A stretch of DNA of 45,879 nucleotides, taken from the NCBI GenBank assembly GCA_029266035.1, contig JAJUFH010000023.1, forward strand, positions 1 through 45,879. Reading direction: 5' to 3'. Origin of the DNA: Sinomicrobium sp. (lineage in GTDB: Bacteria; Bacteroidota; Bacteroidia; Flavobacteriales; Flavobacteriaceae). Below the pieces are notes generated by a model, which searched no databases, was not told the origin of the DNA, and worked only from the letters and a program-made list of their open reading frames with translations. Of the stretch, positions 1 to 45,879 are shown one piece after another. The stretch's first letter is position 1, and each line of letters begins with the position of its first letter. The translations under genes were made by a program, and so were the position numbers.

Positions 1-107
1 CACAACGACCACATGGTTCACTAAAAAATATGAAACCAGAAGAATTTGAAACTTTTCTTTTGGGGCGCGCCCCAAAAGAAAGACCAACAGTAATCATTAA
101 TTATTAA
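1..107 (+). CDS. IS3-family transposase (OrfB), C-terminal end only, partial
   Basis: Reading frame 3 is open from the window edge to a TAA at 105-107 and gives 34 residues containing RPHGSLKNMKPEEF. That matches the C-terminal hallmark of IS3-type integrases (a form of RPHxSLxxxTPxEF that follows the DDE core). The other two forward frames close at 24 and 48. Only this tail is in the window, so completeness and IS subgroup cannot be judged. A 28-bp perfect palindrome lies inside the coding end (54-81). The identification rests on one short motif, so confidence is moderate. Confidence 0.7.
   Translation, partial: QRPHGSLKNMKPEEFETFLLGRAPKERPTVIINY
54..81. repeat. 28-bp perfect palindrome centred on GGGGCGCGCCCC
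   Basis: TTTCTTTT, then GGGGCGCGCCCC, then AAAAGAAA reads identically on both strands with no spacer. It lies inside the last codons of the transposase (residues FLLGRAPKE). It could fold in mRNA, but no T-tract follows, so it is not a canonical intrinsic terminator. Confidence 0.8.
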
Positions 108-141
108 CCTGAAAAAAGGCAAGCTTATTCAGGCAAGGTCA
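108..141. mobile_element. probable right end of the IS3-type element
   Basis: Right after the transposase stop, CCTGAA (108-113) is inverted as TTCAGG (128-133), followed by CAAGGTCA ending at 141. IS3-family elements usually carry their right terminal inverted repeat shortly after orfB and end in CA. The exact boundary is inference because the left end is outside the window. Confidence 0.3.
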
Positions 142-204
142 GAACAACAACAACAAACCATAAATCACCAACTAAAAAACTACAATCTAAACCCAAAATA
201 AAAT

Positions 205-212
205 TATATTTG
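205..212 (+). promoter_or_regulatory. candidate -7 promoter element of lepA
   Basis: TATATTTG matches the Bacteroidetes -7 consensus TAnnTTTG and lies 66 bases before the lepA ATG. No clear TTTG -33 box sits at the usual spacing, so support is partial. Confidence 0.45.
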
Positions 213-277
213 CAAATTAAACCTGTCCTAAAAAACCGGGAGGTATTCCGGAGAATAAGGGACATATAACCTTTGCT

Positions 278-2074
278 ATGAAGCACATCCGGAATTTTTG
301 CATTATCGCACATATAGACCACGGGAAAAGTACCTTGGCCGACAGGTTGTTGGACTATACCGGATCGGTAACGGAACGGGAGAAGCAAGATCAGTTACTC
401 GACAATATGGATCTGGAGCGCGAGCGTGGTATTACTATCAAATCGCACGCCATACAGATGGAATATGTTCACAAGGGAGAAACGTATACCCTAAACCTGA
501 TAGATACTCCCGGACACGTAGATTTCTCTTATGAGGTATCGCGTTCTATTGCGGCCTGTGAGGGTGCATTGCTCATCGTAGATGCTGCACAGAGCATACA
601 GGCGCAAACTATATCCAACCTATATCTGGCCTTGGAAAACGATTTGGAAATCATTCCGGTACTGAATAAAATAGATCTCCCAAGCGCCAATCCGGAAGAG
701 GTTACCGACGATATTGTAGACCTATTGGGATGTGATCCGGAAGAAGTGATTCCCGCCAGTGGTAAAACCGGACTGGGAGTAGATAAAATACTCGAAGCCA
801 TAATAGAAAGGGTACCACCGCCAAAGGGAAATACCGACGAACCCCTACAGGCTATGATTTTCGATTCTGTATACAATCCTTTTCGGGGGATTGAAGTAAT
901 CTTCCGAGTGATGAACGGACAGATTACCAAAGGGCAGAAAATTAAATTTATGGCTACCGGAAAAGAGTACTATGCCGACGAAATCGGTACACTCAAACTC
1001 ACTCAACATCCAAAACAGGTCATTGAAACAGGAGATGTAGGTTATCTTATTTCAGGGATAAAAGAAGCTCGAGAAGTTAAGGTGGGGGATACCATTACCG
1101 ATGCAAAAACGCCTACAAAAAATATGATTGCCGGTTTTGAGAATGTAAAACCGATGGTCTTTGCCGGTATTTATCCGGTAGATACCGAAGATTATGAGGA
1201 ACTTCGCGCCTCTATGGAAAAACTGCAGCTCAACGATGCTTCTCTGGTATTTACTCCTGAAAGCTCTGCGGCATTGGGATTTGGTTTCCGCTGTGGATTT
1301 CTCGGTATGCTACACATGGAAATCATACAAGAGCGTTTGGAAAGGGAATTCGATATGACGGTAATCACTACTGTACCCAACGTATCCTACCTCGCTTACA
1401 GCAAAAAACAACCGGATACCCCCATCGTAGTCAACAACCCTTCCGACTTGCCCGATCCGTCAGGAATGGATAGGGTAGAGGAGCCCTATATCAAAGCGAC
1501 TATTATTACCAAAGCCGACTTTGTAGGACCGGTAATGAGCCTTTGTATAGACAAAAGGGGACAGATTACCAATCAGACCTATCTCACCCCGGAGCGAGTA
1601 GAGCTCAATTTTGACATTCCACTGGCAGAAATTGTTTTTGACTTTTACGACCGATTGAAAACGGTTTCTAAAGGTTATGCTTCTTTCGATTATTCGCCTA
1701 TAGGAATGCGCAGCTCAAAACTGGTAAAAGTAGATATACTGCTCAACGGGCAATCGGTAGACGCGCTTTCAGCGCTTATCCACGCCGACAATGCCTACGA
1801 TATCGGCAAAAGGATGTGTGAAAAGCTCAAGGAACTGATTCCACGCCAGCAATTCGACATTCCGATACAGGCCGCAATTGGGGCAAAAATCATCTCTCGC
1901 GAAACTATTAAAGCCTTGCGTAAAGACGTAACCGCAAAATGTTATGGGGGCGATATTTCACGAAAGCGAAAACTGCTCGAAAAACAGAAAAAAGGTAAAA
2001 AGAGAATGCGCCAAGTAGGTAATGTAGAAATACCTCAACAGGCATTTATGGCTGTATTGAAACTCAACGACTAA
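278..2074 (+). CDS. lepA: elongation factor 4 (LepA), ribosomal back-translocase GTPase
   Basis: 598 residues, the normal LepA length. EF4 is a translational GTPase that binds ribosomes and promotes recovery from stalled or mistranslocated states. The GTPase motifs are visible: AHIDHGKST (residues 11-19), DTPGH (76-80) and NKID (130-133). An EF-Tu-like domain 2, EF-G-like domains and the Lys/Arg-rich LepA-specific C-terminus ([18 protein letters not shown]) follow. The ATG at 278 gives the canonical [20 protein letters not shown]-terminus. It follows the IS end by about 140 bp and has no operon partner; the next gene is convergent. Confidence 0.98.
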
Positions 2075-2169
2075 ATAGCTATACCTACTTTTTTAATACC
2101 GGAGATACGAATTTTCGTGTTAGAGGAGATTGGAATGGATACCCTACTAGCATATCGATCCATAAAATA

Positions 2170-2610
2170 TCACCGTATCATGGCAATATGAGGTATACCA
2201 TCTTCCAGATAACCTTTGCCTATCTGCTTAAATCCGTGTTTTTCATAAAATTTAAGCAGGTATTCCTGAGCTGATATTCGTATTCTCTCTTCGGAAAAAT
2301 GAGTGGAGATAGCGCTTATAGAAGCCTTTATAATTTCGTGTCCATAACCGTATTGTCTGTAACTTTCTCTGACTACTACGCGCCCTATACTCGCCTCTTC
2401 AAAATACATTCCGGGTTTAAAAATCCGGGTATACGCCACTACCTCATCATCTTTTTTCCCTATCAGGTGCAGAGCATAAGCATCTTTGCCATCTAGATCT
2501 TGATAAACACAGTCTTGCTCCACCACAAACACCTCCGATCGCAATTGGAGTATATCGTATAATTCTTGCAGACCGAGTTCGTCAAACGATTTTACCGAAA
2601 TTGAAAGCAT
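2170..2610 (-). CDS. GNAT-family N-acetyltransferase, ElaA-like
   Basis: 146 residues. The N-terminal region LYDILQLRSEVFVVEQDCVYQDLDG fits the ElaA branch of GNAT acetyltransferases. The acetyl-CoA loop region is seen as GRVVVRESYRQYGYGHEII, and the C-terminal part ends in FYEKHGFKQIGKGYLEDGIPH, typical of the fold. Substrate unknown. It lies 9 bp downstream of rpiB on the same strand and is probably cotranscribed; it converges with lepA. Confidence 0.85.
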   Translation of the reverse strand: MLSISVKSFDELGLQELYDILQLRSEVFVVEQDCVYQDLDGKDAYALHLIGKKDDEVVAYTRIFKPGMYFEEASIGRVVVRESYRQYGYGHEIIKASISAISTHFSEERIRISAQEYLLKFYEKHGFKQIGKGYLEDGIPHIAMIR

Positions 2611-2619
2611 AAATCGGAT

Positions 2620-3057
2620 TTATGAACAACCAAGAGGTATCTTGTTTACGCGGTTTTGATGCCTTCCTCCTTCAAATTCTGTATTCAAAAAGGTCTTTAC
2701 CATATCTAAGGCCTGTGGCAAGGAAACAAAACGAGCGGGAATACTCAATATATTGGCGTTGTTGTGTTCGCGAGCGAGTTGAGTAATCTCTTTGGTCCAA
2801 CAGAGTGCAGCTCGAATTTTTTGGTGTTTGTTGGCTGTGATTGCAGCGCCGTTACCACTTCCGCAGATAATAATTCCAAAATCGGCTTCGCCCGATTCTA
2901 CATCGTCCGCTACCGGGTGAATAAAGTCTGGATAATCCACACTGCTATCGGCATCTGTACCGTGATTGGTCACTGTGATCCCCATATCTTCGAGCAGTTC
3001 TTTTATCGCAAATTTATACGAAGTACCTGCGTGGTCGTTGCCTATAGAAATTTTCAT
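2620..3057 (-). CDS. rpiB: ribose-5-phosphate isomerase B
   Basis: 145 residues, the RpiB/LacAB length. It interconverts ribose-5-phosphate and ribulose-5-phosphate in the non-oxidative pentose phosphate pathway. The N-terminus MKISIGNDHAG carries the phosphate-binding His9. IIICGSGNGAAITANKH (residues 62-78) includes the catalytic Cys65 in the CGSGNG loop. First gene of a two-gene unit with the GNAT gene. Its 5' side faces the AT-rich, DnaA-box-like gap. Confidence 0.95.
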   Translation of the reverse strand: MKISIGNDHAGTSYKFAIKELLEDMGITVTNHGTDADSSVDYPDFIHPVADDVESGEADFGIIICGSGNGAAITANKHQKIRAALCWTKEITQLAREHNNANILSIPARFVSLPQALDMVKTFLNTEFEGGRHQNRVNKIPLGCS

Positions 3058-3613
3058 GGTGTAAACGTTTATATATGTGTACGCAAAGGTACTAAATAAG
3101 GCTTTTGAACCGCTATAAACAGCCTTGTTAATTTGATTTTATAAATATTTAATAATGAATTAATTATACCTTAACACTAACTGTTGATATTTATAGGCTA
3201 TAATCTCAAAAAATAATTTGTTTTTATCAAAATATATTGCAATATGCTTTTTTATTCGGATTAATCAAGTGGATTCTTTTAAAATTTCTCGGTTGGTTAT
3301 CAAGTTTAAAAACACAGTTATCAACACTTATTGGTACTGCTATTTATCAAATAAAAACTGTTATTTACAATTGTTCACAACTGTTAATTACTTCTCATTT
3401 ATCCGTAGAAATGAAGAGCTTATAGTGGGTAAAAACTGTTGATTACCCGGTATAATTTTTAATAAGAGACAAAGTCAAGTTTTTCCGGAAAAACTTACAC
3501 CACAAATTAACAGCCCATAATAACACATCAAAAAATATTTTAAAAAAAAAGAATTTATAATGATAATGTTAATTGTTGTTGATTACTTCTTGTGGTTAAA
3601 CTGGAAATAATAC
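3058..3613. other. AT-rich intergenic region with DnaA-box-like 9-mers; candidate oriC
   Basis: A 556-bp gap without a credible gene. It holds many near-matches to the DnaA box TTATNCACA, on both strands: TTATCAACA (3318-3326), TTATTTACA (3361-3369), TTGTTCACA (3371-3379), TTATCCGTA (3399-3407), TGTTGATAT (3182-3190), TGTTGATTA (3437-3445 and 3577-3585) and TGTGGTTAA (3591-3599). Two strongly AT-rich tracts flank the cluster (about 3132-3168 and 3529-3567), suitable as unwinding elements. No perfect TTATCCACA is present. The origin role is inference, helped by parS-like sites about 14.5 kb away. Confidence 0.45.
3084..3091 (-). promoter_or_regulatory. candidate -7 element of rpiB
   Basis: On the minus strand the sequence is TACCTTTG, matching TAnnTTTG, 27 bases upstream of the rpiB ATG. 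No clear -33 TTTG at 17-19 bp spacing was found. Confidence 0.45.
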
Positions 3614-3856
3614 TCAAACAATTCTCATTGTAGTGCCTTTATCTTCAAATTCTCTCAAGATTTCAATTGCGATATCTACGTCTTTGTGATGTACTTTTAG
3701 CTGTATTCCGCCAAGGGCATTGGAGTAGAAGGGGGTTATATTTACCATGGTTTCATTCTCGAAGACATGGGGAATTCCGGCATCTTCCAAAGCGAGGCGG
3801 AGCACCGCGTATTCGTAGGGGTATGTAAAGACCGCTATAGTTACAAATTCTTCCAT
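3614..3856 (-). CDS. DUF2007-type small protein
   Basis: 80 residues. The pattern AVFTYPYEYAVLRLALEDAGIPHVFENETMVN, then a Gly-rich turn and LKVHHKDVDIAIEIL, resembles DUF2007 (putative signal-transducing, PII-like ferredoxin-like fold), a small family common in Bacteroidetes and Proteobacteria. No signal peptide or membrane segment. Molecular function is unknown. It is divergent from rnr and borders the candidate oriC gap. Confidence 0.75.
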   Translation of the reverse strand: MEEFVTIAVFTYPYEYAVLRLALEDAGIPHVFENETMVNITPFYSNALGGIQLKVHHKDVDIAIEILREFEDKGTTMRIV

Positions 3857-3985
3857 CGACTTAGTTTGGTGTTATAGGTGTATAAAAATAGGGAAATATT
3901 ACTTTATTTAATTTTTAAGTTATACACTCTCGCCATGTTACTTCGATTATTATTTGTACTTTTCGAACATAATAGAAACGATTAT

Positions 3986-6181
3986 ATGTCAAGAAAGAAA
4001 AAACGTGCTGAGAAGCACAAAAAGAGTGAAATTATCAAGGGTATTTTTTCTGTACTCGAAAAGGATCCCAACAAATCATTCAACTATAAACAGATTGCTT
4101 CAAAACTGAATATTACCGATGCTGGAAGGCGCAATATACTCATAAAGAAACTGGTAGAACTCAAGGAAAAGAAATCTATTAAAGAGGTAGAACGAGGTAA
4201 GTATCAAGCCATACCTTCACTCAATTATTTTACAGGGATAGTAGATATTACGGGTAGGGGAAATGCCTATGTGATTTGTGACGAGCTGGAAAAGGATGTT
4301 TTTGTACCGTCGAATATGCTGGGAAAAGCCTTGCATGGAGATGAGGTAGAGGTGTATGTATTTCCAAGGCGATCGCGAAACGGAAAGAAGCTAGAGGGAG
4401 AGATTACCAAGATTATCAACAGAAAAAAGACAGCTTTTGTAGGAGTAGTTCAGATGCAGAAAAATTTTGCCTTTGTACTACCTACAGATTTTCGCATGTA
4501 TACCGATATTTTCGTGCCTAAAAACAAAATAAACGGCGCTGAACACGGCGATAAGGTATTGGTGGAGATCGAAGACTGGCCGGATAAGGCCGATTCGCCT
4601 TACGGCAAAATTCAAAAAGTATTCGGTAAACCGGGAGAGCACAATACCGAAATGCACGCCATTCTCGCTGAATACGGTTTGCCATACACCTTTCCGGAAG
4701 AAGTGGAGCACTATGCTAATCAGTTAGATACTTCTATCACAGCCGAGGAAATAAAGAAACGACGCGATATGCGTGAGGTGCTCACCTTTACCATAGACCC
4801 GGCAGATGCAAAAGACTTCGATGATGCGCTGTCTTTTAGAGTGCTAGACAACGGAAATTTTGAAGTGGGAATACACATTGCCGATGTGTCGCATTACGTA
4901 CAGCCGGGGAGTGTTCTCGACGAAGAGGCATACAACCGGGCTACTTCGGTCTACCTGGTAGATCGCGTAGTGCCTATGCTGCCCGAAATACTGTCGAACA
5001 ATGCTTGTTCCCTGCGTCCGAATGAAGAAAAATACACCTTTTCCGCAGTCTTTGAAATGAATGGAAAAGGGGAGGTGCTCGAACAGTGGTTTGGGCGTAC
5101 AGTAACCTATTCCGATCGGCGTTTTGCTTATGAAGAAGCTCAGGCTATTATAGAGCGACAGGACAATGTAGTGCCAAAAGAGGTATCGCTAAGCGGAGAG
5201 GAGTACAAAGTAGAACAGGAGGTAGCCGACGCTATTCTGAAACTGGATGAAATAGCCAAGATAATGAGGGTAAAGCGAATGAAATACGGCGCTATTTCGT
5301 TTGATAAGGTGGAGGTGAAGTTCGCCCTCAATGAGGATAATGAACCCACCGGAGTTTACTTTAAAGAGAGTAAGGATGCCAACAAACTCATAGAGGAGTT
5401 TATGCTGTTGGCCAACCGAAAGGTGGCAGAGTATATCGGAAAGGTAAAACCTCCAAAAACTTTTGTATACCGAGTGCACGACGAACCGGATGAGGACAAA
5501 TTAATACAGTTGCAGGGCATTGTTTCGCGTTTTGGATATGCTCTTGATATGAAGAGTAAAAAGACCATTACAAGCTCTCTAAACAACCTTCTCAGGGATG
5601 TTCAGGGCAAGAAGGAACAGAATATGGTCGATACTTTGGCTATACGTACCATGAGCAAGGCCGAATACACCACGCATAATATAGGGCATTACGGATTGGC
5701 TTTTGATTACTACACGCATTTTACCTCTCCCATACGGAGGTATCCCGATGTGATGGTTCACCGACTGTTACAGCACTATTTGGATGGTGGTGAGTCGGCA
5801 AAAGAGGAAGTTTACGAAGAGAAATGCAAGCATTCTTCTTCTATGGAAAATCTTGCGGTAAGTGCTGAAAGGGATTCTGTAAAGTATATGCAGATCAAGT
5901 TTATGGAAGACCGCAAGGACCAAGAGTTTGTCGGAGTTATTTCCGGTGTTACCGAATGGGGTATCTATGTCGAAATTATCGAGAATAAATGCGAAGGTAT
6001 GATTAGAATTCGTGAGATTCGCGACGATTATTACGTATTTGATGAGCGACAGTATGCACTGGTAGGTGAGGTGACCAAAAATATGTACCAACTGGGCGAT
6101 GAAGTGATTGTAAAAGTGAAAAGCACCGACTTGGTAAAACGCCATCTAGACTTCGAATTACTGGGAAAAGCCGAAGATTAA
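3986..6181 (+). CDS. rnr: ribonuclease R (3'-5' exoribonuclease)
   Basis: 731 residues from the ATG at 3986, close to the usual RNase R length. It degrades structured RNA processively from the 3' end. Visible in order: a basic start MSRKKKRAEKHKK, a winged-helix region (about 15-75), two cold-shock OB domains (about 80-220), the RNB catalytic domain with DPADAKDFDD (271-280) holding the metal-binding Asp residues, and a C-terminal S1 domain (about 640-725). An in-frame ATG at 3878 would add 36 hydrophobic residues and starts only 22 bp from the divergent DUF2007 gene. I reject it because the basic start at 3986 matches the family. Confidence 0.95.
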   Translation: MSRKKKRAEKHKKSEIIKGIFSVLEKDPNKSFNYKQIASKLNITDAGRRNILIKKLVELKEKKSIKEVERGKYQAIPSLNYFTGIVDITGRGNAYVICDELEKDVFVPSNMLGKALHGDEVEVYVFPRRSRNGKKLEGEITKIINRKKTAFVGVVQMQKNFAFVLPTDFRMYTDIFVPKNKINGAEHGDKVLVEIEDWPDKADSPYGKIQKVFGKPGEHNTEMHAILAEYGLPYTFPEEVEHYANQLDTSITAEEIKKRRDMREVLTFTIDPADAKDFDDALSFRVLDNGNFEVGIHIADVSHYVQPGSVLDEEAYNRATSVYLVDRVVPMLPEILSNNACSLRPNEEKYTFSAVFEMNGKGEVLEQWFGRTVTYSDRRFAYEEAQAIIERQDNVVPKEVSLSGEEYKVEQEVADAILKLDEIAKIMRVKRMKYGAISFDKVEVKFALNEDNEPTGVYFKESKDANKLIEEFMLLANRKVAEYIGKVKPPKTFVYRVHDEPDEDKLIQLQGIVSRFGYALDMKSKKTITSSLNNLLRDVQGKKEQNMVDTLAIRTMSKAEYTTHNIGHYGLAFDYYTHFTSPIRRYPDVMVHRLLQHYLDGGESAKEEVYEEKCKHSSSMENLAVSAERDSVKYMQIKFMEDRKDQEFVGVISGVTEWGIYVEIIENKCEGMIRIREIRDDYYVFDERQYALVGEVTKNMYQLGDEVIVKVKSTDLVKRHLDFELLGKAED

Positions 6182-6272
6182 CGGTATATTTGGAATGATT
6201 ATTGAACGCTGATGGACAGCGAATACATTAGGGTTTGTCCAATCAGATTCTAAGATTAAAAGATTGAATTTT

Positions 6273-6947
6273 ATGAAGCGCATATTTTTTGTGGTGGTAC
6301 TGTTGGTGAGTACCTGTACTTTTGCTCAGAAGAGCATAGAGAAGGAAATGGGAAAATTTGATGAAGTAAAGGTATTTGACGGTATTTCTGCACAGCTCTT
6401 TCCTTCTGAGGAGAACAAAATTATTATTTCGGGAGAAGATGCAGAGTCTGTAAGCGTAGTAAACAACAACGGAGTACTCAAGTTGCGCATGAATATAAAA
6501 AAGGCGTTTAGCGGGCACAAAACATTTGTAGAAATACACTACAAGCAGAAACTGAGTATTATCGATGTCAATGAGAATGCTTTTATAGGTTCGCCAGAAA
6601 CTTTTAAACAGGTGAGCCTTGAGCTGAAGGCTCAGGAAGGTGGAGAGATAGATATTGCTTTAGACGTGGATAAACTGAAATCGAAGGCGGTGACAGGAGG
6701 AATACTTACCGTAAAGGGAAAATCTAAAAACCAAGAAGTTGCAGTCAACACAGGTGGAGTGTTTAACGGAAGCGAGTTGACCACCGAGCAGACTACCATA
6801 AATCTCAACGCTGGAGGTAATGCCAGTATCAAAGCGACTGAATATGCTGATGTAAAAGTAAGAGCCGGAGGAACGGTTAAGGTTTATGGAAAACCTGAAG
6901 TATTAGAGAAGCAAACGTTTTTGGGAGGAAAAATCATAGAAGAGTAA
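6273..6947 (+). CDS. exported DUF2807 (head GIN domain) protein
   Basis: 224 residues. A Sec signal peptide is clear (MKRIFFVVVLLVSTCTFAQ, with cleavage probably after TFA). The rest is a repetitive beta-solenoid-like chain with VSVVNNNGVLKLRM, IDVNENAFIGSP and IKATEYADVKVRAGGTVKVYG, typical of DUF2807, also called the putative auto-transporter adhesin head GIN domain. Located in periplasm or envelope; role unknown. The ATG at 6273 is preferred to an upstream in-frame TTG. The lysE-type gene starts 12 bp after its stop, so the two are probably one operon. Confidence 0.8.
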   Translation: MKRIFFVVVLLVSTCTFAQKSIEKEMGKFDEVKVFDGISAQLFPSEENKIIISGEDAESVSVVNNNGVLKLRMNIKKAFSGHKTFVEIHYKQKLSIIDVNENAFIGSPETFKQVSLELKAQEGGEIDIALDVDKLKSKAVTGGILTVKGKSKNQEVAVNTGGVFNGSELTTEQTTINLNAGGNASIKATEYADVKVRAGGTVKVYGKPEVLEKQTFLGGKIIEE

Positions 6948-6959
6948 TTAATTGACGCA

Positions 6960-7640
6960 ATGCAGGATATTCTCGCTGCCATTCCGTGGGGTATTTTACT
7001 GGCCTTTACTATAGGACCGGTGTTTTTTGTACTGTTAGAAACCAGCGCTATCAAAGGGATAAGGGCTGGTATTGCATTCGACTTAGGTGTGATTACCAGC
7101 GATATAATTTTTATACTTATCGCCTATTTCAGTACCAATCAGATTCTTGAAAAACTCAAGGACGATCCAGCACTTTTTATTTTTGGAGGGGTACTTCTAC
7201 TGTGTTACGGCCTTATTTCTTTTGTGAAAATACGGAGAGAATATCTGAGAAATGCCGACAATATGGACGATTTTTCCATCTATCGAAAAAACTATGCAGC
7301 CCTGTATTTTAAGGGGTTTTTACTCAATTTTATCAATATAGGAGTACTCGGATTTTGGCTGGGAGTTATTATTGTTTTCGGACCGAAATTAAACATGGAA
7401 CCACAGCGGATTATTACCTTTTTTACCACCATTATCCTTACCTATTTAAGTATTGATTGTATCAAAATAGTATTGGCTAAACAGTTGAAAGGAAAACTCA
7501 CCCCTTGGCGTATCTACAAAGTAAAGAGAGTGATAAGTATTGTACTGATGGTTTTTGGAGTGGCACTTATTGTACAGGGATTGTTTCCAGCCGAAAAAGA
7601 AAAAATTAAAGAAGCCATAGAGGATATCAGAAGTAAGTAA
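6960..7640 (+). CDS. LysE/RhtB-type amino-acid exporter
   Basis: 226 residues, the LysE size. The N-terminus IPWGILLAFTIGPVFFVLLETSAIKGIRAGIAFDLGV is the LysE hallmark (helix 1 with G-P, then GxRxG). About six hydrophobic segments are visible: around 5-28, 40-60, 70-90, 118-140, 152-172 and 188-207. It probably exports an amino acid or derivative across the inner membrane; the substrate cannot be told. It follows the DUF2807 gene closely and ends at a strong hairpin with a T-tract shared with the convergent tRNA-Cys. Confidence 0.85.
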   Translation: MQDILAAIPWGILLAFTIGPVFFVLLETSAIKGIRAGIAFDLGVITSDIIFILIAYFSTNQILEKLKDDPALFIFGGVLLLCYGLISFVKIRREYLRNADNMDDFSIYRKNYAALYFKGFLLNFINIGVLGFWLGVIIVFGPKLNMEPQRIITFFTTIILTYLSIDCIKIVLAKQLKGKLTPWRIYKVKRVISIVLMVFGVALIVQGLFPAEKEKIKEAIEDIRSK

Positions 7641-7649
7641 TTATTCTCA

Positions 7650-7689
7650 AAAAAAACGCCTTGTAGAATATTCCACAAGACGTTTTTTT
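7650..7689. terminator. bidirectional intrinsic terminator between lysE-type gene and tRNA-Cys
   Basis: Arms 7650-7664 and 7675-7689 pair over 15 positions with one mismatch around a 10-base loop, with A7 on one side and T7 on the other. It can end the + transcript of the exporter gene and the - transcript of the tRNA, whose 3' end is at 7691. Confidence 0.85.
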
Positions 7690-7690
7690 G

Positions 7691-7761
7691 AGGCACCGAG
7701 CGGATTCGAACCGCTGTACAAGGTTTTGCAGACCTCTGCCTAGCCACTCGGCCACGGTGCC
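7691..7761 (-). tRNA. tRNA-Cys (anticodon GCA)
   Basis: 71 nt folding into a full cloverleaf: 7-bp acceptor stem GGCACCG/CGGTGCC, D arm GCC/GGC, anticodon stem GAGGT/ACCTT with loop CTGCAAA (anticodon GCA), a 4-nt variable loop, and T arm AGCGG-TTCGAAT-CCGCT. The discriminator base is U. The 3' CCA is not encoded and must be added by CCA-adding enzyme. Confidence 0.97.
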
Positions 7762-7853
7762 CTGTATCGGGACGGCAAATCTACTAATTTATTTTTTAAT
7801 CCACTAAAATAATAGTTTTGAATTCTCCTGAGAATTTATCCCGATTGATCAGC

Positions 7854-8237
7854 TTATAAAGGGGTCGATTCACTGTTGTCGTTACGATCTAAAGTCATGC
7901 CTATGGTCACCATTTCCACATTGCCTCCTATGGGTGGATTTATTTTTGAAACTTCTACTGTAGCTTCTCGAGCAATCTCTATTTCACTGAAGATCCGATT
8001 TATAATGCGTTTGCACACCTGTTCGAGAAGTTTAGAACGCACTGACATCTCTTCTTTTACAATGCGGTTAATATGTACATAATCTACCGTATCGCTGAGC
8101 TGATCTGAGGTAGCCGAAGGTTGCAAATTGGCCGTAACGGATACGTCTACACGGTAATCACTGCCTATTTTTCCCTCTTCTATAAGACATCCGTGATAAG
8201 CGTATACACGAATATTTGAAAGTTTTATGATTCCCAT
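7854..8237 (-). CDS. folB: dihydroneopterin aldolase (folate biosynthesis)
   Basis: 127 residues, the FolB length. It cleaves 7,8-dihydroneopterin to 6-hydroxymethyl-dihydropterin and glycolaldehyde. The N-terminal VYAYHGCLIEEGKIGSDYRVDV carries the pterin-site YHG and Glu residues; ATVEVSKINPPIGGNVEMV holds the conserved Lys-x-x-Pro-Pro catalytic region. It stands alone here, not beside folK or folP. A consensus promoter lies upstream (8287-8317). Confidence 0.92.
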   Translation of the reverse strand: MGIIKLSNIRVYAYHGCLIEEGKIGSDYRVDVSVTANLQPSATSDQLSDTVDYVHINRIVKEEMSVRSKLLEQVCKRIINRIFSEIEIAREATVEVSKINPPIGGNVEMVTIGMTLDRNDNSESTPL

Positions 8238-8286
8238 AGTTTTCTCTGTGATTGCAATTGATTTTTACAACTGCGGTATAGAAATG

Positions 8287-8317
8287 CAAAAGTAAGGCTA
8301 TCGTGGGCAATCACAAA
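8287..8317 (-). promoter_or_regulatory. folB promoter, consensus Bacteroidetes type
   Basis: On the minus strand TTTG (8314-8317) is followed after exactly 19 bases by TACTTTTG (8287-8294), fitting TTTG-N19-TAnnTTTG. The implied start site leaves a leader of roughly 45 nt before the folB ATG. Confidence 0.7.
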
Positions 8318-8424
8318 GCAATAGACCAATATTTGAATGTACTGCTTATAAGTCGTATACTACAGATTGTTACCACTTTGGCGTTTTTAGAGCTCTGTGG
8401 TATTCCGAATTCAAATCGTTGACG

Positions 8425-8432
8425 TATTTTTG
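8425..8432 (+). promoter_or_regulatory. candidate -7 element of glnS
   Basis: TATTTTTG matches TAnnTTTG, 60 bases before the glnS ATG. No -33 TTTG at the expected distance. Confidence 0.45.
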
Positions 8433-8492
8433 CAGTCGGCAGTACTCGACTATTTTAAATTAAGGGCTGTGTGTTAAAGAAAAACAACTGTT

Positions 8493-10178
8493 ATGTCGGA
8501 AAAAGAAAGATCGCTAAATTTTATAGAGCATATTATTGAAAAGGATATCGAGCAAGGATTTCCGAAAGATAAGCTCAGGTTCCGATTTCCACCGGAACCC
8601 AACGGATATCTACACATAGGGCATGCCAGTTCTATCTATCTGAATTTCGGACTGGGGTTGACCTACAATGCTCCGGTAAACCTGAGGTTCGACGATACCA
8701 ATCCGGAAAAGGAGGAACAGGAGTATGTAGATGCCATAAAAAGAGATGTGGAATGGCTCGGTTTTAAATGGGAACAAGAGTGTTACGCCTCCGATTACTT
8801 TCAGCAGTTGTACGATTGGGCGATAGAACTTATAAAGAATGGAAAGGCTTATGTAGACAGTCAGACCTCCGAAGCGATTGCCGCGCAAAAGGGAACACCT
8901 ACCAAAGCGGGGGAGGAGAGCCCATTCCGAAATCGTTCTGTAGAGGAAAATCTCGATCTTTTTAAACGTATGAGAGCTGGAGAATTTGAGCCTGGAACCC
9001 ATGTTTTAAGGGCAAAAATAGATATGGCATCGTCTAATATGTTGATGCGCGATCCGGTGATTTACAGGATTATGCATAGAGAACACCACCGTACCGGTAA
9101 CGAATGGCCTATATATCCTATGTACGACTGGACACACGGGGAGAGCGACTATATAGAACAAGTGTCTCATTCATTCTGTACGCTTGAATTTGCCATGCAC
9201 AGAGAGTTGTACGAGTGGTTTCTGAAGCATGTGTACGAAGAGGGAAGAGTAATGCCTAAACAGCGTGAATTTGCACGTCGTAATCTGAGTCATACCGTAG
9301 TGAGCAAGCGAAAGCTGTTGCAATTGGTTAAAGAAGGTGTTGTTTCTGGATGGGACGACCCTCGTATGCCTACTATTTCCGGTTTGAGAAGAAGAGGATA
9401 TACCCCGGAGTCCATTCGCAATTTTACTGCTACTATCGGTATAGCTAAACGAGATAACCTTATCGATGTGTCTCTGTTGGAATTCTGTATTCGAGAAGAT
9501 CTCAACAAAAAAGCACCGAGAGTAATGGGAGTGTTAGACCCTGTAAAAGTGGTGATTACTAATTACCCGGAAGGGGAGGAGGAGTGGCTGGATGCAGAGA
9601 ACAATCCCGAAGATGAATCGGCAGGATCGAGAAAAGTGCCTTTTTCGAGAGAGATTTATATCGAAAGGGAAGATTTTAGAGAAGAGGCCAACAGAAAGTT
9701 TTTCCGCCTGAAACTCGGAGGAGAAGTTCGTCTAAAAAATGCTTATATCATAAAAGCAGAGGAGGCGATTAAGGATGCCGATGGCAATATTACCGAGATT
9801 CGCTGTACCTACGATGAGCTGAGCAAGAGTGGTAGTGGTACTGAAGAGAGTATGCGAAAGGTAAAGGGGACCCTGCACTGGGTGTCTGTAAAGCACGCTA
9901 TAGAGGCAGAGGTTCGTATCTATGACAGGCTGTTTACCGACCCGGAACCAGATGCGCATAAGGATAAGGATTTTATGGAATTCATAAACCCCAATTCTCT
10001 GGAAATTACTACAGGATATTTAGAACCCTCACTCGAAAATGTTGAACCCGGAGCGCAATACCAATTCCAAAGACTGGGGTATTTTTGCGTAGATCGCGAT
10101 TCAAAACCCGGAAAATTGATATTCAATAAAACCGTAGGTTTGAGAGATAGCTGGGCGAAGATCGATGATAAAAAGTGA
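8493..10178 (+). CDS. glnS: glutaminyl-tRNA synthetase
   Basis: 561 residues, the bacterial GlnRS length. It charges tRNA-Gln directly. The Rossmann signature PPEPNGYLHIGHASS (residues 33-47) includes HIGH at 41-44. VVSKRKL holds the KMSKS-equivalent loop (VSKRK, 270-274). The C-terminal beta-barrel anticodon-binding part ends in FNKTVGLRDSW. The ATG at 8493 is well placed behind a -7 element. With gltX also in this window, the organism has distinct enzymes for Gln and Glu. Confidence 0.97.
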   Translation: MSEKERSLNFIEHIIEKDIEQGFPKDKLRFRFPPEPNGYLHIGHASSIYLNFGLGLTYNAPVNLRFDDTNPEKEEQEYVDAIKRDVEWLGFKWEQECYASDYFQQLYDWAIELIKNGKAYVDSQTSEAIAAQKGTPTKAGEESPFRNRSVEENLDLFKRMRAGEFEPGTHVLRAKIDMASSNMLMRDPVIYRIMHREHHRTGNEWPIYPMYDWTHGESDYIEQVSHSFCTLEFAMHRELYEWFLKHVYEEGRVMPKQREFARRNLSHTVVSKRKLLQLVKEGVVSGWDDPRMPTISGLRRRGYTPESIRNFTATIGIAKRDNLIDVSLLEFCIREDLNKKAPRVMGVLDPVKVVITNYPEGEEEWLDAENNPEDESAGSRKVPFSREIYIEREDFREEANRKFFRLKLGGEVRLKNAYIIKAEEAIKDADGNITEIRCTYDELSKSGSGTEESMRKVKGTLHWVSVKHAIEAEVRIYDRLFTDPEPDAHKDKDFMEFINPNSLEITTGYLEPSLENVEPGAQYQFQRLGYFCVDRDSKPGKLIFNKTVGLRDSWAKIDDKK

Positions 10179-10234
10179 TGTTTTACCTGGATTTCAATAT
10201 TTTTATTCTATTTTTATAGGTAAATAGAAGTGAT

Positions 10235-10459
10235 ATGAAAACACAAATTGTAAAAGATCATAAGGGAAAACCTACAGGTGTTTTTATTCCGATGAAAGAA
10301 TGGGAGTATATAAAAAGCTATTTTCCTGAAATTGAATCTATCCATAAGGATTTGCCTAAATGGCAAAAGGATATTATAGATCAAAGGCTAAAAGATATAG
10401 AAGAAGACCCTAAACAACTGTTACCTATTGATCGGTTATTTGATGTTTTAGACAGGTAA
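10235..10459 (+). CDS. putative antitoxin of a type II toxin-antitoxin pair
   Basis: 74 residues, starting MKTQIVKDHKGKPTGVFIPMKEWEYIKS. This resembles the Phd/RelB-like small antitoxins that begin with a short beta segment for DNA binding, and it ends in an acidic helical tail (RLKDIEEDPKQLLPIDRLFDVLDR). It lies 2 bp before a ParE/RelE-type toxin gene, which is the main support. Antitoxins of this kind bind the toxin and repress the shared promoter. The pair is visibly more AT-rich than neighbouring glnS, suggesting acquisition. Confidence 0.7.
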   Translation: MKTQIVKDHKGKPTGVFIPMKEWEYIKSYFPEIESIHKDLPKWQKDIIDQRLKDIEEDPKQLLPIDRLFDVLDR

Positions 10460-10461
10460 AA

Positions 10462-10764
10462 ATGGAGTTTGTAGCCTTTTACCATACAGGTGTAGAGAAT
10501 GATATTTTTAGGGCTAGAGATTGGTATAAAAATCAACGAGATGGATTGGAAACTCGTTTTTCAAAGGAGGTTAAATCTACAATTCAGCAAATAATTTCGG
10601 ATCCTTTTATTTTTCAAAAAAAGTATAAAGAGGTGAGAATTGCGTACACCAAAATATTTCCTTTTGGAATTCATTTTCGTGTGAATGATGTTCATAAAGA
10701 AATAATAATTTTGGGAGTTTTCCATACATCGGTAAATCCTAAAAAATGGGAAAAACGCTTATAA
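10462..10764 (+). CDS. RelE/ParE-superfamily toxin
   Basis: 100 residues. The pattern FYHTGVENDIFRARDWYKNQRDGLETRFSKEVKSTIQQIISDPFIFQKKYKEVRIAYTKIFPFGIHFRV is the ParE/RelE fold: two N-terminal helices, then strands with a conserved Arg and Phe-Pro-[FY], ending in LGVFHTSVNPKKW. Members inhibit gyrase (ParE) or cleave mRNA on the ribosome (RelE); the subtype cannot be decided here. Start ATG follows the antitoxin stop by 2 bp. The next gene converges 13 bp away. Confidence 0.85.
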   Translation: MEFVAFYHTGVENDIFRARDWYKNQRDGLETRFSKEVKSTIQQIISDPFIFQKKYKEVRIAYTKIFPFGIHFRVNDVHKEIIILGVFHTSVNPKKWEKRL

Positions 10765-10777
10765 CTTTTATTATTCT

Positions 10778-11230
10778 TTAGCTAAAGACAATTTTTTCCA
10801 TAATAAGTTCGGATTGCGTAGTAGTATGGAATCCGAACTTTTTGTATAAGCCGTGGGCATCTAGAGTTTTGAGTCCCCATTTTTCTATTTCCGAAAGTTC
10901 AGGATGCGATATTATGTTTTCGAGCAGCATACGCCCAAGGCCGTTTTTTCGATGCCCGGGAATGATAAAAACATCCATAATCCAAGCAAAAACAGAATAA
11001 TCTGTAACCACCCGGCCAAAACCGAGTTGTTGTCCCTCATGGTCATATACTCCAAAACAAAGGGAATGAGCAATCGACTTTTCTATGGTCTTGCGTTTTC
11101 TCCCCTTGGCCCAATACGATTGGCGAGCTAAAAAATCTTCTATTAAATCCAAATTGAGCATGGATTTGTCAGTGGAAATATAATAATCAGAATTCACAGC
11201 ATTTATATTATAACGACCTATGGTAAACAA
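10778..11230 (-). CDS. GNAT-family N-acetyltransferase
   Basis: 150 residues. The acetyl-CoA-binding motif A is seen in AWIMDVFIIPGHRKNGLGRMLLENII (RxxGLG), followed by GLKTLDAHGLYKKFGF, typical of GNAT motif B. Similar to YjgM/ArgA-like small GNATs. Acyl acceptor unknown. It converges with the TA pair and may act alone. Confidence 0.88.
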   Translation of the reverse strand: MFTIGRYNINAVNSDYYISTDKSMLNLDLIEDFLARQSYWAKGRKRKTIEKSIAHSLCFGVYDHEGQQLGFGRVVTDYSVFAWIMDVFIIPGHRKNGLGRMLLENIISHPELSEIEKWGLKTLDAHGLYKKFGFHTTTQSELIMEKIVFS

Positions 11231-11299
11231 AAATCTAATATATAATTTTTATTATAATCAAAAATTATAGAATTACGGAATAACATCAATCAAATTAAT

Positions 11300-11344
11300 A
11301 AAAAACGACCTTCATAGTTTTGTGTATAATGAAGATCGTTTTTT
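11300..11344. terminator. intrinsic terminator downstream of the SPFH gene
   Basis: AAAAAACGA-type arm 11300-11316 pairs with 11329-11344 around a short loop, with A6 and T6 on the outer ends. It can end the minus-strand SPFH transcript. Confidence 0.75.
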
Positions 11345-11411
11345 GTTCGGCTATATCCCTCATTTTTAATATAAAACCTCGGGAAAATGGCTTATTTGCC
11401 TTTTTTGAGGA

Positions 11412-12353
11412 TTATTCCTGCTTGTCGGCTTGGTCGTTGCCTTTTGCGTTACCTTTTTTCATCGCTTCACCGATTTGGTTGCTCGTTGCAAATGCAGCGA
11501 CCATATTGTTTAGCATATCGGTACCTGCCTGCGGAGAGTTGGGCAGAAGGATGAGATTGCTGTTGGTCTCTTCACCTATAGATTGCAAGGTGTCGTAATG
11601 TTGAGTCACTACGATAAGCGCAGAAGCTTCTTGCGAATTTATGCCTACTCTGTTCAGCACTTCGACAGATTCTTCGAGACCTCTTGCTATTTCTCTTCGC
11701 TGATCTGCTATACCTTGTCCTTGTAGGCGCTTGCTTTCAGCTTCAGCCTTAGCTTTCTCTACTATGCGTATGCGTTCGGCATCACCGTCAAACTGAGCTG
11801 CGATCTTTTCGCGCTCGGCAGCGTTGATGCGATTCATAGCCGATTTTACCTGAGCGTCAGGATCGATATCGGTTACCAAGGTCTTGATAATGTCGTAACC
11901 GTATTCGAGCATAGCATCCTGTAATTCTCCTTTTACCGCTATGGCAATATCGTCTTTTTTGACAAACACATCGTCCAGTTTCATTTTCGGCACCTCTGCA
12001 CGGACTACATCAAAGACATAACTGGTGATCTGGTCGTGAGGATATTCCAGTTTGTAAAAGGCTTCATACACCTTGTCTCGAATAACGACATACTGAACCG
12101 ATACTTTCAGTTTTACAAATACGTCGTCTAGAGTTTTGGTCTCTACAATTACATCGAGTTGCTGTATCTTCAGGCTCAATCGTCCCGCGATACGGTCTAC
12201 CAAAGGGATTTTTAATTGTAGTCCTGAATGACGTATGCTCTGAAAACGCCCGAATCGTTCTATCACAACAGCGGTCTGTTGCTTGACGATAAAAAATGAC
12301 GATAAGAAAATGACAATCCCGAAAAATATCAAAGGATAAATAATAATGTTCAT
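11412..12353 (-). CDS. SPFH/band-7 domain membrane protein (stomatin/QmcA-like)
   Basis: 313 residues. One N-terminal membrane segment (residues 2-24) is followed by the band-7 domain with QTAVVIERFGRFQSIRHSGLQLKIPLVDRI, LDVIVETKTLDDVFVKLKVSVQYVV and a Glu/Ala/Lys-rich coiled-coil (about 170-230, with AEREKIAAQFDGDAERIRIVEKAKAEAESKR). Members form oligomeric membrane scaffolds and often regulate proteases or lipid domains. No NfeD-type partner is adjacent. A 7-bp tandem repeat lies 50-105 bp before the ATG, in the promoter region. Confidence 0.92.
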   Translation of the reverse strand: MNIIIYPLIFFGIVIFLSSFFIVKQQTAVVIERFGRFQSIRHSGLQLKIPLVDRIAGRLSLKIQQLDVIVETKTLDDVFVKLKVSVQYVVIRDKVYEAFYKLEYPHDQITSYVFDVVRAEVPKMKLDDVFVKKDDIAIAVKGELQDAMLEYGYDIIKTLVTDIDPDAQVKSAMNRINAAEREKIAAQFDGDAERIRIVEKAKAEAESKRLQGQGIADQRREIARGLEESVEVLNRVGINSQEASALIVVTQHYDTLQSIGEETNSNLILLPNSPQAGTDMLNNMVAAFATSNQIGEAMKKGNAKGNDQADKQE

Positions 12354-12402
12354 AGGCTTTATTTTAATTGATTAATTTATAGTTATTCACAGTAAGTTTT
12401 AA

Positions 12403-12458
12403 TTTCAAATTTCAAATTTCAAATTTCAAACACCAAACACCAAACACCAAACACCAAA
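12403..12458. repeat. 7-bp tandem repeat: four TTTCAAA then four CACCAAA
   Basis: Eight perfect heptamers without interruption: TTTCAAA at 12403-12430, then CACCAAA at 12431-12458. All share CAAA, so the minus strand has TTTG every 7 bp, upstream of the SPFH gene on that strand. TTTG is the -33 element of Bacteroidetes promoters. Repeat-number variation could change promoter spacing (inference). Confidence 0.95.
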
Positions 12459-12482
12459 CATTTTCACAGGTGAATATACGCA

Positions 12483-12516
12483 AAAAACCTCATAGAATTT
12501 GTTCCACGAGGTTTTT
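12483..12516 (-). terminator. intrinsic terminator of gltX
   Basis: Arms 12483-12491 (AAAAACCTC) and 12508-12516 (GAGGTTTTT) pair perfectly around a 16-base loop. On the minus strand a T-tract follows, just beyond the gltX stop. Confidence 0.75.
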
Positions 12517-12536
12517 GAGTGTTAAATAATTGCTAT

Positions 12537-14054
12537 TTATCCTAGTGCTGTGATAGCTTTTTGTATTCTCAAAATAGTTTCTTCCTTTCCGATCAATTCG
12601 GTAATATCGAAAATATGCGGACCTCTCATAGCTCCTACCAGTGCGAGTCTTAGAGGTGGCATAATCTGTCCGAAACCGAGCTCGTTATCAGCTATCCATT
12701 GTTTTACAGCTGTTTCGGTGAGAGTAGCGCTGAAGTCGTCTGCGGATTCCAATACTTCCTTTACAAGCTGGTTTAGGAGTGAGGCGGTATTTTCTTTCCA
12801 CTGCTTTTTAAAGGCTTTTGCGTCGTAACTGTCGGGCGACTTAAAAAAGAATGATGCTTGTTCCCACAAATCGGAGATAAAGGTGGCCCTTTCTTTTACC
12901 AGTCCCACTATTTTTTCTAGGGGTAGGGTAGTAGTGATGCCCTTTTCAGCAAGTAGTTCGGAAAAGGCCTCGGCAATTTGAGCGTTGTCTTTTAGTTGTA
13001 GGTAATGGTGATTGAACCACTTTATTTTTTCCGGATCGAATCGCGCACCGGACTTATTGACTCGTTCCAAGAGGAATGCATCTATAAGCTCGTTTTGGCT
13101 AAAGACTTCTTGTTCCGTACCGGGGTTCCACCCCAAAAGAGCGAGAAAGTTTATCACAGCTTCCGAAAAATAACCGTCTTCGCGATAGCCTCTCGAAATC
13201 TCTCCTGTTTTTGGATCGGTCCATTGCAGAGGAAAGACCGGGAATCCCAATTTGTCGCCATCTCTCTTGCTCAATTTTCCCTTGCCCGTCGGTTTTAAGA
13301 TAAGAGGTAAATGAGCAAATTCAGGTGCATCCCATCCAAAAGCCCGATAGAGCAAGTGATGTAAAGCCAAAGAAGGAAGCCATTCTTCTCCTCTGATTAC
13401 ATGGGTGATTTCCATCAGGTGATCGTCTACGATATTGGCGAGGTGATAGGTAGGCATACCGTCGCTCTTAAAGAGAATCTTATCGTCGAGTATTCCGGTA
13501 TCTATGGTAATCTCTCCGCGAATTAGATCGTTGAGAACTAGAGACTCACCCTGGTCACACTTAAAGCGGAGCACGTAGTCGGCACCACTTTCCAAGCGCG
13601 ATTGCACCTCTTGTTCAGTGAGCGACAACGAGTTTTTTAACTCTTTTCTGTTGTGCCAGTTGTATATAAAAGTTTTCCCTTCAGCTTCATATGATTTGCG
13701 TAGTGCATCGAGCTCGTCGGCTGTGTCAAAAGCGTAATATGCACTTCCCTTAGCGATCAGCTCGTCGGCGTAATCTTTGTAAAGGTGTTTGCGCTCACTC
13801 TGTCGGTAAGGGCCGTATCCCTTGTCTTTGCCTATACCTTCGTCAAAGGGAATACCGCACCAATTCAAGGCCGCTACAATATAGTCTTCCGCTCCGGGAA
13901 CATATCTCCCCTGATCGGTATCTTCGATGCGAAGTACAAAATCACCACCGTGTTTTTTGGCGAACAGATAGTTGAACAACGCCGTACGTACTCCGCCAAT
14001 ATGTAGCGGTCCGGTAGGGCTGGGGGCAAAACGCACTCGAACTTTTTTATTCAT
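12537..14054 (-). CDS. gltX: glutamyl-tRNA synthetase
   Basis: 505 residues, the bacterial GluRS length. It attaches Glu to tRNA-Glu. FAPSPTGPLHIGG (residues 9-21) holds the HIGH-type motif and KLSKRDGDKLG (260-270) holds KMSKS. The all-helical anticodon-binding domain fills the C-terminus. The ATG at 14054 lies about 20 bases after a consensus -7 element. It is divergent from the DUF4175 gene. Confidence 0.97.
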   Translation of the reverse strand: MNKKVRVRFAPSPTGPLHIGGVRTALFNYLFAKKHGGDFVLRIEDTDQGRYVPGAEDYIVAALNWCGIPFDEGIGKDKGYGPYRQSERKHLYKDYADELIAKGSAYYAFDTADELDALRKSYEAEGKTFIYNWHNRKELKNSLSLTEQEVQSRLESGADYVLRFKCDQGESLVLNDLIRGEITIDTGILDDKILFKSDGMPTYHLANIVDDHLMEITHVIRGEEWLPSLALHHLLYRAFGWDAPEFAHLPLILKPTGKGKLSKRDGDKLGFPVFPLQWTDPKTGEISRGYREDGYFSEAVINFLALLGWNPGTEQEVFSQNELIDAFLLERVNKSGARFDPEKIKWFNHHYLQLKDNAQIAEAFSELLAEKGITTTLPLEKIVGLVKERATFISDLWEQASFFFKSPDSYDAKAFKKQWKENTASLLNQLVKEVLESADDFSATLTETAVKQWIADNELGFGQIMPPLRLALVGAMRGPHIFDITELIGKEETILRIQKAITALG

Positions 14055-14073
14055 TTTTTCCGGATTTGAGCAG

Positions 14074-14104
14074 CAAATTTACGGGTTTATCTACAAGCGA
14101 CAAA
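14074..14104 (-). promoter_or_regulatory. gltX promoter, consensus Bacteroidetes type
   Basis: On the minus strand TTTG (14101-14104), then exactly 19 bases, then TAAATTTG (14074-14081): a perfect TTTG-N19-TAnnTTTG. The expected start site gives a leader of about 15 nt before the gltX ATG. Confidence 0.75.
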
Positions 14105-14190
14105 CCTCGAAAGGCAGTGTGGAAAAAATTGTACTTTTATAAATTGGAAAAAACAGACTTTAACGGAATGCTATAAGTCGTAACAACAGT

Positions 14191-17100
14191 ATGCAAGACC
14201 GTCGGGAAAAATACGAAACAGAAGCATTGAAGGAGATAAAGCAAAAGCTGGAACGCTTTATCCGTAAGTACTATGCCAATACACTGATAAAGGGAGTCCT
14301 TCTTTTTACCGCTATTGGTCTGCTTTATTTTCTGTTTACCTTGTTTGTGGAACATTTGTTCTGGTTTGGAAAAGGAGGGAGAACATTGTTGTTCTGGCTC
14401 TTTGTTTTTGTAGAAGTCTATCTGCTGTACCGCTTTATCGGCATACCTCTGATGAAGATGTTTCGATGGCAGAAGGGAATAGGGTATAAAGAAGCTGCAA
14501 CCATTATAGGAGCTCATTTTCCGGAAGTAGGAGATAAACTGATCAACGTACTCCAACTTTCGGAAAGCAGTGCGCAGTACAGCGAACGGGATAGGGAACT
14601 GCTCTTGGCAGGAATCGAGCAAAAATCAGTCCAAATGCAAGCCTTCTCCTTTCATTTTGCAGTCGATTTTAAACGAAATTTAAAGTATGTCAAATATGCG
14701 CTAATTCCATTTGCTATTGTTTTTATAGTATGGATTAGCGGTAATATTAGTTGGTTTTCAGATAGTTATAAAAGAGTGGTCGATTATCGCACCGCTTATG
14801 AACCCCCTGCTCCTTTTAAGTTTTTTGTGATGAATGATGCCCTGAATGGCATTGCTAATAAGGCTTTTGAAGTGAGAGTTAAGGTTGTTGGCGAGATACT
14901 TCCGGAAGATGTGGAGGTACATTTTAACGGACAGCGCTATTTTATGCAGAAAGAGGGAGTGGACAGTTATAAGTACGTTTTTGAACAGCCACAGAAGGAT
15001 ATCAGTTTTTATCTGTCTTCCGGTAAAGTTTCTTCTAAAGCTTATTTGTTGAGGGTAGATGCAGCTCCGCTAATGACAGGTTTTGAAATGCAATTGCACT
15101 ATCCCTCTTATATCAAGCGAAGCTCCGATACGCTTAGAGGTACGGGAAATGCTACAGTTCCGGAGGGCACCGAAGTGCTTTGGGTGTTGAATACCGAAAA
15201 TACTACAGGGGTTTCATGGAGCTCGTCCGACACCTTGATTCAATTTGAAAAAGAGCATTCCAAAGGCGACAAGGCTGTATTCTCCATGTCCAAACACTTG
15301 TACGCTAATATCTCATACAATATTACAACAGCCAATGAAAAACTTAAGGATTACGAGTCACTTGGATTTGATATACGGGTGATAAAAGACGAGTATCCTG
15401 AGATTGATGTAAAGGAGGTACACGACAGCACAGCTTTGGAAGCTACTGCCTTTGTAGGACAGATTTCTGACGATTACGGCTTTTATAAACTAACGGTAAA
15501 CTACTACCCGGAGGGAGAAGAGGAAAAAGAGATAAAGAAGGAGTTAAAGATTGCTTCTGGAGCAACGGTATTCCGATTTGCTCAGGCCTTCCCGGGGGAT
15601 CTGAAATTAGGCCAAGGACTAAACTATCTGGTGTATTTTGAAGTGAGGGATAACGATGTATTGAGAGGGGGAAAGTCGGCAAAATCTTCACTGTTTTCCT
15701 ATCGTATGCAGACCAAAGAAGAAATTGAAAGAGAAGCTTCTGCTCAACAAAAAGAGGCCATAAAAAATATGGAACGTACGCTTGGGCATATGAAGGATAG
15801 GGAGGAGGAAGGAAAGGAGATCAGGACCTTGAATATGGAAAAGGAGGAGAAGAGTTTTAACGACCAGCAGCGAATAGATAATTATCTCAAAGAGCAGTTG
15901 GAGCAAGAGAAAATGATGCGGCGTTTTACGCGTGAGCTCGAAGACAGATTGGAGCAGGCACCTGAAAGTAATGATCCACTTGAGAAAAAATTGTTGCAAG
16001 AGCGCCTGGAACGCCAACAAGAGGAACTGGAAAGGGACAGGGCGTTGATGGAGGAATTGAGGGAGGTCTCTGAGAAGATAGATCGCAAAGACATGGCCAG
16101 AAGACTGGAGCAGTTGGCGAGGACGGAGCAAAGTGGAAAGCGGAATCTTGAACAGCTACTCGAGCTCACCAAAAGGTATTACGTAACACAGAATGCCGAC
16201 AGATTACAGCGGGAATTGGAGCGTATGGCAGAGGAGCAGAAGAGCCTTGCAGAAGACAGTAATGAGGAGGAAGTATTGAAAAAGCAGCGAGATTTGAATG
16301 AAGAATTCAAGTCTTGGAGAGAGGAAATGAGAAAATTGGAAGAGGATAATGAGGGTTTGAAGAAGCCTATGGAATTAGGAAGTAATAGTGAGCAAGAGGA
16401 GGATGTTGAGAAGCAACAACAAGACGCGATAGAGGGTATAGAACAGTCGGATAGGGAGAATGCAGAAAAGAAGCAGCGGAATGCCGCTGAACAGATGAAG
16501 AAGATGGCAGAGAAAATGAGTTCTTCGATGCTGCAAGGTCAGGCTTCTTCGGATATGGAAGATGCCAAAGCATTGCGACAGATATTGAAAAATCTGGTAA
16601 CTTTTTCTTTCCGTCAGGAAGATTTGATGAGGCTTGTGAATAGACTGCAAAGCGAAGCTCCGGATCTCAGTGGAAGCATACATCAGCAGCACAATTTAAA
16701 AGAGATGTTTACACATGTTGACGACAGTCTTTTTGCACTTTCACTCAGGCGTCCTGAACTTTCTGAAGTGCTCAACAAAGAGCTTGCTGACGCGCATTTT
16801 TATATTGAAGCTTCCTTAGATCAGCTTGCAGAAAACGAGGTGTATAGAGCTGTGGCTAGTCAGCAATACAGTTTTACGGCGGCAAATAATCTCGCCGCCT
16901 TGTTGAGTGAAGTGTTGGATAATTTGCAGGAGAATATGTCTATGGGTAGCGGAAGTGGAAGTGGAGAGATGCAATTGCCAGATATTATTCAGAGTCAGGA
17001 ACAGCTAAACGAGCAGATGAAGCAACAGATAGATGGTGATAAAAACAAGTCCGGAGAAGAGGGAAAGGAGAAAGGAGATGGAGAGAGTGGAGAAGGAGAT

Positions 17101-17538
17101 GTCATGGAAGAAGGGGAGGGCGATGCGGAGGCGCTGTATGAGATATACAAACAACAGCAATTGTTGCGAGAGGCTCTTGAAAAACAACTTGAGGAGATGG
17201 GAGACAGTCCGGGGAGTAAGGATGGCCAACAGCTATTGCGTGAGATGGAAAATGTTGAAAATACACTCTTGCGTGAAGGGATGAATGAAACGAGCATGAA
17301 ACAGATGCTCAACCTTAAACACGAGTTGTTAAAGTTGAAGGAAGCTGCTATGGAACAGGGAACAGAAAACCGGAGGGAGAGCAGTACAGCGACAAATGCC
17401 TATAAAAGAGAAGCGGTAAAGACTTTGCCTGAAGTAGAGGAATATTTGCAGGGAGTGGAAATATTAAACCGACAAGTATTACCTTTGCGGCAAATTTATA
17501 AAGATAAGGTAAAAAAATATTTTAGTCGCGATGATTAA
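14191..17538 (+). CDS. DUF4175 family large membrane coiled-coil protein
   Basis: 1115 residues. Three hydrophobic segments lie in the first 190 residues (about 36-60, 66-90, 167-190); a beta-rich extracytoplasmic region with VEVHFNGQRYFM and MTGFEMQLHYPSYIKRSSDTLRGTG follows. Then comes a very long charged coiled-coil (about 508-790, Glu/Lys/Arg/Gln) and a Gln/Glu/Gly-rich tail with SMGSGSGSGEMQLPD. Layout and length fit DUF4175, a Bacteroidetes family of unknown role. Its stop overlaps the ybeY start by 8 bp, so it is translationally linked to ybeY, and mnmG follows. A structural or envelope-scaffold role is only a guess. Confidence 0.85.
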   Translation: MQDRREKYETEALKEIKQKLERFIRKYYANTLIKGVLLFTAIGLLYFLFTLFVEHLFWFGKGGRTLLFWLFVFVEVYLLYRFIGIPLMKMFRWQKGIGYKEAATIIGAHFPEVGDKLINVLQLSESSAQYSERDRELLLAGIEQKSVQMQAFSFHFAVDFKRNLKYVKYALIPFAIVFIVWISGNISWFSDSYKRVVDYRTAYEPPAPFKFFVMNDALNGIANKAFEVRVKVVGEILPEDVEVHFNGQRYFMQKEGVDSYKYVFEQPQKDISFYLSSGKVSSKAYLLRVDAAPLMTGFEMQLHYPSYIKRSSDTLRGTGNATVPEGTEVLWVLNTENTTGVSWSSSDTLIQFEKEHSKGDKAVFSMSKHLYANISYNITTANEKLKDYESLGFDIRVIKDEYPEIDVKEVHDSTALEATAFVGQISDDYGFYKLTVNYYPEGEEEKEIKKELKIASGATVFRFAQAFPGDLKLGQGLNYLVYFEVRDNDVLRGGKSAKSSLFSYRMQTKEEIEREASAQQKEAIKNMERTLGHMKDREEEGKEIRTLNMEKEEKSFNDQQRIDNYLKEQLEQEKMMRRFTRELEDRLEQAPESNDPLEKKLLQERLERQQEELERDRALMEELREVSEKIDRKDMARRLEQLARTEQSGKRNLEQLLELTKRYYVTQNADRLQRELERMAEEQKSLAEDSNEEEVLKKQRDLNEEFKSWREEMRKLEEDNEGLKKPMELGSNSEQEEDVEKQQQDAIEGIEQSDRENAEKKQRNAAEQMKKMAEKMSSSMLQGQASSDMEDAKALRQILKNLVTFSFRQEDLMRLVNRLQSEAPDLSGSIHQQHNLKEMFTHVDDSLFALSLRRPELSEVLNKELADAHFYIEASLDQLAENEVYRAVASQQYSFTAANNLAALLSEVLDNLQENMSMGSGSGSGEMQLPDIIQSQEQLNEQMKQQIDGDKNKSGEEGKEKGDGESGEGDVMEEGEGDAEALYEIYKQQQLLREALEKQLEEMGDSPGSKDGQQLLREMENVENTLLREGMNETSMKQMLNLKHELLKLKEAAMEQGTENRRESSTATNAYKREAVKTLPEVEEYLQGVEILNRQVLPLRQIYKDKVKKYFSRDD

Positions 17539-17950
17539 TTTTTATTATGAATCTGATTTTACCTTGACGGATGAAGAAATTTATGCCGATTGGATAAATC
17601 GCGCCATTGTTTCGGAGGGCAAGGAGACTGGGGAGATCAGTTATATTTTTTGTGACGATGAGTATCTTTTGAGCCTTAATCAGAAATACCTGGACCACGA
17701 CACGCTTACCGACATTATTAGTTTCGACTATACTGAAGGCGACATTATTCACGGGGATATTTATATTTCTGTAGAAAGGGTTCGCGACAATGCGGCCGAT
17801 TTTAATATTGCTTTTGAAGAAGAACTCAGGAGAGTTGTTATTCACGGTGTGCTGCACTATTGTGGATATAAGGATAAGACGGAGGAGGAGAAGGTCGTGA
17901 TGCGTGGAAAAGAAGAAGAAAAAATGGCACTGTTCCACGTGGAACAGTAA
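17531..17950 (+). CDS. ybeY: endoribonuclease YbeY, 16S rRNA maturation factor
   Basis: 139 residues, UPF0054. YbeY is a metal-dependent factor for 16S rRNA 3'-end maturation and 70S quality control. The motif is HGVLHYCGYKDKT: His105 and His109 are present, but the third metal His of HGxLHLxGYDH is Asp115 here, a variation I recall from Bacteroidetes homologues. It starts inside the last codons of the DUF4175 gene. Its last codons (HVEQ, stop) lie in a perfect parS-like palindrome (17929-17948), so the C-terminus may be shaped by that site. Confidence 0.92.
   Translation: MINFYYESDFTLTDEEIYADWINRAIVSEGKETGEISYIFCDDEYLLSLNQKYLDHDTLTDIISFDYTEGDIIHGDIYISVERVRDNAADFNIAFEEELRRVVIHGVLHYCGYKDKTEEEKVVMRGKEEEKMALFHVEQ
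17929..17948. promoter_or_regulatory. parS-type site 1, exact TGTTCCACGTGGAACA in a 20-bp palindrome
   Basis: The perfect palindrome ACTGTTCCACGTGGAACAGT overlaps the 3' end of ybeY. Its core at 17931-17946 agrees with the chromosomal ParB-binding consensus TGTTNCACGTGNAACA at every defined base; the same 16-mer is known as a parS site in pseudomonads. ParB would load here and spread for chromosome segregation. Confidence 0.8.
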
Positions 17951-17972
17951 TTTTTTACAGGTGAGTTTGTGG

Positions 17973-17988
17973 TGTTCCACGTGGAACA
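17973..17988. promoter_or_regulatory. parS-type site 2, exact TGTTCCACGTGGAACA
   Basis: A second exact copy of the 16-mer, 42 bp from site 1 centre to centre, in the 103-bp gap between ybeY and mnmG. It is non-coding, so protein constraint cannot explain it. Confidence 0.8.
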
Positions 17989-18053
17989 AGTAAGATTCAG
18001 CGAGAGCGTTCAGGGTGTGGGAAATATAAAAAGAACTTGATAACAAGATTGGA

Positions 18054-19925
18054 ATGTTCGACAACACGTATGATGTTATAGTAGTAGGAGCGGGCCATGC
18101 GGGTTCGGAAGCGGCGGCAGCGGCGGCCAATATGGGGTCGAAAACGCTGCTTATAACAATGAATTTGCAGAATATCGCTCAGATGTCTTGCAATCCCGCT
18201 ATGGGCGGAATTGCAAAGGGACAGATTGTTCGAGAGATCGATGCCTTGGGCGGATATAGCGGTATAGTAGCCGATAAAACAGCTATTCAGTTTAAGATGC
18301 TCAACAAATCGAAGGGGCCAGCTATGTGGAGTCCGAGAGTGCAGTCGGATAGAATGCGATTTGCAGAGGAGTGGAGGTTGATGCTTGAACAAACTCCTAA
18401 CCTCGACTTTTACCAGGAAATGGTGTCAGGATTATTGGTAGAGAACGGAAAGATTGCAGGGGTAAAAACATCTCTAGGAATAGAGGTAAGGGCGAAGGCT
18501 GTTGTTCTTACTAATGGGACTTTCCTGAACGGATTGATTCACATAGGAGAAAAACAATTCGGAGGGGGAAGAGCAGGAGAACGGGCCGCCACGGGTATAA
18601 CAGAAGAGTTGGTAAATCTCGGTTTTGATGCCGGGAGAATGAAGACGGGTACACCGCCGAGAGTAGACGGAAGATCGCTGGACTATTCTGTTATGCAAGA
18701 ACAGCCAGGAGACGATGTGCCGGAAAAGTTTTCGTATTCCGATCTTACTAAGCCTCTCGAAAAACAACGGTCGTGTTATATGACCTATACCAGTCCTGAG
18801 GTGCACGATCTGCTCAGAGAAGGCTTCGATCGTTCGCCTATGTTCAACGGGAGAATTAAAAGTATTGGTCCGAGATACTGCCCTTCAATAGAGGATAAAA
18901 TCAATCGTTTTGCCGATAAAGACAGACATCAGTTGTTTGTAGAACCGGAAGGGTGGAACACTGTTGAGGTATACGTAAATGGCTTTTCAACTTCACTGCC
19001 CGAAGATGTTCAGTTTAAAGCATTGCGATCGGTTGTCGGATTTGAAAACGTCAAGTTTTTCCGTCCCGGGTACGCTATAGAATACGATTATTTTCCTCCT
19101 ACTCAGCTCCGGCATACCCTCGAGACAAAACTGGTAGAAAATCTGTTTTTTGCCGGACAAATCAACGGTACTACCGGGTATGAAGAGGCCGCTTCACAGG
19201 GGCTTATGGCAGGGGTGAATGCGCACTTAAAAGTGTATGGAAAGGATCCGTTTGTCCTCAAGAGGAACGAAGCTTATATAGGGGTGCTTATAGACGATCT
19301 TATCACCAAAGGAACCGAAGAACCGTATCGTATGTTTACCTCGAGAGCGGAATATCGAACACTTCTTCGACAGGACAATGCCGATTTTAGACTTACACCT
19401 AAATCGCACGATATAGGACTGGCTTCTGAAGATCGCTTGCGCAGCATGGAGAAAAAGAAGAATAATGCCGATGCCTTTATTCACTTTTTCAGAGAAACCA
19501 GTGTAGACCCCTCAGAGATGAATTCGGTGCTGGAAGAAAAAGGATCCTCCTTGATGAAACAGTCCGACAAGCTGTACAAAGTGTTTTCCCGTCCCAATAT
19601 CACGATGGACGATATGATGAAAATAGGGGAGGTAAGGCAGTATGTAGAAGCGCATCAGTTGGATAAAGAAGTGCTGGAACAAACGGAAATACAGGTGAAG
19701 TATTCGGGATATATAGAGAAGGAAAAGAACAACGCGGATAAACTGAATAAACTCGAAGATATAGCCATTCCTCCCGGCTTTGATTACGACAAATTGAAAT
19801 CGCTCTCCTTTGAGGCGAGGGAGAAACTCAAAAACATCCGTCCAGCTACACTTTCACAGGCGTCGCGTATCAGTGGAGTATCACCTAGCGATATCAGTGT
19901 AATGCTGGTGTATATGGGACGATAA
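18054..19925 (+). CDS. mnmG: tRNA uridine-5-carboxymethylaminomethyl modification enzyme MnmG (GidA)
   Basis: 623 residues, the MnmG length. With MnmE it installs cmnm5 at U34 of several tRNAs. The FAD Rossmann motif is VVGAGHAGSEAA (residues 10-21); SCNPAMGGIAKG and GTFLNGLIHIGEKQFGGGRAGE are MnmG signatures, and the C-terminal helical domain that binds MnmE ends in QASRISGVSPSDISVMLVYM. In many bacteria this gene (gidA) lies near the origin beside parA/parB. Here parS-like sites lie immediately before and after it, although no parAB is in the window. Confidence 0.97.
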   Translation: MFDNTYDVIVVGAGHAGSEAAAAAANMGSKTLLITMNLQNIAQMSCNPAMGGIAKGQIVREIDALGGYSGIVADKTAIQFKMLNKSKGPAMWSPRVQSDRMRFAEEWRLMLEQTPNLDFYQEMVSGLLVENGKIAGVKTSLGIEVRAKAVVLTNGTFLNGLIHIGEKQFGGGRAGERAATGITEELVNLGFDAGRMKTGTPPRVDGRSLDYSVMQEQPGDDVPEKFSYSDLTKPLEKQRSCYMTYTSPEVHDLLREGFDRSPMFNGRIKSIGPRYCPSIEDKINRFADKDRHQLFVEPEGWNTVEVYVNGFSTSLPEDVQFKALRSVVGFENVKFFRPGYAIEYDYFPPTQLRHTLETKLVENLFFAGQINGTTGYEEAASQGLMAGVNAHLKVYGKDPFVLKRNEAYIGVLIDDLITKGTEEPYRMFTSRAEYRTLLRQDNADFRLTPKSHDIGLASEDRLRSMEKKKNNADAFIHFFRETSVDPSEMNSVLEEKGSSLMKQSDKLYKVFSRPNITMDDMMKIGEVRQYVEAHQLDKEVLEQTEIQVKYSGYIEKEKNNADKLNKLEDIAIPPGFDYDKLKSLSFEAREKLKNIRPATLSQASRISGVSPSDISVMLVYMGR

Positions 19926-19943
19926 TGTACAATTTTTAAAAGA

Positions 19944-19959
19944 CGTTCCACGTGAAACA
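19944..19959. promoter_or_regulatory. parS-type site 3, one mismatch
   Basis: CGTTCCACGTGAAACA lies 18 bp after the mnmG stop. It matches TGTTNCACGTGAAACA at all but the first base and is intergenic. Confidence 0.65.
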
Positions 19960-20035
19960 TCCAGGTCAATTCGCATGTATATTGATGTCGGCTGTTTTGT
20001 ACTGTTCCGGAATGTAATAGTCAGGAGTCGGAAGT

Positions 20036-20092
20036 TGTCATCCTATGTTTGCAGGAGAGGAAGAAAAGCTCCTCCCTTTAGACAAAGGGAGG
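20036..20092. repeat. dispersed 57-bp repeat, copy A, with perfect hairpin
   Basis: Nearly identical to 21543-21599 (two base differences seen). It ends in a perfect hairpin: CCTCCCTTT (20071-20079), loop AGAC, AAAGGGAGG (20084-20092). Confidence 0.85.
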
Positions 20093-20212
20093 TACCCAAG
20101 CGCAGCGCAGGGGGGAGGGTTCTGACAGCCTGAGTTTCTGAAGTAGCTCTAAGTGTTTGGATATCGGTATGGTTTGGGTTTTCAAACCTTCCGTCATACC
20201 TCCGGGATGCCA

Positions 20213-20234
20213 CCTCCCTTCGTCTGAAGGGAGG
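20213..20234. repeat. hairpin copy C, inverted relative of the repeat stem
   Basis: CCTCCCTTC, loop GTCT, GAAGGGAGG. The loop is the complement of AGAC in copy A, so it is the same stem-loop in the opposite orientation, with one compensatory pair change (T-A to C-G). It is followed by AGTTGGTT as in copy B. Confidence 0.75.
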
Positions 20235-20407
20235 AGTTGGTTAAAGGGAAGGAAATCGTGTCATTCCGACGAAAGGCCTGTCCGCCGAAGGAGGAAGGAA
20301 GGAATCTCTTTTGAGCCGATATGTTATTGAAGTTTCTTTGGGCGGGGTGTAGATTCTTCACTTCGTTCTGATATTTGTCATAAATCAAAAAAACTAATTT
20401 CCTGTAA

Positions 20408-21289
20408 ATGGATAAGCCAGCAGCTTCACATTACCTAATGTGTAAAGACTATACCGTAAGCGGCGAACTTTTTGCCTTGGTTCGGGATGAAGAGTTACAG
20501 ATGTTGAAAACCGTTCCTGCTCCGGAAGAAGATCGTTTGCCGGAATACTACAAAAGCGAAAACTATATCTCCCATACCGATGGCAAGAGAAGTCTGTTTG
20601 AAAAGTTGTACCATATTGTAAAGCGATATTCCTTAAAGCAAAAACTCAAATATATCGATAGAGAAAACCCCGAAAAAGGGCGATTGCTCGATATCGGTGC
20701 CGGCACAGGCGATTTTTTGGCAGTCGCTAAAGAAAACGGTTGGGAGGTAGAAGGTATAGAACCCAATTCTGGCGCGAGAAAAAGAGCAAAGGAAAAGGGA
20801 GTGTCCCTAAGAGGGGAATCTGACGAACTTTTTGTGGAAGACAGACTTGCCGCTTTTACGACAATTACCATGTGGCACGTGTTGGAACATGTGCCCGATT
20901 TGCACCGACAGATAGACGAACTGAAAGTGCTGCTCAAAAGTGAAGGAACCCTTTTTGTAGCTGTGCCCAATTTTAAATCTTTCGATGCCGAATACTACAA
21001 AAGTTTTTGGGCGGCATATGATGTGCCCAGACACTTATGGCATTTTTCTCCTGAAGCCATAAAATCTATTTTTCAAAAACACGGCATGAAAGTCACTCGT
21101 CAAATTCCGATGAAATTCGATGCCTTTTATGTCAGTCTGCTTTCCGAAAAATACAAAACCGGGAAAATGAATTTTTTTAAAGCCTTTCGTCTCGGATGGC
21201 GATCTAATCGCAAAGCTGCCTCCAGCGGACAATACTCCTCCCTGATTTACGTCATAAAACACGAAAACAACAAAAACAAGGCGATTTAA
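20408..21289 (+). CDS. class I SAM-dependent methyltransferase
   Basis: 293 residues. Motif I is LLDIGAGTGDFL (93-104), with the acidic ribose-binding residue in VEGIEPN (114-120) and the post-I region MWHVLEHVPDL. The N-terminal CKDYTVSGELFALV is typical of a Bacteroidetes methyltransferase subgroup whose N-terminus resembles a degenerate zinc-ribbon lead-in. Substrate unknown; relatives include ubiquinone/menaquinone-type and glycan methyltransferases. Flanked on both sides by repeat-rich gaps, it may be an isolated transcription unit. Confidence 0.88.
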   Translation: MDKPAASHYLMCKDYTVSGELFALVRDEELQMLKTVPAPEEDRLPEYYKSENYISHTDGKRSLFEKLYHIVKRYSLKQKLKYIDRENPEKGRLLDIGAGTGDFLAVAKENGWEVEGIEPNSGARKRAKEKGVSLRGESDELFVEDRLAAFTTITMWHVLEHVPDLHRQIDELKVLLKSEGTLFVAVPNFKSFDAEYYKSFWAAYDVPRHLWHFSPEAIKSIFQKHGMKVTRQIPMKFDAFYVSLLSEKYKTGKMNFFKAFRLGWRSNRKAASSGQYSSLIYVIKHENNKNKAI

Positions 21290-21542
21290 GGGCTTTTCTC
21301 TCTGCACACGGTTTCAGGAACACCAAAAAAACGGAACGCGCTAAAAACGGCTTAAAATAAACGATTTTTGATTGTGTTTTATTATTGAGTTTTAATTTTT
21401 AATAAAGATAAACTATAGTTAAGAAATTGTCGTCCAAGGATAGGTGTAGCCTCAGGATTGTACGTTATGCTGTTGAAGGTTCTTTGGGCTTGGGGGGAGA
21501 TTCTTCACTGCACTCTGCTCCGTTCTGAATGACATTTTTTGG

Positions 21543-21599
21543 TGTCATCCTATGTTTGCAGCAGAGGAAGAAAAGCTCCTCCCTTTAGACAAGGGGAGG
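21543..21599. repeat. dispersed 57-bp repeat, copy B
   Basis: Matches copy A over 57 bases; the stem has one G-T wobble (AAGGGGAGG instead of AAAGGGAGG). The shared start is TGTCATCCTATGTTTGCA. Confidence 0.85.
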
Positions 21600-21706
21600 A
21601 GTTGGTTGTAAAGGAAGGAGACCGCGTCGGTGCTTTTGATACACTCAGCGCGATAAGTTTCCCCAAAAATAAAATAGAGGAAAACATCACGTCTGAAAAA
21701 CTTTTC

Positions 21707-21714
21707 TATTTTTG
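21707..21714 (+). promoter_or_regulatory. candidate -7 element of the OmpH-like gene
   Basis: TATTTTTG, a TAnnTTTG match 22 bases before the ATG at 21737. No clear -33 box. Confidence 0.5.
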
Positions 21715-21736
21715 CGTGTAAACAAATTTTAAACCG

Positions 21737-22249
21737 ATGAAGAAAATTGTTATAGCCGCAGTGGCTTTGTTCGGATTGTTCTCCTGCCAGCAGGATAAGA
21801 TTGCTTTTATAGACAACACCAAACTCATCAATGATTATCAGGAAAAAAAGGATATAGAGGCTAAATTCAAGACAAAACTCGAGGCTTTTCAAAAGAAGAC
21901 CGACAGTCTTTCTCTGGCATTGCAAAACGAAGGTCAGGCCTTTCAAACCGAGGCAGCCAAGATGTCGCAGAGCAAAGCTCAGGAAAAATACGAGCAGCTG
22001 ATGCAAAGGAGACAACAGATACAACAGCAAGTACAGCAGGAAGAAATGCAGTTGCAACAGGAAAGCCAAGGAGCAATCGACTCCCTTATAGAAAAAGTCA
22101 GAGAGTTTGTCAAAGATTACGGCAAAGACAATGGATATACCTATATCCTCGGTGCTAATGAAGCCGGAAGTGTCCTCTATGGTGTCGAAGAGAAAGACCT
22201 TACCGACGAAATTCTCAAAGCACTTAACGACAAATATGCTAAAAAATAG
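21737..22249 (+). CDS. OmpH/Skp-family periplasmic chaperone-like lipoprotein
   Basis: 170 residues. The N-terminus MKKIVIAAVALFGLFSCQQD is a lipoprotein signal with Cys17. Then comes IAFIDNTKLINDY, the OmpH start strand. A long Gln/Glu/Lys coiled coil follows (about 38-125), then a C-terminal strand-helix (NGYTYILGANEAGSVLYG). Skp-type proteins hold unfolded outer-membrane proteins in the periplasm; lipid anchoring is common in Bacteroidetes paralogues. It ends at a strong bidirectional terminator. Confidence 0.9.
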   Translation: MKKIVIAAVALFGLFSCQQDKIAFIDNTKLINDYQEKKDIEAKFKTKLEAFQKKTDSLSLALQNEGQAFQTEAAKMSQSKAQEKYEQLMQRRQQIQQQVQQEEMQLQQESQGAIDSLIEKVREFVKDYGKDNGYTYILGANEAGSVLYGVEEKDLTDEILKALNDKYAKK

Positions 22250-22277
22250 TAATAAACTGAAATACAGTTTGTTATTT

Positions 22278-22308
22278 AAAAATCCCGGTAGCTAAAACCG
22301 GGATTTTT
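22278..22308. terminator. bidirectional terminator between ompH-like gene and holB
   Basis: AAAAATCCCGGT (22278-22289) pairs perfectly with ACCGGGATTTTT (22297-22308) around a 7-base loop, between two convergent genes. Confidence 0.92.
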
Positions 22309-22356
22309 CTTTGAGTTATTGCTGAGGAGTATAGAAATAATTTTATTGGGCGCTTC

Positions 22357-23502
22357 CTAAGCCCTGTGTAGCAATCTAGTGAGTTTTATCGAGAGGTCTG
22401 TGAACACAATCTTGGCATTGCCGTTGCGTTCTATGTGATAAATGGCGTCTTGTAACTCCTCGTTAATCGCACTGATATTGTTGCCGCTTACAAAAGGCGC
22501 AAATTTTTCCAACTGGAAATTTTCCGTACGAAATTCCATAAACACCAGAGAGGGAGCACTGTAATTTAAGAGTAAGGCCTGTCTGAATACATCCATGCAA
22601 TAGTGGAGAAAGAGTTTTTGTGTTTCTCTACCGCTTGCGGCAATCTCTTCACTCCAAGAGATGAGCCCTTGTATGGCAGTCTTGTTTCCCTTGGCTATAA
22701 AAGCGGTGCGAACCCAGGTGATAAACCAGCTTTCAAAAGTCAGATCGCTCTGATCCTTGTCTGCCAAAACCAGCGCCTTGTTGTAGTCACCATCGGCCTG
22801 ATGTGCAATTTTTACAGCCTCGTTTTCCGGGATTCCTCGGGAGCTAAGAGATGTGCGTATTGCCATTTCCGACAATGGGGGGAAGTGCAGTATCTGACAC
22901 CTGGAGAGTATGGTCTGCAAGATCTGCCCTTCGTCTTTTGCGATGAGTAGGAAAAGTGTTTTTTGAGGGGGTTCTTCTATGAGCTTGAGCAACTTGTTGG
23001 CCGAGGCAATATTCATTTTTTCTGCCATCCATACAATCATTACCTTATATCCTCCTTCATAGGATTTTAACGAAAGCGATTTGACGATATCCTGGGCCTC
23101 ATCTACACCAATCTGCCCTTGTTTGTTCTCAATACCAAGGGTCTGATACCATTCAAACAGTGTTCCGTAAGGCTTTTGTTTGACGAATTGCCGCCATTCT
23201 TCCAGAAAGTGATTGCTCACCGGATGTGACTTTACCTTGGAGTTGCTCGCCACCGGAAAAGCAAAGTGAAGATCGGGATGTACTAAATGATCAAATTTAA
23301 GATTGCAGGAAGCATTTCCAGTATCGTTTTCTCCTCCTTGATTCCCACAGAGGACGTATCTGGCATAAGCGATGGCCATAGGGAGTACCCCACTGCCCTC
23401 ATTGCCCACAAATAGCTGTGCATGGGGGATGCGCTGTTGGTCTGCACTTACCGTAAGGTGCCTTTTTAAATGTTCTTGTCCGAGAATATCTTTGAATAGC
23501 AT
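22357..23502 (-). CDS. holB: DNA polymerase III delta-prime subunit (HolB/DnaX-like clamp loader)
   Basis: 381 residues. The N-terminus MLFKDILGQEHLKRHL and the SRCQILHFPPLSE motif (equivalent of SRC) identify a clamp-loader AAA+ subunit. The Walker A region reads VGNEGSGVLPMA, lacking the Lys needed for ATP, as expected for delta-prime, which does not hydrolyse ATP. Only some zinc-knuckle Cys residues are seen (RYVLC, NASC). It helps load the sliding clamp at the fork. Its -7 promoter box ends only 4 bases before the ATG, so the message may be leaderless. Confidence 0.9.
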   Translation of the reverse strand: MLFKDILGQEHLKRHLTVSADQQRIPHAQLFVGNEGSGVLPMAIAYARYVLCGNQGGENDTGNASCNLKFDHLVHPDLHFAFPVASNSKVKSHPVSNHFLEEWRQFVKQKPYGTLFEWYQTLGIENKQGQIGVDEAQDIVKSLSLKSYEGGYKVMIVWMAEKMNIASANKLLKLIEEPPQKTLFLLIAKDEGQILQTILSRCQILHFPPLSEMAIRTSLSSRGIPENEAVKIAHQADGDYNKALVLADKDQSDLTFESWFITWVRTAFIAKGNKTAIQGLISWSEEIAASGRETQKLFLHYCMDVFRQALLLNYSAPSLVFMEFRTENFQLEKFAPFVSGNNISAINEELQDAIYHIERNGNAKIVFTDLSIKLTRLLHRA

Positions 23503-23506
23503 CCGA

Positions 23507-23514
23507 CAAATATA
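23507..23514 (-). promoter_or_regulatory. -7 element of holB adjoining the start codon
   Basis: On the minus strand TATATTTG, a full TAnnTTTG match, whose last base is 5 positions from the ATG's first base (23502). Transcription would start at or next to the ATG. No -33 TTTG at 19 bp. Confidence 0.5.
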
Positions 23515-23547
23515 GGGTGTTTAACAATATTCTAATAAAACTGCCGA

Positions 23548-23576
23548 TTTGGAAAACCAATATTTAATTACATTTG
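23548..23576 (+). promoter_or_regulatory. pgk promoter, Bacteroidetes type
   Basis: TTTG (23548-23551), 17 bases, TACATTTG (23569-23576). It fits the -33/-7 consensus with slightly short spacing and gives a leader of about 70 nt. Confidence 0.65.
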
Positions 23577-23620
23577 TGCCTCATTGCCTCCAGTTCGGCT
23601 TTAAAGCGGGGAGGAGGCAC
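23576..23620 (+). promoter_or_regulatory. inverted repeat at the pgk promoter/leader junction
   Basis: GTGCCTC (23576-23582) is inverted as GAGGCAC (23614-23620), and inside it CCTCC (23587-23591) can pair with GGAGG in 23608-23614. It begins on the last base of the -7 box, so it may be an operator or a leader hairpin. Confidence 0.5.
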
Positions 23621-23648
23621 ACTAATTTAAACCCTAAATACACACTTT

Positions 23649-24839
<1,191 letters not shown>

Positions 24840-24874
24840 TGTAGGCAATTACGCCAACCGTCGTCGAGAATAAC

Positions 24875-24907
24875 CCTCGTCTTTTGCGAATAAAGGCGAG
24901 GATTTTT
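24875..24907 (+). terminator. intrinsic terminator of pgk
   Basis: CCTCGTCTTT (24875-24884) and AAAGGCGAGG (24892-24901) form a 10-bp stem with one G-T pair and a 7-base loop, followed by T6. Confidence 0.9.
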
Positions 24908-24994
24908 TATTTTAACATCCTCTAAAGACGCTATTTAAATGAAAAATGCGATTTTTACAAAATTTCTGATTTACCAAAAATAACCTAAAGCCCG

Positions 24995-26545
24995 ATGAAG
25001 AGTTTTTTTACTGCCCTTTTATTTGCCGTATTGATCGCTCCGGTTTACGCACAGGATGTCGCAGAGGCTGTACAGAAACAAGAAAGTGATTTTTCAGCAC
25101 CTTCTCCAATAGTGTCCAAAAATAACGATTCTATTATTCCCGATGTAACCATAGAAAAAGTAGATGGCAAATATCGCCTTCGCGATAATGCACTTGCAGC
25201 CCGTATAGATAGTCTGTGGCTCAGGGAACTATACGACAACAGCCTTTTCGACACTATCGCAGAGATGGTGAACGACATGGATTACAAGGAGGTAGACTAT
25301 GCCGAGCTTCCCACAGATGTGTTAAAGGCTCGACTGGAAGCCTTAAATGAAAAAACACCTTTTAATATTTCGTACAACCCGGAATTGGAGAGCGTTATCA
25401 AGAACTTCCTCAAGAACAAAAGGGAGTTTCTGGAGCGGACTATGCAGAAGAGCACGTACTACTTTCCCCTGTTTGAGCAGGAATTGGACAACAGTGATAT
25501 CCCATTGGAAATGAAATATCTCGCCATAGTTGAATCTGCCTTAAACCCCAAGGCAAAATCTTGGGCAGGAGCTACTGGGATTTGGCAATTTATGTACGGA
25601 ACGGGAAAAATGTACGGACTTGAAGTCAGTTCTTATGTCGATGAACGCAGTGATCCGGTAAAGTCGACCAAAGCGGCTTGTGCATATCTCGGCAAACTCT
25701 ACGAAATATTTGGTGATTGGGATTTGGCATTGGCTGCGTATAATTCCGGCCCAGGAAATGTATCCAAAGCCATACGCCGTTCGGGCGGATACCAGAACTA
25801 TTGGAATCTCCGACCATTTCTTCCACGTGAAACAGCGGGCTATGTGCCCTCGTTTTTGGCGATGATGTATATTTTCGAATACGCAGGCGAACACGGACTA
25901 AAAGCTCCCAAATCCGAAATGCCCTATTTCGAGACCGATACGGTACACCTTAAGCGCTCGCTTAGCTTCGACCATATTTCCGAAATAGTGGGCATCGATA
26001 TAGCGCAACTACAGTTTTTAAACCCCGCCTACAAATTGGATATAGTGCCGGTTATCGAGGGAGAAGTTCACCCTTTGCGTCTCCCCTCTGAGGCCCTTGG
26101 AAAATTTGTGGCCAATGAAGAAGCCATATATGCTCATATCGAAGCCGAAGAAGCCAAAAAAGAGAAACCCTTGCCTCAGTTCTTCGAAAAGAACACCAGT
26201 CTTACCTATAGAGTGAGAAAGGGAGATTATCTCGGACGTATAGCCGGCAAATACGGAGTGAGGGTGAGCGATATTAAAAGGTGGAACGGATTGAGAAGCA
26301 ACAATCTTAGAATAGGACAAAGACTTACCATATATTCCCGAAGAGCAATGCTTACAGCGGCTAAAAACAATGAAAAAACTCAGAATATCCCCAGCAACAA
26401 GATCTATACCGTAAAGCGAGGGGATACACTTTGGACGATTTCCAGAAAATTTCAGGGAATTTCTATAAAAAATATACGAGAATGGAACGATATTAGTGGG
26501 GATAAATTAAAACCTGGAATGAAGCTGAAGCTTTGTAACTGTTAG
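24995..26545 (+). CDS. membrane-bound lytic murein transglycosylase D-like with two LysM domains
   Basis: 516 residues. The signal peptide MKSFFTALLFAVLIAPVYAQ is followed by the SLT domain: YLAIVESALNPKAKSWAGATGIWQFM places catalytic Glu at 180, and AAYNSGPGNVSKAI and LPRETAGYVPSF are MltD signatures. Two LysM peptidoglycan-binding repeats lie at about 405-448 and 469-513. It cleaves the glycan strand, forming 1,6-anhydroMurNAc. It resembles MltD, but without a lipobox I leave the symbol blank. A parS-like sequence sits inside codons 275-280. Confidence 0.93.
   Translation: MKSFFTALLFAVLIAPVYAQDVAEAVQKQESDFSAPSPIVSKNNDSIIPDVTIEKVDGKYRLRDNALAARIDSLWLRELYDNSLFDTIAEMVNDMDYKEVDYAELPTDVLKARLEALNEKTPFNISYNPELESVIKNFLKNKREFLERTMQKSTYYFPLFEQELDNSDIPLEMKYLAIVESALNPKAKSWAGATGIWQFMYGTGKMYGLEVSSYVDERSDPVKSTKAACAYLGKLYEIFGDWDLALAAYNSGPGNVSKAIRRSGGYQNYWNLRPFLPRETAGYVPSFLAMMYIFEYAGEHGLKAPKSEMPYFETDTVHLKRSLSFDHISEIVGIDIAQLQFLNPAYKLDIVPVIEGEVHPLRLPSEALGKFVANEEAIYAHIEAEEAKKEKPLPQFFEKNTSLTYRVRKGDYLGRIAGKYGVRVSDIKRWNGLRSNNLRIGQRLTIYSRRAMLTAAKNNEKTQNIPSNKIYTVKRGDTLWTISRKFQGISIKNIREWNDISGDKLKPGMKLKLCNC
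25819..25834. promoter_or_regulatory. parS-like sequence inside the transglycosylase gene, one mismatch
   Basis: TCTTCCACGTGAAACA differs from TGTTNCACGTGAAACA only at position 2. It encodes LPRET of the conserved MltD motif, so protein constraint could explain part of the match. Confidence 0.4.
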
Positions 26546-26677
26546 AAGCTGTTTTGATTTTGTTTTTGGAATATTCTACAGAGTATTCCTATCTGCCCGA
26601 TGCGGTCCTAAAAAAGGCATATAAACGAGCGGAAAGATAAAATTTAATCGTTTCTTGTAACCACTAAAACCTATAAA

Positions 26678-27772
26678 ATGACACGAGATGAGACTGCCCT
26701 TTGCCGGGTAACTTTGCCCGATAACGAGCGGAAATCTGATGTAAAAGCGGGTAGATACTTTTGGCCTTCCACAGTGTTAATGCTATGTGCCGCCATTTTT
26801 TTTACAGCTTGTAAGGAAGAGAAAAAAGGAGAGAGAGGATATATGCCCGACTCGGTTGGGGCTATTAATTCTCTCGCCGTCGTTATAGACAACGAGTTGT
26901 GGAACGGACCTTTGGGAGATGAGATACGCGAATTTTATGCCTCCCCGGTAGATGGGCTCCCGGCCGTAGAACCTCTTTTTACGCTTCACCAAATACCGCC
27001 CTCCATATTCAACGGAACAACCACACGGAGTAGAAATATCATATTGGTACAAAAAGACTCTGCCACCTATACGGGTATAAAAACCGATAAATTTGCAAGG
27101 CCTCAAAAAATAGGTGTTATCCAAGCGGCTGACGAAAGAACCATGATAGAGCTCATCGGTAAAACCCATGAAGAGTATATAAATGCCTTTAAAGAAAACG
27201 ATGTAAAGGCCAATCAGAAGAGATTTCTAGTCTCTCCCAACAAATCGCAGGATATCAGAAATAGATTTGGGATATCCCTCATCATGCCTTCTGTTTACAG
27301 GACAGGCACCAATAAGGATAATTTTATCTGGATGGAGAGAGTGATACCCAAAGGGACCATGCATATTTTTGTATATCAACTGCCGCTAAATGCTATTCCT
27401 GAGGATAAGAACACCCGAGTAGATGCCTTCATAAAAATGCACGACTCCATAGGAAAACAATACGTTCCCGGTAGGGAAGAAGGCATGTATATGGTCACGC
27501 AAAAGGCCTATGCTCCTTATGTATTCGACATTACCGTTGCCGGAAAGCCGACTATGGAAACCAAAGGGATATGGGAAATGAAAAACTTTGCAATGGCCGG
27601 ACCTTTTGTAAACTACATTATCAGGGATGAGGAGAACAATAGGCTTTTGGTGCTCGAAGGTCTTACTTTCGCTCCATCCGAAGATAAAAGAGACTATATG
27701 TTTGAACTCGAATCAATTTTGAAGAGCGTAAAGTTTGTCGGAAAAGAGGAGACAGCTCCCGAAACAAAATAA
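26678..27772 (+). CDS. DUF4837 family lipoprotein
   Basis: 364 residues. A hydrophobic segment VLMLCAAIFFTAC (about 34-46) ends in a lipobox Cys. The body, with GAINSLAVVIDNELWNGPLGDEIREFYASPV, LPQEPLF-like LPAVEPLFTLHQIPPS, IWMERVIPKGTMHIFVYQLPL and TKGIWEMKNFAMAGPFVNYIIRDEENNR, matches DUF4837, a Bacteroidetes envelope family of unknown function. The assigned ATG leaves an unusually long 33-residue n-region before the hydrophobic stretch; no better in-frame start was obvious. It follows the transglycosylase gene by 132 bp. Confidence 0.78.
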   Translation: MTRDETALCRVTLPDNERKSDVKAGRYFWPSTVLMLCAAIFFTACKEEKKGERGYMPDSVGAINSLAVVIDNELWNGPLGDEIREFYASPVDGLPAVEPLFTLHQIPPSIFNGTTTRSRNIILVQKDSATYTGIKTDKFARPQKIGVIQAADERTMIELIGKTHEEYINAFKENDVKANQKRFLVSPNKSQDIRNRFGISLIMPSVYRTGTNKDNFIWMERVIPKGTMHIFVYQLPLNAIPEDKNTRVDAFIKMHDSIGKQYVPGREEGMYMVTQKAYAPYVFDITVAGKPTMETKGIWEMKNFAMAGPFVNYIIRDEENNRLLVLEGLTFAPSEDKRDYMFELESILKSVKFVGKEETAPETK

Positions 27773-27794
27773 GAAACTGAACAACAATCAACAG

Positions 27795-27827
27795 GCATAT
27801 CGGAAAACTATTTCCGGTATGCTTTTT
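27795..27827 (+). terminator. intrinsic terminator of the DUF4837 gene
   Basis: GCATATCGGAAA (27795-27806) and TTTCCGGTATGC (27811-27822) pair with one wobble around loop ACTA; a T-run follows. Confidence 0.88.
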
Positions 27828-27883
27828 ATTTTTAGTACTACAATAATCTACAACATACCCAAAGTGGTTTGGAACACAATAAA

Positions 27884-30016
27884 ATGAGCCTTCAAGAATA
27901 CGTTATCCGCCATACCCACCTTCCTGAAAGAGGGGTGGTCAACACTTTAAAGCTACTGGACGAAGACAGCACTGTACCGTTTATTGCCCGCTATCGCAAA
28001 GAGATGACCGGAAATCTCGACGAGGTACAGATCTCGGAAATACAGAAATTAAAATCGGCTTTCGAGGAATTGCAAAAACGAAAGGAAGCCGTGCTCAAGT
28101 CGATAGAAGAGCAGGGTGCACTCACCACCGGGCTAAAAGAGGACATACTGAAAGCATCTTCCCTTACCGAAGTAGAAGACCTGTATTTGCCCTTTAAGCG
28201 AAAGCGCAATACTCGTGCGGGAGTTGCGAGGGAAAAAGGGCTTGAACCACTGGCAGCGATGCTGATGTCTCGGTCCGGAGCTCAACCGGAAACGGCAGCT
28301 GTGCGGTTTGTGAAAGGTCGGGTAAAGACCGCAGAAGAAGCCTTGCAGGGAGCGGTCGATATTATGGCCGAATGGATTAGTGAAAACAGCGGAGTAAGAG
28401 AAGTGCTCCGGCGTGTGTTCTCCCGAAATGCTGAAATATCCGCAGCGGTAATCAAGGGAAAGGAGACCGACGATCAGGCACAGAAATACAGACAGTATTT
28501 CGACTGGAACGAACCTCTTAATCGATGCCCGTCTCACCGCTTGCTAGCCATGCTACGAGCCGAAAAAGAGGCCGTGGTCAGGCTAAAGGTTGTTGTGGAC
28601 AAGGAAGTGGCTCTTGAAAGTGTAGAACGCATTGTTTTGCGCAATAAACCATCGACCTCTGTTCCCTATGTGCATCAGGCGGTAAAGGAGGCATACGAGC
28701 GGTTGTTGTATCCGGCAGTGTCTAACGAAGCGTTGAAAGAAGCAAAGCACAAGGCGGATATCACAGCTATCAATGTCTTTTCGTCCAATTTGAGACAGTT
28801 GTTGCTGGGAGCTCCACTCGGAGAGAAACGCATATTGGGGATAGATCCGGGCTATAAAAGTGGCTGCAAAATTGTGTGTTTAGACGAAAGGGGAGAGCTG
28901 ATACACAACGAAAATATATACCCTCATGCACCTCAACGAGAATCGGCTAAAGCCGTGAAAAAGCTGAGGTCGCTGGTCAATGCATATCAAATACAGGCCA
29001 TCGCGATAGGCAATGGTACGGCATCGAGGGAAACCGAAGCCCTGGTCAGAAAAACAGCTTTCGACCGAGAGGTGCAGGTCTTTGTTGTAAACGAAAGCGG
29101 AGCCTCAGTGTATTCTGCTTCCAGTATTGCCAGACGGGAATTTCCCGATTACGATGTCACGGTAAGAGGTGCTGTATCTATCGGGCGAAGGCTTGCCGAT
29201 CCGCTGGCAGAGCTGGTCAAAATCGATCCGAAATCGATAGGAGTAGGGCAGTATCAACACGATGTAGATCAGTCGTTGCTGAAAACAGAGCTCGACGCTG
29301 TGGTGATGAGCTGTGTGAATCACGTAGGTGTCAACCTCAATACAGCGAGTCCGAGTCTGTTGGGATATGTTTCCGGAATAGGTCCGGCACTGGCAGAAAA
29401 TATTGTCGCGTATCGAAGCGAAAAAGGAGAAATTCGCTCCAGAAAAGAACTGTTGAAAGTAGCCCGTTTAGGGAATAAGGCTTTTGAACAGAGTGCGGCA
29501 TTTTTGCGTGTGGTACAAGGCGATAACCCCCTAGACAACTCGGCCATTCACCCTGAAAGTTACGGTATAGTGGAACAGATGGCGTTCGATTTAGGGGTAG
29601 AGGTTAGCCGACTGATAGGGAATAAGGAGTTGATAGCGAAAATCACGCCCGAAAAATACTGCTCTGGAGCCATAGGGCTACCAACTCTGACTGATATCTT
29701 AAAAGAGCTGGAAAAACCAGGCCTCGACCCGAGAGAAAAAGCTGGATTTTTTGAGTTTAGCAAAGAATTAAAAACCATAGAAGACGTAAAGCTCGGTATG
29801 ACCGTGCCCGGAATTGTAAACAATATCACGAATTTTGGATGCTTTGTAGATATAGGAATCAAGGAAAGCGGATTGGTGCATATTTCCAATCTGAGCAAGG
29901 AGTTTGTAAGTGATGTGAACACTGTGGTAAAGCTGCATCAACACGTAGAGGTAAAGGTGCTAGACGTAGATCTGCAGCGAAAACGCATACAGCTGTCTAT
30001 GGTGGGAGTGGAGTAA
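27884..30016 (+). CDS. tex: Tex-family S1 RNA-binding protein
   Basis: 710 residues from the ATG at 27884; an in-frame TTG at 27869 is rejected because MSLQEYVIRH is the natural start. Tex is a conserved nucleic-acid-binding factor related to Spt6, linked to transcription and RNA metabolism. In order: a helical N-terminal part with VPFIARYRKEMTG, a YqgF/RNase-H-like domain with GIDPGYKSGCKIVCLD, helix-hairpin-helix motifs (LLGYVSGIGPALAENIV) and a C-terminal S1 domain with GCFVDIGIKESGLVHISNLS (about 640-708). Confidence 0.95.
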   Translation: MSLQEYVIRHTHLPERGVVNTLKLLDEDSTVPFIARYRKEMTGNLDEVQISEIQKLKSAFEELQKRKEAVLKSIEEQGALTTGLKEDILKASSLTEVEDLYLPFKRKRNTRAGVAREKGLEPLAAMLMSRSGAQPETAAVRFVKGRVKTAEEALQGAVDIMAEWISENSGVREVLRRVFSRNAEISAAVIKGKETDDQAQKYRQYFDWNEPLNRCPSHRLLAMLRAEKEAVVRLKVVVDKEVALESVERIVLRNKPSTSVPYVHQAVKEAYERLLYPAVSNEALKEAKHKADITAINVFSSNLRQLLLGAPLGEKRILGIDPGYKSGCKIVCLDERGELIHNENIYPHAPQRESAKAVKKLRSLVNAYQIQAIAIGNGTASRETEALVRKTAFDREVQVFVVNESGASVYSASSIARREFPDYDVTVRGAVSIGRRLADPLAELVKIDPKSIGVGQYQHDVDQSLLKTELDAVVMSCVNHVGVNLNTASPSLLGYVSGIGPALAENIVAYRSEKGEIRSRKELLKVARLGNKAFEQSAAFLRVVQGDNPLDNSAIHPESYGIVEQMAFDLGVEVSRLIGNKELIAKITPEKYCSGAIGLPTLTDILKELEKPGLDPREKAGFFEFSKELKTIEDVKLGMTVPGIVNNITNFGCFVDIGIKESGLVHISNLSKEFVSDVNTVVKLHQHVEVKVLDVDLQRKRIQLSMVGVE

Positions 30017-30057
30017 ATAGTTTTGTTTACTAATCTTTACGAAAATGAAGAAAAGAA

Positions 30058-30088
30058 AACCGGAAGCATAAGATCCTAGCTTCCGGTT
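30058..30088. terminator. bidirectional terminator between tex and the TlpA-like gene
   Basis: AACCGGAAGC (30058-30067) pairs perfectly with GCTTCCGGTT (30079-30088) around an 11-base loop, between convergent genes; T-rich tracts lie on both sides. Confidence 0.85.
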
Positions 30089-30116
30089 TGTCGGTTTTTA
30101 TATGGACAACAGCATG

Positions 30117-31265
30117 TTATTTAAAAATTTGCGACAATTTTTTTTCTACCATATACCCTCTTAGGTTTTGAGCGACAATTTTACCCTCCGGGTCTATAAG
30201 TAAGTTTTGGGGGATAAATTTTATGTTGTACAGGAGGGCAACTTCGTTATTAAAACCTTTCAGGTCGGATACGTGACGCCAAGCGAGGCCTTCTTCTTCT
30301 ATCCCCTTCAGCCATGCATCCCGTTTGGTGTCTAGAGATACGGAAAGGATATCAAAGCCCTTGTCGTGGTATTTGGTATAGGCCTTTACCAGATTGGGGT
30401 TTTCCATCCGGCAAGGGCCACACCAGGAGGCCCAGAAATCGACCAAAAGGTATTTCCCCCTGTAATCGGACAATTTGATAGGTTTTCCATCAGGGTCGTT
30501 TTGAGTAAAGTCTGCGGCTTTGCCTCCTAAAGCCTCTTTGGCGCTTGCGAGGCTGGCTACTACTTCCTTGCCGAACTTGAGCTTCTTAAGTTCTGGCGTT
30601 AAGGTTTCGTACAGTTTTTTAAGCTTGTCAGGATCGTCTTTTGTCTTTAGGTCATTAAGCGCCACAAGGCTGAAATAGGAGTCGGGATTGTTGTTGATAT
30701 ATTCATACTTTAGAGAATCTCTGGCATTTGTCATTTCCATAATGATGGCACTTCCCTCTTTGATCTTACGTTTTTTTTCGATTTCAGATTCGGGCTGCGT
30801 TGATTTTTTCGAATATAATGCGGCGTATTTTTCCATAAAGTATTTGGGTAGCATTATAGCCTTTAGGTATTCTTCATACTGCCTGTTGAGCTTTGACCCC
30901 AGTACTTTGGAACTTTGGAGAGAGTCTTTTGCCTTCACCAAAATATCTGCCTGTTCCAGATAGACCATTTTCCAATCGTTTATAGGTTTTAGTTGTTTCA
31001 AGCCTTTACCAAAACGATCAAACACCAAATAAACAGGCTTGGGATCTGTTATGGTGTCTTCAAAGAAAAATTTGTTGTTTTGGTATGAGGCCGAATCAAG
31101 AATATCTTTTGGTTCTATGTTATAGGGTCTCTTAGATAGATACATTTTGGCGTTCGGATGTTCCATCTGCTCCAATTCTACCGAAATTGTATAGCCGGTT
31201 CTCTCTTTTTTACTGCAAGAGAATAGCAATAGTGCAAATATGAGATAAATGAGTTTTTTTGTCAT
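30117..31265 (-). CDS. TlpA-like thioredoxin lipoprotein with DUF4369-type N-terminus
   Basis: 382 residues. Lipoprotein signal with LLFSC, Cys17. The N-terminal region (about 22-120) looks like DUF4369 (YTISVELEQ, AKMYLSKRPYNIEPKDILDSA). A helical linker (125-240) follows, then a TlpA/AhpC-TSA thioredoxin domain (245-382) with DFWASWCGPCRMENP (active-site Cys282 and Cys285) and cis-Pro IKFIPQ. It should act as a periplasmic thiol-disulfide reductase. It lies 80 bp downstream of the SusD gene on the same strand, probably the last gene of that uptake operon. Confidence 0.9.
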   Translation of the reverse strand: MTKKLIYLIFALLLFSCSKKERTGYTISVELEQMEHPNAKMYLSKRPYNIEPKDILDSASYQNNKFFFEDTITDPKPVYLVFDRFGKGLKQLKPINDWKMVYLEQADILVKAKDSLQSSKVLGSKLNRQYEEYLKAIMLPKYFMEKYAALYSKKSTQPESEIEKKRKIKEGSAIIMEMTNARDSLKYEYINNNPDSYFSLVALNDLKTKDDPDKLKKLYETLTPELKKLKFGKEVVASLASAKEALGGKAADFTQNDPDGKPIKLSDYRGKYLLVDFWASWCGPCRMENPNLVKAYTKYHDKGFDILSVSLDTKRDAWLKGIEEEGLAWRHVSDLKGFNNEVALLYNIKFIPQNLLIDPEGKIVAQNLRGYMVEKKLSQIFK

Positions 31266-31345
31266 CTTAATATTTTATTTAGTTTTTATTCGTGTGTCGT
31301 CCTTGGGAAGGCCGATATTTTAGGTGTCCGATTATCCGACAACGA

Positions 31346-32707
31346 CTATTTTAAATTGGGATTACGTATAGTTTCGTCGTATGGGATGGGGAAGGTGACG
31401 TTAGTAGGATCCCAGTTCTCCTTAAATAGTCCGAATACTTCGTCTGCTCTTCCGGTTCTTATGGTGTCGAACCATCTGTGACCCCATTCTGCAAATAATT
31501 CACGGGCTCTTTCGTCGTATATAGCTTGTAATATAGCTGAAAGCGTTGTTGCTGTCACTTCTCCGAGGTTTGCCCTGGAGCGGATGACGTTCAAATCTGA
31601 GGCAGCACTTTGCTCTCCCACAATATTGTTTTGATGGGCGCGGGCCTCTGCTCGTATGAGATACATTTCGGCGAGACGGATTACCATATTGGCTTCTTCG
31701 GTGTCGGGGCCTACTGTATTGGAATAGGCCTTGTATTTCAGGGGGCCATTTCCCGTGGGAGTAAGCCAGGCCGACCTCCGTCCGTCTTCTTCCGAAATCA
31801 GTTCTGCCAATACATCGGTTAAGAAAACCTGTGGATTGTCTACAGAATTAGCGGTGAGTTGGATGTTGGTGTAACGGCTAGAGCCTGAATTGGCGAATTG
31901 TAATATACTTTCTTTTGAATCGGCATAAAAAACTCTTTCGAGTTCTTCCAGTTCGTAAAACTCTGTATTGATCACCTCCGTGGCCAGGGCTTCGGCTTCT
32001 TCCCAACTTTCCCGATATAGTTGTACGCGGGCGAGGAGTGCTGTTGCAGCCCAATAGTTGGCGCGTATTCTATCTCCGGCAAGGGTGTATAGCTCAGTGC
32101 TCAACGATGTTCTCGCTTCAGTGAGGTCGAGGACAATTTGGTCGTATATCACAGAAACAGACGAACGGGCGAGTAAGCGGTTTTCCTCATAATCTGGAAT
32201 AAGGGGAAGAGGAACTTCTCCGTACAGGTTTACCAGATAAAAATAACACAGCGCTCTTATGAAGCGGGCTTCTCCGGTAAACTGCCGCCTCGATTCTGTA
32301 TCCAGCTCCGTTGAGTTTGCTATGTTGGCGATGAGGTTATTACACTGGTAAATGATATTGTAATACCCCTTCCAAAAACCAGTAGTTGCCGATCCAGTTG
32401 GGTCAATTTGATTGGTGGCAAACTCCAGATAAATTGAAGAATAACTCACCCGTTCCATTTCATCCGATGCCAGTCCTATATGAGTGGTGAGGTAAGTTAT
32501 GGCGGGAGTGCCGGCAGTGTAGGCATAAATTCCCCGTACAGCTGAATTTGCAGATTCTTTGTTTGAAAAGACTTCTTTGGTATCCAGAAGCTCTTGAGGT
32601 AGGTCGAGATCGACAAAATCACTACATCCTATTGGCAATAAAGACATTATTATGCCGAATATCAGTAAATGAGGTAATCGTGCTTTTTTGTTTTTTATAG
32701 TTGTCAT
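31346..32707 (-). CDS. SusD/RagB-family nutrient-binding outer-membrane lipoprotein
   Basis: 453 residues from the ATG at 32707. A TTG 8 codons upstream is rejected because it overlaps the SusC stop and precedes the basic n-region MTTIKNKKARLP. The lipobox is LLPIGC. SusD features are DFVDLDLPQELLDTKEVFSNKESANSAVRGIYAY (start), GEARFIRALCYFYLVNLYGEVPLP (TPR-like helix pair) and the C-terminal RARELFAEWGHRWFDTIRTG. SusD caps the SusC barrel and captures the nutrient. No glycosidase is nearby, so peptide or another substrate is as likely as glycan. Confidence 0.93.
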   Translation of the reverse strand: MTTIKNKKARLPHLLIFGIIMSLLPIGCSDFVDLDLPQELLDTKEVFSNKESANSAVRGIYAYTAGTPAITYLTTHIGLASDEMERVSYSSIYLEFATNQIDPTGSATTGFWKGYYNIIYQCNNLIANIANSTELDTESRRQFTGEARFIRALCYFYLVNLYGEVPLPLIPDYEENRLLARSSVSVIYDQIVLDLTEARTSLSTELYTLAGDRIRANYWAATALLARVQLYRESWEEAEALATEVINTEFYELEELERVFYADSKESILQFANSGSSRYTNIQLTANSVDNPQVFLTDVLAELISEEDGRRSAWLTPTGNGPLKYKAYSNTVGPDTEEANMVIRLAEMYLIRAEARAHQNNIVGEQSAASDLNVIRSRANLGEVTATTLSAILQAIYDERARELFAEWGHRWFDTIRTGRADEVFGLFKENWDPTNVTFPIPYDETIRNPNLK

Positions 32708-32727
32708 AACAGTAATTTCTTTAAAGA

Positions 32728-35700
32728 TCAAAGACTGAGTTGAATTCCCATAACAACAGTTTTTAGGGGAGGAAGGGATCGCAATGAGGTAGTTTCCGGA
32801 TCACCTACTTTATATGGTGTTATGGTAAGGAGATTATGAGCTTGAGCGTAAATTGACAGGGAGCTCAGCCCGAGACGGTCCAGCACTTTTTTCGTAAATT
32901 GATATGACAGAGCCACATTTTTTAATCGAATAAAAGAAGCGTCTGTATAATTCATGGAAGACAGATAGGTAGGAGCGTGTCCGGTTAAGCTATACATATC
33001 CAAAAAGGAAGCTGTCGTAGTAAATTTTTGATAGGGAGCGATATCTCCGGGGTTTTGCCAGCGGTTCAGTATCTCTGTAGGGTAGTTATTTCCTGCAGAT
33101 CCTGCGGGGTTCGTTATGTTGGAAGCCGAAAACCACCAGCTGTTCCCCTTCTTTTTTACGAATTGGAAAAAGACATCTAGGCTCAATCCCTTGTATGAAA
33201 AGCTATTGCGAAACCCTCCGTAGAAGTCGGGATCGGTGTCCAAAAGAGGTCTGGCATCGCCCTCGCCCTCGTCGTAAGAGGGCTCATAGGTGCCGTTGCC
33301 GTTGTAATCTTCTATTTGATACAGCCCTGTTTCGGGGTTAACCCCAACCACATGACCGGAAATGACTGTATTGAGTGATTTTCCCAGAATAAAGCTATTG
33401 TTATAGCTCGAAGTTTCCAGTGCCGGAAATTTCTTGAGCTCGTTTTTTGGAATGGTAATATTGAAATTGGAAGTCCATCTAAAATTTCCGTTGTCAATAT
33501 TGGTAGAAGACAACATCAACTCCCAACCCCGATTTTGAATTAAAACACCTTTTAGATTGGCTACTACACTGTTATATCCAGTAATAAAGGGAAGCGGATA
33601 GGATACCAGTGGATCGGAAGAATTGTTGCGGTACCAAGTGGCAGATAGCCTCAGCCGATCCATAAAGAAATTTACATCTGCGGAAACCTCCATTTTTATA
33701 AACTTTTCCCAGTGCAGGGTAGGATTAAACAACGATTCTGGCCTCAGAGCGACTTCCCCGTTATAACTTCCAGGGGCTGTAAACGAAAAGGCATTTGAGT
33801 TTGCATATACGTCCTGATATTTATAATCGCCTATATTGTCATTTCCGGTAACACCATAGCTCGCCTTGAGTTTTGCAAAGCTTACGGCGGTTAGGTTTTG
33901 CATAAAATCTTCATCGCTAACAATCCATGCAGCCCCGATAGCCCCGAAGTTGGAAAAACGGAAATCTGGTCCAAAGCGACTGGAGCCGTCTCTTCTCCCG
34001 GAGAGGTTAATGATATATTTATTGTCGTGAGTGTAGTTGATTCTCCCGAAAAAAGCACCGTAGCGATATTGTGAAAAGGAGCTAGTAGCATGAGAAAACA
34101 TCTCTGATGTTACAGAGTTCAAAGATCCGATCAACCTGTCGTTTTCATATCCCTTTATAGCTAAAAAATATCGGTTTTTTTCCCTGCTTTGTAACGATCC
34201 CCCGGCAAGAGCGCTTAAAACCCCTTTGCCTAACTTCAGGGTATACTCTATCTGGGGTTCCCAAATCCAGCTTTTAAATTCGCTATGCCCCATATTGTAC
34301 TGTCCGTCAGCTCCTGTTCTGTCTAGAGGGTTAACGGAGGTAGACGGCCAGGTCTTGATTTCTTCTGTAGTGATAAGATTATACCCGATACTGCTCTTCA
34401 AAACAAGGTTTTTAAATGGAGTATAAGAGATAAAAACATTGGTATTTAGTGTTTTGGTATTTGCCTCGTATTTTCTGTGGAGATAAGCCAAAGGGTTATC
34501 GCTGTCATACCCACCTTCATTCCAAGCCAAATCACCGTTTTCTTCATATAGTTTGTAATTGGGAGGAAGGAATATGGAAGCAGAAAGATCGGAAGCAGGA
34601 CTGGTATTCTTGGTGTCGGTATAGCTGGCAGAAAATGTACCAGAGAGTTTATTGTCTCGGCTTCTCGCAGAGATATTTGCAAAACCTGACATACGAGAAT
34701 TCGGAAAGTCTCCAGGGACAACAGAGGTCTCTCTATTGTAATTACCTCCAAGCCTGAATTGGGTGAGCTCACTACCTCCAGAAAGGGAAAGCTGTACATT
34801 GTGTGTATAAGCGGTACCTCCTATAAGTTGCTTTACGAGGTTGTTGTCTCTTAAGGTGTCGTATTGTACGAGGTCGTACACCAGATTGCGATCCACAGCG
34901 CTCGAACTGTTGGCGAGCTCGTAAAGATCCATGCCGTCATTTTTCAAAGCTTCCTTTCGCATTTCCACGTATTGTCTCGTGTTGAGCATATTGGGTAAAG
35001 GAGCCACGCTGACCCCGCTCGAAATATTGGCATCGAACTTCAGGCTGCCGGCTTTTGCTTTTTTAGTGGTGATGAGTACTACACCGCTGGCTCCCTGACT
35101 TCCGTAAATGGCAGTGGCATCGGCATCTTTTAACACTTCTATACTCTCTATGTTGTCCATGTTGATATTGTAAAGTGGACTTAGACCAGTTATGCCCACA
35201 CCGCTTATGGCAGAGGTCATGTAAATATCGTTGTTGAGAAAATCTCCACCACTCGCTATGGGGACGTTGTCAACAATAATCAGCGGTTGATCTGAAGCGC
35301 TGTAGAGATTGTCGATCTGTGTGCGCCCCCTGATCTCGATATTAAATCCCGATCCGGGGTTGCCGTTGTTTTGGGTAATTATCATGCCAGGAACCTTTCC
35401 TGCCAATGCTGCAATAGGGTTTACCACGGGAGACAGGTTAAGCTCTTCGCTGGTAACTTTGGAAATGTTTCCTGTACGCATTCTCTCGGAGGTGGAATAA
35501 TATCCCGCATTAATTGTCACCCCATCTAAGACATCTACTTTTGTAACCAGAGTGACATTGACGACCGAAGCATCCCCAACGGTAATCTCCTGCGACTCGA
35601 ATCCTATGGCGGTAAAAACCAATACGTTTTCTCGGTTGGGTACTGCGATCGAATAATTCCCGTCCATATCGGTAAAGGTCCCCGAAGAGGTCCCTTTGAT

Positions 35701-36150
35701 ACGCACAGTTACTCCGGGAATTGGTAGGCCATCTTCATCGTTTACGGTACCGTTTACGCCTTTTTGTTCTCTGTTGTAATGAGATTTGTCACGGATAATA
35801 ATGGTGTTGTTTTCGGTGAGTACAACGTTGAACTCCTTTTTTTCTATGACCTTCCCGAGAAGTTTGCCGGCATTGATGCTTCCTTTGTGGAGAAAAATTT
35901 TTGGAAAGCCTTCAAAAAGATCGGACCGGTAGATAAAGGAGTACTCTGTTTGTTGATTGATAAGGTCAAAAACCTCGTCTACGCTGTAATCGCGATTATC
36001 TGTAATCGTGACTTCCCGCTTTTGTGATAAAACTTCCTTAGGGGAAAATGCGAATACTGTGGTGCAGAATAAAAGGATAAAGATTCTCATACAAAAAGAG
36101 AATAATATTTTTAATTTAAAAAAAAGGAAGGGTGTAAAATCTATTTTCAT
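32728..36150 (-). CDS. SusC/RagA-family TonB-dependent outer-membrane receptor with STN domain
   Basis: 1140 residues. A hydrophobic signal region (about 10-35) is followed by an STN domain (about 45-120, EVFDLINQQTEYSFIYRSD), the signalling domain typical of receptors controlled by FecR and an ECF sigma factor. Next is a carboxypeptidase-regulatory-like domain (132-215, NGTVNDEDGLPIPGVTVRIKG), a plug with GIEVLKDADATAIYGSQGASGV-type SusC signature, and a long beta barrel ending in VVMGIQLSL. It imports a ligand using TonB energy. It pairs with the SusD gene immediately downstream. Confidence 0.95.
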   Translation of the reverse strand: MKIDFTPFLFFKLKILFSFCMRIFILLFCTTVFAFSPKEVLSQKREVTITDNRDYSVDEVFDLINQQTEYSFIYRSDLFEGFPKIFLHKGSINAGKLLGKVIEKKEFNVVLTENNTIIIRDKSHYNREQKGVNGTVNDEDGLPIPGVTVRIKGTSSGTFTDMDGNYSIAVPNRENVLVFTAIGFESQEITVGDASVVNVTLVTKVDVLDGVTINAGYYSTSERMRTGNISKVTSEELNLSPVVNPIAALAGKVPGMIITQNNGNPGSGFNIEIRGRTQIDNLYSASDQPLIIVDNVPIASGGDFLNNDIYMTSAISGVGITGLSPLYNINMDNIESIEVLKDADATAIYGSQGASGVVLITTKKAKAGSLKFDANISSGVSVAPLPNMLNTRQYVEMRKEALKNDGMDLYELANSSSAVDRNLVYDLVQYDTLRDNNLVKQLIGGTAYTHNVQLSLSGGSELTQFRLGGNYNRETSVVPGDFPNSRMSGFANISARSRDNKLSGTFSASYTDTKNTSPASDLSASIFLPPNYKLYEENGDLAWNEGGYDSDNPLAYLHRKYEANTKTLNTNVFISYTPFKNLVLKSSIGYNLITTEEIKTWPSTSVNPLDRTGADGQYNMGHSEFKSWIWEPQIEYTLKLGKGVLSALAGGSLQSREKNRYFLAIKGYENDRLIGSLNSVTSEMFSHATSSFSQYRYGAFFGRINYTHDNKYIINLSGRRDGSSRFGPDFRFSNFGAIGAAWIVSDEDFMQNLTAVSFAKLKASYGVTGNDNIGDYKYQDVYANSNAFSFTAPGSYNGEVALRPESLFNPTLHWEKFIKMEVSADVNFFMDRLRLSATWYRNNSSDPLVSYPLPFITGYNSVVANLKGVLIQNRGWELMLSSTNIDNGNFRWTSNFNITIPKNELKKFPALETSSYNNSFILGKSLNTVISGHVVGVNPETGLYQIEDYNGNGTYEPSYDEGEGDARPLLDTDPDFYGGFRNSFSYKGLSLDVFFQFVKKKGNSWWFSASNITNPAGSAGNNYPTEILNRWQNPGDIAPYQKFTTTASFLDMYSLTGHAPTYLSSMNYTDASFIRLKNVALSYQFTKKVLDRLGLSSLSIYAQAHNLLTITPYKVGDPETTSLRSLPPLKTVVMGIQLSL

Positions 36151-36197
36151 AAATTTAATGTGTGTTAGTTAAACTCGTTTAATTAATGCATCAGAAA

Positions 36198-36243
36198 GGG
36201 GAAATACAGGTCTGTTTTGTAGGAGATTCAACCTGTGTTCCCC
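36198..36243 (-). terminator. hairpin between fecR and susC-type genes, possible attenuator
   Basis: GGGGAAATACAGGT (36198-36211) and ACCTGTGTTCCCC (36231-36243) form a long stem with a small bulge just after the FecR stop. On the minus strand only a short T-run follows, so it may partly terminate or stabilise transcripts ahead of the SusC gene. Confidence 0.5.
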
Positions 36244-36248
36244 TGTTT

Positions 36249-37400
36249 TTATTTCAGAATTACGGTATTTCCATTGATCTCGTAGTTTATATTGTTCATT
36301 TCACTTATAATTTCCAGTATATCGGGAAGGTTCTGCGTTTTTTTCAGCCCTCCGTTGAAGGTCAGTTTTTTGAGTTCACTACTTCTAAAGACGACATCTA
36401 CATCGTACCAACGAGACAATACTTTCATGATGTCCTTAAGCGGAGTATTGTCGAAGCTGAATATTCCGTCTTTCCAGCAGGTTTCTTTATATACGTCAAC
36501 CTGTGTTACGGAAATTTTATCATCGTTGCGAATCGAGACAGCCTGTTGTCCAGGCAAGAGAAACTGTTGTACGCCTTCTTTGGTAATCTTTATTTTTCCC
36601 TCAGATAAGGTGGTGTAGATATGAGTTTCGTTTTTATAGGCTTTTACATTGAATTCCGTGCCTAAAACCTCAATTTCCTGCCCTGGAGAAATAAGTTTGA
36701 AAGCATCACCCTGATGTTCTGTGCTGGGAGATACATCAAAATAAGCTTCTCCGTATACTAGCTCTACCTGCCTAGGATTCCCAGGGTGAAAAAACACGGG
36801 GTACCTGAGTTGCGAATCGGCATTGAGCCACACAACGGTCCCATCGACCAATTGTACCTTAAACTGTCCTCCTCTCGGTATGGTGAGAACATTGAATTGA
36901 TTTTTCTGAGGTGTTCTGGGAGGTGTACTGTAAATTAGGCTTTCGTCTGTACTGTAGTGAATACTGTCGATTAATGTATGGCCATTTCCCAAGGCGACTT
37001 CGGTACCATTGCTCAATTGTAAAAGAGCCTTGTTGGTGCCTGATTGAATGTTTTGTTGCACAATTTTTATATGAGACTTTTCCGGCTCTTCACTGTGAGA
37101 GCTATAGTATAATGTAAACAGGCCAAGACACAGTAGAAGTACACACGCGGCTGCGTATCGGTATATCTTGATATGGCGCATGCGTTTTCTGTGCAATACG
37201 GTCTTGCTGAATTTTTGTAAGGAAGGGCGATGGTCAAAATCCCTTTTGGTATTCAACAGCACATGGAGTTCGACGTATTCCTTAAAAAGAGTAGCGTATT
37301 CACTGTTTTTCAGGCACTTGGTCAAGAGATCTCTCTCCTCTTCCGTGATGCTGTTTTCTAAGTACCTTACAATGAGCTTATGGACTTCTTCTTGTTTCAC
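36249..37400 (-). CDS. FecR-family anti-sigma factor with DUF4974 C-terminus
   Basis: 383 residues if started at the GTG at 37400 (VKQEEVHKLIVRYLENSITEEERDLLTKC). The open frame extends to 37562, but that would overlap the divergent sigma gene. Order: an N-terminal cytoplasmic anti-sigma part (1-75), one membrane helix (AAACVLLLCLGLFTLYY), the FecR domain with IPRGGQFKVQLVDGTVVWLNADSQLRYP and VELVYGEAYFDVSPS, and C-terminal DUF4974 (FSFDNTPLKDIMKVLSRWYDVDVVF), which resembles the STN fold. It should hold the ECF sigma factor until the SusC-STN signals. Start assignment is uncertain. Confidence 0.88.
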   Translation of the reverse strand: MKQEEVHKLIVRYLENSITEEERDLLTKCLKNSEYATLFKEYVELHVLLNTKRDFDHRPSLQKFSKTVLHRKRMRHIKIYRYAAACVLLLCLGLFTLYYSSHSEEPEKSHIKIVQQNIQSGTNKALLQLSNGTEVALGNGHTLIDSIHYSTDESLIYSTPPRTPQKNQFNVLTIPRGGQFKVQLVDGTVVWLNADSQLRYPVFFHPGNPRQVELVYGEAYFDVSPSTEHQGDAFKLISPGQEIEVLGTEFNVKAYKNETHIYTTLSEGKIKITKEGVQQFLLPGQQAVSIRNDDKISVTQVDVYKETCWKDGIFSFDNTPLKDIMKVLSRWYDVDVVFRSSELKKLTFNGGLKKTQNLPDILEIISEMNNINYEINGNTVILK

Positions 37401-37447
37401 TTTGTGATCGGTCTTTGTTATTATGTCGTAAAAAAAGCTAAAAACCC

Positions 37448-37476
37448 TTGACGTATTTATTTTTTTTTCACATTTG
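37448..37476 (+). promoter_or_regulatory. candidate promoter of the ECF sigma gene
   Basis: TTG (37448-37450), 18 bases, CACATTTG (37469-37476), one base off TAnnTTTG. It lies 32 bases before the ATG at 37509, in the 108-bp divergent region with fecR. Confidence 0.4.
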
Positions 37477-37508
37477 CAATATATTTTTTCGATTTTAATC
37501 AGTTGTCT

Positions 37509-38051
37509 ATGTCTAAAGAGCACTATATTCTTTTGAAAAATATCCGTGACGGGGATATACACAGCTTTGAAAAAATTTATGCGGAGTTCTATGAAAACCT
37601 ATGTCGTTACTTATTGAACTATACGACAGATAGGGGGGAAATTGAAGATGCTGTCCAGGATAGTTTTTTGTATTTGTGGGAGAAAAGAAGAAAAATTGAA
37701 ATAAAGACATCTCTGAAAAGTTACCTGTACAGAGTAGCCTATAATCGCTTGGTGGATAAGTTTAGAAATGTTAAGAAAAGGGAAAGCGTACTCGATGACT
37801 ACTATCACAATGCGGTAATGGAAGTGATGGAATCAGAGTCTGAATACAAGTCACAACGCATAAAAAAACTAGAAGAATGTATCGCTCTATTACCGGAACG
37901 ATGTAGGGAGGTTTTTGTAGCCTGTAAAATATCAGATATGAAATACATTCAGGTAGCACAGAAGCTAAACCTCTCCCTAAAAACAGTTGAAGGTCATATT
38001 ACCAATGGCTTTAAGCTGGTTCGGAAATGTTTAAACAATGAGGTGAGTTAA
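37509..38051 (+). CDS. ECF-type RNA polymerase sigma-70 factor
   Basis: 180 residues from ATG 37509; an in-frame TTG two codons earlier is rejected. Region 2 is seen as FEKIYAEFYENLCRYLLNYTTDRGEIEDAVQDSFLYLWEKR; region 4 as LPERCREVFVACKISDMKYIQVAQKLNLSLKTVEGHITNGFKLVRKCL, with the helix-turn-helix at the end. This is the group that works with FecR in Bacteroidetes to switch on a SusC/SusD pair. It is divergent from fecR instead of upstream in the same operon, which is the less usual arrangement. Confidence 0.93.
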   Translation: MSKEHYILLKNIRDGDIHSFEKIYAEFYENLCRYLLNYTTDRGEIEDAVQDSFLYLWEKRRKIEIKTSLKSYLYRVAYNRLVDKFRNVKKRESVLDDYYHNAVMEVMESESEYKSQRIKKLEECIALLPERCREVFVACKISDMKYIQVAQKLNLSLKTVEGHITNGFKLVRKCLNNEVS

Positions 38052-38054
38052 AAC

Positions 38055-38084
38055 AAAAAAACCTCCTTCCCAAAGGGAAAAAGG
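38055..38084 (-). terminator. intrinsic terminator of tatA
   Basis: On the minus strand CCTTTTTCCC (38075-38084) pairs with GGGAAGGAGG (38062-38071) with two G-T pairs and a 3-base loop, followed by a T7 run (38055-38061). Confidence 0.7.
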
Positions 38085-38108
38085 CTTGTTCTGTTATAGG
38101 AGGAGAGC

Positions 38109-38300
38109 TTATTCTTCCTTCTTGTCACCAGCTGGCGGCTCGTCGTCTTTAGTTGCGTTTTTAAATTCTTTAATCCCGCTTCCGAGTCCGCGCATCAGTT
38201 CTGGAATTTTTCTGCCACCAAAAAGCAACAATAGCACTACCACAATCAACACAATCTGTGGTGCACCAATTACTCCTAAGATAATATTCAATGAAATCAT
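38109..38300 (-). CDS. tatA: Sec-independent protein translocase TatA/E
   Basis: 63 residues. A single membrane helix (APQIVLIVVVLLLLFGGRKIPEL, about 13-35) ends in the FG hinge, followed by the amphipathic helix MRGLGSGIKEFKNA and an acidic tail (DDEPPAGDKKEE). TatA forms the pore for folded proteins with twin-Arg signals. tatC is not adjacent. It converges with the sigma gene. Confidence 0.95.
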   Translation of the reverse strand: MISLNIILGVIGAPQIVLIVVVLLLLFGGRKIPELMRGLGSGIKEFKNATKDDEPPAGDKKEE

Positions 38301-38410
38301 TTTTAATTACTTTTACTCACCAAGTGAGGTTTAATATACTCCGACCAAATACCGGAATGTTTTGTTTTTGTATTAAGTCTTTGCCCTAAAACAGCAAAAC
38401 TTAGTGAAAA

Positions 38411-38418
38411 CAAAGGTA
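38411..38418 (-). promoter_or_regulatory. candidate -7 element of tatA
   Basis: Minus strand TACCTTTG, a TAnnTTTG match 111 bases before the tatA ATG. Confidence 0.35.
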
Positions 38419-38463
38419 ATAAGAAATGTTGAATACAGGCGTTAATTATTATATTTTTAAGAG

Positions 38464-38491
38464 TTGTATGGGGCGTATAACGTTATATTTG
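38464..38491 (+). promoter_or_regulatory. promoter of the M23 peptidase gene
   Basis: TTG (38464-38466), 17 bases, TATATTTG (38484-38491). The ATG at 38500 is 9 bases past the box, so the leader is very short. Confidence 0.6.
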
Positions 38492-38499
38492 CAAGTGTC

Positions 38500-39381
38500 A
38501 TGACAAAGAGCAAACCCAAAAAAAAGAAACTGGCAAAAAAGCTTTTGCACAAATATCGACTGGTTATTCTCAATGAAGATACCTTCGAAGAGCGTTTGTC
38601 GTTCCGCCTGAACAGGCTCAACGTCTTTGTAGTAGGAACTTCATTTGCTGTATTTCTCATTGCGCTCACCACCATTCTCATTGCGTTTACTCCTTTGAGG
38701 GAGTATATCCCGGGATATTCTTCCCCCCAATTAAAACACCAACTCGCCAATCTCACCTATAAAACGGATTCACTACAGCAGGTGTTAGGAGCCAATGACG
38801 ACTACATCTCCAATGTCAGAAGGATACTTACAGGAGAGATAAATCCGGAAGAGATGACCGAGAAAACCCCCAAAGACCCTTCGTCGTCGGAAGACCGACC
38901 CGATCCGTCTGAAGTGGATCTTTCCCCGGGAGCAGAAGACCTTGCCCTGCGTGAGGAAGTAGCGGTAGAAGACAAGTACAACCTCATGGGTAGCGCTATG
39001 TCGGAGGTAGATTTTGTACTTTTCCCCCCTGTTTCCGGTGTTATTTCCAATGAGTTCAACCTCGAAGAAAAACATTTTGCCGTAGATATTGCCGGGGCTT
39101 CCGGAACTCCGGTGAAAACAGTTGCCGACGGGATTGTTATCTTTGCCGAGTGGACTGCAGATACCGGATATGTATGTATTGTAGAACATTCGCTCGGACT
39201 GATTTCCGTATACAAACACAATGGCTCATTGACCAAGATGCAGGGAGATTTAGTAAAGGCAGGAGAGGTGATAGGCACGATGGGAAATACCGGAGAGTTG
39301 ACTACGGGACCTCATCTACACCTGGAGTTGTGGAGCAATGGATATCCGGTAAATCCCACAGACTATATAGATTTTAATTAA
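38500..39381 (+). CDS. M23-family (LytM-type) peptidase, membrane-anchored
   Basis: 293 residues from ATG 38500; a TTG at 38464 is inside the promoter and is rejected. A basic N-terminus (KSKPKKKKLAKKLLHKYR) precedes one membrane helix (41-63), a spacer rich in Pro/Glu/Asp (about 110-150), and the M23 domain (about 180-290) with HFAVDIAG and GPHLHLELW, the HxxxD and HxH zinc motifs. It may cut peptidoglycan cross-links or, as in EnvC/NlpD types, regulate amidases; all zinc ligands seen argue for an active enzyme. The GH3 gene follows 53 bp later. Confidence 0.92.
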   Translation: MTKSKPKKKKLAKKLLHKYRLVILNEDTFEERLSFRLNRLNVFVVGTSFAVFLIALTTILIAFTPLREYIPGYSSPQLKHQLANLTYKTDSLQQVLGANDDYISNVRRILTGEINPEEMTEKTPKDPSSSEDRPDPSEVDLSPGAEDLALREEVAVEDKYNLMGSAMSEVDFVLFPPVSGVISNEFNLEEKHFAVDIAGASGTPVKTVADGIVIFAEWTADTGYVCIVEHSLGLISVYKHNGSLTKMQGDLVKAGEVIGTMGNTGELTTGPHLHLELWSNGYPVNPTDYIDFN

Positions 39382-39434
39382 AAAAATAGGACTCCTGTTA
39401 TTGCGAATTCAAGGAGTTGTAGCGATTTTGACCT

Positions 39435-40931
39435 ATGTCTCTAAAATCCTTTGCAGCAAAGATTTTTGCCGAAAACGTATACCGCGATATGCAGCGGTGG
39501 GTTCAAAAGCCTGTAGAAACTCAGGAAAAGGTATTTCGAAAGCTGATTGCAGAAGCTGCCGACACGGCATTTGGCAGAGATCACCATTTTGAGCGTATAA
39601 AAACTCACGAAGATTTTGTCAAAAATGTTCCGGTTCGCGATTATGAAAAACTCAGACCTTATGTAGATCGGGTGGTAAACGGAGAGGAAAATGTGCTCTG
39701 GAAGGGAAAACCTCTGTATTTTGCCAAAACTTCGGGCACTACTTCGGGAGCCAAATATATTCCGCTCACGGCAGCGTCTATGCCACACCATATCAAGGCT
39801 GCGAGAAATGCTATATTGTGCTATATTCACGAAACGGGAAACTCCCGCTTTGTAAACGGGAAAATGATCTTTTTACAGGGCAGCCCTATACTCCAAGAAA
39901 AAAATGGAATAAAACTCGGAAGACTTTCGGGTATAGTGGCTCACTACGTGCCCAAATACCTGCAAAAAAATCGAATGCCCAGCTGGGAAACCAACTGTAT
40001 AGACGATTGGGAAACCAAGGTCAACACCATAGTAGAGGAGACACTTGTGGAAAATATGAGCGTTATCAGTGGTATCCCTTCCTGGGTACAGATGTATTTT
40101 GAAAAATTACAAGAATACAGTGGTAAAAAGGTAGGAGAGATCTTTAAAAACTTCGAATTGTTTATCTACGGAGGAGTTAATTACGAACCCTATAGGGCGA
40201 GGTTTGAAGACCTTATCGGTAGAAAGGTAGACAGTATAGAGCTCTTTCCGGCAAGTGAAGGCTTTTTTGCCTTTCAGGATTCTCAAAAAGAAAAAGGGAT
40301 GTTGTTGCAGTTGGATTCCGGAATCTTTTACGAGTTTATCCCTGCCGATGAATTCTTTACAGAGAATCCGCCACGTCTCACATTAAAAGATGTGAAGTTA
40401 GACGTCAATTACGTCATGATTATATCTACCAACGCCGGTCTTTGGGCTTACAATTTGGGCGATACAGTACAATTTACCTCCGTAAGCCCTTATCGCGTTG
40501 TGGTATCCGGTAGGATTAAACATTTTACCTCAGCCTTTGGCGAACACGTAATAGCCAAGGAAGTGGAACAGGCGATAAAGGAAGGAATAGAGGCTTTTGG
40601 AGGTAGCATTAACGAATTTACAGTGGCCCCGCAAATCGATCCGCCCGAAGGGGGATTGCCGTATCACGAATGGCTGATTGAATTTAGCGAAGAACCGCAG
40701 GATATAAAGGGGTTTGCACGGTGTGTGGATCAAGCGCTTCAGAAGCAGAACACTTATTATTACGACCTTATTTCTGGAAGCGTACTCGCCCCTTTGAGGA
40801 TTACCAAAATTAAGAAAGGAGGCTTTTCCGAATATATGAAAAGCATAGGTAAACTAGGCGGGCAGAACAAGGTGCAGCGACTGTCAAACGACCGCAAATT
40901 GGCAGAGAAACTATACAACTACAGAAGCTGA
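39435..40931 (+). CDS. GH3-family acyl-adenylate/amino-acid conjugating enzyme
   Basis: 498 residues. The ANL/firefly-luciferase-like A-site is KTSGTTSGAKYIPLT (98-112). GH3 features include FVYGG-like LFIYGGVNYEPYRARFEDLIG, LFPASEGFFAFQDSQ, LDSGIFYEFIP and NLGDTVQFTSVSPYRVVVSGRIKHFTSAFGEHVI. Plant GH3 enzymes adenylate auxin or jasmonate and link it to amino acids; the bacterial substrates are unknown. It lies between an M23 gene and a DUF6909-like gene on the same strand. Confidence 0.92.
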   Translation: MSLKSFAAKIFAENVYRDMQRWVQKPVETQEKVFRKLIAEAADTAFGRDHHFERIKTHEDFVKNVPVRDYEKLRPYVDRVVNGEENVLWKGKPLYFAKTSGTTSGAKYIPLTAASMPHHIKAARNAILCYIHETGNSRFVNGKMIFLQGSPILQEKNGIKLGRLSGIVAHYVPKYLQKNRMPSWETNCIDDWETKVNTIVEETLVENMSVISGIPSWVQMYFEKLQEYSGKKVGEIFKNFELFIYGGVNYEPYRARFEDLIGRKVDSIELFPASEGFFAFQDSQKEKGMLLQLDSGIFYEFIPADEFFTENPPRLTLKDVKLDVNYVMIISTNAGLWAYNLGDTVQFTSVSPYRVVVSGRIKHFTSAFGEHVIAKEVEQAIKEGIEAFGGSINEFTVAPQIDPPEGGLPYHEWLIEFSEEPQDIKGFARCVDQALQKQNTYYYDLISGSVLAPLRITKIKKGGFSEYMKSIGKLGGQNKVQRLSNDRKLAEKLYNYRS

Positions 40932-41001
40932 GCTCAGTGGTTGAGGTGTTGATGAGGGTGTATCAGTCGACCTGTCGCTAAACAATTATACAAAAATCCC
41001 G

Positions 41002-41009
41002 TATTTTTG
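41002..41009 (+). promoter_or_regulatory. candidate -7 element of the DUF6909-like gene
   Basis: TATTTTTG, a TAnnTTTG match 16 bases before the ATG at 41025. It argues against a TTG start at 41007. Confidence 0.5.
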
Positions 41010-41024
41010 TACAGAAAACAAGAT

Positions 41025-42770
41025 ATGAGCAAGGTAAAGGACAGAACAAGAGCACAAGAATCGACCAACGCCATAGAGCGGATGTATATCGCGATGCGAC
41101 ATCTGCTCAACAGGGGGTTTTATAAACCGATGGGTGTTTCAGGGGAAACGCTTAGGGAATCCTTGTTGCTGATTCGTCCTGAAATATACGGTTCTATTGC
41201 TGAAAACAAGGTAGAACTCAACGGACTGACGTATATACTCGACCGGTTGCCCATGGGTATAGAAGAATGTCGATACATCAACCTCACCTCAGACGAGGGA
41301 TACAAAAAATCGCAATTTACTCCTATTATTCCTCCAAAACGCAGGCGGAATTGCTATAGGGTAGATGCAGAACAGATGAATATTGAGATCACCAGAGGGC
41401 GCTCCGACATCTACGATATACTCACTCACCTTACTTTCCTGTACATAGAGTCTGACAAGATAAGACGAAGGGTTTACGACGATGAAACCGGCGAAACTAC
41501 AAGAGATTGGTTTAAGCTGGAGTCGGCCGTACAGAAAGGGAAGTTGTCTAGAGCTGAACGCGAAGGAGCACTAATCCACGTGGCCAGTATTTTGGGGCGT
41601 ACTTTTGAGGAAGCTTTGGATGCACACCAAACATTTGCCACCAAACAGATGCCCGAGCGATTTTTACACATCGTTTACTGGATGGGCAGACTAGCCATAG
41701 AGGAGGAAAGAGATAATAACAAGAGAGCGATAGCATTTAGCCCTATTCTGCGAGAGCGATTGGGGCATCATATCCACGGGGAGCGATGGGCTCATGCTAT
41801 TAAAACTGTGCTTTTGGAAAACGACCTTCTGGGTCGCCCGATACATATCATCAGTGCGAATATGCACAGTGTGATGAATTCACTCTTTGCAGTGGAGGCA
41901 CTGAAAAAGGAGGTGAAGGGAAAAGAACGCCTTGAGCTATATGAGATGCTCAGTCTTCCCCAAAACGACGACCTGAGGGAGAGGGTAAAGACATTCGCAT
42001 TAAAAAACGGGATGATTGCTATCGATGACACCTCGGGAACGAATATAGATGTACAGATATTTGACACCGCCAAAATAGAGTTTCAGCATCCTGATTACCG
42101 TTTTGAAGCTGGAGAACAAGGCGGATTTCCTGTGTTGTTTGTGATGGATTATGCCTTTGGGGAACAGGCGTATGAAACCATAGACGAGTTTTTAAAACCG
42201 TATAAAGACAGAAAGAAACGAGTTGTAGATCACAAACCTTATTTTCTCGACATCAAATCGGTTTCCATCATGGGAAAGGCAGGAATATTGGAGGGCGACA
42301 AAGGAGATCTCATGATTCCTTCCGCTCATATTTTTGAAGGGACAGCCGACAATTACCCATTCGAAAACGAACTCTGTAAAGCTGATTTTGAAGGATATGG
42401 ACTAAAGGTGTTTGAAGGTACGATGATTACGGTTCTCGGAACATCCTTGCAAAATAGAGATCTGCTCAGTTTTTTCCACGAGTCGACGTGGAATGTGGTG
42501 GGCTTGGAAATGGAGGGCGCGCATTATCAGAAAGCTATTCAATCGGCCTCGAGGATAAGAAAGAGTATTTCTAAAGATGTCAAGGTGAGATACGCCTATT
42601 ACGCTTCCGATAATCCGCTGGAAACAGGGAGTACGCTTGCCTCTGGAGGGCTTGGTACTACAGGGGTAAAACCCACTTATCTCATCACCCGCAGAATTCT
42701 AGAGCAGATACTCAACGGAAAGAGGAACAAAAACACTAATATTTCAGAAGAAAAACAGCTCTTATTATGA
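41025..42770 (+). CDS. DUF6909-like protein of unknown function
   Basis: 581 residues. I believe this is the Bacteroidetes DUF6909 family; that name is from memory. No signal peptide or membrane segment. Features: a basic N-terminus, a conserved-looking RRRNCYRVDAEQMNIEITRGRSDIYDILTHL, an internal helical region with HIVYWMGRLAIEEERDNNKRAI, and a C-terminal half with HIFEGTADNYPFENELCKADF and GLEMEGAHYQKAIQSA. The EMEGA segment resembles the nucleoside-phosphorylase (PNP/UDP) purine-site motif, suggesting a related fold. It overlaps the next gene by 4 bp (ATGA), so they are translationally linked. Confidence 0.7.
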   Translation: MSKVKDRTRAQESTNAIERMYIAMRHLLNRGFYKPMGVSGETLRESLLLIRPEIYGSIAENKVELNGLTYILDRLPMGIEECRYINLTSDEGYKKSQFTPIIPPKRRRNCYRVDAEQMNIEITRGRSDIYDILTHLTFLYIESDKIRRRVYDDETGETTRDWFKLESAVQKGKLSRAEREGALIHVASILGRTFEEALDAHQTFATKQMPERFLHIVYWMGRLAIEEERDNNKRAIAFSPILRERLGHHIHGERWAHAIKTVLLENDLLGRPIHIISANMHSVMNSLFAVEALKKEVKGKERLELYEMLSLPQNDDLRERVKTFALKNGMIAIDDTSGTNIDVQIFDTAKIEFQHPDYRFEAGEQGGFPVLFVMDYAFGEQAYETIDEFLKPYKDRKKRVVDHKPYFLDIKSVSIMGKAGILEGDKGDLMIPSAHIFEGTADNYPFENELCKADFEGYGLKVFEGTMITVLGTSLQNRDLLSFFHESTWNVVGLEMEGAHYQKAIQSASRIRKSISKDVKVRYAYYASDNPLETGSTLASGGLGTTGVKPTYLITRRILEQILNGKRNKNTNISEEKQLLL

Positions 42771-43750
42771 ACGAAAACAAAGCCCGTCAACAAGCCTCAG
42801 ATGAAATAGATCTCGGACTGTTATTGCAAAAAATAGGAGACTTTTTTAAGTGGATCATCAAAGGGATATATCGTGTGGTGATGTTCTATAAACGATTTGC
42901 GATTGTTCTTCTCGTCCTTTTGCTCATCGCCTTTGCGGTCGGATATTTTATAGATAGCTCGTCGGGATCCAGCAGTTACAGAAGCGAGCTTGTAGTAGTA
43001 CCCAATTTTGGAAGCGCAGATTATCTGTACTCGGGCGTTCGGGAAATAGAAACTAAAAGGCGCAGAAGAGATACGGAGTTTTTTAAACGTATACAGCTAG
43101 AAGACCTAGGTAGCTTTTACGGTATTTCTGTAGCGCCGGTTATCGACATTTACGGGTTTCTCACTGATGAAGACAGACTCAATGTGTTTAATGCCCTGAA
43201 AGGCGATTTGGCTTTGGCTAAAGATGAGGTAACCGCCGTAAATTACAAATATCACAGGATTACTATTCGTACCGGAAAGAAAAACGATGCAAAGAAAATA
43301 GTTTCGGCTGTACTGGGGTTTTTGAATGACAATGAGTATTACAGCAGGTTGGGAGACAGCCTGAGGAAAAACACAATTTCCAGATTGGAAACCAGTAGAG
43401 AAGCTGTTTTGCACATCAATGATATTCTCAAAAAACAGGGTGAAGGTATGCCAGATAGCATAGACAAGGGAGATGCAGCGATTGTCCTGAGATCTGAAAC
43501 GACGGGAACTCTTGCCGAATTGGTGAGGTCGCAACAGCAACTCTTTGAAACCATAGATAGCCTGAGTACGGGAACTGTCGATACCGAAAAGACAATAAGA
43601 AGTGTAGCAGAACGCTTGGACCTCCCACAAAAGAGCATAACAACTACCAAAAAATGGATGTTCCCCCTCGTGGTATTTATAGCGTTCTCTGGGGGAGCCC
43701 TGCTCGTTTTCCTCTTTAAGAAAATGAAAGCCATAGCGACGGAGGGGTGA
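42767..43750 (+). CDS. Wzz-like membrane protein with two transmembrane segments
   Basis: 327 residues. One membrane helix at about 45-65 (FAIVLLVLLLIAFAVGYFI), a long periplasmic region with RRRRDTEFFKRIQLEDLGSFYGI and a helical SLRKNTISRLETSREAVLHINDIL, and a second helix at about 300-320 (WMFPLVVFIAFSGGALLVFLF). This two-helix topology is that of chain-length determinant (Wzz) proteins, but no polysaccharide genes are near, so the function is open. Start ATG overlaps the DUF6909-like stop. Confidence 0.6.
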   Translation: MNENKARQQASDEIDLGLLLQKIGDFFKWIIKGIYRVVMFYKRFAIVLLVLLLIAFAVGYFIDSSSGSSSYRSELVVVPNFGSADYLYSGVREIETKRRRRDTEFFKRIQLEDLGSFYGISVAPVIDIYGFLTDEDRLNVFNALKGDLALAKDEVTAVNYKYHRITIRTGKKNDAKKIVSAVLGFLNDNEYYSRLGDSLRKNTISRLETSREAVLHINDILKKQGEGMPDSIDKGDAAIVLRSETTGTLAELVRSQQQLFETIDSLSTGTVDTEKTIRSVAERLDLPQKSITTTKKWMFPLVVFIAFSGGALLVFLFKKMKAIATEG

Positions 43751-43863
43751 TGGTTTGGTGATGAGGAGAGATGGAGATGAGATGGAGAAGAGGTGATGAG
43801 GAGATGGGGTGACTTGGTGAGGAGACGCGGAGATGAGGAGACTTGGAGATGAGGTGATGGTGA
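43747..43863. repeat. purine-rich imperfect tandem repeat (GATGAGGAG-type)
   Basis: About 117 bases made of units such as GGTGATGAGGAGA and TGGAGATGAG, with only four C bases on the + strand (43801-43860). It directly follows the Wzz-like stop. No open frame or promoter is seen in it. Confidence 0.8.
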
Positions 43864-44011
43864 TTTTTCGCTTCGCTCAAAGGGGGCTTGGGTTAGGAGT
43901 GCTCTACGGTATTTCGTTTTGTAGTAATCTGTTGTCTTGAACCTGATGGTGAGATCTGATTTTGGAATTGTACTTTAAAGAATTACAAACAATTACAAGA
44001 AGGGTAGCAAT

Positions 44012-44989
44012 ATGAATAGTGAAGCGATTTTCGGTATTTCCGGGAAGTCTGATTTCGAAAGGCTAGCCCTCGAAGTGTACCGTTACCAGTATCGGTCTAG
44101 CGAGGTATACGGCAGATTTTGCAAGCTGTTAGGCCGAAATCCGGAAAAAGTGCATTCGCTAAACGAGATTCCTTTTTTGCCAATTTCTTTTTTCAAAGAT
44201 CAACGTGTAGTGACTTCCGATCGAGAGCCCCAAGAGATCTTTACCAGCAGCGGAACTACAGGAGCGGCCACCAGCAAACACTATGTAACAGACATAGCTC
44301 TCTATGAAAAGAGCTTTTCAGAGGCATTTAAGCGTTTTTACGGGGATATTGCGGATTATACCGTACTCGCATTACTGCCGTCTTATTTAGAGCGTCAGGG
44401 ATCCTCGTTGATCTATATGGCAGAGGCCTTGATAAGGCAATCGAAAAAGAAAGATAGCGGGTTTTACTTGCACGAGCTCGATACTCTTGCCGACAAACTT
44501 GTCCAACTCGATCGTGCAGGGGAAAGGGTATTGTTGATAGGGGTGTCGTTTGCATTGCTCGACCTAGTGGAAAATCGACATTTTGATTTGCAAAATACCG
44601 TAGTGATGGAAACCGGAGGAATGAAGGGAAGGCGAAAAGAGTTGGTACGTGAAGAATTACACCGTATATTGAGAGAAGGTTTTGGCACCGATAGTATTCA
44701 CAGTGAATACGGAATGACCGAATTGCTCTCACAGGCTTATTCTTATGGAGAAGGAATTTTTCAGTGCCCCCCCTGGATGGGAGTGCTAACTAGAGATCCC
44801 GAAGATGCTCTTTCCATACAAGAATACGGAAAAACTGGAGGGATTAATATTATCGACCTCGCCAACCTGAATTCTTGTTCCTTTATCGCTACTCAAGACC
44901 TCGGTAAGCTCAATGCAGACGGCTCTTTTGAGGTTCTCGGACGTTTTGATCACGCCGATATCAGAGGATGTAACCTCATGGTGATGTAA
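44012..44989 (+). CDS. LuxE/PaaK-like acyl-protein synthetase family enzyme
   Basis: 325 residues. The nucleotide-binding motif is TSSGTTGAATSKHY (78-91), with LLPSYLERQGSSLIYMAEALI, VVMETGGMKGRRKELVREELH and SEYGMTELLSQAYS, all LuxE-like. LuxE-type enzymes activate fatty acids as acyl-AMP; in Bacteroidetes the role of this group is unknown. It starts 261 bp after the Wzz-like gene, with the purine-rich array between them. Confidence 0.88.
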   Translation: MNSEAIFGISGKSDFERLALEVYRYQYRSSEVYGRFCKLLGRNPEKVHSLNEIPFLPISFFKDQRVVTSDREPQEIFTSSGTTGAATSKHYVTDIALYEKSFSEAFKRFYGDIADYTVLALLPSYLERQGSSLIYMAEALIRQSKKKDSGFYLHELDTLADKLVQLDRAGERVLLIGVSFALLDLVENRHFDLQNTVVMETGGMKGRRKELVREELHRILREGFGTDSIHSEYGMTELLSQAYSYGEGIFQCPPWMGVLTRDPEDALSIQEYGKTGGINIIDLANLNSCSFIATQDLGKLNADGSFEVLGRFDHADIRGCNLMVM

Positions 44990-45104
44990 AAAAGAAAACT
45001 ACTCTCATAGGTGTGCTGAACGTCAATCTTGATGTCTTTATTTATAATTAGTCTTAGACCGGATTGAAATTATCTGTATATTAGATAGTTAGTGTTGAGT
45101 TTCC

Positions 45105-45112
45105 TATCTTTG
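45105..45112 (+). promoter_or_regulatory. candidate -7 element of the ferritin gene
   Basis: TATCTTTG, a TAnnTTTG match 52 bases before the ATG at 45164; a -33 box is not clear. Confidence 0.5.
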
Positions 45113-45163
45113 TACATGTAGAAACAGAGACGTAGAAAGATACGCGTATAAAAAGACAGACCT

Positions 45164-45682
45164 ATGAAAGACTTAGTAAGACAAAAATTAAGCATAAATG
45201 TAGAAGTGATGGACTTGCTGAACAAGCAGGTTGCAATAGAGGCTCATTCTTCGGCCATTTACCTGGCGATGGCTTCGTGGTGCGACAGAAATGCACTGAA
45301 TTGTAGCGCACAGTTTTTTTATGAGCAAGCCGAAGAGGAGAGGGAGCACATGATGAAGATTTTCAGATTTATCAACGACAATGGAGGGATGGCTTATTCT
45401 CCCGAGATTCCTTCTATATCGCACGATTTCGATTCGCTGGAGGCAATATTCGAAGCTTCCTTGGATCAGGAGATAGAGGTTACCAAATCCATTCACAATA
45501 TTGTGGCCAAATGTCGTAAAGTAAACGATTTTGGAACGGAAAACTTCTTGCAGTGGTTTGTAAAAGAACAGATGGAAGAGGAGCAAACCATGAGAAATAT
45601 TCTCGACTTGTTCGAACTCATGGGAAGCGACGGTATAGCGCTCAAACTTATTGATGAGCGTATTTCCAGTATAGGCGAATAA
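45164..45682 (+). CDS. ferritin (non-heme iron storage)
   Basis: 172 residues, the bacterial Ftn length. It forms a 24-subunit cage storing ferric iron. Diiron ligands are visible: Glu26 in AIEAHSSAIY, Glu59 and His62 in EEEREHMMK, with a further Glu/Gln pair in helices C and D (SLDQEIEVTKSIH; WFVKEQMEEEQTM). Monocistronic, with its own promoter and terminator. Iron-responsive control is likely for the family, but no operator was recognised. Confidence 0.95.
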   Translation: MKDLVRQKLSINVEVMDLLNKQVAIEAHSSAIYLAMASWCDRNALNCSAQFFYEQAEEEREHMMKIFRFINDNGGMAYSPEIPSISHDFDSLEAIFEASLDQEIEVTKSIHNIVAKCRKVNDFGTENFLQWFVKEQMEEEQTMRNILDLFELMGSDGIALKLIDERISSIGE

Positions 45683-45702
45683 CCCACTTATACAACACAA
45701 CA

Positions 45703-45732
45703 AAAAAGGCCATCCCTGCGGACGGCCTTTTT
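45703..45732 (+). terminator. intrinsic terminator of the ferritin gene
   Basis: AAAAAGGCC (45703-45711) and GGCCTTTTT (45724-45732), extended by an inner TCC/GGA pairing, form a strong stem. Confidence 0.92.
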
Positions 45733-45801
45733 GTATTTAGGTACATTCAGAATTAAATAAACATTTGTAATTCAGTGAATTAATCCGTAATTTAGAGAAA
45801 C

Positions 45802-45844
45802 AAAACCCCGAAAATTGGCCAAAGTGCCAAAAAACGGGGTTTTT
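45802..45844. terminator. second hairpin, bidirectional terminator-like
   Basis: AAAACCCCG (45802-45810) pairs with CGGGGTTTT (45835-45843), and inside it TTGGC (45815-45819) with GCCAA (45826-45830). It probably belongs to a convergent gene beyond the window edge, since the ferritin gene already has a terminator. Confidence 0.75.
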
Positions 45845-45879
45845 CTATTCTACGTGTCTATGAAATTACAAAGAATTTC

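Follow-up and report, generated by a model that had tools for sequence, protein, structure and literature searches.

In the part of PMC7022226 drawn on here, location of the par operon within the origin domain, the 20% of the chromosome around oriC, is given as a conserved feature. A related palindrome and a related protein family are found in the Noc/NBS system, and in the sections of PMC7383237 on which we rely R173 and G201 are absolutely conserved in ParB and altered in Noc, which carries Q173 and R201 at these positions, while K or R stands at position 184 in about 28% of ParBs. For the phylum considered here, the covered portion of PMC4755523 describes an oriC commonly distant from dnaA, and a Hi-C study of gut bacteria, two Bacteroidetes included, places parS clusters at the origin and not systematically at dnaA (PMC10197239, parts covered). 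A literature search by titles and the beginnings of abstracts found parS in this phylum only in PMC10197239, a depth of search that does not by itself show such sites to be unprinted.

The window, by which we mean the whole stretch of DNA analysed (45,879 nucleotides), is one entire contig (C16) of a 3,045,063-base assembly of 51 contigs that is 96.8% complete. The original prediction placed two exact copies of a 16-mer, identical to a known chromosomal parS, 42 bp apart between ybeY and mnmG, with one copy extending to a perfect 20-bp palindrome. The copies, their distance from start to start and the palindrome (ACTGTTCCACGTGGAACAGT) are all present, and the 16 letters are those of the chromosomal P. 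putida entry in the table of PMC7022226, as far as that article was covered. The placement stands for the second copy, which lies in the spacer, and needs correction for the first, which falls in the final codons of ybeY (peptide LFHVEQ followed by the stop codon). The features around mnmG are as follows.

17531-17950, + strand: ybeY, rRNA maturation RNase (TIGR00043, E 3.6e-31; PF02130)
17931-17946, no strand: predicted parS site 1, TGTTCCACGTGGAACA, exact match to the 16-mer, within the 20-bp palindrome at 17929-17948
17973-17988, no strand: predicted parS site 2, TGTTCCACGTGGAACA, exact match, in the ybeY-mnmG spacer
18054-19925, + strand: mnmG/gidA, with sites on both flanks (TIGR00136, E 1.7e-257; PF01134)
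19944-19959, no strand: predicted parS site 3, CGTTCCACGTGAAACA, two mismatches to the 16-mer
25819-25834, no strand: possible weak site 4, TCTTCCACGTGAAACA, inside an MltD-like transglycosylase gene

Site 3 starts 18 bp past the mnmG stop codon and deviates at its first letter from the form TGTTNCACGTGNAACA, which both exact copies match. No further copy of the exact 16-mer occurs in the 3.05-Mb assembly, for which an order-1 Markov model of the window predicts 4e-4 copies (6e-6 for the window itself). When up to three mismatches are allowed, the window holds four sites against a shuffle mean of 0.12, and none of 100 shuffles reached four. An even spread of sites around the chromosome would have spoken against the original prediction; at up to two mismatches the assembly holds four, every one on the window's 45.9-kb contig, one of the 51. 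Site 4 may be a chance match, because a reversed-letter control at the same threshold also yields one match in the whole assembly, and none of the other five genus genomes searched has a site at the corresponding position about 6 kb past mnmG. We consider it very probable, from sequence and comparison, that these palindromes are chromosomal parS sites, a redundant cluster at which ParB is predicted to load and from which ParA would drive separation of the origins.

The arrangement is constant in the genus genomes searched. All six, the window's own included, have two sites upstream and one downstream of mnmG, and the start-to-start spacing within the upstream pair drifts (42 bp here, and 35, 46, 36, 215 and 110 bp in the others). 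In an alignment of the six ybeY-mnmG regions, with a mean identity of 49% when all columns are counted, site 1 has 15 invariant columns out of 16, five of the six rows contain site 2 (the G002 row having been trimmed to one of its two sites, 215 bp apart), and, sites and gene ends excepted, the region aligns poorly. By eye, the ybeY reading frame ends in site 1 in four of the six rows.

A different role for site 1 would be as an intrinsic terminator of the ybeY transcript, made of a hairpin and a T run, with its likeness to parS secondary. The segment 17928-17949 does appear terminator-like on both strands, AATTTTTT follows site 1 on the + strand, and the RNA of site 1 folds at -11.4 kcal/mol (z -2.7), with z -3.5 for site 2. 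The T run, however, is found in this genome alone of the six aligned rows, against 15 of 16 invariant columns for the palindrome; site 2 has no T run, site 3 folds no better than shuffles (z +0.8), and the region contains four terminator-like matches where shuffles give 2.7. On the folds, the shuffle comparison and the alignment we reject termination as the main role, which we regard as very unlikely, though site 1 may end transcripts as a side effect.

Beyond the genus, we searched the genomes of 60 relatives, own included, and found mnmG in 59; 58 loci were examined, leaving out G010 (no match) and G020 (mnmG split across two contigs). Sites with no more than one mismatch to TGTTYCACGTGRAACA occur within 500 bp upstream of mnmG in 49 of the 58, downstream in 44, on both sides in 40 and on either side in 53; at up to two mismatches the number of genomes with an mnmG-flanking site rises to 56, with G028 and G051 as exceptions. 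In contrast, control DNA from four relatives (80 stretches of 20 kb, 1.6 Mb, originally picked for skew and with the mnmG loci outside them) contained no site at up to one mismatch. A draw across the phylum found mnmG in 99 of 99 genomes, and among the other 29 of the best 30 of these 99 loci (own included in the 30) a site is present in 23 at up to one mismatch and 26 at up to two, with none within 1.5 kb of mnmG in the remaining three at up to two mismatches; because only the best 30 loci were taken, this sample leans toward near kin, and it shares G040 and G053 with the 58.

At up to two mismatches of the 16-mer, four of the 60 genomes have no site. Three of them, G010, G046 and G047, have a parB all the same and speak against the parS reading. 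The fourth, G051, speaks for it: this genome, from the same order and only 0.34 Mb in size, has mnmG, and neither parB nor sites were found in it. Degenerate sites adjoin mnmG in G046 and G047, and the origin region of G010 may be unassembled, because its rpiB match is missing along with that of mnmG. The reverse case, sites with no parB found, occurs in G008 and G059, which are 80% and 83% complete.

When named genomes were scanned for pairs of sites whose starts are 26-56 bp apart, at least 118 stretches emerged, which are not a random sample. An mnmG match lies in 47 of the 118 listed, and an MnmG tree of 42 listed stretches includes Bacteroidota, Pseudomonadota, Bacillota, Verrucomicrobiota and Bdellovibrionota. 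Because several phyla are found among the matches listed, tandem parS beside mnmG is widespread. The window's MnmG clusters in this tree with two Flavobacterium rows, with 81% identity to the nearest, which makes a member or near relative of the Flavobacteriaceae the probable source. One contig in the tree, at L196, is labelled Alistipes and its MnmG clusters with Lachnospiraceae; it is perhaps misbinned.

Sites so regularly placed just upstream of mnmG could also be operators for a regulator of mnmG or ybeY, and their retention at that position in 49 of 58 genomes is what such a role would predict. Sites also lie downstream of mnmG in 44 of the 58, though, and the distance from the upstream site to the start of the mnmG match ranges from 6 to 317 bp. 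In G028, mnmG, at 1277 kb, has no site nearby, whereas three sites lie inside 1.6 kb at 997-999 kb, about 280 kb away, next to orthologues of two genes of the window, the methyltransferase (52% identity) and OmpH (54%), with a LysE orthologue also beside them and the end of the rnr orthologue (68%) 3-5 kb distant. G028 thus amounts to a natural experiment: the sites still have their neighbours around them and mnmG no longer does, which means that they are not control elements of mnmG, and on this arrangement we reject the operator, a very improbable reading. Just as improbable is the idea that the two sites, 42 bp apart, form a phased tandem of four helical turns (42 = 4 x 10.5) needed for cooperative ParB loading, which we reject because spacings drift within the genus and beyond it (55 bp in G019, 35 bp in G008), because only a single site lies within 500 bp upstream in 38 of the 49 genomes that have any there, and because periodicity is weak (Rayleigh p 0.013, 0.078 and 0.34 for periods of 10, 10.5 and 11, uncorrected for the three periods, over 142 pairs from the at least 118 non-random stretches).

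If the palindromes are parS, the genome should encode a ParB to read them. A ParB family search of the assembly gave a single match, on contig C39, where parB comes second in a parA-parB pair; both genes are outside the window, as originally noted, and on a different contig from the sites. The protein has ParB_N, HTH_ParB and ParB_C domains, and a ParB family protein and Spo0J come out as its nearest solved chains (best E 6e-53), with Noc structures also among the structural matches. It contains the stretch GERRFRA, which we take to be part of the CTP site. Placed by spacing from the HTH glutamine in the numbering of PMC7383237 (parts covered), and with the Caulobacter protein left unaligned, its residues read Q162, G170, K171, R173, N178, K184, G201 and R204, with K at position 172 against S in that source. 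The ParB thus has the parS-type specificity residues R173 and G201, and no Noc protein, with Q173 and R201, was found in the genome. A second ParB-family protein, with a frame of about 600-660 residues, occurs in G001-G005, G017, G022 and G026 and was not found in the window's genome; a second ParB-family match in G035 contains an internal stop. The window also holds, at 10462-10764, an ORF with a match to the ParE-toxin family (PF05016, E 8.5e-6).

The position of the parA-parB pair departs from the canonical ParABS layout, in which the par operon lies in the origin domain. The original prediction noted that mnmG in many bacteria adjoins parAB near oriC; here the pair is on a separate contig from mnmG. 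Across 24 closed or two-contig genomes, parB is separated by 0.17-2.3 Mb (8-48% of the genome) from the sites or from mnmG, which served as the stand-in for the origin in most of the 24, without a skew test. In 22 of the 24 the distance exceeds 10% of the genome, the others being G047 (9%) and G061 (8%); 15 of the 24, and also G026, have genome sizes rounded to 0.1 Mb, G066 consists of two contigs, and the two-contig G029 and G046 were searched and stand outside the count. Because parB lies beyond 10% in 22 of 24, the counted genomes depart from the rule in PMC7022226, as given in its covered part. In nine single-contig relatives the initiator gene dnaA is 24-49% of a genome length away from the sites or mnmG; in G000, dnaA is alone on a 3.7-kb contig (C10, locus L011).

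Closeness of the sites to a minimum of cumulative GC skew, which was proposed as a check, is seen in the closed congener G003, the window's own genome being in contigs. In this 5.36-Mb chromosome, eight 20-kb samples between 0.1 and 2.0 Mb have negative skew, twelve samples between 2.13 and 5.13 Mb are positive with one exception at 2.26 Mb, and at 5.25 and 5.34 Mb the sampled skew is slightly below zero. The cumulative minimum, computed over a contiguous 430 kb in which smaller swings are also present, is at 2,316,110, which is 14-16 kb away from the sites (2,299,912-2,301,975), and falls inside the gap between rpiB and rnr. The window's own minimum, at 3679, falls in the same gap, although it is weak evidence, being a small dip with only 3.7 kb of contig on its left. 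Elsewhere, the sampled sign change in G019 comes 7-62 kb before mnmG; in G049, where skew is weak, it comes at 775-790 kb, 24-39 kb after mnmG, with rpiB in that interval; and 20 samples from G028 are irregular and of mixed sign. The features of this gap are as follows.

2620-3057, - strand: rpiB-like isomerase gene bordering the gap on the left (PF02502)
3058-3640, no strand: proposed oriC, the AT-rich part of the rpiB-rnr gap, at the skew minimum and with DnaA-box-like repeats
3878-6181, + strand: rnr, RNase R-like gene bordering the gap on the right (PF00773)

We propose the rpiB-rnr gap at 3058-3640 as a candidate oriC. A+T makes up 74% of the 600 bp before rpiB here and 69-83% over 30 loci (own included), of which two stop at contig ends, and an rnr match is present in 21 of these 30 rpiB loci. 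The window's gap contains no standard DnaA boxes (TTATCCACA or TTWTNCACA) and does contain TTATCAACA and variants, repeats that resemble DnaA boxes. A variant motif selected after these repeats had been viewed, T[AT]AT[CT]AACA, is present in 28 of the 30 regions, 72 times in all, against a shuffle mean of 5.2 and a maximum of 10 in 20 rounds, with four occurrences in the window's gap and four in the 1.3 kb before rnr in G028.

A search with TIGR02168, the sole condensin model applied (ScpA, ScpB, MukB and MksB lie outside it), gave no Smc match over the cut-off in this 96.8% complete genome, while 10 of 14 control genomes exceed it. Five sub-threshold Smc matches exist; the weakest, a 1093-aa frame on contig C50, was set aside because the part of it inspected by eye resembles a phage tape-measure protein. 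Two Bacteroidetes species are likewise described, in the covered parts of PMC10197239, as having no homologue of known condensins.

For parS sites so arranged, we infer ParB binding, clamp loading, spreading and segregation along the following lines. The single ParB would load on the palindromes as a CTP-dependent clamp and, once loaded, spread over the flanking DNA around mnmG; ParA would then move ParB so that freshly copied origin regions part. Two sites before mnmG and one after it would together provide a redundant loading cluster, in which exact spacing would be immaterial. The partition operon would serve its centromere from afar.

A broader and more tentative idea, which we think possible though doubtful, is that mnmG with its flanking parS, rather than dnaA or parAB, is the lasting origin landmark in much of the phylum, the centromere having kept its place as the partition operon and the initiator gene dispersed, and that, given the missing standard Smc match, ParB at these sites serves ParA-driven segregation alone or loads an unknown condensin. 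If true, this would offer a cheap origin landmark for draft genomes of the phylum, where dnaA misleads, and the oriC candidate 14 kb from the sites is named in a form that can be tested.

In comparison with known systems, the parS sites themselves are ordinary, and their distance from parAB and dnaA, together with the missing Smc match, is less so. The parS of P. putida, P. aeruginosa and other bacteria likewise consist of few origin-near sites served by one ParAB pair. Unlike in those systems, the window's sites lie on both flanks of mnmG, at about 14 kb from the proposed origin, and the par operon is distant. Unlike the Noc system, the window's genome has the ParB-type residues at positions 173 and 201 and a single member of the family. 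The parS clusters of gut bacteria, placed at the origin by Hi-C, come from species other than the window's, and mnmG goes unmentioned in the covered parts of PMC10197239.
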